Assembly (NCBI RefSeq): GCF_009858175.1
Contig: NZ_CP047393.1
Location: 2,480,001 to 2,544,000, forward strand
Length of the DNA: 64,000 nt
Direction: 5' to 3'
Origin: Pontibacillus sp. HMF3514
Lineage (GTDB): Bacteria; Bacillota; Bacilli; Bacillales; BH030062
Below, piece after piece: positions 1-64,000 of the stretch; within the stretch, counting starts at the first letter, position 1, and each line of letters begins with the position of its first letter. A model generated the notes under the pieces. The model was not told the DNA's origin, made no database searches, and was given only the letters and a program-made list of their open reading frames with translations. Made by a program: the position numbers and the translations under genes.

Positions 1-867
1 CATGGAGATGGTTACAGGAAGTTTTCCAACCCACTCTTCAGTCACTTGAACGTCCTCTTCGGATTTTTGTTCCACAATGTCTGATGACTTATCAGAAATG
101 GATACCTTAAACGGTTCAGACGTTTTATTAACAACACGGTAGGTTACCTCATGCTCTTCATTTTCAAGCAGTTTAAACGCAGGAAGGTTCATTTCAACTA
201 GAAGGTCCTCTGTTTCAATGAGTCGAATCCCTCTTCCGGTTCGCTCAAATTGAATGCGAACAAACTCATCGCCCGCTTCCCACTTGTACTCATAAAACGT
301 AAAGTCACCTTTCTTTATCCCATCTGGCTTAATTTCGATAGGACGCTGACTGGTCTCGTACCAATCATGCTTTTCAAAGAAAGGACGTAACCAATCGATT
401 TGTAAAACCAAAGGCAGGAAGTTCATTAAGTGTGTGGTATCGTCACGATCCTCCCAAAAGAACCCGACCTTTTTATATAGGGGAACGGCCTTGGTATTCC
501 CTGGCCATGTAAATAGATCTAGACGAGGCCAGCCATACTTTACGGTTTTATCGATTGATTCTAGTAACATCTTCTTCCCAAGCTTTAACCCTTGATAATC
601 AGGATGTACATTGATAACCGATATATAAAGCGCTCCGACATCTTCTGTATATTCAGATAGTCCGCAATACCCCACGACTTTATCGCCAACGAGGGCAAGG
701 AATGAATGAAGATGCGTGGAGTTGGCTTCCTCTTCGATCACCTCTTGTTCGGTTGTAACGGAGTTGTCACCACCCCAGTTTTCTCCACTTTCATTCCACA
801 TTTGCGCAACACTTTTTGCGTAATCATCATGATACTCAACAATTTGTACTTTCTCTAACGTCTGCAT
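1..867 (-). CDS. GNAT-family N-acetyltransferase, partial (3' end outside window)
   Basis: Reading from the ATG at 867 the frame stays open to the window edge, giving at least 289 residues, so the C-terminus is missing. A GGAGGT ribosome binding site lies just upstream. Residues about 5-160 look like a GNAT acyltransferase domain: VHPDYQGLKLGKKML fits the acetyl-CoA pyrophosphate-binding loop, and GWPRLDLFTWPGNTKAVPLYKKVGF continues in smaller pieces as the usual end of the fold. From about residue 190 the protein turns into a beta-rich region (GDFTFYEYKWEAGDEF and following) not part of the GNAT fold, perhaps a beta-sandwich. Large GNAT proteins with such C-terminal extensions occur in Firmicutes. 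Substrate is unknown. Confidence 0.75.
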   Translation of the reverse strand, partial: MQTLEKVQIVEYHDDYAKSVAQMWNESGENWGGDNSVTTEQEVIEEEANSTHLHSFLALVGDKVVGYCGLSEYTEDVGALYISVINVHPDYQGLKLGKKMLLESIDKTVKYGWPRLDLFTWPGNTKAVPLYKKVGFFWEDRDDTTHLMNFLPLVLQIDWLRPFFEKHDWYETSQRPIEIKPDGIKKGDFTFYEYKWEAGDEFVRIQFERTGRGIRLIETEDLLVEMNLPAFKLLENEEHEVTYRVVNKTSEPFKVSISDKSSDIVEQKSEEDVQVTEEWVGKLPVTISM

Positions 868-1225
868 ACGTCTACCTCCAAGCTATGTTATCGTTCGCTA
901 TCGACCAAACATCACCATTTCCTTATATTGACTCATTGTGATAATACTGATCATCACTAACTCCTCCTTTCAAATATGTATTGGAAAAATTATCATGCAA
1001 TTCATAGTTTATGAGGTTCTGCCTACAAAGTAAAGAATATTCAGATATAATTTTAGATATGCATAAAAAAGTGCCTGCCACCTCCCGAATGGTGTCGAAT
1101 TGAATGTTGTTGTTCGACAAATTCCGGGACGTGACAGGCACTTTTCATGAAAAATTTTTCTACTTATAAAACACCTCATGTGTTATCTTTATAAAGGTGA
1201 ATATTCGCAGGAGGTTTGTACTCAT
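868..1225. other. Divergent intergenic region with palindromic repeat
   Basis: This 358-bp gap separates the leftward GNAT gene from the rightward MprF-C-like gene. It holds the nested palindromic repeat at 1067-1144 and the AGGAGG ribosome binding site of the next gene. The 72-codon frame crossing the repeat has no credible ribosome binding site. I see nothing else in it. Confidence 0.5.
1067..1144. repeat. Nested palindromic repeat, copy 1 (GTGCCTG family)
   Basis: Outer arms AAAAGTGCCTGCCAC and GTGACAGGCACTTTT, and inner arms around CCCGAAT, TGTCGAAT and TTCGACA, form one long interrupted hairpin of about 78 bp. The flanking A-run and T-run let it work as a bidirectional terminator. A second copy at 6988-7064 shares the arms and differs mainly in the loop. 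Confidence 0.8.
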
Positions 1226-2341
1226 ATGTCCTATTTAGATATCATCCTTCTATCGCTTGGTATTTTTATTGTCTATTATATAAAGAAGTTTCTGGATAAA
1301 TCGGAAACATCTCACAAAAACTTAACGTTTCCTTTGGAACAGATCACCTCCTTTTTAAAAGAAAATGGAGGAAATCATATATCCCATTTAACCTTACTAC
1401 AAGATAAAGAAATATTTTGGGGACAACAGCAAAAGGTATTAATTGCATATAAACGTATTGCTAATAAAGTTGTGGTATTAGGAGATCCTATTGGAGAAAA
1501 ACCCTATATAAAAGAAGCTATAAAAGAGTTCTATGAATATAGTGAACGTAACGGATTAACCCCTATATTTTATCAAATCAGTCCTCAATTTATGCCCTAT
1601 TATCATGAAACAGGCTATAAATTTCTAAAGCTAGGAGAAGAGGGGAAGGTTAACCTCCAAAGCTTTTCTATATCAGGGAAACAAGGGGCAAAATTACGAA
1701 CAAGATTTAATAAGTTTGCTCGGAATTCTTACACATTTAGTGTTGTTTACCCGCCTTATACGGAAGAGCTTCTGTCAGAGCTAAAGCTTGTTTCAGATTC
1801 ATGGTTAGGAACGCAGAAGGAAAAGGGGTTTTCAGTCGTATCTTTTTGTGAAGAATATGTTTCCTGTTATCCTATCGCTCTTTTATCTGATCCAAATGGC
1901 GACATTATTGCCTTTGCAACATTAGCAACTGACTACAAAGAAACCATTATCATCGACTTAATGAGAAAAGCTTCAGATAGCCCCCATGGAACGATGGATG
2001 TATTATTCATTCATACCTTCCAATGGGCAAAAGAAAAAGGCTATCAAACCTGTAGCCTTGGGATGGCACCTTTATCAAATGTTGGTGATTGTAAATATTC
2101 GCGTATAAGTGAAAAGCTTCTTCACTTTGCGTATCTCCACGGAAATTCAATTTATAATTTTAGAGGACTTAAAGCTTTTAAAGGTAAATTTGCTAGTACA
2201 TGGGAACCGAAGTATTTAGCTTACAAAAAAACATTCCTCCCAGTTACACTTATACAATTACTCTTACTCATTAATAAACAACCAACCCCTAAATATAAGG
2301 TAGTTGAGAAAATTAAATATTTATTATCAAGAACAGGATAA
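1226..2341 (+). CDS. DUF2156 / phosphatidylglycerol lysyltransferase C-terminal domain protein
   Basis: The protein has 371 residues and one N-terminal membrane helix (residues about 3-22), followed by the catalytic tandem-GNAT domain found at the C-terminus of MprF. Visible family features are the R-x-R-F-NKFAR segment, the LLSDPNGDIIAFATL strand and the LGMAPLSNVG motif near residue 280. MprF transfers an aminoacyl group from tRNA to phosphatidylglycerol, but this protein lacks the multi-helix flippase half, so it is a stand-alone transferase-like protein of uncertain acceptor. I chose the ATG at 1226 because AGGAGG sits 10 nt upstream; an upstream in-frame ATG at 1178 has no such site. A terminator follows at 2359. 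Confidence 0.75.
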   Translation: MSYLDIILLSLGIFIVYYIKKFLDKSETSHKNLTFPLEQITSFLKENGGNHISHLTLLQDKEIFWGQQQKVLIAYKRIANKVVVLGDPIGEKPYIKEAIKEFYEYSERNGLTPIFYQISPQFMPYYHETGYKFLKLGEEGKVNLQSFSISGKQGAKLRTRFNKFARNSYTFSVVYPPYTEELLSELKLVSDSWLGTQKEKGFSVVSFCEEYVSCYPIALLSDPNGDIIAFATLATDYKETIIIDLMRKASDSPHGTMDVLFIHTFQWAKEKGYQTCSLGMAPLSNVGDCKYSRISEKLLHFAYLHGNSIYNFRGLKAFKGKFASTWEPKYLAYKKTFLPVTLIQLLLLINKQPTPKYKVVEKIKYLLSRTG

Positions 2342-2358
2342 TGCATGAAAGAACGATT

Positions 2359-2388
2359 GGCTTGGTTATAATGTAACCAAGCCTTTTT
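2359..2388 (+). terminator. Rho-independent terminator after the MprF-C-like gene
   Basis: A perfect 10-bp stem (GGCTTGGTTA / TAACCAAGCC) with a 5-nt loop is followed directly by TTTTT. Confidence 0.9.
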
Positions 2389-2469
2389 CGTTGAAAAGTA
2401 ATGTTAGCCACCTTATTGCTGAAAATTCACACTTCCTAACGTGTAAAATTAAAACTGGTGAGGTTATTT

Positions 2470-3192
2470 ATGAAATCATACATTTTGCCGGATGGTCAAA
2501 ATTCGTTCAATTTATTTTCGACTGTACATCTTGTTACGCTGTTGGTAGTTGTTAGTGTGGCAATATTGATGCTTTTCTTTCGGGAAAAATTACGAACCAA
2601 GCCTTATTATTTTATTGCTCGCTTTTCGTTATTTATATTGCTGCTCCTTTCGGAAATCAGCTTGCATGTGTGGCTATATTGGATAGATGCATGGGAATAC
2701 AAACACTCCCTTCCATTCCATTTAAGTAGCATTACTTTGCTTTTATCAGCTTTTTTGCTTTTAACGAGGCGTTTTTCTATATTTGAATTCACCTATTTTG
2801 CAGGCCTTGGAAGTGCTTTACAGGCAATGATTACTCCAGACCTTAATGCGTACACCTTTCCCCATTATAGGTATGTTCACTTTTTCATCTCACATGGGGG
2901 AACCGTTCTTTCCAATCTTTTTATGGTATTTGTGGAAGAATTCCGCCCCACAGTTCGCTCTATTTGGAGAGCTTTCTTGTGGTTAAACACCTATGCCTTC
3001 GTTCTCTTCTTTGTTAATTTGTTTATTGGCGGAAACTATATGTACTTATTGAGGAAGCCCGCCAACCCTTCCATTCTTGATTATTTAGGTCCTTGGCCTG
3101 GTTATATTCTATTGCTTGAAATCATCACTATTGTGACTTTTTTTATTCTTTATTTACCTTTTTGGATCACAGATTTCAAAAAGAGACATTAA
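2470..3192 (+). CDS. YwaF/TIGR02206-family integral membrane protein
   Basis: This 240-residue protein has about six hydrophobic helices and little soluble sequence. The N-terminal stretch FNLFSTVHLVTLLVVVSV, the HSLPFHLSSITLLLSAFLLL segment with conserved His and Ser, and the HFFISHGGTVLSNLFMV segment match the YwaF family (TIGR02206, related to eukaryotic TMEM164). The function is not established. The ATG at 2470 is chosen because GGTGAGG lies 6 nt upstream; a GTG at 2458 in the same frame overlaps that site. It is transcribed alone and convergent with the response regulator gene that ends at 3215. Confidence 0.7.
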   Translation: MKSYILPDGQNSFNLFSTVHLVTLLVVVSVAILMLFFREKLRTKPYYFIARFSLFILLLLSEISLHVWLYWIDAWEYKHSLPFHLSSITLLLSAFLLLTRRFSIFEFTYFAGLGSALQAMITPDLNAYTFPHYRYVHFFISHGGTVLSNLFMVFVEEFRPTVRSIWRAFLWLNTYAFVLFFVNLFIGGNYMYLLRKPANPSILDYLGPWPGYILLLEIITIVTFFILYLPFWITDFKKRH

Positions 3193-3214
3193 TACACGGC
3201 TACTCAACTGTGTA

Positions 3215-4135
3215 CTACATTTGCCTTTTCACTTCTATATACAAACAGCTTACAAATTTTTTCGTATTAACACTTTGATTAGGTGCACGAGGTGTTTGAT
3301 CTTTTTTCAATTCATGGATCATTTTCGTTACCTGGCTGAATTCAAAAAGCTTCGTCGCATAATGTTCAAATGTCGGATTCAAATAATCACTCAAACCTAG
3401 TGATGCTATGTGTTCTATTGCCAGTTGTATAGCACGTCGAACCCTTTGTTCAATTGCTTTGACTTCTTTTTTTATTGCGTCCTTTTGTGCGTCAACTCCT
3501 AATTTTTGTTCAGCTACTTTTGAAAACACCTCTTTTAAAGAAGGGAATTGAAATTGCGTCGACTCAGAACTTTTTTCATATTCATATATAACTTCTAAAA
3601 TATTAAGTAAGTCCTGGCTGCCCTTCTCACCTATAATCCCTAGATCTGAAAGTACATGATTCCCGATTTGTTGAATGTTTGTTTCCCTATATGGTTGAAC
3701 CTCACTTTTAGTTGGAGGCTGATGAAGTGACCTCAAGGTATGTTGTATATTTTCAATGGAATTTTCTAATTGGATACGTTCCCTTACTTTTTGCAGGACA
3801 CTGATAACCTCTACCCTGTTAATAGGCTTATTGATGTAATATTCAATACCTAAAGAAAAAGCTTCACCTACAAATTCTTTCGATTCAACCTGTGAAATCA
3901 TAATTATTTTCCCATTAAATCTAGATAGAGATCGTATTGTTTCGATTCCATCTCGCTCAGGCATTAAGATATCGATGAACAAGATATCTACCTTGTGATT
4001 GAGAAGTATTCCATCATCTACATGGATCCCATCATCACGTTCTCCAACGACTTCTCCAAGATTTTCACCCTCTATAATGTCAGTTATCATAGTCCGAATT
4101 GATAGATCGTCATCTGTAATAAAGTATTTCATCAT
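3215..4135 (-). CDS. GlnL (YcbB)-type response regulator
   Basis: The 306-residue protein starts with a CheY-like receiver: acidic cluster DDD at residues 8-10, phosphoacceptor Asp55 in ILFIDILMPERDG, and Lys in the YYINKP segment. The C-terminal half (about 150-290) lacks a LuxR or OmpR helix-turn-helix and instead resembles the YcbB/GlnL DNA-binding domain, with RVRRAIQLAIEHIASLGL as a likely recognition region. In Bacillus subtilis GlnK/GlnL activates glutamine or glutamate uptake and use. The kinase gene lies 60 bp upstream and the symporter is divergent from it, which fits. AAGGAG precedes two adjacent ATG codons (4135 and 4132), so the start is uncertain by one residue. Confidence 0.8.
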   Translation of the reverse strand: MMKYFITDDDLSIRTMITDIIEGENLGEVVGERDDGIHVDDGILLNHKVDILFIDILMPERDGIETIRSLSRFNGKIIMISQVESKEFVGEAFSLGIEYYINKPINRVEVISVLQKVRERIQLENSIENIQHTLRSLHQPPTKSEVQPYRETNIQQIGNHVLSDLGIIGEKGSQDLLNILEVIYEYEKSSESTQFQFPSLKEVFSKVAEQKLGVDAQKDAIKKEVKAIEQRVRRAIQLAIEHIASLGLSDYLNPTFEHYATKLFEFSQVTKMIHELKKDQTPRAPNQSVNTKKFVSCLYIEVKRQM

Positions 4136-4195
4136 GTAACTCCTTCCCTTTCGTAGTTAACCCATGTCTCCTTACGTCCCGAAAAAGAATTGAGG

Positions 4196-5482
4196 TTATT
4201 TTACAAGTTGGTTTATCGGTAACTGAATCTTAAATGTGCACCCTTCATGGTGATTTTCAAGTAAAATGCTTCCCTCTAAAGATTCAACAAGAGATTTCAC
4301 ATAAGATAATCCGATACCAGTTGAAGGTTCACCTGAAATATCATACTTCGTCGTAAAGCCATGCTCGTACATTAAATAATGGTATTTTTCAGGCACTCCT
4401 GGACCGTTGTCAGAAACTCGAAACTCTACGTGTTCCCCTACTTTTAAAATATGTATACAAACCTGTCCACTTTCTTGTATGGCTTCTACGCTGTTTGATA
4501 CAAGATTATTTATGAGAGACAACGTTGTAAACGTTTGATAAAAGTCATGCTCACCATCAACTTTTAAATCAAAATGAATTTCTTTACCTAGTAATTGAGC
4601 ATATTTTTGATTAGATTTCACAACGAGTTCACCTATCTCAACTACATTCATGACATCTTTAATATCCTCATGGGAAATTAATCGTGATAACCCTGCAAAA
4701 ATTCGATTATTATCCTTTTTTATTTCGTGTACTTGACCCGCAATCTTTAAGGCATCTTGAGAATATGGGTTCATATCAGAAGTATGATTCTTTAACTGAC
4801 GATATAGGTTATAACTGTCTCGTGTAACGTTTTCTGCATGATGCATTGTCTTCTTTAACTGTATGGACTCTTCATATAAGTTTGAGATTACTAAGGCCAT
4901 CTTTTCATTCCGCTTCCGTTGTTCCTCTTCCTTCATTTTTGTTTCTTTTAATAAAGAAATATTAAAGAACCCAACTACAAAAAAACTTCGAATAATAGCA
5001 ATCATGAATATTTCAACCATCATGATGAAAGTAAATGAATTATTTAACAGAAGGAAACGAAAGAGAATTTCGCTTAAGCTCGCCACAACTTCAATCAGTA
5101 CTCCGAAAACACCAATCCACATCGGCTGTTCGTAAAAGCGGGGTATTTTAGCTAAAGAAAAAGCAATACCATAGGTGAAGTAATAAAAAAAGACAGGAGC
5201 ATGAATTCTAAATGTTTCCTCCCATCCATACGTCTCCACAAATAGCTCATCTAAGATTAGTCGGAAAACGACTACAAAAGCTCCTACAAATAAGCCTGAT
5301 ATAATTGGATTGATCTTACGAATCCACAATAGAAAAAGAAAAAAGACTGGTGTTCCAAAGCTGACACGGAAGTCTCCATTAAACGGATGAAACTTAAGTT
5401 CACCAGCAAGTGGAACAGCAACTAACATGATTCCAAATATAATTAAGTTTTCTTTAAAATCTCTTTTATTCATCATTCTCAT
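4196..5482 (-). CDS. GlnK (YcbA)-type membrane sensor histidine kinase
   Basis: The protein has 428 residues with about six membrane helices in the first 190, a charged linker starting with KMKEEEQRKRNEK, a dimerisation segment with several His residues, and a GHKL ATPase domain. The N box NNLVSNSVEA lies near residue 325, the G1 box DNGPGVP near 357 and the G2 box STGIGLSY near 389. No extracytoplasmic sensor domain is present, so the membrane bundle probably senses the signal or the transporter. It precedes the GlnL-type regulator in the same operon and is divergent from the symporter at 5639. The ribosome binding site before the MRMMNK start is weak, so the exact start is uncertain. Confidence 0.8.
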   Translation of the reverse strand: MRMMNKRDFKENLIIFGIMLVAVPLAGELKFHPFNGDFRVSFGTPVFFLFLLWIRKINPIISGLFVGAFVVVFRLILDELFVETYGWEETFRIHAPVFFYYFTYGIAFSLAKIPRFYEQPMWIGVFGVLIEVVASLSEILFRFLLLNNSFTFIMMVEIFMIAIIRSFFVVGFFNISLLKETKMKEEEQRKRNEKMALVISNLYEESIQLKKTMHHAENVTRDSYNLYRQLKNHTSDMNPYSQDALKIAGQVHEIKKDNNRIFAGLSRLISHEDIKDVMNVVEIGELVVKSNQKYAQLLGKEIHFDLKVDGEHDFYQTFTTLSLINNLVSNSVEAIQESGQVCIHILKVGEHVEFRVSDNGPGVPEKYHYLMYEHGFTTKYDISGEPSTGIGLSYVKSLVESLEGSILLENHHEGCTFKIQLPINQLVK

Positions 5483-5576
5483 ATTTTAAATGATAAAAAA
5501 ATCGAAGGCTATATGATTTTTCAAACCTTTACAATTATCAGAAATATCAAAATATATTTTATGTTTAAAAATAGAA

Positions 5577-5592
5577 TTTTGTAGGATTTTAT
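5577..5592 (+). promoter_or_regulatory. Candidate GlnL binding site (TTTTGT-N4-TTTTAT)
   Basis: TTTTGT, four bases, then TTTTAT lies 47 bp upstream of the symporter start. It differs by one base from the TTTTGT-N4-TTTTGT direct repeat I recall as the B. subtilis GlnL target. Its place between the GlnK/GlnL genes and the transporter supports regulation of the transporter. Binding itself is inferred. Confidence 0.55.
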
Positions 5593-5638
5593 AGTTCGTA
5601 TTCTACAATCGATTTATCACTATTAAAGGAGGAAAATC

Positions 5639-6880
5639 ATGCAAGGGAAAAAGCTATTATCTATGATATTGATTTCGTTTGTTCTAGCTATTGCTTTAGG
5701 GGCTATTTTTGGTCCAGCAATAGAGATTGTAGAGCCACTAGGAACAGCATTTCTAAGATTGATTAAATTTATTATTGTACCACTAGTACTGACATCACTG
5801 GTTGTTGGTGTTGCGAGTACTGGTGATATGAAAAAATTAGGTAGAATGAGTATTAAAACAGTAGCTTATTATTTAGTTACAACAGCATTTGCTATTACGA
5901 TTGGTATAATCATAGCAAAGATTATGGCGCCTGGAGCAGGTTTGGATATCTCTATACCTGATCAAACAGTAGAATCAAAGGAAGCGCCTGGTCTGGTTAC
6001 GACATTATTAAACATTATACCTACCAATCCCATAGAATCCTTAGTAGAAGGTAACATGCTTCAGATTATCTTCTTTGCTATTTTTATTGGACTAGGAATT
6101 ACCTTAGTTGGTGACAAAGCAAAAGGTGTATATCAATTTTTTGACGGCTTTGCGGAGATCATGTATAAGGTGACTAATATCGTAATGAAACTTGCACCAA
6201 TTGGTGTATTCGGCCTCGTAGCTCCTATTGTAGGAGAATATGGATTGTCTGTTTTACTTCCACTTTTAAAGGTTATTTTGGCTGTAGCCATTGGAGCACT
6301 TTTACATGCATTGATTACTTATTCCACAACGGTAAAATTGTTAGGGAAAATGAGCCCGGTCAAATTTTTCAAAGGTATTGCCCCTGCTAGTTTAGTCGCT
6401 TTTAGTACACAAAGTAGTTCAGGTACACTCCCTGTTACGATTAAATGTTCTGAAGAAAATTTAGGTGTCTCTAAAGAGACAAGTAGTTTTGTTCTACCAC
6501 TTGGAGCTACCATAAACATGGACGGAACAGCATTGTACCAAGGTGTATGTGTGCTTTTTGTTGCTCAGTTCTATGGAATTGACCTTAGCTTGGGTCAATT
6601 ACTTATGATTGTATTGACAGCAACGCTTGCTTCGATTGGAACAGCAGGAGTCCCAAGTGCAGGGTTAGTTATGCTGACGATGGTTATGACATCTGTTGGT
6701 CTTCCATTAGAAGGTATCGCTCTTATTGCAGGAATTGACCGAGTTCTAGACATGTTTAGAACATCTGTCAACGTAACAGGAGACGCTTCAGCCGCAGTTG
6801 TCGTGTCTTCCCTAGAAGGGGACCTAAATCATGACTCAAGCATCAACCAAACTCCAACAACAGAAGGATATACTGGATAA
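5639..6880 (+). CDS. Dicarboxylate/glutamate:cation symporter (DAACS, SLC1 family)
   Basis: This 413-residue membrane protein has the full set of helices and the signature motifs of the glutamate/dicarboxylate:cation symporters. These are the serine-rich hairpin SSSGTLPVT near residue 258, the cation and substrate motif NMDGTALYQG near 293, and hairpin 2 GTAGVPSAG near 334. The later GIDRVLDMFRTSVNVTGD helix carries the Asp and Arg/Asn residues that bind the substrate. It probably imports glutamate, aspartate or C4-dicarboxylates with Na+ or H+. AAAGGAGG precedes the ATG. Divergence from a GlnK/GlnL pair and the upstream direct repeat suggest induction by that system and favour an amino acid substrate. 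Confidence 0.9.
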   Translation: MQGKKLLSMILISFVLAIALGAIFGPAIEIVEPLGTAFLRLIKFIIVPLVLTSLVVGVASTGDMKKLGRMSIKTVAYYLVTTAFAITIGIIIAKIMAPGAGLDISIPDQTVESKEAPGLVTTLLNIIPTNPIESLVEGNMLQIIFFAIFIGLGITLVGDKAKGVYQFFDGFAEIMYKVTNIVMKLAPIGVFGLVAPIVGEYGLSVLLPLLKVILAVAIGALLHALITYSTTVKLLGKMSPVKFFKGIAPASLVAFSTQSSSGTLPVTIKCSEENLGVSKETSSFVLPLGATINMDGTALYQGVCVLFVAQFYGIDLSLGQLLMIVLTATLASIGTAGVPSAGLVMLTMVMTSVGLPLEGIALIAGIDRVLDMFRTSVNVTGDASAAVVVSSLEGDLNHDSSINQTPTTEGYTG

Positions 6881-6900
6881 GGTATATATACATTAATATA

Positions 6901-6948
6901 AAAAGCTGCCTCATAAGGATTAACACATTATGAGGCAGCTTTATTTAT
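6901..6948 (+). terminator. Terminator after the symporter gene
   Basis: AAAGCTGCCTCATAA pairs with TTATGAGGCAGCTTT across a short loop and is followed by a T-rich run. Confidence 0.9.
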
Positions 6949-6987
6949 ATTCATTACACTCCATGACTGCTCAATACCTCTTTCGAG

Positions 6988-7064
6988 AAAGTGCCTGTCA
7001 CCTCCCGAATGGTGTCGAATTAAACGTTGATGTTCGATATATTTCGGGTAGTGACAGGCACTTT
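6988..7064. repeat. Nested palindromic repeat, copy 2 (GTGCCTG family)
   Basis: The arms AAAGTGCCTGTCAC and GTGACAGGCACTTT and the inner CCCGAATGGTGTCGAAT block are shared with the copy at 1067-1144. The loop bases differ and the inner stem is partly eroded (TTCGATATATTTCGGG). It lies between the symporter terminator and the first ydcZ-like gene. Confidence 0.8.
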
Positions 7065-7160
7065 TATTATTCCAAGCATTTTTTTATACATTTAGGGACA
7101 TATGTCCTTTAAAATCCATCCTTCTTCCTTTTAAATAGATTCAGGATAGGAGGATGCAAT

Positions 7161-7586
7161 ATGAAAGGTGCTTTATTTTCACTGTTTGGTGGATTATGTA
7201 TTACCATGCAGGGCATTTTTAACGCAAGGATGAGTGACGCAATTGGTGGTTGGCATACAACTTCCATGGTTCACATTATTGCCTTTATCATAGCTATGTC
7301 TGTATATATGAATGTAAGAGATGGGAAAGGGAGAAGTTTTAAGAAGGTGCCCTTTTTATATTTGATTGGGGGATCATTTGGAGTTATTGTTGTCTTTTCA
7401 GAACTGACAGCGATTCATAAAATAGGTCCAGCCTCTGCCATCGCCATACTTCTCGTTTCACAAATCCTAACAGCCTTTGTTATAGAATCAAAAGGATGGT
7501 TCGGTGAAAGGAAAATTCCAATAACATTACGTCAGGGAGTAGGTCTTACGATGATGCTTGTCGGGGTTATCCTTTTCCAACTATAA
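7161..7586 (+). CDS. DMT-superfamily YdcZ-type membrane protein (first copy)
   Basis: This 141-residue protein has five hydrophobic segments and matches the YdcZ/DUF606 half-size branch of the drug/metabolite transporter superfamily. The N-terminal helix contains LCITMQGIFNARMS, where the QxxxNA pattern is typical. An AGGAGG box precedes the ATG. A Crp-type regulator starts 17 bp downstream, followed by a second YdcZ-like gene. The two half-size proteins may act as a heterodimer. Substrate is unknown. Confidence 0.8.
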   Translation: MKGALFSLFGGLCITMQGIFNARMSDAIGGWHTTSMVHIIAFIIAMSVYMNVRDGKGRSFKKVPFLYLIGGSFGVIVVFSELTAIHKIGPASAIAILLVSQILTAFVIESKGWFGERKIPITLRQGVGLTMMLVGVILFQL

Positions 7587-7603
7587 AAGAAGGAGTTTAT
7601 ACT

Positions 7604-8299
7604 GTGAAAGAAATACAGCCCATTAATATAGCTTCATACATGAGACAATATAAACTGGATGGGTTATTTCCTGAGTATTTTCAAAACCATATCAAGTTAT
7701 ATGGTTTTCAGACAGGAGATGTTCTTTTTTCAACAGGGGAAGAACTAAGTGAACTATATTTTCTTGTAGAAGGGAAAATTAAGATTTTCACTCTATCTCC
7801 TGAAGGAAAGTCTTTAATTAATCGATTTAAACGTCCACTCGCTCTTATTGGTGATGTTGAATATGTCAAAGGGAATGTGGTCATGAATTCAGTAGAGGCG
7901 GTCACGGATGGGTTCATGCTTGCAGCCCCTTTCTCTGAATTAGAAAAACTTGAACAGGACCATCCCGCTTTTATACGTTTCTTACTGGAAACCGTTTCTC
8001 ATAAATTTTATACCGAATCTCATACGACGAGTATGCACATGCTCTATCCAGTTGAAGTTCGACTTGCAAGCTATTTGTTATCGATCTCCTCTTTAGGGGA
8101 AGGGACGATGTTTCATCAGGAAATGCGAACTTCGAATTTAAGAGAGCTGGCAGAATGGATTGGTACGAGTTACCGTCATCTGAACCGTGTGTTAAAGAAG
8201 ATGGCTTCAGACAATATTATTGAACGGTCTAATGGTTCTATTATCATTCAAGATCTCGATAAACTCAGTACTCTAGCGAACGGGAATATATATGAATAG
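7604..8299 (+). CDS. Crp/Fnr-family transcriptional regulator (YeiL-like)
   Basis: The 231-residue protein has an N-terminal cyclic-nucleotide-binding-type beta barrel (about 25-140, with GDVLFSTGEELSELYFLVEGKIKIF) and a C-terminal winged helix (about 150-215, with LRELAEWIGTSYRHLNRVLKKMASDNII). The barrel lacks cysteine ligands typical of Fnr, so an iron-sulphur oxygen sensor is unlikely. It starts with GTG after AAGGAG. Its place between two ydcZ-like genes in one operon suggests that it controls them, perhaps in response to the transported compound. Confidence 0.85.
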   Translation: MKEIQPINIASYMRQYKLDGLFPEYFQNHIKLYGFQTGDVLFSTGEELSELYFLVEGKIKIFTLSPEGKSLINRFKRPLALIGDVEYVKGNVVMNSVEAVTDGFMLAAPFSELEKLEQDHPAFIRFLLETVSHKFYTESHTTSMHMLYPVEVRLASYLLSISSLGEGTMFHQEMRTSNLRELAEWIGTSYRHLNRVLKKMASDNIIERSNGSIIIQDLDKLSTLANGNIYE

Positions 8300-8310
8300 G
8301 AGAGCTTCAG

Positions 8311-8754
8311 ATGATAGGAATAGTATTAGCGATTATAGCGGGCATCTTAATTAGTCTTCAAAATGTATTTAATGCTCGAGTAAGCGAAAGAACGGGCCCT
8401 TGGGCTACAACGAGCCTTGTCCTAGGACTAGGGCTCGCCTGTTCATTAGTCGTCTTTTTTTCCATTGAGGAAAAAAGTCTTCTAGAATTCGGGAACGTGA
8501 ACCCCATATTTTTATTTGGCGGTGTCTTTGGTGTAGGAATCGTATTCTTTTTGATGAGAGGTGTAACGCTGATAGGCCCGGCCTATGCAATCTCCATCGC
8601 CCTCATCTCCCAAATCGTTATTGCCTTTACAATTAATACGATTGGCTGGTTCGGCTTTGAAGCTTCTGCTCTTACTTGGCAGAAGCTCCTTGGGATTACG
8701 TTGTTGATTGGCGGAGTGCTTGTCTATAAGTTAGAAAAACAAGCAGATCATTAA
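8311..8754 (+). CDS. DMT-superfamily YdcZ-type membrane protein (second copy)
   Basis: This 147-residue protein has five hydrophobic helices and is a clear homologue of the product of 7161-7586: both have the Q-N/G-xFNARxS motif in helix 1, a GPA segment in the middle and an IGWFG element before the last helix. TAGGAG precedes the ATG, 11 bp after the regulator's stop. Half-size paralogues in one operon are often obligate heterodimers, with opposite membrane orientation. The substrate cannot be read from the sequence. Confidence 0.8.
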   Translation: MIGIVLAIIAGILISLQNVFNARVSERTGPWATTSLVLGLGLACSLVVFFSIEEKSLLEFGNVNPIFLFGGVFGVGIVFFLMRGVTLIGPAYAISIALISQIVIAFTINTIGWFGFEASALTWQKLLGITLLIGGVLVYKLEKQADH

Positions 8755-8880
8755 GAATTCAGTTCGTGCCTGCCCCCCTTTTCCTGTGAAAATAAAATTA
8801 AATCATTTGAAAAAAGGTTTATATTTTGTCTATACTATTAGAATTCGCTTTAAATATATGACACGATAGGAGTGTTATAG

Positions 8881-10017
8881 TTGTCGAAAGTACTAAGGGT
8901 CTTTCTTTTATTAATTATTGCAGGAGTATTCTGGAATTCTTATGGAGATAGCATAAAACAATCTGGAATAAATGGGGCTTTTGAAGAAATTCAAGAAGAT
9001 ATTGATGAAATAAAAGAGAATCCAAAAGTAAGCAGTGCAATCACTCAATTTGAACGAGAACTTCGGTATATAATGAGACAGTTCCAAGAAACATTAGAGG
9101 GAGTCCAACAACCAGAATCAGATCCACCAGCACCTGAAAAACCAGAACTAAATACACCTAATCAGCACTCTTTTTCCATTCATAATATTGAAATTGGAGA
9201 TACACGTGCTGAAGTAGAACAAAGTGTGGGTACACCCAAGCGTAGTTCTATGAATGAATATGGTGTTCAATGGGTGACGTATCATGAAAATTATCATAAC
9301 TTTTTTATGACTGCTTATAATGAAGAAAATAAAGTGGTTGGTTTATATACAAATCAGGATTTATTAACATCTAAACTTGGAATTAACTTTACTAGTACGA
9401 GAGACTCTGTGCTTGAAACGTTAGATGAGCCTCTTCAATCTATAAGAAAAGGTTTTACTCGTTATAAGTGGCAAAGTAACGAGGAATATGATGTATTTTC
9501 CATTAACGAGAATTATGTAACTATTTTTTATGACAAACATCAGAGTAACAAAGTAACAGCCATCCAAATCATCAGTTCCGAGCTCGAGCAAAAAAAGAAA
9601 GGGTTCTACCCTGACCCCAGCGATCAGCTAAAGAAAGGGTTTGAATATCAATTATTCGATATAACCAATGCAGCAAGAGTTAAACATGATCTATCACCTT
9701 TATCATGGGCTGATTCAGTAAGAAAAACAGCTCGTGCTCATAGTTTAGATATGGCTGAAAACAACTTCTTCAGTCACGAAAATCTAGAAGGTCAATCGCC
9801 TTTTGATCGAATGAATGAGGATAATATTCCATTCATCACGGCTGGAGAGAACATCGCAGCAGGTCAACTGAGTAGTATTTACACCCATGCAGGGTTAATG
9901 AACTCACTTGGACACAGAAAGAACATTTTACATTCGAAGTTTGAAATGCTCGCTGTAGGAGTAGCTTTTAATGAAGACTCAAGACCATATTATACGGAGA
10001 ACTTTCTAACAAAATAA
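8881..10017 (+). CDS. Secreted or membrane-anchored CAP-domain protein (YlbC-like)
   Basis: The protein has 378 residues: an N-terminal hydrophobic segment (VLRVFLLLIIAGVFWNSYG), a charged coiled stretch, a Pro-rich linker, a CAP-associated N domain (about 97-230, with SIHNIEIGDTRAEVEQSVG) and a C-terminal CAP/SCP domain (about 255-375). The CAP domain shows the expected His and Glu residues in ARAHSLDMAENNFFSHENL and TAGENIAAG, and ends with LGHRKNILHSKFEMLAVGV. The arrangement matches B. subtilis YlbC, of unclear function at the cell surface. It starts with TTG after AGGAGTG and ends at a good terminator. Confidence 0.85.
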   Translation: MSKVLRVFLLLIIAGVFWNSYGDSIKQSGINGAFEEIQEDIDEIKENPKVSSAITQFERELRYIMRQFQETLEGVQQPESDPPAPEKPELNTPNQHSFSIHNIEIGDTRAEVEQSVGTPKRSSMNEYGVQWVTYHENYHNFFMTAYNEENKVVGLYTNQDLLTSKLGINFTSTRDSVLETLDEPLQSIRKGFTRYKWQSNEEYDVFSINENYVTIFYDKHQSNKVTAIQIISSELEQKKKGFYPDPSDQLKKGFEYQLFDITNAARVKHDLSPLSWADSVRKTARAHSLDMAENNFFSHENLEGQSPFDRMNEDNIPFITAGENIAAGQLSSIYTHAGLMNSLGHRKNILHSKFEMLAVGVAFNEDSRPYYTENFLTK

Positions 10018-10025
10018 CTAAAACA

Positions 10026-10065
10026 AAAGGTTCCTTGTATAAAAAATTACAAGGAATCTTTATTA
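10026..10065 (+). terminator. Terminator after the CAP-domain gene
   Basis: AAGGTTCCTTGTA and TACAAGGAATCTT pair with a short loop, followed by TATTATTA. It lies between convergent genes and may serve both. Confidence 0.8.
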
Positions 10066-10097
10066 TTAAAGTGAGAATTTTATAGATATCCTACTAA

Positions 10098-10748
10098 TTA
10101 TAGTGACTTAATAGCATCATTGATCTCTTCAGAACCTTTTACAACCTGATATTCCTTCCCAACCGTCGAATCATTTTCTAGACTTGCAACGATCACACTT
10201 GCTACATCTTCTCTTGGAATTTCATCTCGGTCCACTCGAGGTGCTGCCTTCACTTTTCTAGTTCCTTCATCATTCGTTAGCCTTCCGGGATGTATAATCG
10301 TATAATCCAAATCTGTTGATTTCAACCATTCATCTGCATAGTGCTTTGCAGCTACATAAGGTGCAAATGAGGACGAGGCAGATTGTATAGCTTCGCGTGT
10401 AGTGTCATAGGAACTAATCATGACAAAACGCTTTACGCCAGCTTTTTCTGCTGCCTTCATAGTTTTAACAGCACCGTCTAAGTCAACTAAGACAGTTTTA
10501 TCTGCCCCTGTATGCGGTCCAGAACCTGCTGTGAAAACAATGGCATCTACTCCTTCAGCAGCTTTGGCTATTGGACCTATATCTCCTTCCAAATCAACAA
10601 CTGCGGTTTCTGCACCCATATCTTCAAAATAAGACGCTTGCTCTTCTTTACGAATCATAGCTTTAGCATCTAGTTGATTATGATCTTGAATAGAGGAAAC
10701 GAGATGCTTTCCAATTTGACCGTTTGCTCCAACAATAAGAACTTTCAT
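10098..10748 (-). CDS. Atypical SDR / NAD(P)H-binding protein (YhfK-like)
   Basis: The 216-residue protein opens with the Rossmann loop VLIVGANGQIGKHL and has the NAD(P)-binding atypical SDR layout: VVDLEGD acid region, IVFTAGSGPHTG, VKRFVMISSYDT and YTIIHPGRLTNDEGT. Length and sequence resemble B. subtilis YhfK (about 214 residues). It may reduce a small quinone or flavin or act as a sensor; there is no neighbour that fixes the role. AGGATGAGG precedes the ATG. Confidence 0.8.
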   Translation of the reverse strand: MKVLIVGANGQIGKHLVSSIQDHNQLDAKAMIRKEEQASYFEDMGAETAVVDLEGDIGPIAKAAEGVDAIVFTAGSGPHTGADKTVLVDLDGAVKTMKAAEKAGVKRFVMISSYDTTREAIQSASSSFAPYVAAKHYADEWLKSTDLDYTIIHPGRLTNDEGTRKVKAAPRVDRDEIPREDVASVIVASLENDSTVGKEYQVVKGSEEINDAIKSL

Positions 10749-10898
10749 TTACCTCATCCTTTCTGTGTATCCTGATATATTAAGCATATATATGAATCAG
10801 CTTACACTTGTATTAGGCTAGCACATTTGTAATGTACCCACTGAAATGAACCGTAAAGCATGGTTGATGTGCTTAAAGCTCTTATTGTGAACAAATTT

Positions 10899-11060
10899 TT
10901 ACTTTCTCTTATTCTCTACTTTTGCTTGCTTTTCAGCTATTTTATTTCGTTCTCCGCCATCGGCTAATTCTTCAGTAAATTCGTGATCCTGATTTTCATA
11001 TGTCTCCGGTGATAAGTTATTATTCATTCCTGCTTCTTCATTCCATTTTCTCTTATCCAT
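10899..11060 (-). CDS. Small hydrophilic protein, 53 residues (possibly YfhD-like)
   Basis: An ATG at 11060 with GGAGGTG upstream opens a 53-codon frame ending at 10899. The product is very hydrophilic and charged: it starts MDKRKWNEEAGM and contains DHEFTEELADGGERNKIAEK. The EFxEELAD segment recalls YfhD-type small Bacillaceae proteins, which are linked to sporulation, but the match is short. The strong ribosome binding site and biased composition argue that it is real. No function can be assigned. Confidence 0.55.
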   Translation of the reverse strand: MDKRKWNEEAGMNNNLSPETYENQDHEFTEELADGGERNKIAEKQAKVENKRK

Positions 11061-11163
11061 TTATGGCACCTCCAAGATTTCTTATTAGTGTGCCATGATT
11101 AACTCATTATATAATTAATTTGTTAATGCCCCTTGTGTTATCTAACAACTTCAAGCATTACAA

Positions 11164-13047
11164 TTAAAATACATTTGGAGTGACAATATTTTTATAAACA
11201 TTACTCCTTACAAATCCAGGAGCTTCACGCTCATTAAAGTATTTCAATTTTTCTTGTTCTAACTCTGGTATTGAATCTATTTCCCCTTGCAAGTACTGAC
11301 GCAACCTTCTTCTAGTTGTGTCTATACGCGCTAATAATCCACCATAACGAATATCTAGCGTTTCCCACCCGAAAGGCTTATGATAGTTCATCCACTCATC
11401 ACAATGGAAAGTTCGTAACGTTTTTATCCTTTCTTTTAATAGTAGTAAATCTTGATTCAGGATATTTTCTAATGACTGATGATCCTTAGTATCGTAATGT
11501 TTTTTCAACGTGATCCCTATCTCACTCTTAATGCTTAGTACGGAGCAGATTTGTGTAGGGACATCAAAAATTGAGTACCACTCACCTGCTTTTGGTTTTG
11601 CTTTTTTCAGTTCTGCTTCAAGCCCCTTATAATAGTCGTTAAGTGGAATACCTTCTACTTGCTTATCAAACAATCCCATTAAAGGATCTTGCCATAGTAA
11701 AAATTTCGATGGATTGTCTGGTTCGAGCTGAACCTCTTTAGACTTATAAGGAGGCTGGTCTAATCTTCCTAAAGCAAGAAAAGCGTCAGCATCCGCACCG
11801 GTACAAAATTGGAAGCGACGTTTTACCTTTTCTTCATCTATATGATCAGAATAGTTATGTTCTGCTAAAAGTTGCAATCCTAACAGACTCGAGAAGGCAT
11901 TAGTCTCTGCCCCATCATCTCCCCAGAGCGTGGCAAAAACCTCCGTTACGCCTTCCTTCTTACAAGCGGGTAATGCAGCTTGTAACGTGTTCCAGGCTTT
12001 ATTGTAGTTGATGGATATTCCGTTCCACGTCCACAGTCCACCAGCGAATAAAGGTGTTGAACCAAAGGATTTATGCTTCCTCAGAAAATCACGATAGACC
12101 GCTTCATCCTCATGATAGTAATCCCAGTAAACAAACTGCACATCTTTTGGCATATCCTCTATGACTTCTTTTGGAATGATAGCGTCTTGATCGTAATAGT
12201 GCCCTTCTTTAGAGGCCATTCGAAAATACATATCACTCCAAATCATGGGATCCAATCCTTTTTCCCTCGTAATGTTCAACACTTCATTTAGATGGTCATT
12301 CATGATTTGGAAAGTCGGTTTATAACCATTTTTCTTGAGATATTGACCTTTCCCCATTAGATGGGCTTCATCCATTCCGATATGGATTCGATTGCTTTGA
12401 AACGGGGATGATGCGGATTCGATCATTTGCTGAATTAATTCGTATGTATCCGGTGAACCTGCCAAGAGTATATCTGAAGTATCTTTATATTGATTTCTCG
12501 TATCCCAACGTAAAAACGTAGAAAGGTGTGCCAAGGTTTGAATACTCGGGATTACTTCTACACCGAACTGATGAGCATACGTTTCGATATCACGTAATTC
12601 TTCCTTTGAATAACGCCCACGCATATACCCAAAGTAAGGTTGCTCCTCAATTTCATATGTATCTTCCATATAAAGCATAAGCATGTTTAAGCCCATTGTA
12701 GCCATTGTTCGTACGAGTTTTTTCATTTGGTGGACTTGCATGACAGCGTTTCTGGAACAATCCAGCATAATGCCATTGGTTATAAACTGCGGCGTTTCTT
12801 CCAATGTGAAGGAGTCACGCATTGATACATGTTCCAAGAAGAGTCCTAAAGCTCTGAAAAAGTGAATGTTCTCCTGAAAGTATATATGGGCTTCTCCATC
12901 TTGATAGGTAATCTGAAGCTTTTTTTGATCCCACTTGTGAACAGAAACTGACACTCCTTCTTCTGTTAGATAGAATCCTAACTCCCCGCTCAATTGTTTA
13001 ATCCCAGGTGTTAGCTCTCTCAAGTCTCCTTTAAATGAAAGTTTCAT
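11164..13047 (-). CDS. GH20-type beta-N-acetylhexosaminidase, cytoplasmic
   Basis: The product has 627 residues, no signal peptide and no membrane helix. Residues about 90-400 form a TIM barrel that starts with ITNGIMLDCSRNAVM and carries the paired catalytic acids in HIGMDEAHLMG (Asp-Glu, near residue 220). This is the GH20 substrate-assisted mechanism signature, and the layout resembles the GH20C exo-N-acetylhexosaminidases. I start it at the ATG at 13047, one base after the upstream stop, with GGTGGGAG as ribosome binding site; a further upstream ATG would overlap. It is the last gene of the ABC operon and should trim imported oligosaccharides with terminal GlcNAc or GalNAc. Confidence 0.8.
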   Translation of the reverse strand: MKLSFKGDLRELTPGIKQLSGELGFYLTEEGVSVSVHKWDQKKLQITYQDGEAHIYFQENIHFFRALGLFLEHVSMRDSFTLEETPQFITNGIMLDCSRNAVMQVHQMKKLVRTMATMGLNMLMLYMEDTYEIEEQPYFGYMRGRYSKEELRDIETYAHQFGVEVIPSIQTLAHLSTFLRWDTRNQYKDTSDILLAGSPDTYELIQQMIESASSPFQSNRIHIGMDEAHLMGKGQYLKKNGYKPTFQIMNDHLNEVLNITREKGLDPMIWSDMYFRMASKEGHYYDQDAIIPKEVIEDMPKDVQFVYWDYYHEDEAVYRDFLRKHKSFGSTPLFAGGLWTWNGISINYNKAWNTLQAALPACKKEGVTEVFATLWGDDGAETNAFSSLLGLQLLAEHNYSDHIDEEKVKRRFQFCTGADADAFLALGRLDQPPYKSKEVQLEPDNPSKFLLWQDPLMGLFDKQVEGIPLNDYYKGLEAELKKAKPKAGEWYSIFDVPTQICSVLSIKSEIGITLKKHYDTKDHQSLENILNQDLLLLKERIKTLRTFHCDEWMNYHKPFGWETLDIRYGGLLARIDTTRRRLRQYLQGEIDSIPELEQEKLKYFNEREAPGFVRSNVYKNIVTPNVF

Positions 13048-13048
13048 A

Positions 13049-14053
13049 TCAATCGACTCCCACCTCATTGATTTCAATTATGTTTCTTCTTTCATGTGAT
13101 TCATAGATTCCTTGAATTACGTTGACGACTGATTTGCCATAGGAACCTGAATTCTCTAAAATACGCTTTCCTTGTATAGCATCTATCAACTCCATGAATT
13201 GCTTTTCAAAGGGAGATTTATCGCTTGGTGTTGGTACTTGAGAATATGAGCCACCCTGACTAACATACACTCCTTTTCCTACCTCAACCTTCATCATCCC
13301 TTTTGTGAAAATCAGTTCCGTTATATGCTTGGGAACCACTTCATATCCCGAGATGGATATGGTGACAGGAACCCCCTTTTCTGTCTCCAAATACATTAGG
13401 CCGCTCCCTTCAATATCACTTGAAATGCCTAAATGACGACTATGAAAACTCAAGTTCGACATTACTCTTGAGAAGCGGGAGTTCAACAACCACTGGATTT
13501 TATCAATTGAATGAGCACCTAAATTCATCATGATGCCCCCACCAGCTTTATCACGCTCCAAAAACCAAGCCGGTCGATCCTGTTTAAAGTAGTTCATATG
13601 CCTGGTCTCAGTGATTTGAACAAGCTCGCCTAGGTCCCCTTCATGAATCATTTTTTTCGCTACATCATTTTCCGGGAAATAATGTTGGATATGCCCAATC
13701 ATCAGCTGAACATCATGATCCAAAGCTGCTTGAAGAATTTCATCACACTCTTGCGTATTTAGAGCCATTGGTTTTTCTAATAAAATGTGACACCCGTTTC
13801 GAGCACAAAATATAGCCGCATCTTTATGTAAAAAATGCGGAAGACTGATCACCACAATATCTGGATTTTCATTTTGTACCAATTCACGATAATCAACATA
13901 CCCAATAAGATTATATTCTCTACTTACTTCCTTCACTTTAGCCTCATCAATATCAGCAACAGCTATAGCTTGTAACTCTTTCATGCGACTAATGGCTTTT
14001 AAATGCTCTGATGAAATAATCCCCGCTCCAATTAATGCTACCGTTAAAGACAT
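13049..14053 (-). CDS. Gfo/Idh/MocA-family oxidoreductase
   Basis: The 334-residue protein opens with a Rossmann fold (VALIGAGIISSEHLKAI), has the family EKPMAL motif near residue 94 and the C-terminal domain signature GGGIMMNLGAHSIDKIQWL with His and Asp. Such enzymes oxidise or reduce sugars, often at C3 or C1, with NAD(P). It lies 2 bp before the GH20 gene and 2 bp after the isomerase gene, so the three genes are translationally linked. It probably acts on a sugar set free by the hydrolase. Confidence 0.85.
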   Translation of the reverse strand: MSLTVALIGAGIISSEHLKAISRMKELQAIAVADIDEAKVKEVSREYNLIGYVDYRELVQNENPDIVVISLPHFLHKDAAIFCARNGCHILLEKPMALNTQECDEILQAALDHDVQLMIGHIQHYFPENDVAKKMIHEGDLGELVQITETRHMNYFKQDRPAWFLERDKAGGGIMMNLGAHSIDKIQWLLNSRFSRVMSNLSFHSRHLGISSDIEGSGLMYLETEKGVPVTISISGYEVVPKHITELIFTKGMMKVEVGKGVYVSQGGSYSQVPTPSDKSPFEKQFMELIDAIQGKRILENSGSYGKSVVNVIQGIYESHERRNIIEINEVGVD

Positions 14054-14055
14054 GT

Positions 14056-14838
14056 TTATATCTCCTTAGCAAGACTTTTCCATCTAACTTTGAGAAAAGA
14101 TAAGTCTCGAATCGCATTGTTATATAACTGTTCTGGTGTTTCATTCTCCTCAGCTGTACCTTCCGTAAATTCTAAAGAAAAATCTCCGTTAAATCCTTTA
14201 TCCTTAAGATCTTGTACACGGCTTTCAACAAATTCAGGATAGCGCTCTAACAAGTGAAAACGAATCCCATCAAATAAACTCACGTGAGCATAGACAACTT
14301 TCTCTCCTAAATGCTTAAACCAGCTAGTTAAATCCGTACTCTTATGAAAAGGATGAATCATGGCCCCGATGTCTTTGGAGCCAATCTGCTTAAAAACATC
14401 CTTGGCTATTTTCGGATCTTCCATGACAGTACCTGGATGGCATTCACAAAGAAATGTACACTCATATGGCAATTGGTCCTTCCATTCTTGAAAGTTTTGA
14501 ATATATTCATCCAGACGTTCTGGGTCTTTACCGAAATTGAACTTGATTTTGTTGGCTCGAAGTCTATTTACCATATTTGCAGTTTGGGATCTTTCTTGTT
14601 CATATCCGTTTTCAAAGCTTACATAGGAGTTGTAAACTTCTACATGTATAGAGGAATGTTTAAGAAGTTGGATTTCAGGCTCCGATGCTTTTAAGCTATG
14701 ATTCTCCCACAACTCAATCCCATCAAACCCGTCTGTTGTCAGTTTAGGTAGCCATTCACTTACAGCAATCGAGGGGTTCCGTCCCTCTTCCCATCGATTT
14801 TTCTCTAAAAGGACCGTATTCATTAAAAATGAAGTCAA
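14056..14838 (-). CDS. Sugar phosphate isomerase/epimerase (AP endonuclease 2-like TIM barrel)
   Basis: The 260-residue protein is a xylose-isomerase-like TIM barrel: DGFDGIELWENH near the N-terminus, the metal-site Glu in FLCECHPGTVMEDP, His in AMIHPFHKS, YAHVSLFDG and C-terminal FSLEFTEG. The start is a TTG at 14838 with AGAGGAGGAG upstream; a longer reading from a TTG at 14859 would run through that site. These enzymes often work with Gfo/Idh/MocA dehydrogenases on inositols and keto-sugars, and the adjacent gene is one. Exact substrate is unknown. Confidence 0.75.
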   Translation of the reverse strand: MTSFLMNTVLLEKNRWEEGRNPSIAVSEWLPKLTTDGFDGIELWENHSLKASEPEIQLLKHSSIHVEVYNSYVSFENGYEQERSQTANMVNRLRANKIKFNFGKDPERLDEYIQNFQEWKDQLPYECTFLCECHPGTVMEDPKIAKDVFKQIGSKDIGAMIHPFHKSTDLTSWFKHLGEKVVYAHVSLFDGIRFHLLERYPEFVESRVQDLKDKGFNGDFSLEFTEGTAEENETPEQLYNNAIRDLSFLKVRWKSLAKEI

Positions 14839-14866
14839 TCCTACTCCTCCTCTCTCCAAACGCGAT

Positions 14867-15793
14867 TTAGTTTATAACAGCAGCAGGTACGACCTCTTCA
14901 TTCATTTGATCAAAATCGATGTGATACACATTCCGCGGGCGCCCTCTTCCATTCAATTGTTCTTCTCCTACCACCTTCGCCACTTTCTGGTTTTCTAAAG
15001 TCGTGAGGATCCTTCTTGCACTTCTTAATGTGATCGCAAATCCCTTTGACAGTTCTGCAGCAGTAATGTTGTTTCGGCCGATTGATTGACATAAACACCG
15101 TAATTTATAAATGGTCGCTCCACTTACACCCTGTTTTTTAAAGTGTTCAATCGCTTTATCGCTTTCATAGCGTATCGGAAACTCTGAAAAAGAGGTAACT
15201 TTGATTTTGTGAGATAACTCATATAAAAATTCGCGAACACAAGTGTCTGTTGGTGTAACAAGATCTACCTCAACAGGATAGTCGCGCAATGCATCCACAA
15301 TTGCGGGGTGACTCGTTACGATTGTTTTAACGTTATGAACCTCAATAGACTTTAAATGAAAATCTAATAAGTCTTTTGGTTTCATCTTTGAAGGGTGCTC
15401 TTTTATATACAATGGAGTATTTTGAATCCCTTCGTTTTGAAGCTTTTCTATCATCTTCTCTTCGTAAAAAACATCTACACTCAACTTGATTGACCCAGCT
15501 TCATGTGTAGACGTTAATACACTTTTGAAGAGCGTTTTATATAATGCTGTAATCGAGTATCTCAACTCATACACAGGGATATCATTGAACATCTCCGTTA
15601 TGTTTTGATTAAAAGATAGAGGATGGATCACGATGGCACAATCAATGCCATCGGACTGGAACTTTTGCAGAATTTGCTTCATGTTCGGACCAACAACCAA
15701 AGGGATAAAGTTGAACCCCGGAAAATCATCACGGATTCGATTCACGCTTTCGATCATCTCTTCCGTTCCAATCAATAACGCTTTGGTTTTCAC
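14867..15793 (-). CDS. Putative transcriptional regulator with C-terminal winged helix
   Basis: I do not recognise the family by name. The 308-residue protein has a two-lobed N-terminal region (about 1-190) built like a periplasmic-type or PrpR-N ligand-binding fold: MKTKALLIGTEEMIES, CAIVIHPLSFN, then TIVTSHPAIVDAL. A C-terminal winged helix (about 230-300) follows with NNITAAELSKGFAITLRSA and a basic wing GRGRPRNVYHID. It starts with GTG after AGGATGTGAGG and lies inside the ABC transporter operon. It probably senses an imported sugar or intermediate, in addition to the YesM/YesN-type pair. Function is inferred. Confidence 0.55.
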   Translation of the reverse strand: MKTKALLIGTEEMIESVNRIRDDFPGFNFIPLVVGPNMKQILQKFQSDGIDCAIVIHPLSFNQNITEMFNDIPVYELRYSITALYKTLFKSVLTSTHEAGSIKLSVDVFYEEKMIEKLQNEGIQNTPLYIKEHPSKMKPKDLLDFHLKSIEVHNVKTIVTSHPAIVDALRDYPVEVDLVTPTDTCVREFLYELSHKIKVTSFSEFPIRYESDKAIEHFKKQGVSGATIYKLRCLCQSIGRNNITAAELSKGFAITLRSARRILTTLENQKVAKVVGEEQLNGRGRPRNVYHIDFDQMNEEVVPAAVIN

Positions 15794-15825
15794 AACCTCA
15801 CATCCTATCTTTCCGATTTAAACAA

Positions 15826-16656
15826 TTATTTTAAACCTGATGAACTGGCTCCTTTTACAAAGAATTTCTCCGTAAAGAAGAATACAATTAAAATTGGAAA
15901 TAAGGACATTAATGCAGCAGCTACTAAATACTGTTCTTTTCCAAACCAGGCTCCAGACATCGAAAGGACACCTATAGGTAACGTGAATTTCTCTGAAGAG
16001 GATAGATAAATAGCAGGCGCCATAATCTCATTCCATTTGGTCATAAACGTAAAGATTGTTAAGGTAGCCAATTGCGGCTTACACATAGGCATGAATATCC
16101 GCCAATACGTTTGAAGTGGCGAACATCCGTCCAATTTAGCCGCCTCTTCATACTCTTTTGGAATGCTAAGAAAGGCCTGTCGCATGAGGAATACACCAAA
16201 CGGTTGAGCTAGCCATTCTAGTATCCATAAAGGAACGAGGGTGTCGAGAGCCCCCATATGTTTAAAGATAATAAATTGAGGGATAATCATGACAACAGGT
16301 GGGATCATGAGCGTTCCTAAGACCATGATGAACAAGGAGTTTTTAAAAGGAAAATCTAATCGCGCAAAGGCATAAGCCACCATGGAACAGGATAATAATG
16401 CTCCCAGCACTGACAAGACAGTTACGATAAAACTATTCCATCCGTATTGGGCAAAATCCGTCATTTTCCACACTTCAATGTAGTTCTGCCATCTAAACGG
16501 ATTAGGTATATATTCGACTGGAATCGCGGTATATTGTTTATAGGTTTTTAATGAATTAAAGGCAGCTGTAATAAAAGGCGTCAACATAATCATGGCACTT
16601 AACGTAATAATGATATAGCTAATGATCTTTCTTCTTTTATTTGGATTCTTTTTCAT
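15826..16656 (-). CDS. Carbohydrate ABC transporter permease (MalG/LacG type)
   Basis: The 276-residue protein has six membrane helices and the type-I importer EAA loop YEEAAKLDGCSPLQTYWRIF followed by MCKP, which docks the ATPase. It matches the CUT1 permease family. GAGGTG precedes the ATG at 16656; an earlier in-frame ATG at 16674 has no site. The partner permease lies 29 bp upstream and the binding protein before that. No ATPase gene is present in the operon, so a shared ATPase such as MsmX is probably used. Confidence 0.9.
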   Translation of the reverse strand: MKKNPNKRRKIISYIIITLSAMIMLTPFITAAFNSLKTYKQYTAIPVEYIPNPFRWQNYIEVWKMTDFAQYGWNSFIVTVLSVLGALLSCSMVAYAFARLDFPFKNSLFIMVLGTLMIPPVVMIIPQFIIFKHMGALDTLVPLWILEWLAQPFGVFLMRQAFLSIPKEYEEAAKLDGCSPLQTYWRIFMPMCKPQLATLTIFTFMTKWNEIMAPAIYLSSSEKFTLPIGVLSMSGAWFGKEQYLVAAALMSLFPILIVFFFTEKFFVKGASSSGLK

Positions 16657-16685
16657 TACAAACACCTCTAACATAGAATGCTTCT

Positions 16686-17645
16686 CTACTTTTCATAATG
16701 AACCCACTTCTTTTGCATCTTCACTTGGATTAATGTAATGACAAAAAGAATAAGAAACAGCACCCATGCAATAGCAGATGCATAGCCCATTTTCAAGAAA
16801 GCAAATCCTTGCTGGAATAAGTACAGCATTAAGACCATACTGGCATTATTCGGCCCACCCGCTGCTGTAATATCTCCTGAATTCCCTGTCATAACATAGA
16901 TTTGTTCAAACGCTTGAAACGTTGTAATCGTACTAAGGACTAGAACTAGAAAAGTCGTTCCAGAAATCAGTGGAATCGTAACATGTCGGAATTTCTTCAA
17001 GACCCCTGCGCCTTCTACTTCAGCAGCTTCATAAAGATCCTCCGGAACATTTTGCAGTCCAGCTAAAAAGATCACCATCATATATCCGATCCCTTTCCAA
17101 ACAGCTACGGCAACAAGGACTGGAATAACAAGTGCTTCATCATTTAGCCATTGTTTAGGTTCTGATCCTAATTTCACAAGAAGATCATTGGCTAAACCAA
17201 AACGCGGATTAAAGATCGCATCTGCTACGTAAAGTACGACCGTCCATGAAGAAATAACAGGTATAAAATGTGCAATTCGGTAAAATTTAAGCCCTTTAAG
17301 ACTTTGATTGAGTGCCACAGCGAGGATCAAAGCTAATATCGTTTGTGCAGGTACAAATAAGACGGTGAAATAAACCGTATTCCATAAAGATTTCCAAAAT
17401 ACTGGATCATTAATGAGTTTGTTATAATTCTCTAAACCGATCCATTGTGGGGCATTAAGCATGTCGTAACGAGAAAAACTAAAATATAAGGATGCCAATA
17501 ACGTAAAGGCAATAAAAACTATAAAATGAATGAGGTATGGGGATACCATAAGTAATCCCCATTTACCCTCATGACTTAATTTTCTTTTACGTTTCACCAT
17601 TTTAGGCTTTGGTGTGTTTTTTTGTAATCTCGTATTACCCAACAT
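16686..17645 (-). CDS. Carbohydrate ABC transporter permease (MalF/LacF type)
   Basis: This 319-residue protein has a basic N-terminus, six membrane helices and the EAA motif LYEAAEVEGAGVLKKFRHV followed by TIPLIS. It is the usual upstream partner of a MalG-type subunit in CUT1 importers. It lies 41 bp after the binding-protein gene. The ribosome binding site is poor (AAAGTGTG), which may set a lower subunit level than for the lipoprotein. Confidence 0.9.
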   Translation of the reverse strand: MLGNTRLQKNTPKPKMVKRKRKLSHEGKWGLLMVSPYLIHFIVFIAFTLLASLYFSFSRYDMLNAPQWIGLENYNKLINDPVFWKSLWNTVYFTVLFVPAQTILALILAVALNQSLKGLKFYRIAHFIPVISSWTVVLYVADAIFNPRFGLANDLLVKLGSEPKQWLNDEALVIPVLVAVAVWKGIGYMMVIFLAGLQNVPEDLYEAAEVEGAGVLKKFRHVTIPLISGTTFLVLVLSTITTFQAFEQIYVMTGNSGDITAAGGPNNASMVLMLYLFQQGFAFLKMGYASAIAWVLFLILFVITLIQVKMQKKWVHYEK

Positions 17646-17686
17646 TAAACGTCACACTTTCTATAAGGAATTCAACGCTATAGGTG

Positions 17687-19027
17687 TTATTGATTCTCAT
17701 AGAATTCATCTAACACTTTTTGTACTTCCTTATCCGCGCGTTCTAGAGCTTCTTCAATACTCGCTTCTTTTAAAAATGCTCGGTTGAAGTTGTCTCCTGT
17801 TTTCTTCACCCATTCTGACCAAACAGCATTCACATCTAATGTGCCTGCAAAGTCAAAACTCTCTAAAAATGCTTGTTTATTTGCCGGCTTATCACCTGAA
17901 TTTAAGAACATATCAGACTGCGCTACAGATTTTTTCACAGGAACGGCTTCACCTAGCTCAGCCCATTCTTTCTGAACGTCATCCTCTGACACCCAGTATT
18001 TCACCCATTCCCAGGCAGCCTTTGCTTTTGCATCAGAAGCATCATTGTTAATAATCCATGAATTCGCAATAACTGGCGAGAATCTTTCTCCAGTTGGTCC
18101 TTTTGGAAGAACCGTAACATCATAGTTTACACCTGTTTCATTCGCAGCTAGTACGCGTGCATAGATTCCAATTCTCATAGCAGCTGTCTCACTTGGGAAA
18201 GGAGACATCGCGCTTTGGAAAGCTTGTAGGTCTGAAGGATCTGTAAAAATCCCACGATCCATACCATCTACAATGTACTCCATCGCTTCTTTATTTTCTG
18301 GTGAATCAATAATCGATTCTTGTAAACTCTCATCCAGAATGCCACCGCCATAAGACTTCAAGACGGTCATCCAACCTTCTGTAATACTGAAGAATGTAAG
18401 ACCATATTGATTAACACTGTTGGATTTAAACCCAGATTCATTTGCTGTTTTACCACTCGTATCAACCGTCAGTTTAGCTCCAGCTTCTTTTAAGTCTTCC
18501 CATGTCCAACTTTCATCCGGGTAATCAACGCCCGCTTCATCAAACATGTCCTTGTTATAGAATAGCGTTGCAATTTGGATACCTTGAGGTACAGCCCAAT
18601 ACTTTCCGTTTGGTCCTTTGTTAAAATCTAGACCATAATAATCATCTTTATTTAGGTCTTGATCTATCCATTCTGTTAAATCTTTTGCAGCCCCACGCTC
18701 AGCATATTTTTGAACAAAAACACCGTCTGAAAGCCAAACATCAGGTGCCGTTCCCCCTGCGATTTGAGTATCTAGCTTTTGAAAAAACTGTGAATAAGGC
18801 GCATTTTGGGTTTTAATTTTAATATCAGGATGTTGTTCCTCAAACTTATCGATCAACTCCTGCATCTTCTCATCTGCACTACCTGAAGAATAAAACCCTA
18901 ACGTAATCTCAGTAGCCTCTGAATCATCGCCACCATTACCCGATGATTCGTCTGTACAACCTGCAAGGAACAAAGCAAAAACTGTCATAAAAGCAAACCA
19001 TAATTTCATAACCTTTCTTTGATTCAT
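17687..19027 (-). CDS. Extracellular solute-binding lipoprotein of a sugar ABC transporter
   Basis: The 446-residue protein has a lipoprotein signal peptide with lipobox LAGC near residues 21-24, a Ser/Gly/Asp-rich linker, and the family 1 solute-binding fold (EITLGFYSSGSADEKMQELI, APDVWLSDG, WTWEDLKEAGAKL, AAWEWVKYW). It is the substrate receptor of the importer encoded next. It is the first gene of a seven-gene operon. GGGAGGAG precedes the ATG and a cre site lies 21 bp upstream of the start, so carbon catabolite control is expected. Substrate is probably an oligosaccharide. Confidence 0.9.
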   Translation of the reverse strand: MNQRKVMKLWFAFMTVFALFLAGCTDESSGNGGDDSEATEITLGFYSSGSADEKMQELIDKFEEQHPDIKIKTQNAPYSQFFQKLDTQIAGGTAPDVWLSDGVFVQKYAERGAAKDLTEWIDQDLNKDDYYGLDFNKGPNGKYWAVPQGIQIATLFYNKDMFDEAGVDYPDESWTWEDLKEAGAKLTVDTSGKTANESGFKSNSVNQYGLTFFSITEGWMTVLKSYGGGILDESLQESIIDSPENKEAMEYIVDGMDRGIFTDPSDLQAFQSAMSPFPSETAAMRIGIYARVLAANETGVNYDVTVLPKGPTGERFSPVIANSWIINNDASDAKAKAAWEWVKYWVSEDDVQKEWAELGEAVPVKKSVAQSDMFLNSGDKPANKQAFLESFDFAGTLDVNAVWSEWVKKTGDNFNRAFLKEASIEEALERADKEVQKVLDEFYENQ

Positions 19028-19047
19028 CTTTTCTCCTCCCCTTTTTA

Positions 19048-19062
19048 AGAAAACGCTTACAT
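19048..19062 (-). promoter_or_regulatory. cre site (CcpA operator)
   Basis: On the minus strand ATGTAAGCGTTTTCT matches the cre consensus WTGNAANCGNWNNCW at every defined position. It lies just before the solute-binding protein gene and within the divergent region shared with the YesM-type kinase gene, where CcpA could repress one or both. Confidence 0.75.
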
Positions 19063-19178
19063 ATTATATTAAAACCGATGTTAATAATAGAAAATGTAAA
19101 AATATTTGAAATATTGTGTTTTTTTCAATAAAATAAATAGTACGTGGAAGTTTCTACTATTTTAAAGGAGCTTGCTTG

Positions 19179-21005
19179 ATGTCGTTTAAACTTAGTTCTA
19201 TAAATTCTAAGCTTTTTATGATTATCCTCTTATTTGTATGTATTCCTTTACTTGTTCTAGGTTTTATTTGGTTTGAAAAGACAACTGAAACGATTGAAGA
19301 AAATGCCGTGCAATATAGTCAGCACCTTTTAACACAGACGAATGAATACATGGACTTTTATTTACATGATTTAGAACAAGCTACTTACCCTTTTCTATCC
19401 AACCCTCAAGTACAGCAATTTCTTGATATGAACACCTTTAATTCGAACCGATACAAGCGATTCATTATCTCTCAACAAATTCAAGAAGAAGCCTTCTCTC
19501 CCCTATTAAATGGACGTTCCGACATATTTGGCATATCCCTGATTAATCAAAATGGTATGCAAGTACATAACTACTCAAAAGTGAACGACTATTTGAATAT
19601 GGATCATATTAGACAAATGAATTACGAATTATGGGATGACGTTAATAACTTAGAACCTTATCAATTTATCCATATAGACTTTATCCACTCCACCCCTGTC
19701 CTTACAGTCGTAAGAAAAGTATATGATAAGAACACCTATAATACGTCAGGTCTTCTCATTGTGAACCTTCGTTTGAATCAAATCTCGAATATTATTAACG
19801 AAGTTACATTAAGTCACTTTAAACAAGTGTGGATTGTGAATGACCAAAACAAGATCATCTACCACCCTAATGAAGATCAGCTCGGACAAACGTTTTCTAG
19901 TAAACAAGCAGCAAACCATACGAATGACCGTTTCTCCATTCAAAATCATGAAAGCTTAAAGACTCTAATGGTTTATGATTATTCTCCTCAATCCAAATGG
20001 ACAATGGTAGCCAATGTCCCGATGAATCAAATTATGGCCAATCTGATCAGCTTAAGAAACTCCACCGCTTGGATTGGCCTCATTCTTATCGGTATAGCTT
20101 TGTTGTTCATAGGCGGCTTTTCTTTTTCACTCACCTACTCATTAACAACCTTGCAAAACTTAATGAAGAAAGCTCAATCTGGAAAATTAAATATTCAAAA
20201 GAAGCAGCCCTTACCTATTTATCGGAATGATGAAATTAGCGACTTGTATAATAGCTTTTACAATATGACTGGAGATCTTGATCGATTAATGAAAGAAATC
20301 CAGCATTCCAAATTAATCGAGAAAGAGATGGAATTGAAAACGAGAGAATCGGAATTACAAGCCATGCAATCGCAGATCAATCCTCACTTTTTGTACAACA
20401 CGCTTGAAATCATCAACTCGCATGCCATTATCGAAAAACAAATGATGATTAGTAAAATGACGACAAGTTTAGCTGATATGTTTCGTTACAATGTTAGCAA
20501 CACGAAAAGCGTCGTCACCTTAGAAGAAGAAATTAACCAGATCCAAACCTATCTGGACATTCAACAAGAACGTTTTGAGGATCTATCTGTTTTTCTGGAA
20601 GTTTCTAAAGAAGAGATAAAAGAGGTACTTACTGCAAGACTAACCATTCAACCCATCATCGAAAATGCATTTATCCATGGTTATGAGGATTATGAGCTCA
20701 CTCCAACGTTTATCGGGATTTACGGAGAACAATGTGCTGATTATTATAAGCTATCCATTGTCGATCAAGGCAAAGGCATGAACGAGCAAACCCAAACCAT
20801 GTTCAATCAAGCATTTAAGCATAATGAAGATCCACCTTCTGATAATAAAACGACTAAGAGGATCGGCTTAATTAACGTGCATAAGCGAATTTTTGGCAAC
20901 TTTGGCTCTCCATTCGGCATATATATTACTAAATCGGACGAGTCAGGAACGACCATAGAGATAAGATTGCCGTACACCACTACATTTAATAAAAGGGAGG
21001 CTTAA
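19179..21005 (+). CDS. YesM-type sensor histidine kinase
   Basis: The 608-residue protein has a membrane helix near 10-30, a long extracytoplasmic sensor (about 30-290), a second helix near 295-315, a HAMP segment, then a His_kinase domain with phosphoacceptor His near residue 402 in QSQINPHFLYNTLE. A GHKL ATPase domain follows with N box PIIENAFIHGYE and DQGKGM. This is the YesM class, which senses extracellular or imported oligosaccharides with a binding protein. The ATG at 19179 is preferred over the TTG three bases earlier, with AAAGGAG 8 nt upstream. The YesN-type regulator gene follows 2 bp later. Confidence 0.9.
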   Translation: MSFKLSSINSKLFMIILLFVCIPLLVLGFIWFEKTTETIEENAVQYSQHLLTQTNEYMDFYLHDLEQATYPFLSNPQVQQFLDMNTFNSNRYKRFIISQQIQEEAFSPLLNGRSDIFGISLINQNGMQVHNYSKVNDYLNMDHIRQMNYELWDDVNNLEPYQFIHIDFIHSTPVLTVVRKVYDKNTYNTSGLLIVNLRLNQISNIINEVTLSHFKQVWIVNDQNKIIYHPNEDQLGQTFSSKQAANHTNDRFSIQNHESLKTLMVYDYSPQSKWTMVANVPMNQIMANLISLRNSTAWIGLILIGIALLFIGGFSFSLTYSLTTLQNLMKKAQSGKLNIQKKQPLPIYRNDEISDLYNSFYNMTGDLDRLMKEIQHSKLIEKEMELKTRESELQAMQSQINPHFLYNTLEIINSHAIIEKQMMISKMTTSLADMFRYNVSNTKSVVTLEEEINQIQTYLDIQQERFEDLSVFLEVSKEEIKEVLTARLTIQPIIENAFIHGYEDYELTPTFIGIYGEQCADYYKLSIVDQGKGMNEQTQTMFNQAFKHNEDPPSDNKTTKRIGLINVHKRIFGNFGSPFGIYITKSDESGTTIEIRLPYTTTFNKREA

Positions 21006-21007
21006 CC

Positions 21008-22072
21008 ATGTATTCTGTTATTTTGGTTGATGACGAAAAAATGATTAAACGGAGTCTTCTTGCTTTAATTGAAGGAAATGAAACAGGATTTAAAGTAGTA
21101 GGTGAAGCAAAAGATGGTGAAGAAGCGTTGCACTTAAACCAGCAATGTAATCCAGACTTGATTATTACGGATATTCGAATGCCTAAGATGAATGGCCTCA
21201 AATTTATTAAGGAAGTTAAAAAAACAAACAAACATTCAAAGTTCATCATTATATCGGGTTATGATGAATTTGAATATGCTCAAGAAGCGATTCGATATGG
21301 CGTTGTCGACTTTTTATTGAAACCGATCAAGCCTGAACAGTTTCTTTCATCTTTAGAAAAGGTCCATCAGCAGATCGTTGGAGAGCTTAACTCGTCAAAA
21401 GAAAGAAGCGAATGTTTAGGAGTCATAAAATCATATACGGAGAAACTCGTGCAGCAATTGTGGCTTTTAGAAGAAGAACAAGTAATGAAATTGATTGATG
21501 AATATCATGAAAAACTGAAAGACGCTAAGAGTAAAACCCATTCATTACGCTCCATGTATTCGGATTTTCTGATTTATTTCCAATCAGAACTGGAGAAACA
21601 ATCGAATCCTATTAAAGATGAAGTTATTCAAGCTTCGGACATTCCTTATGAGGAGAATGAAATCAAAGACTCCATAATGGTCATGTGCCAAAACATCATC
21701 CAAAACCTTAAGACTTCCAGAAATATCGGTCACCGAAACAGCATATTAACAACTGTTAAATACATTGATGAACACTATGCAGTGGAAGATCTTTCACTAG
21801 TGGAAGTTGCCGATACAATTGGAATGTCTCCTTCCTATTTTAGTATGGAATTTAAAGCCGAGATGGGGATTAGTTTTAAGCAGTATGTCACCAAATTACG
21901 TATGGAAAAAGCAAAGGAACTGCTCAACAACCCAACGTATAAAACGTATGAAGTGGCTTATGCCACAGGATATGGTGATTATCCACACTTCACGAAAACC
22001 TTTAAAAAGATTCTTGGTGTAACCCCGTCTCAGTACAGAAAAAGAATAGGGGTAGCTAAAGAAACGAATTAG
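21008..22072 (+). CDS. YesN-type AraC response regulator
   Basis: The 354-residue protein has a receiver domain (Asp8-Asp9, phosphoacceptor Asp55 in LIITDIRMPKMNG, Lys105 in LLKPIKPE), a helical linker and a C-terminal AraC-type double helix-turn-helix (about 250-350: VEVADTIGMSPSYFSMEFK and YEVAYATGYGDYPHFTKTF). It is the partner of the upstream kinase and probably activates the divergent transporter operon and the downstream polysaccharide enzymes. GGGAGG precedes the ATG. Confidence 0.9.
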   Translation: MYSVILVDDEKMIKRSLLALIEGNETGFKVVGEAKDGEEALHLNQQCNPDLIITDIRMPKMNGLKFIKEVKKTNKHSKFIIISGYDEFEYAQEAIRYGVVDFLLKPIKPEQFLSSLEKVHQQIVGELNSSKERSECLGVIKSYTEKLVQQLWLLEEEQVMKLIDEYHEKLKDAKSKTHSLRSMYSDFLIYFQSELEKQSNPIKDEVIQASDIPYEENEIKDSIMVMCQNIIQNLKTSRNIGHRNSILTTVKYIDEHYAVEDLSLVEVADTIGMSPSYFSMEFKAEMGISFKQYVTKLRMEKAKELLNNPTYKTYEVAYATGYGDYPHFTKTFKKILGVTPSQYRKRIGVAKETN

Positions 22073-22110
22073 GAGAGAATCACCTTCATCCTGATGATTT
22101 CTCTCCTTCT
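22072..22110 (+). terminator. Hairpin between convergent genes
   Basis: GGAGAGAA and TTCTCTCC pair around a loop that contains a weaker inner stem, right at the end of the regulator gene. The T-run is short and broken, so termination efficiency is uncertain. Confidence 0.5.
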
Positions 22111-22127
22111 TACCATGTTTCTAGTAC

Positions 22128-24164
22128 TTACACTTTTACAACCCACTTTTGTTCCTGAGCTTGATGGCGTTTCACAAAAAGAACATCTCCAGTCATTTGC
22201 GTGCCGGCAAATTGATAACTGTAAGGTCCTTGATGAGAAAAAACGATGATTTCTGATTCTTCTCCTCTGTTTACTTGCAGAGCAGTCACTTGGTCCTCGG
22301 AAAGTATTTGTGAGCGTGAATTCCATACATCGACTTTCTCAATCGAAATATCTGGCTCTTCATTTTTCTTAAAAGGAACGAGTGCTGTTATGAATTTCGT
22401 AAGTCCATTCCCTTTTTTCTGACACCTGATTTTATTTGATGCTTGCTTTTGATTGTAGTCCCTCGAAATCCAACAGGTATCTTTCTCATATTGTACAGAT
22501 TCGAATTGAATCATATTTAAGTTGCTTCCATTGCGCCCTTCTACTCGAACGATATCATTTAAAGAGTCGATTTCGACATTTGCATGCTCATCAAAATGAA
22601 AATGTTGTTTATAATCGTGTTCTTCTTTTGAATGAAACGTATCAACTAAAACCCAGTAATGCGGCTTCACATAAAAAATTTGCCTTAGTACTTGAACTGG
22701 ATCATCTAGGTTCCAATATCCATTGTGTCCTGCTTGCACAAAATCAAATGAAGGGTCGCTCTTCCAATAATGCTGAACAGGTTGCGCTACTTGATCCCAA
22801 CTCCATGAATTTTGATATTGGGAGATCGTTTGGTCATCTACACTGGTTGTATTGTGCTGGAATGATTCCTTAAAATATCGTCTTTCTTCGTTTTCCATGT
22901 ACGTGTATCGACCTGTATCAACCAATAAATCTTCACCGTTCGCACTTAAATCAAAATGTAAAAAGTCATCATGGCCATGGGCACGAATAATGTCCATGTG
23001 TCCTCCATCAAATAATAGATAATGCTCATCTGAACTCCAGTCATCACGCATAATGGTATATCCTGATTCCTCTAGATGAATCGAATTAAAAGAAGGTGGA
23101 TGGCTTCTAAGCGCTTCATACGTTTTCATACCATCCTTTCCAAAATACCAAAGACCTTCAAAGTCTAAAACAGGATATCCTTTATACTTTAAATCTCCTC
23201 GATGAAATAAGACCGCTCCACGACTTAACACATCACGTATATCTGTATGGTCACTATCGCTGATCATGGGTTGATGCCCATTAGGTTTCACAAATGCTAA
23301 GGAAGCTGTAAACATCGCATTTAACGATTTATTTAGGGTTTCTGGAATCTCTAGCCCATTCATGCTGGCTAACAAAACCGGTTCAAATAGACAATGGAGT
23401 ACCTCATGATGATACATCGGACTTTGTTCGTTATGCATGCCATCCTCAAATACCTGAAGCTCACACATAGCTTCCAAGCGTTGAATCGCTAACTCTAACC
23501 ATTTATGGGATTCATTAAAATGTGGAAACAATAAAGCTATTTGAAATAGACCGTTTGTTTCTAAGAACCCCCAGTTACTTTGCTTGTCGTGAGGGGTATA
23601 TGCAACACTTAAGTATCGACCATGCCACCAAAGGGCTTCTCTGAATTGATTTTCTTCATTTGTCCCCCAAGCTTCTGATTCCCTTACACAAAAGTAGCCT
23701 TTTATCCAATTTGTTATTCGAATACCACTGTCTAACTTACGCCACGTATCTTTCACATTATATTGAGTGGCTTCACTCTGTTGAATCTCTTCTTCCGTTA
23801 AAGGGTTTTGACTGATCCAATCTTTCATCAGATGTATATAAGCTTTAGCATATTTTTCATCTCCAGTAAGCCAATACGCCTGACCCAATTCCGCCATGAA
23901 TCTCGAACGATTAAGGTTGACCGTCCACTCAAAATCTCCTTTATAACGAAACGTCCAATCGATTTCATGATCAAATGTTATCGGTGTCTCACAACGTTCC
24001 ATATCCCAACGATGGGTAAACACAAACGTTTGGTTGCAAGCGAGATCAGCCCTGCTAATCACCTCTTTAAATTCATCTTTCCAGTACTTTTCACATGCGT
24101 CTTTCAGAAACGTTTTATCGTGTCGTTCATAGAAGAAGGTACTCTTTTTCGTAGAAGTGTCCAT
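22128..24164 (-). CDS. Heparinase II/III-family protein, cytoplasmic polysaccharide lyase
   Basis: The 678-residue protein has an N-terminal alpha/alpha toroid (about 60-320, with MAELGQAYWLTGDEKYA and SNWGFLETNGLFQIALLF) and a C-terminal beta-sandwich with the heparinase II/III signature HGHDDFLHFDLSANGEDL followed by VDTGRY. The family uses Tyr and His to eliminate uronic acid residues from polysaccharides. No signal peptide is seen, so it should act on imported oligosaccharides. I start at the ATG at 24164 because AGGAGG lies just before it. Convergent with the YesN-type gene and clustered with GH20 and GH18-like enzymes, it suggests a glycan with uronate and HexNAc. Confidence 0.75.
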   Translation of the reverse strand: MDTSTKKSTFFYERHDKTFLKDACEKYWKDEFKEVISRADLACNQTFVFTHRWDMERCETPITFDHEIDWTFRYKGDFEWTVNLNRSRFMAELGQAYWLTGDEKYAKAYIHLMKDWISQNPLTEEEIQQSEATQYNVKDTWRKLDSGIRITNWIKGYFCVRESEAWGTNEENQFREALWWHGRYLSVAYTPHDKQSNWGFLETNGLFQIALLFPHFNESHKWLELAIQRLEAMCELQVFEDGMHNEQSPMYHHEVLHCLFEPVLLASMNGLEIPETLNKSLNAMFTASLAFVKPNGHQPMISDSDHTDIRDVLSRGAVLFHRGDLKYKGYPVLDFEGLWYFGKDGMKTYEALRSHPPSFNSIHLEESGYTIMRDDWSSDEHYLLFDGGHMDIIRAHGHDDFLHFDLSANGEDLLVDTGRYTYMENEERRYFKESFQHNTTSVDDQTISQYQNSWSWDQVAQPVQHYWKSDPSFDFVQAGHNGYWNLDDPVQVLRQIFYVKPHYWVLVDTFHSKEEHDYKQHFHFDEHANVEIDSLNDIVRVEGRNGSNLNMIQFESVQYEKDTCWISRDYNQKQASNKIRCQKKGNGLTKFITALVPFKKNEEPDISIEKVDVWNSRSQILSEDQVTALQVNRGEESEIIVFSHQGPYSYQFAGTQMTGDVLFVKRHQAQEQKWVVKV

Positions 24165-24267
24165 CCGAATCCTCCTATGTTTTGTCGGCAAAATTTCTTC
24201 TAGCTTTATTAAATTTTAGAGAAAGGGATAGGAAGATACAACGACCTAATTATGACCTTATATGTGA

Positions 24268-24298
24268 AAGAGTTGCCTTCATGAAAAGGCAACCCTCT
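24268..24298 (-). terminator. Terminator after the GH18-like secreted enzyme gene
   Basis: On the minus strand GTTGCCTT and AAGGCAAC pair with a 6-nt loop and are followed by TCTTTC. Confidence 0.65.
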
Positions 24299-24302
24299 CA
24301 GC

Positions 24303-27092
24303 TTATTTTTTGATTTCTAGTACTGCCGGGTTATCATTTTCTTTACTATGAATTGGAACTAATCGATCTTTAAGAGCTTCATCTGATAAACGGAAGCTAA
24401 GGGTATCAATATTTTCTAATTGAGAGACCCATGCTGTAACATCGATTTGATACCAACCAGCTCCAGAAATATCGATCTGCCCTAATTTTGTAAACGTTTG
24501 TGGGTCTGGCTGTGTATTCCACGTTATCTTATTCTCATCCCATGAGGCATTCTGAGCCCCATAGACGGAGACGGGAACACTTGGGACGTCAGGATCACTA
24601 ATACCACGATCTACGTAAATTTTAAGGATCACATTTTTTGTATCCGTTAAGGATGATTGGTTATTCGAAAACTGGATAAAACTTATTCGATCATAGTTCT
24701 GTATCGTTGCTTCTAGTCCCTTTACTTTTAATATCGTTGCATCACCGTAGTTCGTATCTCCATATGAATCACTTCGAACATGAGCGTCTTGGCTTGCAGA
24801 AACACTTTCAAGGGACCATGTTGTGGAAAGATTATATGGAACATCACTAGCTGAAGCCCAATAATACTCATTCGCAGCAATCGAATTCACTTTGAACCCA
24901 ATTTTGCCTTTGTTTATACCAAAAGACTCTGATGTAAACGTAATCTCCCCGTTCTCATCAGTTGTACCACTAACAACTTTGCCGCTCAGATACTCAAAAC
25001 GACCGCTTATGTTCGCTATTACAGGAGAATTCGTCTTTTGATCAATGATTTGTAATGAGACATGTGCTTTCCCATTTTCATAGGTTATAGAAGCTTCTCC
25101 GATAATCATTGGTTTTAAGTTTGATGAATATGTCGTAGTAGTGGTAACGGATGAAATCGGGCCAATATTCCCTCTTACATCTACAGCTGCCACTTTGTAA
25201 TAATAGGTTGTGTCTGCCATCAAACCGCTGTCTACAAAAGATAACCTTCTACTAGATCCAGCTAAGTTACTCTCATTAGGAGTAAAATCAGCGGTAAGGC
25301 CACGATAAATGTTATAGTGTTCAACTTCGTAATTGTCATAAGCTCTCCCGTAGTCTAAAAGAATAGATTGATAACTATTGGTTGAGGCATTTGGTTGACG
25401 ATCCACCATGGTTGGAGGCTCAGTATCATGTGGCGGTTGCCATAACACTCCATCACTACTCCATTCGGATGGTAAGTAACGGATCGTGTCATAATGATGC
25501 AGAGCGATCCCTCCAAAGGAGCTATAACCATTCATGGAGGCATATACTTTATCCAGTTCCGCTTCCATGTAGGTTCTGCCTTCTTCTCTGAACGAAATGA
25601 GCTCTGGGTCTCCTCCATCGGCAATGTCCTTCGTTTCGACTCCAATTACAACAGAGTTTGGTTTACCGATCGCTTCAGCATATTCGATTTCATCTCGAGC
25701 TCTTTCAATAATGCCGTTTGACCCTTCTGCAAAATCGCGATAATCCATGATCGAAATGTAATCCAGGATATCCTGGATATGTTGAGATAGCCATTTTGTT
25801 TGCTCTGGTCCTTCTTCAAGTTTTGGTCCCCATGTAATGGCTTCAGCGTATTGCGAGCTGTCATACCAGTTTGGAATGGCTGCTCCAATTAACAAACTTG
25901 AATCCGAAACTTTTTTCAGGTTCATCATTTTCTCTAATAAATTTAAATATTGAAGCTGCAAGGAAGGTTTTTCTGTCTTAAATTGAGAGGCAATATAGGG
26001 CTCTATATCAATATTCACCCCATCAAATTGTTCATCCTGATTGGAAGAGAGGTTATAGTTTATAATATTTTCAACTTCTTTTAGTGCAACATCATGGTAT
26101 CTTTCAAATGCTCCAAAGTGAGGTGGATTGGTGCCTCCAGCAATTAGCGCGTGAACTTTATAGCCATTGTCATGGGCCCATGAGAGGAAGTCCCTAACTC
26201 GATCTCTTTCGTCCTCTAGCATATCAACACCGAAGTACTCATCTACTCCTAAATATAACGTTGTAATGGGGTCCTGGTTAAAAGTTGTGGTATCTTTAGC
26301 CATAGCATCTAATACCTTTCGAGACCCTTCATTGAAAATTAAATTGTAAGATGCATTTTCCCAAATCCACATCGCACGGTCTTGTTTTTCAAAATTCGTA
26401 GAGGATGGTCTTCCTTCCCCTGTTTTCACATAAACTGTCGAACTATAACCTGTATTCCCGATAGAATCTACAGCTTTCGCTTCTAAACTATATGTCTTGT
26501 CTTTATCAATAGGGAGTTTAAGTTGATGAGAGTAGTTATTATGGTTTTGATTTTGAACAGCAATCCATTCATTTCCGTTAATACGAATGTAGACCGCTTC
26601 AATCAGATTTTTTCCAGAGGCAGCGATGGTAACCTTCTTATGTTTTTTTATTGTTGTATTGGTTTCTGGATCAATGATTGTAACAGCAGGAATGTTCGCT
26701 TTTTTATTATCCACTGATAGAAGGATTGGTTCAGACCAGGAGGTATATCTTGTTAGGGTATTCATGCCTCTTGCTACAATTTCAATTTCACCATCATAAG
26801 GACGCGTATCTAAATCATAGTACCAATTACCTGAATGCGTTTGATTTGCATCAGGAAGCATTTGAGCTTGTGAAACCTTCATACCGTCAAGAATGAGTTG
26901 AATGTTTGATACATCTGAATAAGACCCTGAAATTCGAACAGTCCCTACTGGTAAATTGTCTCCACTACTATGTGATGTAAAGGTTAAAGAAGATGCGGCA
27001 TACCCATCATCAGGGCTGAAACCGTTGAAGAATAAAAGAGGAATAAGCAACGTAAAAGCAACCATCAGCCTAAGTCGTATCCATTTTTTCAT
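24303..27092 (-). CDS. Secreted multidomain glycan-active protein (GH18-like barrel, FN3, DNRLRE/CBM96-like)
   Basis: The 929-residue protein has a Sec signal peptide (MKKWIRLRLMVAF...DGYAASS), one or two Ig-like domains (to about 230), a TIM barrel (about 240-570), an FN3 domain (about 590-675), a further beta domain and a C-terminal DNRLRE domain (about 765-929), which in related proteins binds polysaccharide. The barrel contains FDGVNIDIEPY, close to the GH18 catalytic motif DGxDxDxE, with the final Asp and Glu kept and the middle Asp replaced by Asn. It is the only secreted enzyme of the locus and so the likely extracellular depolymerase. Activity is inferred. Confidence 0.65.
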   Translation of the reverse strand: MKKWIRLRLMVAFTLLIPLLFFNGFSPDDGYAASSLTFTSHSSGDNLPVGTVRISGSYSDVSNIQLILDGMKVSQAQMLPDANQTHSGNWYYDLDTRPYDGEIEIVARGMNTLTRYTSWSEPILLSVDNKKANIPAVTIIDPETNTTIKKHKKVTIAASGKNLIEAVYIRINGNEWIAVQNQNHNNYSHQLKLPIDKDKTYSLEAKAVDSIGNTGYSSTVYVKTGEGRPSSTNFEKQDRAMWIWENASYNLIFNEGSRKVLDAMAKDTTTFNQDPITTLYLGVDEYFGVDMLEDERDRVRDFLSWAHDNGYKVHALIAGGTNPPHFGAFERYHDVALKEVENIINYNLSSNQDEQFDGVNIDIEPYIASQFKTEKPSLQLQYLNLLEKMMNLKKVSDSSLLIGAAIPNWYDSSQYAEAITWGPKLEEGPEQTKWLSQHIQDILDYISIMDYRDFAEGSNGIIERARDEIEYAEAIGKPNSVVIGVETKDIADGGDPELISFREEGRTYMEAELDKVYASMNGYSSFGGIALHHYDTIRYLPSEWSSDGVLWQPPHDTEPPTMVDRQPNASTNSYQSILLDYGRAYDNYEVEHYNIYRGLTADFTPNESNLAGSSRRLSFVDSGLMADTTYYYKVAAVDVRGNIGPISSVTTTTTYSSNLKPMIIGEASITYENGKAHVSLQIIDQKTNSPVIANISGRFEYLSGKVVSGTTDENGEITFTSESFGINKGKIGFKVNSIAANEYYWASASDVPYNLSTTWSLESVSASQDAHVRSDSYGDTNYGDATILKVKGLEATIQNYDRISFIQFSNNQSSLTDTKNVILKIYVDRGISDPDVPSVPVSVYGAQNASWDENKITWNTQPDPQTFTKLGQIDISGAGWYQIDVTAWVSQLENIDTLSFRLSDEALKDRLVPIHSKENDNPAVLEIKK

Positions 27093-27124
27093 AGAAAGAC
27101 CACCTTATCCTTATTTTTTGAATA

Positions 27125-27170
27125 CAAAAAACCATAAATCCACCACCTTTATGATGAATTTATGGTTTAT
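27125..27170 (-). terminator. Terminator after the SDR-DHDPS gene pair
   Basis: On the minus strand AAACCATAAAT and ATTTATGGTTT form an 11-bp stem followed by TTTTTTG. It separates the aldolase gene from the secreted enzyme gene, so these are distinct transcription units. Confidence 0.8.
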
Positions 27171-27236
27171 GCTCAAAAAATAGACTGACCGTAAAAGGAC
27201 CTTTAATAGAAACGGACTTTAGCACTACCTTTCTCT

Positions 27237-28313
27237 CTACTGAACACTAGATTGTTTTGATAGCCACTTTTGTAAGTTTGCTTCCACAAAATCGTCATCC
27301 GTAAGATGTGGGTACTGGACATATATGCGGTCGATTTCTTCTGATTGGTTAAGGCTTAAGACATCATGATCACTTAGACACGTGTTTTCTGAAAGAAGAC
27401 CTTGCCTTCTTAACACTTCATTGATACCTGCTATACACCCTTTAAATTGATGAGCAGCGTCAAAGAGAGCGGCATTACTATCGGTAACTTGAGTAGCTGT
27501 AGTCAGTAACGTTGTGGGTAGAACCAGGTGATTACGTACTTTTCTTAATTCCTCAAATTGTTCTACAGCTTTTGATGTCCACACAGCCCAGTGACCTAGC
27601 AACCCACCTACAATAGGCTTTTGGACAAGTTCACCATCTATAGAAAATTCATATTTAGTCAGCAGGTCTACGACAATATTGTCATCATTGCCTGTATAAA
27701 GAGCGATTTCATTACAACGGCTCGAGTGACACACTGCCTTTACAACATCAAGAGTTTGATAGCGGTTAAAAGGTGCCATTTTGATTGCGCAAACACCCTC
27801 GATTTCAGCAAATTGTTCCCAGAATTCATAGCTAAACGTTCTGCCACCTACAGATGGTTGGAGATAGAATCCAAATACGGGGATGACCTTGGCGATCTGT
27901 TTAACGCGTTCCAGATGCTCGCTCTCTGATAAATCTAGTCCTCCCATACTAACAAGTCCAAAATCATACCCGATGTCTTTAGCAAAAGTAGCTTCTGAAA
28001 GCGCCTGATCGGTTGGCCCACAAATACCTGCTATTTTCAAAAAAGGTCGATCTAGATTGGCATGCTCTACTTCTTCGATAGCCATTTTTAGAACCTTTTT
28101 ATATAAATCTATTTCGGGATCTCGTATTTCAAATTGTGTGGTGTGTACACCTACGGCTATTCCTCCCGCTCCACTATCCATATAATATCTAGTTAATGCG
28201 CGTTGCCTCATTTCATCTAATTTTTTACTCTTCGTCAAAGCTAAGGGGTGAGCAGGAATAACCGTTCCTTCTTGAAGCAATGTCCATTTCTCTTTTGATA
28301 AACGTGTATCCAC
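27237..28313 (-). CDS. DHDPS/NAL-family aldolase
   Basis: The 358-residue protein is a dihydrodipicolinate synthase-type TIM barrel. The Schiff-base Lys is seen in VCAIKMAPFNRYQ and the conserved Tyr in VFGFYLQPSVGG. Besides DapA the family contains N-acetylneuraminate lyase and several keto-deoxy-sugar acid aldolases and dehydratases. Its length is larger than DapA (about 290) and the window has no lysine genes around it, so a sugar-acid substrate is likelier. It starts directly after the stop of the SDR gene and should form a two-step pathway with it. Confidence 0.8.
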   Translation of the reverse strand: MDTRLSKEKWTLLQEGTVIPAHPLALTKSKKLDEMRQRALTRYYMDSGAGGIAVGVHTTQFEIRDPEIDLYKKVLKMAIEEVEHANLDRPFLKIAGICGPTDQALSEATFAKDIGYDFGLVSMGGLDLSESEHLERVKQIAKVIPVFGFYLQPSVGGRTFSYEFWEQFAEIEGVCAIKMAPFNRYQTLDVVKAVCHSSRCNEIALYTGNDDNIVVDLLTKYEFSIDGELVQKPIVGGLLGHWAVWTSKAVEQFEELRKVRNHLVLPTTLLTTATQVTDSNAALFDAAHQFKGCIAGINEVLRRQGLLSENTCLSDHDVLSLNQSEEIDRIYVQYPHLTDDDFVEANLQKWLSKQSSVQ

Positions 28314-29330
28314 TTAAAACTTCCCCTCCCTCTCTTGGAAGTGGGTAGGTTTGTTAATTACTTCCCCATCGTTTTCTATCCATTCAGCTGTCCACTCAAT
28401 CATCTCTCGAATCGTAACGCTTGGATATCCAAAGAGTTTATGTGCTTTCGATGCATTACTCAACAAAGCAGTATCTTGTTCTTTTCCAATAATATAAGGT
28501 TTCGTATTCAATAACTCTCCAAATCTTTCAGCAGCCCAACGAATGGACATCGTTTCTGGGCCTGTGACATTGAGTGTTTCTGGTGGAGAGCTACAATACA
28601 GTAAAGAACGGATGGCCATTTCATTGGCATCTCCTTGCCAAATGACATTCGCATGCCCCATCGTAACGTCAACCGGTTTTCCTTCTTTGACGGCTTTAGC
28701 AATTTCAAGTAGTACGCCATAACGAAGATCAATTGCATAATTTAAACGAAAATGGAGTTGTGGAATGTTGTACTTGTGAGAGAAATAGGTAAACACACGT
28801 TCGCGACCGAGGCACGACTGAGCATACTCGCCAATAGGACCTGTAGGATGTTCTTCTGAAACCCCTCCATTGACAATCGGAGAAAGAGGATAGACATTTC
28901 CCGTTGAGAACGATACGATGCGAGAGTTTTTAAATCTCTCTGCAACACGGCCAGGTAAGTAAGCGTTCATCGCCCAAGTAAAATGTTCATTCCCCGTGGT
29001 ACCGAATTTGTGGCCCACCATATAAATGATATTTTTCACATCAGGCAATTCTTTTAGCTGTTGGTCGTCCATTAGATCTGCAGCAATGGTCTCAACGCCA
29101 CACCCTTCAAGCTCACTTTGGAGTGAACCTTTTGAAAACCTGGAGACAGCATAGATCCTCTTTGGATTTTGAGATGCATTTACCGCATTTTTAGCAAGTT
29201 TAGCTAAGGTAGGACCCATTTTTCCTCCTACCCCTAATATCATAATATCTCCATCCAATAAGGACAGATCTCGAATTAAACTAACAGATGGTTCACACAT
29301 TTTTTGTTCTAAATCTAGAATGTTTTTCAA
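28314..29330 (-). CDS. NAD(P)-dependent epimerase/dehydratase-like SDR without YxxxK
   Basis: The 338-residue protein has a Rossmann nucleotide-binding loop (MILGVGGKMGPTLAKLA), an IYMVGHKFGTTG segment, SFSTGNVYPL with the Ser/Thr of extended SDRs, and a long C-terminal substrate domain. The usual catalytic Tyr-x3-Lys is replaced: GEYAQSCLGRE has Tyr but Cys in the Lys position. It starts with TTG after AGAGGGGG and is followed without a gap by the DHDPS-family gene. It probably processes a sugar or sugar acid in the catabolic route of this locus; with the missing Lys its chemistry may differ from classical dehydrogenation. Confidence 0.75.
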   Translation of the reverse strand: MKNILDLEQKMCEPSVSLIRDLSLLDGDIMILGVGGKMGPTLAKLAKNAVNASQNPKRIYAVSRFSKGSLQSELEGCGVETIAADLMDDQQLKELPDVKNIIYMVGHKFGTTGNEHFTWAMNAYLPGRVAERFKNSRIVSFSTGNVYPLSPIVNGGVSEEHPTGPIGEYAQSCLGRERVFTYFSHKYNIPQLHFRLNYAIDLRYGVLLEIAKAVKEGKPVDVTMGHANVIWQGDANEMAIRSLLYCSSPPETLNVTGPETMSIRWAAERFGELLNTKPYIIGKEQDTALLSNASKAHKLFGYPSVTIREMIEWTAEWIENDGEVINKPTHFQEREGKF

Positions 29331-29660
29331 TGCTTTAGCCCCCTCTTATTTCATTTATCTTCATCTTATGGGAAGGGTTGAAGGGGAACAATGTCTTTAA
29401 TAGGACCGAAATTCCTTTTTAAGAGTCATCTTGTATATCTCTTTTCAATAGGCAACGTGCTATGCTAAACTCATTTTAGGTAATAAATACTAGATATATA
29501 TAACTATTAATATAGAATGATGAACATATTACACAAACATAAAAAGTGAGTGTAGTTGATATCCCTTTATTTATCCGTTATCCTAAAAGTTATTAAAAGA
29601 TGTTTTTCAAATACCAGTTTTGGGTATATATTACTAAAGGATGAAGTTGGGGGGATGGTC
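29331..29660. other. AT-rich divergent intergenic region
   Basis: This 330-bp stretch lies between the leftward SDR gene and the rightward Spo0E-like gene. It should contain promoters for both, but I could not single out a convincing -35/-10 pair, cre site or leader structure. An upstream in-frame extension of the small gene (from 29556) has no ribosome binding site. Confidence 0.4.
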
Positions 29661-29858
29661 TTGAATAAAGATAAACTTAGTAATGAAGAAAGAGAATTAT
29701 TTCAGAGAGAATTAAACAGACTTATGCAACTACGTAAACAGATAGCTCATACAACTTCTCCTTATTTATCCCAACTCAATTCTCAAATAGATTTGCTCAC
29801 AAATGTTCTTGAAGAAACAGATGCTAATAGTTTAAATAATCAGCCGGATTTCACTTGA
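29661..29858 (+). CDS. Spo0E-like small protein, 65 residues
   Basis: A TTG at 29661 with GGGGGG six bases upstream opens a 65-codon frame. The product is an amphipathic helical hairpin: ELNRLMQLRKQIAHT, a short turn, then QLNSQIDLLTNVLEE. The LR...hairpin...NSQIDxL pattern resembles the Spo0E family signature (SQxLDxLI), whose members dephosphorylate Spo0A-P. The match is by eye and the signature is imperfect, so it could be an unrelated two-helix protein. The terminator downstream has been split by a mobile element. Confidence 0.5.
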   Translation: MNKDKLSNEERELFQRELNRLMQLRKQIAHTTSPYLSQLNSQIDLLTNVLEETDANSLNNQPDFT

Positions 29859-29891
29859 GTAATATAGGAAAAACAACTAGTAGTTAACATA

Positions 29892-29913
29892 AAAAAGACA
29901 CGCTCTCTGAATG
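29892..29913 (+). terminator. Left half of a terminator split by an insertion
   Basis: AAAAAGACACGCTCTCTGAATG is the left arm and loop of a hairpin whose right arm CGTGTCTTTTTT lies at 30906-30917. Removing the 983-bp element and one copy of CTCTGAATG restores stem AAAAAGACACG / CGTGTCTTTTT with an 11-nt loop, a typical terminator. Confidence 0.75.
29905..29913 (+). repeat. Left target-site duplication CTCTGAATG
   Basis: The 9-bp CTCTGAATG is repeated in the same orientation at 30897-30905, directly outside the inverted ends of the 983-bp element. Confidence 0.85.
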
Positions 29914-29955
29914 TAAGTATGTCAGTTTTGGAGCACAAAAAGTGAAAATGTATTA

Positions 29956-29998
29956 TAAAATGAGCGTTGAATTGCGTAGCAATTTGAGGCTCATTTTT
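29956..29998. repeat. Hairpin inside the mobile element
   Basis: AAAATGAGC and GCTCATTTT enclose an inner AATTGC-GTA-GCAATT stem, giving one strong interrupted hairpin near the left end. Confidence 0.65.
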
Positions 29999-30247
29999 CG
30001 TTGTTATTTCAATGTTTATATATGTTTTAAGTAGTTACTTACACAATAAAATGCAACCCAATATGCACATCTACAATAATTATTGAAGACCTGCAATTTC
30101 AGGTGCAAAACGAATGCAATTTCGACAACAAAAAAAGAGCAAATTCCTTATCGGAAAATGCTCCTTCTTCTTCAACTAAAGCCCCCTTATGTGGAAGACT
30201 TGGAATCGAGATATGTTGAGAGCAGTCCGTTGCTTTTGTGAGAGGTA

Positions 30248-30367
30248 GGGGTTCAGTGAAACGGCAATACTCCTGCGGAAGACCAGCTGAGCCTCCTCAT
30301 ACGCTACGCTCCTTGCGGGGTCTCATCTGCCCTTTCTACCGCGGGAGTTTGCCGTTTCCCTCACCCC
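30248..30367. repeat. 120-bp palindromic element, copy 1
   Basis: The arms GAAACGGCAA and TTGCCGTTTC are parts of an imperfect inverted repeat running from GGGGTTCAGT to TCACCCC. The core includes GCGGAAGACC, AGCTGAGC and GCCCTTTCTACC. The copy at 30561-30680 is the same length, in opposite orientation, with the same core but different, internally matched arms. Confidence 0.75.
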
Positions 30368-30560
30368 TTTACGTTTATGGAAGTTAACGGACCCATGGCT
30401 GAGTTTTTTAATTTTTCACATAAGGAAAATGCGAATTTAGATACTAAAACCCTTAACATATAAGGCTTTAGATCACTTTGATGCATATATGATATAACCA
30501 CACATTCTATATCAGAAAACCTTATGATAGCTGCGGTTCCGTTAATCTCAATAACGCCAA

Positions 30561-30680
30561 GGTGGGCTGTGGAACGGGTTGACTCCTCCGGTAGAAAGGG
30601 CGAGCGAGATCCCGCAGGAACGTAGTGACGAGGAAGCTCGATCGGTCTTCCGGGGAAAGCAACCCGTTCCACAGCCCGCC
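30561..30680. repeat. 120-bp palindromic element, copy 2 (inverted)
   Basis: The arms GGGCTGTGGAACGGGTTG and CAACCCGTTCCACAGCCC pair perfectly over 18 bp. On the minus strand the core CGGAAGACC...CCTGCGGGATC...GCCCTTTCTACC aligns base for base in register with copy 1. Elements of this kind are widespread between genes in Bacillaceae. Confidence 0.75.
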
Positions 30681-30896
30681 GCTCTGCATAAACATAACGG
30701 AACCAACCCGCACCAGCTTATTCAAGATAACTGCCAGTTAGCTGAATAACGCTCCCTAACTCATTTTACCATTTTATGCCGAATTTCTTCCGACTCACAT
30801 AATTAGTAATGCAATTAACCCTACAATTTCCAATAAAAAAATAGTTCAATTAAGGGGTACAAATTGCAATATTGTACTCCAAAACTGAACTACTTA

Positions 30897-30905
30897 CTCT
30901 GAATG
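30897..30905 (+). repeat. Right target-site duplication CTCTGAATG
   Basis: Identical to 29905-29913; followed by CGTGTCTTTTTT, the right arm of the interrupted terminator. Confidence 0.85.
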
Positions 30906-30966
30906 CGTGTCTTTTTTATCTTTTGTAAAATTCCTTACCTTCAACACTTTACCGTATTATCACAAT

Positions 30967-30981
30967 GGGAGTCAGGCTCCC
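30967..30981. repeat. GGGAG-TCAGG-CTCCC hairpin
   Basis: A 5-bp GC-rich stem-loop lies 2 bp beyond the stop codon of the VOC gene. It has no T-run, so it may be a repeat remnant or a 3' end stabiliser and not a terminator. Confidence 0.4.
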
Positions 30982-30983
30982 TG

Positions 30984-31634
30984 TTAATTTTGTCCTATCA
31001 ATCTCGCTTTAACAGGATCATATATATTAAATTCTTCGGTTGGATGAAACTTAATAGTATTCAAACGTGTTTGGTCATTAGAACAAAAAACAAGACCCCA
31101 CTTTTGGTTCCCCATTTCCATTCTTTCACTATGTTGCTCGGCGATATTTAGATCCAAAAGGTAACTAAGAGACATGAGGTCTTCTTCACTGAACGGCAAA
31201 AGGATTTCCATTGCTTTAATATACGTATGCTTTTCTTCTGTTACAACTTCATGCCTTTTCTGCAATTCGATTTTTAGCTTCCAAGGAGTTGAAATAAAAG
31301 TTCTTCGTTCACCCTCGTTGACTTTCCAACCCAGCTCTTGAGCCTTATCAACCATTTGAAAGTATTCAGATTCATTAACTAAGATGCCAATATGGTCAAA
31401 GATATCTCTCTTCCCCTGACCAAATGTAATGTTGGTTTGCCCTTTAACCATTTGGATAATTCTAAATCGGACATCTTTATCTCTAAAATCATCCCAGTTC
31501 AGGGGAGGATTAAATGTTTGCATTTCCCCTTTATAATTTCCTACTCTTAGGTTTGTTTCAAAACCTAACTTCTGATAAAATCTCTCCATTTCCTCCGGCT
31601 TATCTGTCCACCAATGATAATGAAATAATTGCAT
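30984..31634 (-). CDS. VOC-superfamily (glyoxalase-like) protein
   Basis: The 216-residue product opens with QLFHYHWWTDKPEEMERFYQKLGFET, the beta-alpha-beta start of a VOC module. FDHIGILVNESEYFQMVDKAQELGW marks a second module start, so the protein has paired modules as in glyoxalases and extradiol dioxygenases. The usual metal-binding His/Glu set is only partly recognisable. AAGGGAG lies before the ATG at 31634; a longer start at 31679 lacks one. It is a single gene with no pathway partner nearby, so the substrate is unknown. Confidence 0.65.
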   Translation of the reverse strand: MQLFHYHWWTDKPEEMERFYQKLGFETNLRVGNYKGEMQTFNPPLNWDDFRDKDVRFRIIQMVKGQTNITFGQGKRDIFDHIGILVNESEYFQMVDKAQELGWKVNEGERRTFISTPWKLKIELQKRHEVVTEEKHTYIKAMEILLPFSEEDLMSLSYLLDLNIAEQHSERMEMGNQKWGLVFCSNDQTRLNTIKFHPTEEFNIYDPVKARLIGQN

Positions 31635-31811
31635 GTAGAAGCTCCCTTCGTAAGAATTTAGCTTATCCATAGTGTACATTTGTTGCTAGCTTTTGGCTTC
31701 ATAAATATGGTGTAAGTTGGTTTACGACTTTTGGCGGAGAATATTTGTTTTAAGTGTACAGGTAAATTATACCACCCTCATTTTGTCTAGCGAAAATTTG
31801 GTGTTAGGATA

Positions 31812-31843
31812 CATAAAAACACACGCCAAATTGACGTGTGCCT
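31812..31843 (-). terminator. Terminator after the luciferase-like oxidoreductase gene
   Basis: On the minus strand GCACACGTC and GGCGTGTG pair around a short AT loop and are followed by TTTTTATG. Confidence 0.75.
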
Positions 31844-31852
31844 TATCTTCTC

Positions 31853-32854
31853 CTAATTCCCATCAACCACTTCTTTTAAGATCTCATAAGACCGCTTCTG
31901 CTTATCACGATCATAAATATAAGAAACAGCCATAATTTCATCAACATTATACTTTTCCTGAAAAGAAGTTAACTGTTCACGTATAGAGTCTTTACTTCCT
32001 TTTAACGTCATACTAGACATCGTAGAGGCAGCCTGTTTCTCAGTTGGTCTCCATATCTTGTCCATATCTTCAACTGGAGGACTTAATGGATTTTGGGTAC
32101 CGCGAATGACATTTAAGAAGAATTGCTGCATGGTGGTTTCTTCCTTGTCTGCTTCTGCATCACTCTCAGCTGCGATGACATTAAGACCTACGATAACATA
32201 AGGTTCATCCAAGTATTCGGATGGCTCAAATCGATCACGATAAATCGATAGAGCTTCATCCATATGTGCTGGAGCAAAGTGAGATGCAAACGCATAAGGT
32301 AATCCTAGTTTTGCTGCTAAGCGAGCTGAATCCGTCGATGAGCCTAGTATATAAATTGGAACATTTGTGCCTATACCTGGGTGAGCTTTCACATAATCTT
32401 GAACGTCTTCATCATCAAAAAACTTTTGTAAGGTCTCCACATCCTGAGGGAATGAATAAACCGTATTACTTTGTGATCTTCTTAAGGCACTTGCTGTTAA
32501 TTGATCTGTTCCCGGAGCACGTCCAAGTCCCAAATCAACGCGGTTTGGATAGATTGTTTCCATCGTTCCAAATTGCTCGGCTACGACTAACGGAGAATGG
32601 TTTGGAAGCATAACCCCACCTGAGCCCACACGAATTTTCTCCGTATGCTCTAAGGTATGCTTTATTAAAATGGAAGTCGCAGAACTTACTAGCGTTGAAG
32701 TATTATGATGCTCTGCAATCCAATAGCGAGTATAGCCCATCTTTTCAGTAGCTTGTGCTAAATCAACCATAGCCTCTATAGCTTGCGAAGAGCCCTCTCC
32801 TTCGCGAACAGGGACTAAGTTAAGAACAGATAATGGTATTTGTATAGTAGACAT
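31853..32854 (-). CDS. LLM-class (luciferase-like) flavin-dependent oxidoreductase
   Basis: The 333-residue protein is of the bacterial luciferase-like TIM-barrel family: IPLSVLNLVPVREGEGSS at the start, RYWIAEHHNTSTLVSSATSI, VGSGGVMLPNHSPLVVAEQFGT and VDLGLGRAPGTDQLT are the family blocks that bind FMN and the active site. It resembles B. subtilis YwcH-type proteins. The ATG at 32854 is preceded by AAAGGA; the upstream ATG at 32908 has no such site. Substrate unknown; a terminator follows its stop. Confidence 0.85.
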   Translation of the reverse strand: MSTIQIPLSVLNLVPVREGEGSSQAIEAMVDLAQATEKMGYTRYWIAEHHNTSTLVSSATSILIKHTLEHTEKIRVGSGGVMLPNHSPLVVAEQFGTMETIYPNRVDLGLGRAPGTDQLTASALRRSQSNTVYSFPQDVETLQKFFDDEDVQDYVKAHPGIGTNVPIYILGSSTDSARLAAKLGLPYAFASHFAPAHMDEALSIYRDRFEPSEYLDEPYVIVGLNVIAAESDAEADKEETTMQQFFLNVIRGTQNPLSPPVEDMDKIWRPTEKQAASTMSSMTLKGSKDSIREQLTSFQEKYNVDEIMAVSYIYDRDKQKRSYEILKEVVDGN

Positions 32855-33131
32855 TTGATTTGTCCTTTCTTGTTGAAGTTTTCTAGAACTATACTTCATA
32901 GGGTACAAAAGCTTTCTACAAAATGTAAAACTATATGCATGAGGGTCGAGAATAAAGTCTTATTCATTGACATATGTCTCAAATACCGGAACGGATTGTT
33001 ATAAGTTTTGTCCATCTTCTTCCCTTTTGTCACTATAGTGCCGCTGATCTATGTATCTAGTTAAAGGTAAATGGGTATTTTCACGGAATAATATGTATAA
33101 GGATCATGATGTTTTGTAAGGAGAGATGTTT

Positions 33132-33425
33132 ATGAATACTGTACTTAGGGTCATGGGTATCATAGCAATAATCACAAGCATAGTAGTAGGAATTGCAACA
33201 AAATCTTTTTGGGGTTGCTTATTTTGGGTCACTGGCGGAGCATGTATTGCAGCAATTTTATTTGCATTAGACCTTATCATAGATAATCAAAAACATATAT
33301 CTGAACTTCTACAAAAATCTGTACACACTAAAAAACTTCGCACAACATATAAAACATGTCCCAAGTGTGGTTATGAGCATGATGAAACGCGTAAATCTTG
33401 TCCAAAATGTGGGCATAGGATGTGA
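33132..33425 (+). CDS. Small membrane protein with C-terminal zinc ribbon
   Basis: The 97-residue protein has two hydrophobic segments (about 5-25 and 28-50) and a C-terminal double CxxC zinc ribbon, CPKCGYEH and CPKCGHRM. AAGGAGAG lies 8 nt before the ATG at 33132, which makes it better than an ATG six bases upstream. Function is unknown; zinc-ribbon membrane proteins of this size are common and mostly uncharacterised in Bacillaceae. Confidence 0.7.
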   Translation: MNTVLRVMGIIAIITSIVVGIATKSFWGCLFWVTGGACIAAILFALDLIIDNQKHISELLQKSVHTKKLRTTYKTCPKCGYEHDETRKSCPKCGHRM

Positions 33426-33482
33426 TATGAACTCTATAAAATAAGTGGTTTATATAAATATCCTTCTTTTCATCATTTTAAT

Positions 33483-33612
33483 TATGAGCGGCAGACAGTG
33501 ATCTATGAGCGTTACGGCAAATTTAAGAGTGATCTATCGAAGTTATGATCGCCCCGAAATAGATATAAGCATAACTTGAATTTTATGATCAATTCTTTCC
33601 TATATATGAGCG
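33483..33612. repeat. Seven-unit array, 20-21 bp period, core ATGAGCG
   Basis: Cores start at 33484 (ATGAGCG), 33505 (ATGAGCG), 33525 (AAGAGTG), 33545 (ATGATCG), 33565 (ATAAGCA), 33585 (ATGATCA) and 33606 (ATGAGCG). The spacings are 21, 20, 20, 20, 20 and 21 bp. Only the core and one or two preceding T/A bases are conserved; the 11-13 bp between units vary. This is about two helical turns, so all cores face one side of the DNA. Confidence 0.75.
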
Positions 33613-33639
33613 TTCTGCCTCAAACGAACTCTTCAATAC

Positions 33640-33680
33640 AAAAATCCCCCACAGTAGCCAAAGCCACCAAAGGGGGATTT
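33640..33680 (-). terminator. Terminator of the bkd operon
   Basis: On the minus strand AAATCCCCC and GGGGGATTTTTG form a GC-rich stem with an inner loop, followed by T residues, just after the bkdB stop. Confidence 0.8.
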
Positions 33681-33688
33681 CATTATAA

Positions 33689-35011
33689 TTAATAAACCGA
33701 AGTATTCTCTTTCGTCATATTCTCCAAAATCTCTTTCACACGAGCTAGGAAGTTACCACACACAAGTCCGTCTAGTACACGGTGGTCTAGGGACAAGCAT
33801 AGGTTTACCATGTCACGTGCTGCGAACATGCCGTTCATGAATACAGGACGTTTTACAATGGATTCAACCTGCAGGATTGCTGCTTGTGGGTGGTTGATGA
33901 CGCCCATAGACTGCACGGAGCCGAATGAACCTGTGTTGTTCACGGTGAATGTGCCGCCTTCCATATCTGCGGATGTAAGTTTACCATCGCGGGCTTTTTT
34001 CGCTAGGTCTGTAATGTCCTTTGCGATGCCTTTGATGCTCTTTTCGTCTGCGTCTTTAATGACTGGGACGAAAAGTTGGTTTCCGCTTGCTACAGCGATA
34101 TTTAGATTAATCGCTTTGCGTTGGATGATCTTATCACCAGCCCAAGTGCTGTTAAGCTCTGGGAATTCTTTAAGTGCTTGTGCTACGGCTTTTACGAAGA
34201 AAGCGAAGTACGTTAGGCTGAAGCCCTCTTTTTGTTTGAACTCGTCTTTTTTCGCATTGCGTAGTTCAGCAAGGTTGGTTACGTCTACTTCAACTGTCAT
34301 CCAAGCATGAGGGATTTCAGTTTTAGATTTCACCATGTTTTGAGCAATTGCTTTACGCACGCCTGTTACTGGGATTTCTACATCGCCTTCTTGCGCTGTA
34401 GGTTGTGGGCCAGATGGTGCAGGTTGTGCGCTTGCAGCTGCTGGTTGAGATGGTGCTGCAGGTGCTTCTTGTTTTGGAGCTTCTTGTTTTGCTTGTTCAG
34501 GCTGTTTGTCACCTGCTTTTGGAATGTCGCCAGATGCGATAAGCTTTTCAAGGTCTTTACGTGTAATACGTCCGCCACGTCCAGATCCTTTAACTTGATT
34601 CAGATCAATATCGTTCTCTTGAGCCATACGTAGTACAGCTGGTGAGTAACGCTTTTTCATCGGTTGATCTTCATCTGCTTGGTCATCAGCATCGCCCACA
34701 GCCTCTTTTTCAACAGGAGCTTCTGTTTTGTCCTCGCCTGCATCACCTGAGGAAGCTTCTTCGCCTCCTCCTTCTGTTTCGATATAGCACATAAGCTCGC
34801 CGACTTCGATTGTGTCGCCTTCGCTTGCGACAAGTTCAGTGATTTTACCTGTGAAAGAGGATGGAACCTCTGCGTTTACTTTATCTGTCATAACCTCTGC
34901 GATTGGATCGTACTTATTAACCGTGTCGCCTGGTTCAACTAGCCATGAGCTAATTGTACCTTCTGTTACACTCTCACCGAGCTGAGGCATATTGATTTTT
35001 TCTTTAGCCAA
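33689..35011 (-). CDS. bkdB: Branched-chain alpha-keto acid dehydrogenase E2 (lipoyl transacylase)
   Basis: The 440-residue protein has an N-terminal lipoyl domain with the modified Lys in EVMTDKVNAEVPSS (near residue 43), an acidic linker, an E3/E1-binding domain (RYSPAVLRMAQENDIDLNQ), a long Ala/Pro/Gln linker and a C-terminal catalytic domain ending in the active site LDHRVLDGLV. It transfers the acyl group from E1 to CoA. It starts with TTG after AAGGAGGG and is the last gene of the bkd operon, followed by a terminator. Confidence 0.95.
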   Translation of the reverse strand: MAKEKINMPQLGESVTEGTISSWLVEPGDTVNKYDPIAEVMTDKVNAEVPSSFTGKITELVASEGDTIEVGELMCYIETEGGGEEASSGDAGEDKTEAPVEKEAVGDADDQADEDQPMKKRYSPAVLRMAQENDIDLNQVKGSGRGGRITRKDLEKLIASGDIPKAGDKQPEQAKQEAPKQEAPAAPSQPAAASAQPAPSGPQPTAQEGDVEIPVTGVRKAIAQNMVKSKTEIPHAWMTVEVDVTNLAELRNAKKDEFKQKEGFSLTYFAFFVKAVAQALKEFPELNSTWAGDKIIQRKAINLNIAVASGNQLFVPVIKDADEKSIKGIAKDITDLAKKARDGKLTSADMEGGTFTVNNTGSFGSVQSMGVINHPQAAILQVESIVKRPVFMNGMFAARDMVNLCLSLDHRVLDGLVCGNFLARVKEILENMTKENTSVY

Positions 35012-35023
35012 TGCAAACCCTCC

Positions 35024-36007
35024 TTAAAATTCAGCTAGATCACGCATTGCTTGTTCAACTTTATCCGGATTCATCATGAAGTATTTCTCCATCGTTGGAG
35101 CATATGGCATGGATGGTACGTCTGGTCCAGCCAAGCGTTGAACAGGTGCATCAAGATCAAATAGGCAGTTTTCTGCGATAATGGCAGATACTTGGCCGAT
35201 GATGCTTCCTTCTTTGTTGTCTTCTGTTACAAGAAGCACTTTACCTGTTTTCTTAGCTGCTTCAATAATTGCTTCCTGATCAAGTGGATACACTGTGCGT
35301 AGGTCTAAAATGTGTGCGTCAATGCCTTCTTCAGCTAGCTTTTCAGCAGCTTGAAGCGCAAAGTTTACACATAGACCGTAAGTGATAACTGTTACGTCAG
35401 AACCTTCACGTTTTACATCAGCTTTTCCAATTGGAAGTGTGTAATCATCCTCAGGTACTTCGCCTTTGATCAGACGATAAGCACGTTTATGCTCAAAGAA
35501 TAGGACAGGGTCATCATCACGAATTGCTGCTTTTAATAGTCCTTTCACATCGTAAGGCGTTGAAGGCATTACGATTTTTAGACCTGGCTGATTCGCAAAT
35601 ACAGACTCAACAGATTGAGAGTGGTATAGTGCGCCGTGTACGCCTCCACCATATGGAGCACGGATTGTCATTGGTGCGCTCCAATCATTGTTTGAGCGGT
35701 AACGCATTTTAGCCGCTTCCGAAATGATTTGGTTTACAGCAGGCATGATAAAGTCAGCGAACTGCATCTCAGCTACCGGGCGCTTTCCGTACATTGCTGC
35801 ACCAATTCCAACACCAGCAATTGCAGATTCAGCAAGTGGTGTATCGATTACGCGCTCTTCACCGAATTCGTCATAAAGACCATCAGTAGCACGGAATACG
35901 CCTCCACGTTTTCCGACGTCTTCTCCTAATACAAATACATTTTCATCACGTTGCATTTCTTCTTGTAACGCTTTCGTTACAGCTTGTATATAAGACATTA
36001 CAGGCAT
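35024..36007 (-). CDS. bkdAB: Branched-chain alpha-keto acid dehydrogenase E1 beta
   Basis: The 327-residue protein matches the transketolase-like E1 beta subunit: VFVLGEDVGKRGGVFRAT, VIDTPLAESAIAGVGIGAA, EMQFADFIMPAVNQI, VVMPSTPYDVKGLL in related form, and a C-terminal VTEDNKEGSIIGQV. With the alpha subunit it binds thiamine diphosphate and decarboxylates branched-chain 2-keto acids. AAGGAGG precedes the ATG; the gene lies 15 bp after bkdAA and 12 bp before bkdB. Confidence 0.95.
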   Translation of the reverse strand: MPVMSYIQAVTKALQEEMQRDENVFVLGEDVGKRGGVFRATDGLYDEFGEERVIDTPLAESAIAGVGIGAAMYGKRPVAEMQFADFIMPAVNQIISEAAKMRYRSNNDWSAPMTIRAPYGGGVHGALYHSQSVESVFANQPGLKIVMPSTPYDVKGLLKAAIRDDDPVLFFEHKRAYRLIKGEVPEDDYTLPIGKADVKREGSDVTVITYGLCVNFALQAAEKLAEEGIDAHILDLRTVYPLDQEAIIEAAKKTGKVLLVTEDNKEGSIIGQVSAIIAENCLFDLDAPVQRLAGPDVPSMPYAPTMEKYFMMNPDKVEQAMRDLAEF

Positions 36008-36022
36008 AGTCGTTTCCCCTCC

Positions 36023-37021
36023 TTACTCATTCTCAGCATAAACGTACTTCAATGCACTTTCTGGCTCAGCGTATGGTGCATTTTCAGCGTAGTCTGTAGC
36101 ATCATTAATGATTTTTGTAAGTTCTTCTTCCATCTCTTTTTCTTTATCTTCTGTTAGCACACCAGCATCTTGAAGATATTTTTTGAATGTAATAAGAGAA
36201 TCTTTTTTCTTCGCTTCTTCAACCTCTTCACGCTCACGGTACGTACGGTCATCGTCGTCACTGGAGTGCGGTGTTAGACGGTAAGAAACCGTTTCGATTA
36301 GAGTTGGTCCTTCACCGTTACGAGCGCGATCAGCCGCAGCTTTTACCGCTTCGTAAACAGCTAATGGATCGTTTCCGTCAACAGTGTAGCCTGGCATACC
36401 ATAACCTACAGCACGGTCTGATACATTTTTAGATGCAATCTGCTTTTCCTGTGGTACGGAGATTGCGTATTTGTTGTTTTCAACCATTGTAATAACAGGT
36501 AGCTTGTGAACTCCAGCGAAGTTCAGCCCTTCGTGGAAATCTCCTTGGTTAGAAGACCCTTCACCTAGCGTTACAAAGGATACGAAATCTTTTTTATCCA
36601 TTTTAGAAGCAAGTGCTACCCCTACTGCGTGTGGAAGCTGAGTTGTTACTGGAGAAGATCCAGATAGGATACGGTTTTTCTTTTGACCGAAGTGACCTGG
36701 CATCTGACGTCCGCCAGAGTTCGGGTCTTCTGCTTTAGCAAAACCAGACAACATAAGATCTTGAGCTGTCATACCGAATGCAAGGACAACCCCCATGTCA
36801 CGGTAGTATGGTGCTACATAGTCTTTGTCACGGTCTAGAGCAAAAGATGCTCCAACCTGTGCTGCTTCTTGTCCCTGACAGGAGATTACGAATGGAATTT
36901 TACCTGAACGGTTTAATAACCACATACGCTCGTCGATTTTACGAGCCATAAGCATTGTGCGATACATGTCTAATACTTGTTCATCTGAAAGACCTAATGA
37001 TTGATGGCGATTTTCAGCCAT
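36023..37021 (-). CDS. bkdAA: Branched-chain alpha-keto acid dehydrogenase E1 alpha
   Basis: The 332-residue protein has the thiamine diphosphate motif GEGSSNQGDFHEGLNFA...ENNKYAIS, the APYYRDMGVVLAFGM segment and the phosphorylation-loop region RLTPHSSDDDDRTYR typical of branched-chain-type E1 alpha. It forms the alpha2beta2 decarboxylase with the next gene's product. Ribosome binding site AAGGAGGG; 16 bp after lpdV. Confidence 0.95.
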   Translation of the reverse strand: MAENRHQSLGLSDEQVLDMYRTMLMARKIDERMWLLNRSGKIPFVISCQGQEAAQVGASFALDRDKDYVAPYYRDMGVVLAFGMTAQDLMLSGFAKAEDPNSGGRQMPGHFGQKKNRILSGSSPVTTQLPHAVGVALASKMDKKDFVSFVTLGEGSSNQGDFHEGLNFAGVHKLPVITMVENNKYAISVPQEKQIASKNVSDRAVGYGMPGYTVDGNDPLAVYEAVKAAADRARNGEGPTLIETVSYRLTPHSSDDDDRTYREREEVEEAKKKDSLITFKKYLQDAGVLTEDKEKEMEEELTKIINDATDYAENAPYAEPESALKYVYAENE

Positions 37022-37037
37022 AATAGCTCCCTCCTTA

Positions 37038-38459
37038 TTATCCGTGAATTTGTTTTCCGTCTACAGCAAGTGCTGCTTCGCCCATAACCTCTGAAAGGGT
37101 TGGGTGTGGGTGAATACTGTGAGCTACTTCCCAAGGGGTAGCATCTAACACTTTGGCTAGACCAGCTTCTGAAATCATATCGGTTACATGAGGTCCTACC
37201 ATGTGGACACCAAGTAAGTCATCGTTTTCTTTGTTTGCTACAATTTTGACAAAACCATCTGTTTCACCATGTACAAGCGCTTTCCCAATTGCTTTGAATG
37301 AGAATTTACCTGTCTTCACTTCGTAGCCTTGTTCTTTTGCTTGCTCTTCTGTTAAGCCAACGCTTGATACCTCAGGATTTGAGTAGATACATGATGGTAC
37401 TTGCTCCATATCCATTGGCATTGGATTCTCTCCAGCCATATGCTCAACAGCAATAATGCCTTCGTGAGATGCAACGTGTGCTAGCTGCATGCCGCCGATC
37501 ACATCACCGATTGCATAAATGTGAGATTCTTTTGTTTGGTAATATTTATTCGTTTTGATTGCGCCGTTTTCTGTTTCGATATCGGTATTTTCTAAACCAA
37601 TGTTCGTTACGTTTGGTGAACGACCGACAGACACTAGCATGCGATCTGCTGTGTATGTTTGGTTTTCCCCTTTACGCTCAGCTTGGATCTCTATGCCGTC
37701 TTCTTTTTTCAATGTTTCTGGCATTACTTTGGCACCTGTAACGACCTTAATGCCTTTTTTCTTCATCAGACGGGTCATTTCCTTCGAAACTTCCTTATCT
37801 TCAGTTGGAAGAATGCGATCCAGGTATTCAAGTACCGTTACTTCAACACCAAAATCAGCTAGCATAGATGCCCATTCGATTCCGATTACACCGCCACCAA
37901 CGATAACGATGGAGTTCGGAAGTTCTTCCATGGATAACGCTTCGTCTGAAGTCATCACGTATTGCTCGTCTACATCAAGACCAGGTAATGTACGTGGGCT
38001 TGAACCTGTCGCAACTAGAACGTTTTTCGGAATTAGCATTGGGTTTTCTTCACCATTGTTCAATTCAACAGAAATGGTTCCAGCTGATGGCGAAAAGATA
38101 CTTGGTCCAAGAATACGACCGTACCCTTCGAACACATCGATTTTGCCTTTTTTCATCAATCCTTGAACACCTTGGTGAAGGGTATCAATAATCGATTGCT
38201 TACGTTCCTGAACCTTGAAAAAGTTAAGGGTTGGTTCAGAAGTTTCAATACCGAATGTATCCGCTTCTTTGGTTTGCTTGAACACTTCTGCGCTTCGTAG
38301 TAACGCTTTTGATGGGATGCATCCCTTATGTAGGCAAGTTCCGCCTAGTTTTCCACTTTCAACAATTGCTGTTTTAAGTCCGAGTTGGGAAGCACGAACG
38401 GCGGCTACATAGCCACCAGTTCCCCCACCAAGGACGACTAAATCATACTCTTCAGCCAT
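37038..38459 (-). CDS. lpdV: Dihydrolipoamide dehydrogenase (E3) of the Bkd complex
   Basis: The 473-residue flavoprotein has the FAD motif VVLGGGTGGYVAA, the redox disulphide GGTCLHKGCIPSKALL, the NAD motif IVIVGGGVIGIEWA, and the C-terminal HSIHPHPTLSEVMGEA with the catalytic His-Glu. It reoxidises the lipoyl groups of BkdB with NAD+. The ATG at 38459 has AAAGGGGAG upstream; an earlier GTG-type start at 38477 would overlap the buk stop. Its place in the bkd operon identifies it as the V-type E3. Confidence 0.95.
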   Translation of the reverse strand: MAEEYDLVVLGGGTGGYVAAVRASQLGLKTAIVESGKLGGTCLHKGCIPSKALLRSAEVFKQTKEADTFGIETSEPTLNFFKVQERKQSIIDTLHQGVQGLMKKGKIDVFEGYGRILGPSIFSPSAGTISVELNNGEENPMLIPKNVLVATGSSPRTLPGLDVDEQYVMTSDEALSMEELPNSIVIVGGGVIGIEWASMLADFGVEVTVLEYLDRILPTEDKEVSKEMTRLMKKKGIKVVTGAKVMPETLKKEDGIEIQAERKGENQTYTADRMLVSVGRSPNVTNIGLENTDIETENGAIKTNKYYQTKESHIYAIGDVIGGMQLAHVASHEGIIAVEHMAGENPMPMDMEQVPSCIYSNPEVSSVGLTEEQAKEQGYEVKTGKFSFKAIGKALVHGETDGFVKIVANKENDDLLGVHMVGPHVTDMISEAGLAKVLDATPWEVAHSIHPHPTLSEVMGEAALAVDGKQIHG

Positions 38460-38473
38460 TGGTTTCTCCCCTT

Positions 38474-39562
38474 TCACCCAATAGGATTGGGATAGGTTTT
38501 CGCTTCTTCTTCTTCACGAAGCACGCGTAGCGCGCCTTCTGTTAATGCTTGTAATTCGTTTTCACCAGGATAGATCAGGCAATCTGCAATCCAGTTCACA
38601 CGCTCAGAGATTTTCGCTACGAATTCTTTTCCGTATGCTAATCCTCCAGTTAATGCAATTGCATCAACTTTTCCGTGTAGAACGGCACTCATTTGCGCGA
38701 TTTCTTTTGCAATCTGATAAGCCATTGCATCGTACACGCGCTCAGCTTCCTCATCTCCAGCTTCAATTCGCTTTTCTACCTCTAATGCATCGTTTGTATC
38801 TAGATACGCCATGAACCCGCCTTGTCCAACGAGTTTTTTCATGATTTCCTCACGATAGTATTCACCAGAGAAGCACAGGGATACAAGGTCACCAGCTGGA
38901 ACCGTTCCTGCACGTTCAGGTGAGAAAGGCCCGTCTCCGTGTAAACCATTGTTCACATCAACAACGCGGCCCTTTTTGTGAGCTCCTACTGTAATACCGC
39001 CACCCATATGTGTCACGATAATATTCAAATCTTCGTAAGGACGTTCTAGATCTTTAGCCACTCTTCTCGCTACTGCTTTTTGGTTTAAAGCATGGAAAAT
39101 ACTCTTGCGTGGGATTTCCGGAACGCCTGAGTAGCGAGCTACATTGTCTAGTTCGTCTACTACGACGGGGTCAACGATAAAGGATGGAATGTTAAGCCCA
39201 CTTGCAATTTCACTTGCGATGATTCCACCTAAGTTCGAAGCATGTTCACCATTGAAGCCCATTTTCAAATCTTCAATCATGGCGTCGTTTACTTCATATG
39301 TGCCGCCTTCAATGGGGCGAAGAAGGCCTCCGCGCCCACATACGGCATCTAGCTTGGATATATTCATTCCTTCATGATCAAGAGCTTCTAAGATGGTATT
39401 TTTGCGAAATTCATACTGGTCAATGATCCGATTGTATTGAGCTGTTTCTTCTACGCTATGGCGAATTGTCTCTTCAAAAATACATTGTTCATTAGAGAAA
39501 ACACCAATTTTCGTAGATGTAGAGCCTGGGTTGATAACTAAAATTCGATAATGTTGTTGCAA
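38474..39562 (-). CDS. buk: Butyrate kinase
   Basis: The 362-residue protein belongs to the ASKHA acetokinase fold: [17 protein letters not shown] is the phosphate-1 motif, [21 protein letters not shown] and [13 protein letters not shown] are later nucleotide-binding motifs. It converts branched-chain acyl phosphates or butyryl phosphate plus ADP to the acid plus ATP. A TTG at 39562 with TTGGAGG upstream is the best start. A 142-bp palindromic element lies just upstream, between bcd and buk. Confidence 0.95.
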
Positions 39563-39595
39563 GACCTTGACCTCCAAATATATTTTCTAATAAAA

Positions 39596-39737
39596 GTTCA
39601 AAAAGGAGGACAAAAAGAGCCGAGAAGATCAAGGAAGCGCAGCTTTGAGTAACGGAGCGTATGCTTCCAATACGTGAGTAGCGGAAAAGCAAGCTGACGC
39701 AGAGATTCGAGAGCTATTTTTCCCGGACTTTTTGAAC
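39596..39737. repeat. 142-bp imperfect palindrome between bcd and buk
   Basis: The ends are inverted: GTTCAAAAAGGAGGACAAAAAG and, on the other strand, GTTCAAAAAGTCCGGGAAAAA. Inside are GAGTAACGGAGCGTA and TACGTGAGTAGCGG, which also pair. The element sits inside the bkd operon, ending 27 bp from bcd and 34 bp from the buk start. I recall similar elements in intergenic DNA of other Bacillaceae. Confidence 0.75.
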
Positions 39738-39763
39738 AACCTTTCGTGATGTGTGCCTTCGTT

Positions 39764-40858
39764 TTAGCGGCGACTTAAGATGTTATGGCCATTCTGTAAA
39801 AAAGTAGATTTCGTTTTGCGCATTTTCTCAATTCGCTCTTCTGCCATACGGTCAGCAGCCTGATACGTTGGAATGTTGTCACGACGTGAAATATCGAATA
39901 CTGCCATTACGTTGTCGTAGATTTTCTCTACCTTTGCCATAGCACGTTCCTGATTGTAGCCGTAAAGTTCGTCAGCTACGTTAATAACGCCACCAGAGTT
40001 CACAACGTAGTCTGGAGCATACACAATGCCCATTTCGTGGATCTGGTCACCATGACGGTTTTCTTTTAACTGGTTGTTTGCAGAACCAACAATCACTTTC
40101 GCTTTTAACTGAGGGATTGTTTCGTCGTTAATCGTCGCACCTAGTGCACACGGCGCGTAGATATCACAGTCAACAGAATAGATTTCCTCTGTTCCTACAG
40201 CTTCTGCGCCAAATTCCTCTACAGCACTTTGAACAGCTTCTTCATTAATGTCGGTAACGATTAGCTTTGCGCCTTCTTCATGAAGGTATCTACACATTTT
40301 GTAGGCAACATTTCCAACACCTTGAACCGCTACAACTTTTCCTTCAAGAGAGTCAGATCCGAATGCTTCTTTGGCTGATGCTTTCATAGCACGATAAACA
40401 CCGTATGCTGTTACTGGAGACGGATCACCAGAAGAGCCAAATGCAGGAGAGAGCCCTGTTACATAATCCGTTTCTTCATGAACTAGATCCATGTCAGCTA
40501 CGTTTATACCAACGTCTTCAGCAGTAATGTAGCGGCCGTTTAGTCCTTGGATGTAACGTCCGAACGCGCGAAATAGTTCTTCGCTTTTGTCTTTTTTCGG
40601 ATCGCCCATGATTACGGTTTTACCGCCACCTAGGTTTAAGCCAGCAGCTGCGTTTTTGTATGTCATTCCTTTTGCTAGACGTAATGCATCTTCAATAGCA
40701 TCCGCTTCTGAATCATAAGTCCACATACGCGTACCACCTAGCGCAGGTCCTAGTGTCGTATCATGAATCGCGATAATCGCTTTTAATCCAGATTCTTTAT
40801 CCTGACAAATCACCAGTTGCTCATAATCGTATTTTTCCATATAGCTAAAAATTTCCAT
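39764..40858 (-). CDS. bcd: Leucine/branched-chain amino acid dehydrogenase
   Basis: The 364-residue protein is of the Glu/Leu/Phe/Val dehydrogenase family. It shows [10 protein letters not shown], the catalytic Lys region [21 protein letters not shown], the Asp in YITAEDVG and the NAD-binding [13 protein letters not shown]. It oxidatively deaminates Leu, Val and Ile to the 2-keto acids used by the Bkd complex. GGAGGAAT-type ribosome binding site; 21 bp after ptb. Confidence 0.95.
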
Positions 40859-40879
40859 TGTAATTCCTCCTCAGAATGA

Positions 40880-41779
40880 TTACTCAGACGTCAGTAATGC
40901 TAACGCTAATGAATATAATTTACTCTCTGCTGTATCAGCGCGAGATGTTAAAACAATTGGGGCTCTTGCTCCGCTAATCAGTCCCGCTACTTTTGCATCT
41001 GCAAAGTACATAAATGATTTATAGAGTGCATTAGCTACTTCAATTGCAGGTGCTAATAAAATATCAGCCTGACCAGCTACTTCTGACTGGATGCCTTTTT
41101 GTTCGGCCGCTGCCTTAGAAACAGCATTGTCAAAAGCTAAAGGACCATCAACGATACAGCCTTTGATCTGCCCTCTTTGTTGCATTTGGGTTAGAGCTGC
41201 AGCATCAAGGGTAGCTTGCATAGAAGGATTAATCACTTCCACAGCTGCCAGTGGCGCTACTTTAGGCTCACTCATTCCAATACCATGTGCAACTTGCACG
41301 GCATTTGAAATGATTTGTGATTTTTCTTGAAGTGTAGGAGCTATGTTCATTCCTGAATCGGTTAATAAAAGCAATTCATCGCGATTTGGAATTTCAAACA
41401 CAGCTACATGTGAAAGGACATTCCCTGTTCGAAGTCCATATTCTTTGTGTAGCACGGCTTTCATAATGCCTTTGGTGTCAATGTTGCCTTTCATCACAAC
41501 ATCTGCCTCACCTTGAGACACAAGCTTCACGGCTTCTAAAGCTGCGTCTTCTCCATGTCCCACATCCTTTATTTCAAGATTTTGATCATGGATGTTTAGT
41601 GAAATGTCCTCTGCAATTCTTACAATGTCAGATTGGACGCCCACGAGAACAAATTGAGCAAGATCGTGCTCAAGACCGTGCTGAACAGCTCGCAACACTT
41701 CTTCGTCAGCTGCTTGAGCAACGGCTACCTTGCGTTTATTCTCTCGGTTTACTTTTTCAAGTAAAGTTGATAATTTCAT
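40880..41779 (-). CDS. ptb: Phosphate butyryltransferase
   Basis: The 299-residue protein is a phosphotransacetylase-family enzyme: VVMKGNIDTKGIMKAVL, HVAVFEIPNRDELLLLTDSGMN, KGCIVDGPLAFDNAVS and the C-terminal LISGARAPIVLTSRAD. It converts branched-chain acyl-CoA and phosphate to acyl phosphate, the substrate of Buk. The start is the ATG at 41779 with AAAGGTG upstream; upstream in-frame starts run into the sigma-54 promoter. First gene of the sigma-54-dependent bkd operon. Confidence 0.95.
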   Translation of the reverse strand: MKLSTLLEKVNRENKRKVAVAQAADEEVLRAVQHGLEHDLAQFVLVGVQSDIVRIAEDISLNIHDQNLEIKDVGHGEDAALEAVKLVSQGEADVVMKGNIDTKGIMKAVLHKEYGLRTGNVLSHVAVFEIPNRDELLLLTDSGMNIAPTLQEKSQIISNAVQVAHGIGMSEPKVAPLAAVEVINPSMQATLDAAALTQMQQRGQIKGCIVDGPLAFDNAVSKAAAEQKGIQSEVAGQADILLAPAIEVANALYKSFMYFADAKVAGLISGARAPIVLTSRADTAESKLYSLALALLTSE

Positions 41780-41816
41780 ATTTGTCACCTTTCTTGCTGA
41801 TCTATTTCTTAATAGT

Positions 41817-41832
41817 TGCAAAAACCATGCCA
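41817..41832 (-). promoter_or_regulatory. Sigma-54 (-24/-12) promoter of the bkd operon
   Basis: On the minus strand TGGCATGGTTTTTGCA matches the consensus TGGCAY-R-N4-TTGCW at every defined position, with GG at -24 and GC at -12. It lies 38 bp before the ptb start and downstream of bkdR, which encodes the cognate enhancer-binding protein. Confidence 0.9.
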
Positions 41833-41843
41833 ACACCACATTC

Positions 41844-41858
41844 ATGTAAGCGCTTTAC
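41844..41858 (+). promoter_or_regulatory. Possible degenerate cre site upstream of the bkd promoter
   Basis: ATGTAAGCGCTTTAC matches WTGNAANCGNWNNCW except for one position near the 3' end. It lies 12 bp upstream of the -24 element. CcpA control of bkd is plausible but one mismatch makes this uncertain. Confidence 0.35.
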
Positions 41859-41891
41859 TGGAGGCTTCGCAACTATGCAAGTTCTTTCTCT

Positions 41892-43976
41892 CTATGAAAA
41901 ATCTTGCATGCTATGTTTGTCAATTCCGTACTTATCCATTTTATAATAGAGGTTACGAATGGAGATCCCTAAGCTCTTGGCTGTTTGTGTTTTATTAAAC
42001 TGATTGGCTCGAAATGCTTCCATTAGAACTTTCTTCTCATAAGCATCCAACGAATCTTGAAGAGTTCTTCCATTCCAACCTTCAACAATCGGCTCTTCAT
42101 CAGTATCTTCACTCGATTTCGGATGTTGCCACAATTCCGGAATATGGGTGAGTTGAATAACTTCTTCGTTTAAGTGCATATAAATCATCGCCCGGCCAAT
42201 GATATTTTCAAGCTCTCGGACATTCCCTGGCCAATTATATCCTTCCAGATAACGAAGAGCTTCATCATTGACTCGTGTAACATTACGCCCATAATCTTGA
42301 TTAAGCTTTTGAACCAAGTGATTTACGAGCAACCCGATATCCCCCACTCTTTCACGTAATGGAGGTATGAAGATTGGTAAACGGTTTAACCGATAATAGA
42401 GATCCTCTCGGAAGGTACGATTCATAATCGCTTTTTCCATATTCACGTTCGTTGCTGCAATCACCCGGACATTAATGGAAGTAGGTTTTGTACCCCCTAC
42501 ACGAACGATCTCGTTTTCTTGTAAAACCCTCAAGAGTTTTGCCTGCATATGTTGCGAAAGTTCACCAATTTCATCTAGAAAAATACTCCCGTGGTTCGCT
42601 TCTTCAAACAACCCACGTTTACCGCCTCGCTTCGCACCTGAGAAAGCTCCTTCTTCATAACCAAAAAGCTCACTTTCTAGAATAGATTCTGCAATGGCTG
42701 CGCAATTAACTCGAATGAATTTATTATGGCGACGTTCGCTTTCATTATGAATGGCGTGAGCAAAAAGCTCTTTTCCTGTACCAGACTCACCTCGTAACAG
42801 GACCGTTGCTGGTGTTTTCGCTCCGACTTTTGCTTGTTCTAAGGCAAGCTTCATCTCAGATGAATCTCCAACAATGTCATCAAAGGTGTACTTGGCTTCA
42901 AGATTACGAATGATCTGTCTAGCTTTCTTTAGCTCACTCGTTAAGGATTGAATTTCGGAAACGTCATGAAGAACCCCGACACTTCCTTTTAACTTTCCAT
43001 CTACTATTACCGGTGCAACGTTTACGATAACTTCCTTTTTAGAAGGCCCGACACTCATGCGGACACCTCGAACAGCACGTCTCGTTTGAAGGACGCGCAT
43101 ATGCATACTTTCACCTTCTGAGATGTCTGCTGTTGCAGGTTTTCCAACGATATCTTTTTCATTGAGACCCGTTATTTTCGTATAGGCTGGGTTAATCATA
43201 ATCCCCATGCCATGTTCATCTACAACAGATATCGCTTCTTCTGAAGAGTTGATGATCGCTTCAAGCATGGTTTTGACTTCTTTTAAGTCTGTCAGCTCCT
43301 CCGCCAAATCAACAACTTCCGTAATATCCTTAAATACCGAAAACGCTCCCATTAATTCATCATTAGGGCCGATTAACGGAATTCGTGTAGTGACAAGCTT
43401 TCGCCCATTTTCCAGTTCAAGCTTTTGGTTCACTTCCTTCCGGCGAACCCTTAAAACATGCGGAAGCCTGGACGTTGAAATTAGGTCTTTAATCGGTTTT
43501 TCCAGAGCATGTTGACGCTTCATTCCAAGAATTCGCTCGGCTCCACGATTGATAAAGGTAACTTCCTCACGATCATTAATGACGATCATGCCATCATGAA
43601 TCGAGTTCAGGATAAGTTCCTGGTTGTTTGTTTGTCGCTGCAATTCTGAGAGAAGGTTGTTCTTCTCTTCAAGTAACTCAGACGTTATGTAGGCGACCGA
43701 TCCTGGTATGACGACAGTTTTCTTGGGACGAGCCTGCAAAAGCTCTTCAAAAACATCTTCATCACCTGTGGCTTCAATGACGATATCTATATTTTCATGG
43801 ATCCAAACCTTCCAATCTTGACCGGTTTGAATCCCGTTTTCCTTGGCATGCCTGATTCCAGGCGCTTCTTCATTAATATCGATTACAGCCACAATCTCCA
43901 TTGTAGCCGTTTGACTTAATAACGTAAGTAATGCTGTTCCGCCTTTTCCTCCACCGACGACGAGCACACGTTTCAT
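41892..43976 (-). CDS. bkdR: Sigma-54-dependent activator BkdR
   Basis: The protein has about 694 residues. An N-terminal Rossmann-like domain ([14 protein letters not shown]) is followed by two PAS domains (about 120-350), a AAA+ ATPase with Walker A GESGTGKE and Walker [12 protein letters not shown], and a Fis-type helix-turn-helix ([18 protein letters not shown]) at the C-terminus. The sigma-54 contact loop reads GAFSGA, not GAFTGA. It activates the bkd operon in response to branched-chain metabolites. Several close starts exist (GTG 43988 to ATG 43976); spacing from AAGGTG favours the last. Confidence 0.9.
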
Positions 43977-44154
43977 ATTCATCATCACCTTGCAAGTATT
44001 TGCATATCTTCACTATATACTACTGTGCATTTTTTAGCAAGCAATCATGTATACGCTTTTTTCCTATTAAATTGCCGTGTGCTTTGCTATACTACCAATG
44101 GAACCAAAATGCGAAAAAATGAATCGAATTACCTCATTAAGGGAGAACAGAACT

Positions 44155-44394
44155 ATGGCACGATTGATTGCTATCATTATTTTATTCTTTCCTGGTGCCC
44201 TTGCAGTTTACGGCATCAAAATCATGCGCGATACTTTATTCGGTGTTTTAAATCCGATTTTCTTTCAACTCTGGATCCAATTCACCGCTGGCCTTATATT
44301 CTTCGGTGTTGGCTTATGGTTTATTGGTGGTTTCATTTTACACCGTGATCGGAAACGAAAGAAAACCAAAGGACGTTTTGAGAACAGATCTTAA
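44155..44394 (+). CDS. yqzF: DUF2627 small membrane protein (YqzF)
   Basis: The 79-residue protein has two membrane helices (LIAIIILFFPGALAVYGIKI and LIFFGVGLWFIGGFIL) and a basic C-terminal tail. It matches DUF2627, and its position next to bkdR, divergent, is the same as yqzF in B. subtilis. GGGAG lies upstream of the ATG at 44155. Function is unknown. A terminator begins at its stop codon. Confidence 0.8.
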   Translation: MARLIAIIILFFPGALAVYGIKIMRDTLFGVLNPIFFQLWIQFTAGLIFFGVGLWFIGGFILHRDRKRKKTKGRFENRS

Positions 44395-44420
44395 ACCTTG
44401 CGTGATATGCAAGGTTTTTC
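44393..44420 (+). terminator. Terminator after the DUF2627 gene
   Basis: AAACCTTGC and GCAAGGTTT pair with a 7-nt loop and run into TTTTTC. Confidence 0.85.
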
Positions 44421-44460
44421 ATTTAATAGCAGAACATAAAAGCAAGGAGGGACGCTGCGC

Positions 44461-46374
44461 ATGCAAGAATATCTTGAAATCTTTAAACAACAATATCCTT
44501 TTACCTTATTGAATGAGGAACAGTATAAAAAGATTTTTGACGGTGCATCTCTCAGCACTTTTAAGAAGAATCAATTCATCTTTCATGAAGACGAGAGTGA
44601 AGATGATATCGATATTTATTTTGTCATGAATGGATTGGCAAAAAATATTATGCACCGCTCAAACGGAAAGCAACTTTCTGTTCGTTACTACTACCCAGGA
44701 GACCTTGTTGGTGTGATGATTACGCTAACTAGTGGAGAAATGAAATTTTCTGTTCAGGCGATTGAAGAAACGAAGGCTTTACGCTTTCATAAAAAGCATT
44801 TCCTTGAAGTAATGGCTGAAAACCAAGCATTTTCACAGATCGTGATTGAGGGGATTAGTAACCTCATGAAAAGCTTGTACCAGGAGATTAAATATAAAAG
44901 CTCTGATCAATCTGAGAGAGATTATGAGCGGGATCTATTCAAACAACGTATTGTGACGTACTCTGAATCACCTTCTATCATTCAAGAAGACGCATCTCTA
45001 CAAGACGCAGTATCGCAAATGCAACAGGAGCAAGTTGGAGGCTTAATCGTTTGTGATGAGGAGAATTATTGTAAAGGCGTTTTGAATTATCAGGACATTT
45101 TTAAAGCCTATCTCAATCAAGATTTTTCTAACCCCATCAAGGAATATGTGAAGGAAGAACCTTACGTCGTTTCAGAGCAAGACTTCATTTATGATGCCCT
45201 CTCATTTTTAAAACACAATCATGCAGCCATTATCCCTGTACTTCATAAGCAAAAAGTTGTTGGGCTGATCAGACAGACATCCTTCTTAAAAATGCAAAAC
45301 TCTGTTTACTTCGACCTTCGCTATCAAATTGCGAAAACATCAACACTGGAGCAATTGAAAAACCTTGCCCCTCGATACAATCGAGAATTCCAGAAATTCG
45401 TTGAGCAATTGTTAGAGGATCAAATGCTTGCTTATGACGTATGTGAGTTGATCTCCAGCTATAATGATGAAATTCATAAGCAAGTGATTCATATTGCTGA
45501 GGAAGCTATGATTGAAGAAGGTTATGGGACGCCACCGATTAATTACTGCTTTATCGTAATGGGAAGCGAAGGTCGTAAAGAGCAAGCGTTCAGTACAGAT
45601 CAGGATAACGGTTTAATATTATCGGACTACGAACACTTGGAAAACAAAGATGAGATTGAGAAATATTTTCAGATCTTTTCAGAGAAAATCAATTACATGC
45701 TTGAGTCGTGTGGCTTCCCTTTATGTACTGGAGGCATTATGGCCAAGGAACCAAAATGGCGACACTCCTTTCAAAGTTGGAGGGAAACCATTCAACAATG
45801 GATTCAGCGCATGGATGCTGAAGAGATTCGTGACTTCACCATTTTTGTTGATTTCCGACCAATCGTTGGTGACTTCACCTTAGCTTATGAATTACGTGAA
45901 TTTGTTACCGCGAAGATTAAACGCTCCCTTAATTTGCAACAGCTGCTCATGAAGGACACTCTTCGTTTCCGAGTACCTGTTCAGCCATTTGGTCGTATTC
46001 ATGGTACTGGGAAAACGCGTGTAGTGAACTTGAAAAAGTCGGCAATTATGCAAATTGTGAACGCCGTCCGCATCTATGCAATTAAGTACGGAATAGATGA
46101 TATCAATAGCATCAAACGACTTGAAACATTGGAAGAGCACGAACGTTTCCACCATCGCGATGTGGAAAATGCAAAACTTGCTCTTCACCGTTTGTTGAAA
46201 TTCCGTGTTCAACAAAACTTAAAACAAATTCAAAATGAACAACCACTATCAAATGAAATTAGCGTCACGGTGTTATCCAAGGAAGATAAAAAGACACTAC
46301 GTGATGCTCTAATGATTGCGAAGCGACTCCAACAAGTACTTGAGCTAAGCTACAACCGAAATCGGGTGGTCTAA
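44461..46374 (+). CDS. cNMP-binding / CBS / DUF294 nucleotidyltransferase-like protein
   Basis: The 637-residue protein has a cyclic-nucleotide-binding-type domain (about 10-140), a CBS pair (about 165-285), a DUF294 nucleotidyltransferase-like domain with MGSEGRKEQAFSTDQDNG near residue 370, and a DUF294 C-terminal helical domain. The GSxGRxE...TDxD motif is that of GlnD-like nucleotidyltransferases, so it may modify a protein. In many bacteria such proteins sit near acetate or amino acid catabolism genes and an exonuclease. Here the exonuclease gene overlaps its stop codon by one base. Target unknown. Confidence 0.8.
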   Translation: MQEYLEIFKQQYPFTLLNEEQYKKIFDGASLSTFKKNQFIFHEDESEDDIDIYFVMNGLAKNIMHRSNGKQLSVRYYYPGDLVGVMITLTSGEMKFSVQAIEETKALRFHKKHFLEVMAENQAFSQIVIEGISNLMKSLYQEIKYKSSDQSERDYERDLFKQRIVTYSESPSIIQEDASLQDAVSQMQQEQVGGLIVCDEENYCKGVLNYQDIFKAYLNQDFSNPIKEYVKEEPYVVSEQDFIYDALSFLKHNHAAIIPVLHKQKVVGLIRQTSFLKMQNSVYFDLRYQIAKTSTLEQLKNLAPRYNREFQKFVEQLLEDQMLAYDVCELISSYNDEIHKQVIHIAEEAMIEEGYGTPPINYCFIVMGSEGRKEQAFSTDQDNGLILSDYEHLENKDEIEKYFQIFSEKINYMLESCGFPLCTGGIMAKEPKWRHSFQSWRETIQQWIQRMDAEEIRDFTIFVDFRPIVGDFTLAYELREFVTAKIKRSLNLQQLLMKDTLRFRVPVQPFGRIHGTGKTRVVNLKKSAIMQIVNAVRIYAIKYGIDDINSIKRLETLEEHERFHHRDVENAKLALHRLLKFRVQQNLKQIQNEQPLSNEISVTVLSKEDKKTLRDALMIAKRLQQVLELSYNRNRVV

Positions 46375-47102
46375 TGCTTCCGATTGATATAGAGATTTTA
46401 AAGTATATTTTTTATGAACGACATATCGTTAGCTTGAAGATGCGTCCGTTCTTTGAAACAGATGCTTATCACCAATTAAAAAAACAGCTTGAGAACTTAA
46501 GTACAAGTGAGGAACTTTTATCTGAATCTGTTATGGAAGCACCATACACTATTTTTGATTTAGAAACGACAGGCTTACTCCCTGAATTGGGACACGAGAT
46601 TATCTCAATTGGTGCCATTCGCATACAAGGTGTTCATCAGATCCAATACGAGCGATTCCATATGCATGTTAAACCGCTTCGACGAGTTACAAAGCGTACA
46701 CAGCAATTAACAGGTATAACAGAGGAAGAGCTAGAAGAAAGCGATACAATCCTTAAAGCTCTATCAGCTTTTTTAGAGTTCAGTAAAGGATCTGTTCTAG
46801 TTGCTTACCCAGCAGCTTTCGATATGAAGTTTTTACGAACGATGCTAAAACGTTGGAAGCTACCTGATCGACTTCCACATTCTATTGATGCACAAACGAT
46901 CGTGAAGAAGCTGTATCCAAATCGAAAACACCAATTAGATACTATGATTCCATTCTTCGGAATCACTAAGCTTGCCAGACATCATGCTTTAAATGATGCT
47001 ACGATGACAGCTGAATTATTTCAACAGCTTTTACATCAGTTACCGAATGAAATTCATACGGTGCAAGATCTCTTATCTTTTACAGAAAAGCAAAAGAGCT
47101 GA
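46374..47102 (+). CDS. DEDDh 3'-5' exonuclease (DNA polymerase III epsilon-like)
   Basis: The 242-residue protein has the DEDDh exonuclease motifs: Exo I FDLETTGLLPE, Exo II YPAAFDMKFLR and Exo III HHALNDATMTAE with the His and Asp. The ATG overlaps the stop of the DUF294 gene (TAATG), so the two are translationally coupled and probably work together. Substrates of this stand-alone type are not defined; an RNA or nucleotide target is possible. A terminator overlaps its 3' end. Confidence 0.8.
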   Translation: MLPIDIEILKYIFYERHIVSLKMRPFFETDAYHQLKKQLENLSTSEELLSESVMEAPYTIFDLETTGLLPELGHEIISIGAIRIQGVHQIQYERFHMHVKPLRRVTKRTQQLTGITEEELEESDTILKALSAFLEFSKGSVLVAYPAAFDMKFLRTMLKRWKLPDRLPHSIDAQTIVKKLYPNRKHQLDTMIPFFGITKLARHHALNDATMTAELFQQLLHQLPNEIHTVQDLLSFTEKQKS

Positions 47103-47133
47103 AGCCTTATGTAACAGGCTTCAGCTCTTTTTT
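47096..47133 (+). terminator. Terminator after the exonuclease gene
   Basis: GAGCTGAAGCC and GGCTTCAGCTC form an 11-bp stem followed by TTTTTT. Confidence 0.95.
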
Positions 47134-47135
47134 AT

Positions 47136-47174
47136 GTCTAGTTCCAGCGCTCAAAAACGGGCGCTTACACTTTT
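47136..47174. repeat. Short derivative of the 334-bp palindromic element
   Basis: GTCTAGTTCCAGCGC, a spacer of about 8 bp and CGGGCGCTTACACTTTTC are the two ends of the element at 62279-62612 joined with the middle missing. It lies between a terminator and the aspartokinase stop. Confidence 0.6.
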
Positions 47175-47175
47175 C

Positions 47176-48528
47176 TTACGCTTCAAAAAATTCTCTATAT
47201 AGGGATTGTACAGCCGCTTCCATACCATTCTTTTTAATACCAAACATCATAGATACTTCAGAAGAACCCTGGTTCACCATCTCAATATTAACTGTAGCGT
47301 TCGAAATAGCTTGTGTAGCTTTTCCAATAACACCTGGTATGCGGTGCATTCCCTCACCTACGATCATAATAAGGGCAAGATCGCGTTCGATGGAAACCTG
47401 ATCAACACGTAGCTCATCTTTAATGCGACGTAATACAACCTCTTCTTTCTCAGAGGTTAACTGCCCTTCACGCATGATGACAGACATATCGTCAATTCCA
47501 GAAGGAGCATGTTCAAAAGAAATGTCTTCTTCCTCTAAAATCTGGAATAAGTGACGACCAAACCCTTTTTCACGGTTCATCAAGTATTTGCTCACGTAAA
47601 TGGTTAAGAAGCCAGTATCACTCGCAATACCAGCTACAGGGCCATCATCTGTCAATGAACGTTCAGCTGAAATGACTGTCCCACGTCCATTTGGGTTGTT
47701 TGTATTTTTAATCGCTACAGGTATTTTAGCTTTAATAGCAGGGATTAACGCCTCATCATGGAACACTGAAAATCCTGCATAGGAAAGCTCGCGCATCTCT
47801 TTATACGTTAATTCAAAGATCTCTTTTGGAGAATCAACGATCTTTGGATTCACACAATAAACGGAATCCACGTCTGTAAAGTTTTCGTAGAGATCAGCTT
47901 TAACACCTGCTGCAACGATGGAACCCGTAATATCGGAGCCACCGCGTGGGAACGCCATAAGCTCACCATCAAGTGTGTATCCAAAAAAGCCAGGGATTAC
48001 TTGAATGCCTTCACGGTTACGTAACTGATATAGCTTATCGTAACTTTCATCAAGGACCTGTGCTTTCCCAGGTTCATCACTTACGATAATGCCCGCTTCT
48101 TGTGGATGCACATAAGAAGCTGGGTGCCCGATTGAAGTTAAGTACTGACTTAAAATCTTCGCTGATGTATCTTCACCAGTCGCTTTTAACGCATCCATTT
48201 TATGATTAAAGACCGTTTCGCCTTCCATGATGGAAACTAAACTATCTTCCACTTCCTTAAGAATTTCTTTAGTCAGTTCTAATTCGGTTAGCATTTCATC
48301 AAAACGATCGATTACTTGCTTCAGTTCATCTTGATAGGGTTTATTTTGTTCCCCTTGTTTACCTAAACTGATCAATAAATCTGTCACTTTTGTATCTTCA
48401 TCAAAGCGCTTACCCGGCGCAGATACAACTACAAATTTACGACTCGGATCGGATGTAATAATATTTCCTACTTTTTTTAGCTGAGCTGCATTTGCGACTG
48501 AGCTACCACCAAATTTTGCTACTCTCAT
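47176..48528 (-). CDS. Aspartate kinase (aspartokinase III, YclM type)
   Basis: The 450-residue protein opens with VAKFGGSSVANAAQLKKV, has the kinase segment GRGGSDITGSI in the variant FPRGGSDITGSIVAAG and ends with two ACT domains (about 300-450, with VGEGMHRIPGVIGKATQAI). It makes aspartyl phosphate for lysine, threonine and methionine synthesis. Length and composition match the monofunctional aspartokinase III of B. subtilis (YclM/ThrD). The ATG at 48528 has GGTGAG upstream. No lysine riboswitch fits in the 209-bp gap upstream. Confidence 0.9.
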   Translation of the reverse strand: MRVAKFGGSSVANAAQLKKVGNIITSDPSRKFVVVSAPGKRFDEDTKVTDLLISLGKQGEQNKPYQDELKQVIDRFDEMLTELELTKEILKEVEDSLVSIMEGETVFNHKMDALKATGEDTSAKILSQYLTSIGHPASYVHPQEAGIIVSDEPGKAQVLDESYDKLYQLRNREGIQVIPGFFGYTLDGELMAFPRGGSDITGSIVAAGVKADLYENFTDVDSVYCVNPKIVDSPKEIFELTYKEMRELSYAGFSVFHDEALIPAIKAKIPVAIKNTNNPNGRGTVISAERSLTDDGPVAGIASDTGFLTIYVSKYLMNREKGFGRHLFQILEEEDISFEHAPSGIDDMSVIMREGQLTSEKEEVVLRRIKDELRVDQVSIERDLALIMIVGEGMHRIPGVIGKATQAISNATVNIEMVNQGSSEVSMMFGIKKNGMEAAVQSLYREFFEA

Positions 48529-48737
48529 GACTGTTCTCACCACTTCATTTTAAAAATTCATATAATTTTTAATCTTATCATGAAATCCTCTCTAAAGTAA
48601 GACGTAACCATAAATTTCTTTTAATGAATTAAAGGGATAATAAATTAAAGATAGAATGGTTTATATTTCCTTACCTAAAATGTCATTCTACGGTAATACT
48701 ATGTGTGAAAATAATTGGATTGCGAGGGATTCTTGAG

Positions 48738-49088
48738 ATGAAGAAATTATTTAAATTCGGATTAGCCGTTTTATTTAGTGTAAGTGTATTTTCAATGAAT
48801 TTTACTGATGTATCAGCTGAACCTGAACAAGATATGAAACAGGTGCAAAAAGTAAAGCTAACTGAGGAACAGAAAAGGGAACTGGATACGTTGTATAAGG
48901 AAATGCTAAAAACGAAAAAACAAATCATTATGAAATACGAAGAGTTTGGGGTCATTTCATCTGAAAAAGCAGATAAAAAGATGGAATGGATGGAAAAGCA
49001 TTACGAAATGATGAAAGAGAATGACTTTATTCCGAAGAAACGTCACCACCATAAAAAATACGGAAAAGATGAAAAGACTGCTCAGTAG
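48738..49088 (+). CDS. DUF2680-type secreted protein (YckD-like)
   Basis: The 116-residue protein has a Sec signal peptide (MKKLFKFGLAVLFSVSVFSMNFTDVSA) and a helical, charged mature part: LTEEQKRELDTLYKEMLKTKKQI, KYEEFGVIS and a His/Lys-rich tail KKRHHHKKYGK. This matches DUF2680, as in B. subtilis YckD, of unknown function. GAGGG is upstream of the ATG at 48738. A terminator follows within its last codons. Confidence 0.75.
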   Translation: MKKLFKFGLAVLFSVSVFSMNFTDVSAEPEQDMKQVQKVKLTEEQKRELDTLYKEMLKTKKQIIMKYEEFGVISSEKADKKMEWMEKHYEMMKENDFIPKKRHHHKKYGKDEKTAQ

Positions 49089-49104
49089 GGAGCAGTCTTT
49101 TATT
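49072..49104 (+). terminator. Terminator after the DUF2680 gene
   Basis: AAAAGACTGCTC and GAGCAGTCTTTT form a long stem with a 6-nt loop overlapping the stop codon. Confidence 0.9.
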
Positions 49105-49179
49105 TGGCTTGTTTTCGCTTATTTAAGAATGATAAAATTCATCTTTATGAAGATCATAAATCCATTATTTATGTTTATT

Positions 49180-49971
49180 TTATGATGCCATATGTTCTAA
49201 TCGTAACTTATCAGCCACCATCGCGATAAACTCTGAGTTAGTTGGTTTTGCTTTTGTCATCGAAACTGTGTAACCGAATAAGGAGGAAATGGATTCGATG
49301 TTGCCTCTGCTCCATGCTACTTCAATAGCATGACGAATGGCACGTTCAACACGTGATGCTGTTGTGTTATATTTCTTTGCAATATCTGGATATAAAACTT
49401 TCGTAATGGAACCAAGAAGTTCGATATCGTTATAAACCATTGAGATTGCTTCACGAAGGTACATATAACCTTTAATATGGGCAGGTACTCCAATTTCGTG
49501 AATGATATTTGTGATACTTGCATCTAAATTAGGCTTCTTCTCTTCCTTCTGACTATCGCGCTGAGCGCGGGAACGATTGCTATCGAAATTCGGCTTTAAC
49601 CCATTTACCTGAAGGATGTGATCACGTAAGTTATTTAAATCAAACGGTTTCAGAATGAAGTAAGATGCACCTAAATCAACCGCTTTTTTCGTAACCTCTT
49701 CCTGACCAAATGCAGTTAGCATGATGTCGTTTGGAAACTTCGATTTGTTCAACTCTTTCATTCGTCCTAAAACAGCTAAACCATCCACATGAGGCATGAT
49801 GATATCTAAAAGTAACACATCAGGATCTTTTTCTTCGAGCATCTCCAGGCATTCCTGACCGTTGTAAGCCGTTCCAATGACCTCAATATTCGGTTGATCC
49901 TCAAAATAGTCCTCAAGCATATGCACCAATTCTCTGTTGTCATCAGCCAAGCAAACTTTAATCTTCTCCAC
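49180..49971 (-). CDS. spo0A: Sporulation master regulator Spo0A
   Basis: The 263-residue protein has a receiver domain (CLADDNRE, phosphoacceptor Asp56 in [12 protein letters not shown]) and the conserved C-terminal DNA-binding domain with [18 protein letters not shown]. It is the master regulator of sporulation, phosphorylated by the phosphorelay. The start is a GTG at 49971 with AGAGGAGG upstream, as in B. subtilis. Two 0A boxes and a sigma-H-like promoter lie upstream, so autoregulation is expected. A Spo0E-like small protein is encoded at 29661. Confidence 0.97.
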
Positions 49972-50019
49972 GATAGTTCCTCCTCTTAACAATTTCGTCT
50001 CGTTTCTTCTCCACAATAA

Positions 50020-50048
50020 AATTTCGACACAAGTTCTAAAATTCCTTT
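50020..50048 (-). promoter_or_regulatory. Sigma-H-like promoter of spo0A (candidate Ps)
   Basis: On the minus strand AAAGGAATT, an 11-bp gap, then GTCGAAATT fits RnAGGAWWW - 11/12 - RnnGAATWW with one deviation in the -10 element. The -10 overlaps a 0A box, as expected for Spo0A autoregulation. Confidence 0.5.
50023..50029 (-). promoter_or_regulatory. 0A box 1 upstream of spo0A
   Basis: On the minus strand TGTCGAA within GTGTCGAAATT matches the 0A box core, 52 bp upstream of the GTG start. Confidence 0.65.
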
Positions 50049-50151
50049 TTTTATTGGAAAAAGTTTAAGTTTTTTCTAATTTCCTTCTATTTGCTTACGT
50101 TTTCTCCGAATTTCGATATATTTCATCATTTTTAGCGTGTTGAATTATGTA

Positions 50152-50163
50152 TTTGTCGAAAAA
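50152..50163 (+). promoter_or_regulatory. 0A box 2 upstream of spo0A
   Basis: TTTGTCGAAAAA is a perfect match to the 0A box consensus, 181 bp upstream of spo0A on the opposite strand from box 1. Confidence 0.75.
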
Positions 50164-50287
50164 TCTTTAGTACATTATAACACAATGGATATGTTTGGCA
50201 ACGAAAAGAACAAAAAGTTTACAATTATTTTTCTTTTCTGAAAATTTCATTGGATTAAGTGACGACATTTGCGATCTATTGTTGAAT

Positions 50288-50450
50288 TTATATGTGTGAT
50301 GGGGACGAGATATGTGTGTTTAATGACATTTTCGGTTGCTTATCTTGATGATTCAGGCGATTTTATGTCATTTGCAGGGTGTTTACAGTTAGTGCAGGCG
50401 ATTTGGTATTGGATTCAGGCGATCCCCACTCATATTCAGGCGATGCCACT
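50288..50450. repeat. Array with 20-21 bp period, core TTCAGGCGAT, between spoIVB and spo0A
   Basis: CAGG-type cores have their C at 50354 (TTCAGGCGAT), 50375 (TGCAGGGTGT), 50395 (TGCAGGCGAT), 50416 (TTCAGGCGAT) and 50437 (TTCAGGCGAT). The spacings are 21, 20, 21 and 21 bp. A weaker unit fits at 50333, and two ATATGTGTG units at 50290 and 50310 keep the same step. The bases between the cores vary. The array ends at the spoIVB terminator. Confidence 0.75.
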
Positions 50451-50451
50451 A

Positions 50452-50483
50452 AAAAAAGAAAAGACAGGTCCGCCTGTCTTTTC
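50452..50483 (-). terminator. Terminator of spoIVB
   Basis: On the minus strand GAAAAGACAGG and CCTGTCTTTTC pair and run into TTTTTTTAG. It partly overlaps the spoIVB stop region. Confidence 0.9.
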
Positions 50484-50485
50484 CG

Positions 50486-51769
50486 TTAACTTGCTTTTTT
50501 TCGTTTTGTTTCGTAAATGTTGATCCCTGCTTCGTTTAGCATCCATTCAATGTGAACGCCATAACCTGATGTTGGATCGTTAACAAATACGTGAGTTACA
50601 GCGCCGATGACTTTTCCATCTTGAATAATCGGGCTACCACTCATTCCTTGTACAATGCCACCTGTATGCTTTAGCAATTTAGGGTCTGTGATTTTTACAA
50701 TCATTCCTTTAGTTGCTGGGAACTTTTGTGGAACGGATGTTACGATTTCTACATCGAATTTTTGAACTTTTTCACCGTTCACAACGGTTAGAATTTGCGC
50801 AGGTCCTTCTTTTACCTGATGGGATAATGCAATAGGCATTGGCTTATCCATGATCCCATTATCAATTCGACTATCTAACTCACCGAAAATTCCAAAAGGA
50901 CTATTTCGGGTGATGGATCCAATGCGATCCGATTGATTTGAAAATCGGGCGTGTTTCTCTCCCGGAACACCATTACTTCCTTTATCAATAGAAGTGACGT
51001 TCGATCGAACAATTGTGCCTTTGTTAATCTCAATTGGTTTTTTCGTATCCATATCAGAGATAACATGACCAAGGGCACCATATTTTTTTGACTCAGGGTG
51101 GTAGAACGTCATCGTTCCAATACCTGCTGCTGAGTCTCGGATATAAAGCCCAATACGGTATTTTTCATCTTTTTGATCGTATTTTGGCGTTAATTTTGTT
51201 TCGAATGTTTTGTCATTACGCTTTACGGTTACATCTAATGCTTCATTTGCCTTACCGGCTTCTTCTACAAATGGTGCTACTTCCTTCATTTCTTTAATAT
51301 CTTGACCATTTATTTTAATGATCATATCTCCAACTTTAATTTCTGCTTTTTCACCTGGAGATACATTACCTGTTTCTGTTTGAACCAAGTGGTGGCCTAC
51401 AACGAGAACACCTAGTGTATTTAATTTAACACCTATTGATTGTCCTCCAGGGATCACCTTAAAGTCATCTAACACTTTCACATTGACTTTTTTTACAGGC
51501 AGTCCGGCCATTTCATAAATAACGGAACTGTCTCCAACGTCATTCCCCATTAATGCATTTGCTTGTTGGGAAACAATTTTGTCTCCTGCTTTTACTTTCA
51601 TGGTTCCTGAAGCTAATGTGGGAATGTGCTCTTGTGTTTGACCTTTGAACAGGGTGATATCATTAGGGATGGACAAATACGTTTGTACTGGCTTAAGAAA
51701 CGGTGCAATGAGAAGTACTAATAGGAGCAAGATACCTATTGTCTTACGGCATATTTCTGTTACATTCAA
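50486..51769 (-). CDS. spoIVB: SpoIVB peptidase (stage IV sporulation protein B)
   Basis: The protein has about 427 residues with an N-terminal membrane helix ([16 protein letters not shown]), a PDZ domain (about 95-185, with [19 protein letters not shown]) and an S55 serine protease domain. The catalytic His is in GALGHVI near residue 232 and the Ser in [11 protein letters not shown] near 376. It signals from the forespore to activate pro-sigma-K processing. GAGGAG lies 10 nt before the TTG at 51769; the GTG at 51778 is too close to it, so TTG is preferred. Same place between recN and spo0A as in B. subtilis. Confidence 0.95.
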
Positions 51770-51969
51770 GCTGTTCACTCTCCTCGCTCCTAACCCATAC
51801 CTAATTTTTATTTATCTTTGTATTCTTTAATGTGACCTTCCTGCGTCAAAATTAAACCCTGCAAACTACAGAAAAACAAGCGACTATTTCCTATTTAGCA
51901 GTGTTATTTCCATGAATAATCTGAAAAGCGTTGATTTAATCAAACATGTATATTTAATGTATCTTTTTC

Positions 51970-52001
51970 CATAAAATAAAACTGCTGAATCAGCAGTTTT
52001 A
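51970..52001 (-). terminator. Terminator of recN
   Basis: On the minus strand AAAACTGCTGA and TCAGCAGTTTT form an 11-bp stem with a one-base loop, followed by ATTTTATGG. It overlaps the recN stop codon. Confidence 0.8.
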
Positions 52002-53735
52002 TGCGTATTGTTCTTTGGTATTATCCGCCAGAGTTAAAAGTTCTTTGGCGTGTTCTTTTGTAGTGTCTGTCATTTCTGCACCACTAATCATACGAGCTAG
52101 TTCTTCTGTTTTATGTTCATCAGACAGCTCATCGACAATTGTTTTTGTGCGGTCATCTTCTACTTCTTTACGTATATAAAGATGTGTATCTGCCATCGCT
52201 GCTACTTGGGGTAAATGCGAAATACAGAGTACTTGAGATGAGGAAGCTGAAATTCCATATATTTTTTCAGCCATAGCTTGCGCAACACGTCCGCTGACGC
52301 CTGTATCGACCTCATCAAAAATCACACTTGTTACACCTTGGTGTTTAGAAAAGATCCGTTTAAGAGCTAGCATGAAGCGAGATAACTCACCACCACTTGC
52401 TACTTTATGAATGTCTTTTAACGGTTCACCTGGATTGGTCGTAATCATAAATTTCACAATATCGTAGCCTTTTGGTCCAACTTTGACATGTTTTCCGTCA
52501 ATTAAAGGATCCGTTTCAGATCCATTTGTTGTTTGAAAATCCACACCAAAAGCTGCTTTATCTAAATAGAGATCCTTTAATTCCTCATGAATAGAATCTG
52601 TAAGGCTTTTAGAGGCTTGTACGCGAAGATCATGTAAGTGTTTAGCTTCTAATGCTACATCCTCCGCTTTTCCCTTAATCTCTTGATCCAGTTTGGCTAC
52701 ATGCGTGTCTTTATTTTTAATTTGATCAATTTCATCTTCAATACGGGAAGCATATTCAATGATGTCATCAACGCTTTCGCCATATTTTTTCTTCAAACGA
52801 TTGATTTCATTCAGCCTTGATTCAATGGAGTTCAATTCATCTTCGTTATATTCCATTGTATCTAACTGATTACGCATAGAATGAGCGAGCTCTTCGACAA
52901 GATAATAATGATTGGAGAGTTCTTCAACCTTAGTGGCAATGTCATCATCATAATCCTTTGCACTTTCAAGAGATGATAAAGCATGTGACAACCAATCTAA
53001 TGCTTTTTGTTCACCATACAAAGCGTGATAGGAGTCATTTAAGCCTTTGAAGATCTTTTCGTAGTTCGCCATACGATTTCGTTCTTCTGTTAAGCGTTCG
53101 TCTTCTCCGGGCTGGAGATTAGCTTGTTCGAGTTCTTGGTATTGGAACTCCAATAAGTCCAATCGCTGAGCCATTTCTTGTTCGTTTTCGCTTAATTCTT
53201 TATGTCGTTTTTTTAATGATTCGAACTCTTTATATAAGTCTTGATAGTCATCTTTAGCTGGTATGATTTGATTTCGATCATATAAGTCCAATAATTCAAT
53301 GTGACGCTCGACATCCATTAAGGATTGGGTCTCATGTTGGGTATGTATATCAATTAATGATTGCCCAAATTCTTTTAGGATCGCAAGGGTTACCAATTTT
53401 CCATTTACACGACAAATGCTTTTGCCATTGGAACTTATTGTACGATTTAAAACAAGCATCCCATCTTCAGCAATATCTACACCGAATAGTTGCGCTTTAT
53501 CATAAGCTTTATGTTGATGATCCTCTATAAAAAACAAACCTTCAATTTCAGCCTTTTTCGTCCCATATCGTACAAATTCAGCTGAACCTCTGCCGCCAGC
53601 CAACAGTTGAATCGCATCAATAATGATGGATTTACCTGCTCCCGTTTCACCTGTAAGCACTGTTAAACCTTCTCGAAAAGTGATGGACACTTCATCAATA
53701 ATTGCAAAATCCTTTATGGATAATTCAGCTAACAC
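51999..53735 (-). CDS. recN: DNA repair ATPase RecN
   Basis: The 578-residue SMC-like protein has Walker A TGETGAGKSIIIDAI near residue 30, a long coiled coil in the middle (about 150-360), the signature SGGELSRFMLALK and Walker B VIFDEVDTGVSG. It holds DNA ends together during double-strand break repair. It starts with GTG after GAGGTG and lies 28 bp after argR. Confidence 0.95.
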   Translation of the reverse strand: MLAELSIKDFAIIDEVSITFREGLTVLTGETGAGKSIIIDAIQLLAGGRGSAEFVRYGTKKAEIEGLFFIEDHQHKAYDKAQLFGVDIAEDGMLVLNRTISSNGKSICRVNGKLVTLAILKEFGQSLIDIHTQHETQSLMDVERHIELLDLYDRNQIIPAKDDYQDLYKEFESLKKRHKELSENEQEMAQRLDLLEFQYQELEQANLQPGEDERLTEERNRMANYEKIFKGLNDSYHALYGEQKALDWLSHALSSLESAKDYDDDIATKVEELSNHYYLVEELAHSMRNQLDTMEYNEDELNSIESRLNEINRLKKKYGESVDDIIEYASRIEDEIDQIKNKDTHVAKLDQEIKGKAEDVALEAKHLHDLRVQASKSLTDSIHEELKDLYLDKAAFGVDFQTTNGSETDPLIDGKHVKVGPKGYDIVKFMITTNPGEPLKDIHKVASGGELSRFMLALKRIFSKHQGVTSVIFDEVDTGVSGRVAQAMAEKIYGISASSSQVLCISHLPQVAAMADTHLYIRKEVEDDRTKTIVDELSDEHKTEELARMISGAEMTDTTKEHAKELLTLADNTKEQYA

Positions 53736-53763
53736 AAGCTAGCACCTCAACTTTATATAATGA

Positions 53764-54213
53764 TTAGAGCATATCCAGGAATCGATCACGAATTTGAACC
53801 GAATCATCCTCTGTACGACAAATGATCATACAAGTATCGTCTCCACAGATCGTTCCTAAAATCTCATCCCATTCTAAATTATCAATTAATGCGCCGATCG
53901 CATTCGCATTTCCGGGTAATGTCTTCATAACGATAAAATGACCCGCTGTATCAATTCTTACAAATGCATCAATCATAAGTCGTTTTAGTTTCTCAAAAGG
54001 GTTAAAGCGCTGATCAGCTGGTAGGCTATACTTATATCTGCCATCTACCATAGGCACTTTAACCAAATGGAGTTCTTTAATATCACGGGAAACCGTAGCT
54101 TGAGTTACATTGTAGCCTAAGCTTTTGAGTCGATCCACTAACTCATCTTGTGTTTCGATATCATTTTCAGCAATAAGTTCTCTTATCTTGATATGCCGTT
54201 GTCCTTTGTTCAT
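53764..54213 (-). CDS. argR: Arginine repressor (ArgR/AhrC)
   Basis: The 149-residue protein has an N-terminal winged helix with [18 protein letters not shown] and a C-terminal oligomerisation/arginine-binding domain ending in [16 protein letters not shown], with the paired Asp that bind arginine. It represses arginine synthesis and activates catabolism. It is conserved in this place between tlyA and recN. A terminator separates it from the tlyA-like gene. Confidence 0.95.
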
Positions 54214-54283
54214 GCCTCTCCCTCGTTTCTTCCCTTATTCAGTATTTGATTAACTTCATCATTTACGTTTTATAAATATGTAG

Positions 54284-54320
54284 GAATAAAAAAGGGGGCC
54301 ACATATCCATGTAGCCCCTC
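54284..54320 (-). terminator. Terminator of the tlyA-dxs transcription unit
   Basis: On the minus strand GGGGCTACAT and ATGTGGCCCC form a stem with a G-U pair and are followed by CTTTTTTATT. Confidence 0.85.
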
Positions 54321-54330
54321 CTGGTATTGT

Positions 54331-55143
54331 TTATGAATGGGCTTCGTGAGCTTCTTGTACGATACGTTCCACTTCGACATCAGGGTTTAAGATTCCTTCT
54401 TTCCCACTCCATCGTAAATGGGCCAAGAATTCAATATTACCATCGCCCCCGGTAATCGGTGAATACGTAACTTCTTCCACAGAAAACCCTTTTTCAACTG
54501 CAAAATCTAAAATATTTTGCAGTACATGTTTATGAACTTTTGGATCCCGAACAATCCCTTTTTTACCAACCTGTTCTCTACCCGCTTCAAATTGGGGCTT
54601 AATAAGGGCAACTACATCTCCACCCTCTTCAATAAGTGTCGCAAGTACAGGTAAGATTAGCTTTAAGGAAATGAAGGAAACATCAATTGATGCAACATTT
54701 GGTGTTCCTTCTGTTAAATCCTCTGGTGTTACATAACGAAAGTTTGTGCGTTCCATTACGGTTACACGTTCATCATTCCTTAGCTTCCAATCCAGTTGAT
54801 TGTAGCCGACATCAATCGCGTAACTTTGAATGGCACCATTTTGAAAAGCACAATCGGTAAAACCTCCAGTTGAGGATCCGATATCAATTAAAATTTTGCC
54901 CTCAAGAGAAAGGTCAAAGGTTTTAATCGCCTTTTCAAGCTTTAACCCACCTCGGCTCACATAAGGAATAGCTTTTCCTTTAATATGAAGTGGAATGGCT
55001 TCATCAACCTTTACACCAGGTTTGTCCATCTTGATGTTTTCTGAGAATACTAAACCAGCCATAATGCTTCGTTTAGCCTTTTCTCTCGTTTCAATTAAAC
55101 CTCGTTCAACGAGGAGGGTATCAAGTCTTACTTTCTTTGGCAT
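54331..55143 (-). CDS. yqxC: TlyA-family rRNA 2'-O-methyltransferase / S4-domain protein (YqxC)
   Basis: The 270-residue protein has an N-terminal S4 RNA-binding domain (VRLDTLLVERGLIETREKA) and a FtsJ/RrmJ-like methyltransferase fold with SAM loop LIDIGSSTGGFTDCAFQ and VALIKPQFEAGREQ. TlyA homologues methylate rRNA at ribose 2'-O. It follows dxs by 7 bp and belongs to the same unit, as in other Bacilli. Confidence 0.9.
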   Translation of the reverse strand: MPKKVRLDTLLVERGLIETREKAKRSIMAGLVFSENIKMDKPGVKVDEAIPLHIKGKAIPYVSRGGLKLEKAIKTFDLSLEGKILIDIGSSTGGFTDCAFQNGAIQSYAIDVGYNQLDWKLRNDERVTVMERTNFRYVTPEDLTEGTPNVASIDVSFISLKLILPVLATLIEEGGDVVALIKPQFEAGREQVGKKGIVRDPKVHKHVLQNILDFAVEKGFSVEEVTYSPITGGDGNIEFLAHLRWSGKEGILNPDVEVERIVQEAHEAHS

Positions 55144-55150
55144 CTTCTCT

Positions 55151-57043
55151 TCAAGCCCTTTGCTTTTTTTCTGGTATTAACTGTTTCAAACGCTTCATGA
55201 TCTCATCTTTTGTCAGGCCGATTTCGTTGTAAAGTTCTTTGACGCTACCATGTTCGATATAACGATCTGGGATACCCATGCGTTCAATCGTCTGGTTATG
55301 GCACTTATTCTCTTCAGCGAATTCAAGAACACCACTACCAAAACCACCTTTAAGAACGGCTTCTTCTATCGTTAATATAGGCATATTCATGTCCATTAGA
55401 TCGTGTAGCATCGCTTCATCCATTGGTTTAATAAATCGAGCATTAATGACACGAACCGATAAGCCCTGGCTTTCAAGTTCTTTACTTGCTTCAAGAGCCA
55501 TTGGGATTGTTGTACCAAACGTTAAAATCGCTGCATCTTTACCTTCTTTAAGTACTTCCCAAGAACCAATAGGAATGCTCTTCAATTCTTTATCCATTTC
55601 TACGCCTAAACCATTACCTCTTGGGTAACGAATTCCGATCGGACCATCATCATACTCCATTGCTGTCTGAACCATGTGCTGGCCTTCATTTTCATCCTTA
55701 GGCATCATGAGCGTCATGTTTGGTAAGGAACGTAAAAAGGCAACATCGAAAACGCCTTGGTGCGTTTCACCATCTGCGCCAACGAGTCCTGCACGGTCAA
55801 TACCAAACATCACATTCAGGTTTTGGCGGCACACATCGTGAACGAGTTGGTCATATCCACGTTGTAAAAACGTTGAATATATCGCTAGAAATGGCTTCAT
55901 ACCTTGTGTTGCCATGCCAGCAGATAACGTAGTTGCATGCTGTTCTGCAATCCCAACATCAAATAAACGGTCTGGGAATTCTTCTTTAAACTTTTCAAGC
56001 TTAGATCCAAGAATCATTGCAGGTGTAATGACAGCAAGTCGATTGTCTTTACGTGCAATAACACGTAAGGATTCACTAATGACATCACTCCAAGCAGGAG
56101 GAGCATCTGTTGCCTTGATTTTCTCACCTGATTCAATCTTATAAGGACCAACACCGTGCCACTTATCTTTTTGATCCGTTTCAGCAGGGTGATATCCTTT
56201 ACCTTTTTGCGTCATAACATGCACGAGTACAGGTCCTTCTGTTTTCTTTGCATACTCAAGGTTTTCAAATAAATCCTCAAAGTTATGCCCATCTACCGGT
56301 CCATAATAGGTAAACCCGAGTTCTTCGAAGAACATTCCAGGAACCATGAAATACTTCATGCTATCTTTCATACGCTCAGCAACCGTTGCAAGACGTCCAC
56401 CTACAGCTGGAATACGTTTGAGCAACCATTCCATTTCATCTTTCATCCAGTGATATTTATGTGCACTTCTCATGCGCCCTAATACGTTGTGCAATGCACC
56501 AACATTGTGAGCAATTGACATTTCATTATCATTTAAAATAACCACTACATTTTTCTTCTCGTCTCCGATATGGTTTAACGCTTCAAGCGCCATACCACCT
56601 GTGAGAGCTCCATCTCCTATAATGGGAACAATGGAGTTGTCCTCACCTTTCATATCACGAGCAATCGCCATACCCATAGCCGCTGATAATGAAGTTGAGC
56701 TATGTCCTGTTTCCCATACATCATGCTCACTTTCATTGCGCTTTGGAAAGCCGCAAAGGCCCTGATATTGACGCAGTGTATCAAATTGGCCTGTACGACC
56801 TGTTAAAATCTTGTGTATATAAGATTGATGACCCACATCCCAGACAAACTTGTCCTCTGGGCTGTTAAATACTTTATGAAGAGCAAGCGTTAACTCGACT
56901 ACTCCCAAGTTGGCACCTAAGTGACCACCTGTAACAGAAAGCTTTTCAATTAAAAAGTTTCTCACAGTAGAGGCTAACTTTTCTAGTTCTTCATTCGAGC
57001 ATTCTTTTAAAAATGACGGGTCTTGTATCTCGTTTAGATCCAT
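55151..57043 (-). CDS. dxs: 1-deoxy-D-xylulose-5-phosphate synthase
   Basis: The 630-residue protein is of the transketolase superfamily. It contains [17 protein letters not shown], the thiamine diphosphate motif [16 protein letters not shown]...NDNEMS and the pyrimidine domain segment [17 protein letters not shown] with the conserved Glu. It condenses pyruvate and glyceraldehyde 3-phosphate, the first step of the MEP isoprenoid route. It lies 22 bp after oapA, so dxs, OLE RNA and oapA are probably cotranscribed with ispA. Confidence 0.95.
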
Positions 57044-57065
57044 TCGGGATCACTCGCCTTCATTA

Positions 57066-57659
57066 TCAATTTCTGGAGGTTTTCTTCTCCCTCGGTAATA
57101 AATTAATATTAAGCTTTCTCTCAATAAGGGCAATAATACGTGCTGCGAAGAATATAATATCAGTCGAAGAGTGGACAGCAAAGTATTTCCCCATTGCTTT
57201 CCCTCCAACTGTGACTGCAGCAACAATACTTGTGAAAATAACGGAAATGACAAACTGAAGAGTGCTTCCATCTGATTGTCCAAAAATCTGTGCTATACGT
57301 AGAACAACAATGGCTGCAGCTGTACCACTAATAACACCAGCTATATCCCCGATTACGTCATTACAAAAACTTGCAAATCGATCAGCATTGCGCACAATAA
57401 TAATAGCTTCTTTGGAACCGTTTACTTTTTCTGCTGCCATGGCGTGAAATGGTACTTCATCAGCCGCCGTGGCTGCAATTCCAAGCATATCAAAAAGCAC
57501 CCCTATGATTACAATCGTAAATACGATTATAATACCAACCAGATAGAAAACATCATTTAATATAAATGTAGAAATAACTGAAAAAATAGCCGCTAACACG
57601 AACGTGATAACGGCGATACCCAAGCTAAATTTTAGTGACTTTTGTAATTGTGTCTTCAT
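57066..57659 (-). CDS. oapA: OLE-associated membrane protein OapA
   Basis: The 197-residue protein has four hydrophobic segments (about 10-33, 36-63, 98-128 and 130-150) and an acidic patch after helix 2 (FDMLGIAATAADEVPFHAM). It lies directly downstream of the OLE RNA locus and upstream of dxs. This is the arrangement described for the OLE ribonucleoprotein of Bacillus halodurans, where OapA anchors OLE RNA in the membrane. AGAGGT precedes the ATG. No other function is evident. The assignment rests on gene context and topology and is strong. Confidence 0.9.
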   Translation of the reverse strand: MKTQLQKSLKFSLGIAVITFVLAAIFSVISTFILNDVFYLVGIIIVFTIVIIGVLFDMLGIAATAADEVPFHAMAAEKVNGSKEAIIIVRNADRFASFCNDVIGDIAGVISGTAAAIVVLRIAQIFGQSDGSTLQFVISVIFTSIVAAVTVGGKAMGKYFAVHSSTDIIFFAARIIALIERKLNINLLPREKKTSRN

Positions 57660-57700
57660 GGATTACCTCTATATATATCAATCATAGTTTATGTATCGAG

Positions 57701-58306
57701 CAGGATGGTCACCTAAAAGATAAAAACTGCGGCTTAGGTCCAGTAGGTTTTCCCAAGCAGATACTGCGTGTTGCCACGACAGCGGTTCCCCTTCAAATCT
57801 GCCTTAGCACCGTCACCGGTTACTAGACTGGATTGCCACTTAGTCCGCACTATAATCCCTCTTAGGTGTCCATGCGAACAGTCTAGGAGATTTCCTCGGC
57901 AGCCTTTGGCCGTTTCTTAGCCTCTTTTGCAGCGCTGATTTCATATGGTCGGGTAAGTGTCGTTGTAGTGGCCATCTACTCTAACACCTAAAAGCCATAA
58001 TCCCCTCAGAGCCACTCAAGGCAGGCTACGCTGTGGACCGATTAATCTTCCCAAAAGCGATCTCACAGGTTCATACCCCATTTCATAGCAGACGTTTGAG
58101 AACAGCCTCCTACAAATATGGGCCTCCGCGGAAGCAGGGTCAACGCCCACATGCCTTTGTGGATCGCCCTGCGACCTTAACTCCCAGCATCGACCCAAGG
58201 CTGGGCGCCTCAAGCCAACACAAGGAACTTCATCGATGTGCCCTTTGGCGGATTTTTAGGCCCGCCTTCAGAAACGGAGGGCCGACTAGAATACTGCACC
58301 ATCCTG
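57701..58306 (-). ncRNA. ole: OLE RNA (ornate large extremophilic RNA), about 606 nt
   Basis: No protein gene fits this 700-bp gap between ispA and oapA, yet it is GC-richer than its surroundings and full of paired segments. The ends close on each other: the 5' end reads CAGGATGGTGCAGTATTC and the 3' end GGTGACCATCCTG on the minus strand. The size, the multi-stem content with GGCGGGCCT...GGCCCTCC and AAGGCTGCCGAGGAAATC, and the placement beside oapA identify OLE RNA. It forms a membrane complex with OapA that helps the cell withstand short-chain alcohols, cold and Mg2+ or carbon stress in the studied alkaliphile. Exact processed ends are approximate. Confidence 0.9.
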
Positions 58307-58363
58307 TTTATATTACTAATATATCATATTCGTCTGACATCCTCAATCCACAGCTAATAACAA

Positions 58364-59248
58364 TTATTTCTTTCGATGCTGAATGTAGTCAATAAATTCC
58401 TCTAAAAGCGTACTATCGACGCCTGCTTCCTTCAAAGCTTCTTTTGCTTGACTAGCATAGTAGTCCCTTTTATCAATGGCACCTTGAAGCCCTAAAAGCT
58501 GAGGATACGTACTTTTAGAATTGTTTTCATCACTACCAACAGGTTTCCCCATCTCTTCTTCATCGCCAATTACATCTAAAATGTCATCCTGTACCTGAAA
58601 AAGTAAGCCAAGATGTCTTGCATATTTTTCAATGGATTGTAATTGACTTTGATTCGCTCCACCAACGTAAGCTCCAGCAACCGCTGAAAAACGAAGTAAC
58701 TCGCCTGTTTTGTGCTTATGGATCTCTTCAAGCTTTGCAACAGTCAATTCTTGGTTTTCTGCTTCCATATCAAGCATTTGACCAGCTACCATACCTTCTG
58801 CTCCACTTGCCTTGGAAAGCTCCCTACTAAGATAGACTTTCTCTTCATCTTGCAAAAGGTCATGATTCGTAATAGCGAAAAAAGAAGCTGTTAGTAAACC
58901 GTCACCTGCTAAAATAGCTGTTGCATCATCAAATTTTTTATGATTAGTTGGCATACCTCTTCGGATATCATCATTATCCATAGCCGGCAAATCATCATGA
59001 ATAAGCGAATAGGTATGTACCATCTCTACAGCACAGCCTACTGGTAGGGCACGGTTAGGCGATCCTCCATAAGCTTCACAAGCCATGAGAAGTAAAATGG
59101 GGCGAATTCGTTTTCCGCCTGCCTGAATGGAATACAACATCGAATCTCGTAAGCGCTCAGGCACTTGTAGCGAGTAGACGAATTGTTCTAACTGTTGATT
59201 AATCGTGTCCATGTAACCACTGATATAATCCGTTAACGTATTAGTCAC
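58364..59248 (-). CDS. ispA: Farnesyl diphosphate synthase (polyprenyl synthase)
   Basis: The 294-residue protein has the two Asp-rich motifs of trans-prenyltransferases: DDLPAMD in [17 protein letters not shown] and DDILD in [21 protein letters not shown] is the isopentenyl diphosphate site. It condenses IPP with DMAPP and GPP. The GTG at 59248 overlaps the xseB stop (GTGACTAA) and has GGGGGAAG upstream; MTNTLTDYI aligns with the B. subtilis N-terminus. OLE RNA follows on the same strand. Confidence 0.9.
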
Positions 59249-59495
59249 TATCTTCTTCCCCCTGGACAGAGAAAGACTCAAATTCACCTTGTTCGTTCAT
59301 GATTTGTTTCATTTGTTTTTCCACATGCATTAATTTATCATTACACATTTTCGAAAGCTTCATGCCTTCTTGATAATAAGTAATTGCCTTTTCAAGAGGT
59401 ACATCTCCCTCTTCAAGCTTATCTACTAGTTCTTCTAATTGTTTCATTGCTTCTTCAAAACTGAGTTCTTCCTGTTGGACTTCTTTATCACTCAT
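59241..59495 (-). CDS. xseB: Exodeoxyribonuclease VII small subunit
   Basis: The 84-residue protein has the conserved core [28 protein letters not shown] in pieces and [16 protein letters not shown]. It forms the helical arm of exonuclease VII with XseA. GAGGAGG precedes the ATG, which overlaps the xseA stop by 8 bp. Confidence 0.95.
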
Positions 59496-60840
59496 TTTGA
59501 TCCTCCTCTTCCATTCCCCAAACTTGGCAATCTAAAACACCATCTTGTACTTTCACCTGCATTGGATCACCAGGTTGAACATCACGAATGGATTTTACGA
59601 CTGTTCCTTGCTCAGAATAAGGAATCGCATAGCCACGTTTTATCGTTTCCAATGGATTTAACAATGTCAATTTACTAATCAGTTCATGATACGTTTGCAT
59701 TTTTGATTTCGTTTCTTGCTGCATGGCACGATTCATTCGTTTCGTTGTTTGAACTAGCTCCTGTTTTGCCAATCGTAAAGATTTTTCAGGGTGTTGTTGT
59801 TGCAAACGTTTTTGTATGTTCGTTAAATCATTCTGGTTTTGATTCATAAATTGAACAGAAGCTTTTTGTAATTGGTCATACATCCGATCAAGCTCTTGTT
59901 CTTTTTGACGCATCAGTTGTTCAGGATAACGAAAAGCGTATGATTTTTGTTTTTGAGCCAGTTTTTCTTTAGCCTGGTTCATCTGAACATCCATAACGTT
60001 TTGTACACGACGTCTTAGGTTTTGAATCCGTTCTGCAACTTCAGCCTGAGATGGTACGGCTACTTCTGCAGCACCTGTTGGGGTTGGTGCTCTATAGTCA
60101 GCTACAAAATCACTAATTGTGAAGTCTGTTTCGTGTCCGACCGCAGAAATAATAGGGATATCAGATGCAGCAATGGCTCTTGCTACAACTTCTTCGTTAA
60201 ACGCCCAAAGCTCTTCAATTGAGCCACCTCCACGTCCAACGATCATAACATCGTAATCGTTTAGTTCATTCACTTTTTCAATGGCCTGAACGATCGATGT
60301 CTTAGCGTTTTGACCCTGAACGAGAACAGGGAACACGGTTACACGTACATTTGGATAGCGTCGATCAATCGTTGTTAAAATATCACGAACAGCTGCTCCA
60401 GTTGGAGAGGTTAAAACGGCGATAGAACGAGGGTAAGATGGTAGTGGCTTCTTCAGATGATCATCAAATAATCCCTCAGTCGTTAGCTTTTTCTTCAGTT
60501 CTTCATATGCTAAATAAAGAGCTCCAAGCCCGTCTGGTTCCATTTGATGTATATAAAGCTGGTATTGACCATGAGGTTCATAGACCCCGATTTCACCGCG
60601 AATTAACACATTCATTCCGTTCTCAGGTGTGAACTTCATATAACGATTGTAGCCTGCAAACATAACAGCATTGACTCGTGACTTATCATCTTTGATTGTT
60701 AGATACATATGACCACGGCTATGATGCTTAAAATTCGATATTTCCCCTCTAAGAAATACTTCTTTTAAATGAGGATCACTCTCAAATTTTCGTTTAATGT
60801 ATTTAGTTAAAGCTGAAACAGTTAAATATCGGTCTTGCAC
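59488..60840 (-). CDS. xseA: Exodeoxyribonuclease VII large subunit
   Basis: The 450-residue protein has an N-terminal OB fold ([19 protein letters not shown]), a catalytic domain with [19 protein letters not shown] and [40 protein letters not shown] in parts, and a coiled-coil arm. It degrades single-stranded DNA in both directions. It starts with GTG after AAGGAG. xseB overlaps its end. Confidence 0.95.
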
Positions 60841-60842
60841 CG

Positions 60843-61712
60843 TTATGAACTCCTTTGTGAGATTTCATTAAGCTGTCTAGCTGCTTTAATTGTGTTTTGT
60901 AAAAGCATGGTAATCGTCATTGGCCCAACACCTCTAGGAACTGGAGTTATGTATGCCGCACGCTCCTTAGCTGATTCAAAATCTACATCTCCAGTAAGAG
61001 ATCCATCTTCAATGCGGTTGATTCCAACATCAATAACGGTTGCACCTTCTTTTACGTAGTCGCCTGTAACAAAACCAGGCTTCCCAACAGCCACAATTAA
61101 AATATCTGCTTGTTTTGTCATTTCTTTGAGATTGTGCGTTCGAGAATGACAATACGTCACAGTAGCGTTTTCATTTAACAAGATTTGGCCAATTGGTTTA
61201 CCAACGATACGACTACGGCCTAGCACAACGGCATGTTTACCTTCGATTTTAATATTTTTCTCTTTCAACATCGTTAAAATGCCGAGTGGGGTACATGGTA
61301 GAAATGTGTCCTTCTCTGCCATCATACGTCCAATATTTACTGGGTGGAAGCCGTCCACATCTTTTTCTGGGGTAATTGTCTCGATAACCACATCTTCATT
61401 TATGTGGTCAGGAAGAGGTAATTGCACCAGAATACCATGAATGGATGGATCAACATTTAATTCATGAATTAATTCCAATAATTTCTCCTGGGTTGTATTC
61501 TCAGGTAGTTCAATTAAGTTAGAGTCCATGCCAATACTGTTAGACGCTTTTTCTTTCCCTCTTACATAGGAAAGAGAAGCTGGATCATTTCCTACAATTA
61601 CAACCGTTAATTGAGGTATTACATCAAGCTTCTTTAACTCTGCAACTTCATCTGTCATACGTTCTCGGATGTTGTTCGAAAGTTCACGACCATAGATGAT
61701 TTCTGCTGACAT
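60843..61712 (-). CDS. folD: Methylenetetrahydrofolate dehydrogenase/cyclohydrolase FolD
   Basis: The 289-residue protein has SYVRGKEKASNSIGM with the catalytic Tyr and Lys, VDGFHPVNIGRM, PCTPLGILTML and the NADP loop VLGRSRIVGKPIGQILL. It interconverts one-carbon tetrahydrofolate forms. GGGGAGAGGAG precedes the ATG; it is 2 bp before xseA. Confidence 0.95.
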   Translation of the reverse strand: MSAEIIYGRELSNNIRERMTDEVAELKKLDVIPQLTVVIVGNDPASLSYVRGKEKASNSIGMDSNLIELPENTTQEKLLELIHELNVDPSIHGILVQLPLPDHINEDVVIETITPEKDVDGFHPVNIGRMMAEKDTFLPCTPLGILTMLKEKNIKIEGKHAVVLGRSRIVGKPIGQILLNENATVTYCHSRTHNLKEMTKQADILIVAVGKPGFVTGDYVKEGATVIDVGINRIEDGSLTGDVDFESAKERAAYITPVPRGVGPMTITMLLQNTIKAARQLNEISQRSS

Positions 61713-61733
61713 TTTACTCCTCTCCCCTTTTCA

Positions 61734-62117
61734 TTATTTAAGCATTTTTTTAAGAACTCCATTAATAAAGCTTCCAGACTTGTCATCCCCGAATGCCTTG
61801 GCTAACTCGATGGCTTCGTTTAACGTAACCTTTTCTGGAATTTCTTCCTCATAGGTTAATTCATACGTAGCTAATCGTAGCAATGTTTTTTCTACAGAAG
61901 CAATTCGTTCGAAAGACCATTTTTCAAGGTGATCTGAAATCTTTTGATCAATGGCATCACGATTGTCTACAACACCTATCACAAGTTGATTCAAAAATGT
62001 ATCATGAACAGGCTCGTCCTCTGTTACATTTTGAATCGCTTCCTCTGCAGTCATTTCATTGATATCCATTTGAAAAATTGCCTGAAAAGCTTTCTCTCTT
62101 GCTGTGTGACGATTCAT
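61734..62117 (-). CDS. nusB: Transcription antitermination factor NusB
   Basis: The 127-residue all-helical protein begins NRHTAREKAFQAIFQMD and ends with LNEAIELAKAFGDDKSGSFINGVL, both NusB hallmarks. It acts in rRNA antitermination with NusE. The ATG at 62117 has AAAGGAG upstream; a longer start at 62138 lies over that site. Confidence 0.95.
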   Translation of the reverse strand: MNRHTAREKAFQAIFQMDINEMTAEEAIQNVTEDEPVHDTFLNQLVIGVVDNRDAIDQKISDHLEKWSFERIASVEKTLLRLATYELTYEEEIPEKVTLNEAIELAKAFGDDKSGSFINGVLKKMLK

Positions 62118-62278
62118 TTTCCATTCTCCTTTATTCATCGTACCCTGTACGTTTCATTCCGTTAGAATCATAACACGTTCTAGGTATAAATACATCGATT
62201 TTAATACGTAAAACATGTTATCAAAGCAAATTTCTATTATAAGCGAATCTGTAAAGAAAGTTAAGGAAAAAATGATAT

Positions 62279-62612
62279 GGAAAAGCGCAAGCGCCCGTTT
62301 AGCAACGAAGGGACTGGACTGAGCCCGTAGTACGATTAACCAAACTTGCTGATTGTCAAGCCAACAGGCGCAGACAGAAGCTTAGTTGCCGTGGTACTTT
62401 CACCTAGAAATTTTAACTACGCCGAGTTCCTTCTTTGTTAAAATTTCATGTCTTAAACGTGTAAAGGAAACACGATGAACGAAGTGAATCGATGTTGACT
62501 TATCGTACGGAGGAAGTATGACCGACTATGTTCGTCACGTCCTGTGACAACGTCCATCTGACCCACGTCGTGTGGGCCCAAGTCCATTCGTTGCTGGGCG
62601 CTGGAGCTAGAC
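62279..62612. repeat. 334-bp palindromic repeat element
   Basis: The ends are inverted: GCGCAAGCGCCCG...AGCAACGAAGGGACTGG on the left and, on the other strand, CTAGCTCCAGCGCCC then AGCAACGAATGGACTTGG on the right. Inside are more paired pieces, such as GGTACTTTCACC, CGTGTAAAGGAAACACG and CCCACGTCGTGTGGG. No frame of note is present. It fills most of the nusB-yqhY gap. A short derivative lies at 47136-47174. Confidence 0.7.
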
Positions 62613-62630
62613 ATAACCTCCTATAGAATA

Positions 62631-62664
62631 AAAAGACCATAAAAGTATTCCCTTTTATGGTCTT
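62631..62664 (-). terminator. Terminator of the accBC-yqhY unit
   Basis: AAGACCATAAAAG and CTTTTATGGTCTT pair with a short loop and T/A runs on both sides, so it can work on both strands. It lies just downstream of the Asp23-family gene. Confidence 0.9.
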
Positions 62665-62678
62665 AAATATAGGCTTCA

Positions 62679-63080
62679 TTATTCTTCTGGCAGTTCTTCT
62701 TCTTCCTCTTCTTTATCCATTTGAACCCCAACAATATGAACATTAATCTCTTTAATCTCAAGAGCAGTCATATTCTTAAGGGCTTGACGTGTATTATCTT
62801 GAATTTTTTGAGCTGTTTTTGGAATGGAAATACCAAAGTCCATCACGACATAGATATCAAGGACGATGCCATCTTCAGCTAATTCAACCTTTACACCTTT
62901 ACCGTGGTTTTTCTTACCTAAGCGCTCGGCTACACCTGTTGCGAAGTTTCCACGCATTTCAGCGACGCCGGCAACTTCGGAAGCAGCAATACCTGCGATG
63001 ACTTCAATCACTTCCGGAGCAATCTCAACTTCACCTAAGTTTGACCCTTCACCAACACTTAATAAATGATTTTCACTCAT
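62679..63080 (-). CDS. yqhY: Asp23/Gls24-family protein (YqhY)
   Basis: The 133-residue protein has the Asp23 fold: LGEVEIAPEVIEVIAGIAASEV, VAEMRGNFATGVAERLG and DIYVVMDFGISIPKTAQKIQ, then a very acidic tail (DKEEEEEELPEE). Its place after accC matches YqhY, which in B. subtilis is linked to control of acetyl-CoA carboxylase. The ATG at 63080 has AAGGGAG upstream. It is followed by a terminator. Confidence 0.9.
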   Translation of the reverse strand: MSENHLLSVGEGSNLGEVEIAPEVIEVIAGIAASEVAGVAEMRGNFATGVAERLGKKNHGKGVKVELAEDGIVLDIYVVMDFGISIPKTAQKIQDNTRQALKNMTALEIKEINVHIVGVQMDKEEEEEELPEE

Positions 63081-63095
63081 GACGGTCACTCCCTT

Positions 63096-64000
63096 TTAGT
63101 CTTCCTCTTTCATTATAGTATAATTATCGAGGAAATTCGTGTTAAAATCACCACTTCTAAATACTTCATGTTCCATCATCTTGCGGTGAAACGGAATTGT
63201 AGTATGAACCCCTGGACCTTCGATAACAAACTCATCAAGAGCTCGTTTCATACGATCCATCGCTTCTTCACGTGTATTTCCATACGTAATGAGTTTTGCC
63301 ACCATAGAATCATAATAAGGAGGAATCATCCAACCTGGATATGCAGCAGAATCTACTCGTACACCAAACCCACCTGGTGGTAAGTACATTTCAACACGGC
63401 CTGGAGTTGGCATGAAGTTCTTACTAGGATTCTCTGCGTTAATACGACATTCAATAGACCATCCTTCAAACTTAATTTCATCTTGTGTGAAGGATAGTTT
63501 TTCATTGTTTGCAATTCGAACCATTTCTTTAATGAGATCTACGCCCGTTACCATTTCAGTTACAGGGTGTTCAACCTGAATACGAGTATTCATTTCCATA
63601 AAGTAGAATCTACGCTGTTTCTTATCGAAAATGAATTCGACTGTACCGGCTCCAGAGTAATTTACTGCTTGAGCTGCTTTAACAGCTGCTTGCCCCATCT
63701 CTTCACGTAGTTCAGAGTCAATGGCTGGAGATGGTGTTTCCTCAATTAACTTCTGTAAACGACGTTGTATAGAACAATCACGCTCACCTAAGTGAATCGC
63801 ATTGCCATGGTTATCAGCAAGAATTTGGATTTCCACGTGTCTGAAATCTTCAATAAATTTCTCTAGATAAACACCTGGGTTACCGAAAGCTGTTTCTGCT
63901 TCTTTTTGTGTAACACGAATGCCTTTAATTAAATCTTCTTCCGTTCTAGCGACACGGATTCCTTTACCGCCACCACCAGCTGTTGCTTTGATAATGACAG
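63096..64000 (-). CDS. accC: Biotin carboxylase AccC, partial (5' end outside window)
   Basis: The minus-strand frame runs from the stop at 63096 to the right edge. It contains the ATP-grasp Gly-rich loop [13 protein letters not shown] right at the edge, then [46 protein letters not shown] and [13 protein letters not shown]. This is the biotin carboxylase subunit of acetyl-CoA carboxylase. About the first 150 residues are outside. yqhY follows 15 bp downstream. Confidence 0.95.

Follow-up and report, generated by a model that had tools for sequence, protein, structure and literature searches.

A further OLE RNA beside its partner gene oapA, between ispA and dxs, in Pontibacillus sp. HMF3514

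OLE RNAs are among the largest structured bacterial RNAs, with a biochemical job and a mechanism that are unsettled in the literature. In Halalkalibacterium halodurans, loss of the OLE ribonucleoprotein (RNP) impairs growth in the cold, with alcohol, at raised Mg2+, and on non-glucose carbon, and its protein OapA resembles Mg2+ transporters (PMC10898510 and PMC12265935, in the available parts of both). The published OLE structure, as far as it is given in the accessible text of PMC12265935, contains helices P1 and P3; P3 is proposed there to cross the bilayer, with P3 and P3.1 typically summing to 12 pairs. Bacteria with OLE reportedly tend to carry no more than one MpfA. We found no paper on OLE RNA in Pontibacillus among the open-access papers searched.

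We analyzed a window of 64,000 nucleotides from the genome of Pontibacillus sp. HMF3514, on which positions are counted here unless another locus is named. A sequence-only reading had singled out a 606-nt region without a gene, with matched ends, between ispA and a four-helix membrane gene upstream of dxs, and had recognized in it the arrangement of the OLE RNP. The covariance-model search that it proposed gave a highly significant match to RF01071, the Rfam OLE model (E = 1.9e-149), spanning the full model (positions 1-616) at 519.4 bits versus a gathering score of 50. The gap between ispA and oapA measures 704 nt and holds this one full-length match, and the outer ends of helix P1 (nine pairs) are exactly 606 nt apart, so that both the region and its interpretation were borne out. 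No other OLE match occurred in the whole 3.98-Mb genome, and none of 14 control genomes had an RF01071 match. Judging from the promoter motif and P1, the RNA would extend from about 58311 to about 57701 on the minus strand. Open reading frames overlap OLE, for example, one of 120 aa at 58033-58395 (+), and are regarded as chance. The stretch encodes an OLE RNA that is an ordinary, genuine member of the known class; it is new here only as a further member of that class, and this copy by itself adds little. The features of the locus are collected in Table 1.

Table 1. Positions of the OLE RNA gene, its structural elements, and associated genes; cited papers are meant in their available parts
Feature	Position	Strand	Basis
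OLE RNA gene (model match)	57689..58318	-	RF01071, 519.4 bits
Predicted extended -10 promoter of ole	58318..58346	-	Motif conservation
Helix P1, 5' arm, CAGGATGGT	58298..58306	-	Covariation
Helix P1, 3' arm, ACCATCCTG	57701..57709	-	Covariation
Helix P3 core, 5' strand, CCGTTTCT	58270..58277	-	Alignment, covariation
Helix P3 core, 3' strand, AGAAACGG	57910..57917	-	Alignment, covariation
P4 hairpin with A-rich loop	58247..58266	-	Sequence; published A-A dimer contact (PMC12286853)
Self-complementary TGGCCA, P9 tip	57969..57974	-	Sequence; published kissing-loop dimer contact (PMC12286853, PMC12265935)
oapA, 197-aa membrane protein (OLE-associated protein A)	57066..57659	-	Position, kinship, hydropathy
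ispA, farnesyl diphosphate synthase	58364..59287	-	Pfam and NCBIfam
dxs, 1-deoxy-D-xylulose-5-phosphate synthase, downstream of oapA	55151..57043	-	Pfam and NCBIfam
Two CNNM-CBS-CorC genes, own genome	L012:1483-2766; L013:1492-2712		Domain search

The neighboring genes ispA and dxs were confirmed by domain families, and oapA lies directly downstream of OLE, its usual side in the class, starting 29 nt past the end of the model match. Its product resembles the OapA class, which is defined by a size of ~21 kDa and four predicted membrane helices: four strong hydropathy windows were found (19-residue means of at least 2.08) with a marginal fifth (1.57), in agreement with the four helices read earlier. 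The protein matched no Pfam or NCBIfam family, so it is named from its position and its kinship. As to a distant relation of OapA to CNNM/MpfA, six of nine family genomes had weak CNNM matches at their oapA locus (20-27 bits, under the 28.4 cut-off), and there was none at the oapA locus of the window. An OapA search returned at least 535 relatives; in all 80 that were kept, OLE was located just upstream of oapA, and tblastn placed OapA within the 1.5-kb flank of OLE in 30 of the 30 phylum loci returned; both samples favor good matches, and the 80-locus set was itself found through OapA. Downstream of dxs is an ArgR-like repressor gene, named from sequence (53764-54213, minus strand). Unpublished work mentioned in the available part of PMC12265935 has ArgR as a candidate OLE partner.

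Among the 80 loci kept, a set that may leave out records of the window's own genome, the closest OapA was that of Pontibacillus marinus (99% identity). The P. marinus OLE also gave the best nhmmer score to the window OLE after the window OLE itself (616.5 versus 666.4 bits). Within the set compared, the highest OLE identities to the window, after the window itself, were 96% and then 90%; the OLE sequences of loci L006 and L015 were identical. All nine family genomes searched, the window's included, carry OLE, as do 284 of 398 genomes sampled from the phylum; it was absent from the 15 same-order or same-class genomes listed from that phylum sample, which has 94 further negatives outside the listing. 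The sequence-only reading had taken OLE as the mark of an extremophilic member of the Bacillaceae. The affiliation agrees with the Pontibacillus-like OapA, but OLE is so widespread in the phylum that its presence alone has no power to identify such a strain.

Helices P1 (nine pairs between its two arms) and P3 (a core of eight pairs) were followed in two sets of OLE sequences. The Bacillaceae set consisted of 84 sequences, that is, 89 OLE loci (nine from the family genomes and 80 obtained via OapA) minus five duplicates; two of the 84 are metagenome-assembled genomes named only to family or order. The diverse set was made of 70 of the 284 positive genomes (30 phylum loci returned plus 40 hand-picked matches, about one per family), leaning to high scores and with short variant OLEs left out. 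Canonical pairs made up 97.9% of P1 in the Bacillaceae set, versus 90.3% with shuffled partners (maximum, 92.5%), and 95.7% in the diverse set, versus 75.7% (maximum, 78.9%). For the P3 core the corresponding values were 97.6% versus 91.1% (maximum, 92.6%) and 93.2% versus 65.1% (maximum, 70.4%). Partner shuffling breaks relatedness, so these contrasts are not probabilities. Pairs changing on both sides numbered five of nine (n = 84) and eight of nine (n = 70) in P1, and seven of eight in each set in the P3 core. P1 and P3 thus covary in relatives. Since both belong to the published structure, as presented in the accessible text of PMC12265935, these helices are not new. The Rfam consensus leaves them unpaired (RF01071 positions 1-53, about 384-405, and 596-616), although they covary, and the model could be improved.

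The predicted promoter of ole is composed of TTGAGG (58346-58341), a 17-nt spacer, and TATATT (58323-58318) preceded by TG. The pattern TGnTAnnnT occurred no more than 55 nt upstream of P1 in all 84 distinct Bacillaceae upstream regions; 200 single-letter shuffles gave a mean of 10.5 and at most 19. This contrast overstates the evidence because the pattern was picked after inspecting the sequences and is shared by descent. TTGAG was present in 58 of the 84 regions, with a spacing of 17 nt in 50 and of 18 nt in three. A general promoter scan of the region detected no excess over shuffles (16 found, 18.5 expected), and the promoter claim is therefore carried by conservation. The ole gene of H. 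halodurans has its own promoter, according to the available part of PMC9723947, which cites earlier work.

A promoter-like motif followed by OLE, oapA, and dxs, all on the same strand, is also what would be seen if the RNA were a long cis-acting leader, a riboswitch-like attenuator of oapA-dxs, and not a trans-acting RNA. We judge this very improbable and rejected it: the match covers the full OLE family model, the minus-strand scan listed no terminator-like site where OLE meets oapA, the one weak site within OLE (58135-58122) falls in the P6-P7 region, and in H. halodurans OLE reportedly accumulates as an abundant RNA of its own, ~630 nt long (PMC9723947, available part). A decayed, non-functional copy is held to be extremely improbable. 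The covariance-model alignment does contain a few non-standard consensus pairs, and among the nine family genomes the window's has the lowest OLE score; the difference is small, however (519.4 versus 522.2-539.6 bits in the eight others), the promoter motif is intact, as are P1 and P3, and oapA is a full-length open frame. This reading was also rejected.

Genes for the other known partners were located elsewhere in the genome, including oapB and oapC, for which the sequence-only reading had advised looking. The best PDB match of OapB was 7k9b, "OLE-associated protein B" (E = 6.6e-33); it is a 112-residue open reading frame with a putative TTG start and no Pfam family, and its gene sits between map and infA (both read from sequence, infA also by Pfam). 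OapC/YbxF is an 83-aa L7Ae-family protein that matches the solved YbxF (E ~2e-22), encoded between genes named from sequence as rpoC and rpsL; the genome has a second L7Ae-family gene as well, and one bS21 gene. OapB and OapC are not universal in the OLE class.

The locus is almost certainly an ole-oapA pair, whose products would form a membrane RNP with OapB, OapC, and bS21 that has a role in stress adaptation. What the sequence itself shows is the OLE RNA with its helices P1 and P3, the genes of its partners, and the promoter motif. Transcription, membrane localization, dimerization, protein binding, and stress function would carry over from relatives, and the role described in H. halodurans most likely applies to this strain. 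The OLE RNA would have an extended -10 promoter of its own, immediately before P1, and read-through from the isoprenoid operon probably adds OLE transcript. The RNA would then fold and dimerize via its P4, P5/P6, and P9 loops, be anchored to the membrane by OapA, and bind OapB, OapC (YbxF), and bS21, encoded elsewhere. The resulting RNP most likely helps the cell to adapt when it is cold, when alcohol or excess Mg2+ is present, or when carbon sources are poor, in part at least by way of divalent-metal homeostasis through OapA, a putative relative of CNNM. The dimer loops were also considered for a new covariation test, which was dropped because the available part of PMC12286853 already reports evolutionary conservation of intermolecular OLE contacts.

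The dimensions of P3 bear on the published membrane-crossing proposal. Over 154 sequences, the strands of P3 measured 14-17 nt on the 5' side (SD, 0.5) and 18-23 nt on the 3' side (SD, 0.9). The duplex predicted from them had 10-15 pairs, with a mean of 13.0; species-swapped partners gave a mean of 8.8 pairs over 600 draws. Strand identity was 43-50% in the diverse set (n = 70). Expressed as coefficients of variation (CV), P3 strand lengths varied by 0.036-0.044 at identities of 0.43-0.57, and the P13 segments were at least as length-fixed (CV, 0.021-0.023; identity, 0.50-0.60). P7, P8, the P9 tip, and the P11 region were much more length-variable (CV, 0.12-0.18), and P5 plus P6 were fixed in length and conserved in sequence too. 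Segment boundaries came from MAFFT alignment columns and are imperfect, with at least one sequence having a P9 segment length of 0. Fixed length as proof of membrane crossing was rejected, as P13 is at least as fixed at comparable identity. The P3 length would be explained equally well if the helix set a constant distance between two packed domains; the result agrees with a ruler, and the membrane is not singled out. A helix free in sequence and nearly fixed in length offers a way to put the published proposal to the test.

The genome of the window encodes two proteins with CNNM, CBS, and CorC_HlyC domains, that is, of MpfA type. Full domain architecture refers to these two only; MpfA counts elsewhere are CNNM matches above 100 bits, as in the family set, where seven of nine genomes had at least two. 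Among 37 OLE-bearing genomes, picked from the 80 OapA relatives and including five Pontibacillus genomes also in the family set, 35 had at least one CNNM protein, 15 had at least two, and two had none, for a total of 60 proteins (~1.6 each). The 15 listed same-order or same-class genomes without OLE had 50 (~3.3 each), with at least two in 13 of the 15; six of these genomes, all from one family, are larger (5.6-7.3 Mb), and the six same-order OLE-less genomes averaged 3.0. Mutual exclusion of OLE and MpfA was not borne out in this group, in which the two systems commonly coexist. CNNM proteins are fewer in OLE-bearing than in OLE-less genomes, in the same direction as the published trend. With a complete set of known OLE parts and two MpfA-type transporters together in a single bacterium, a genetic test of whether OLE and MpfA replace each other becomes possible in such strains. 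It is conceivable, and in our estimate unlikely, that P3/P3.1 forms a fixed-length, sequence-indifferent ruler through the bilayer beside OapA, with the two RNA domains on opposite sides, and that in strains with two MpfA-type transporters OLE has a task for which MpfA cannot substitute.

Farther along the window, a gene for an Asp23-family protein (Pfam PF03780) at 62679-63089 (-) is presumably YqhY. YqhY is listed among ole-associated genes in the available part of PMC12265935. A terminator-like hairpin of 13 pairs (62664-62633, minus strand) directly follows this gene and suggests that a transcript ends between the Asp23-family gene and a nusB-like one, named from sequence. Between the same two genes, on the strand opposite the operon, is an Rfam match to Bacillaceae-1 RNA (RF01690; 62510-62576, plus strand; 61.6 bits; E = 7.1e-9).

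Compared with the OLE of H. halodurans (RF01071), the window has the same full-length model match, the same oapA gene downstream, and the same ispA/dxs neighborhood, and genes for all four H. halodurans partners, OapA, OapB, OapC, and bS21, are present in its genome. The A-rich P4 loop, the P5/P6 hairpin loops, and the self-complementary P9 tip of the Clostridium acetobutylicum cryo-EM dimer, as described in the available part of PMC12286853, recur in the window sequence, although C. acetobutylicum is of a different lineage. In the MpfA comparison (PMC11332333), the window genome differs from the H. halodurans system in that it keeps two full MpfA-type proteins.
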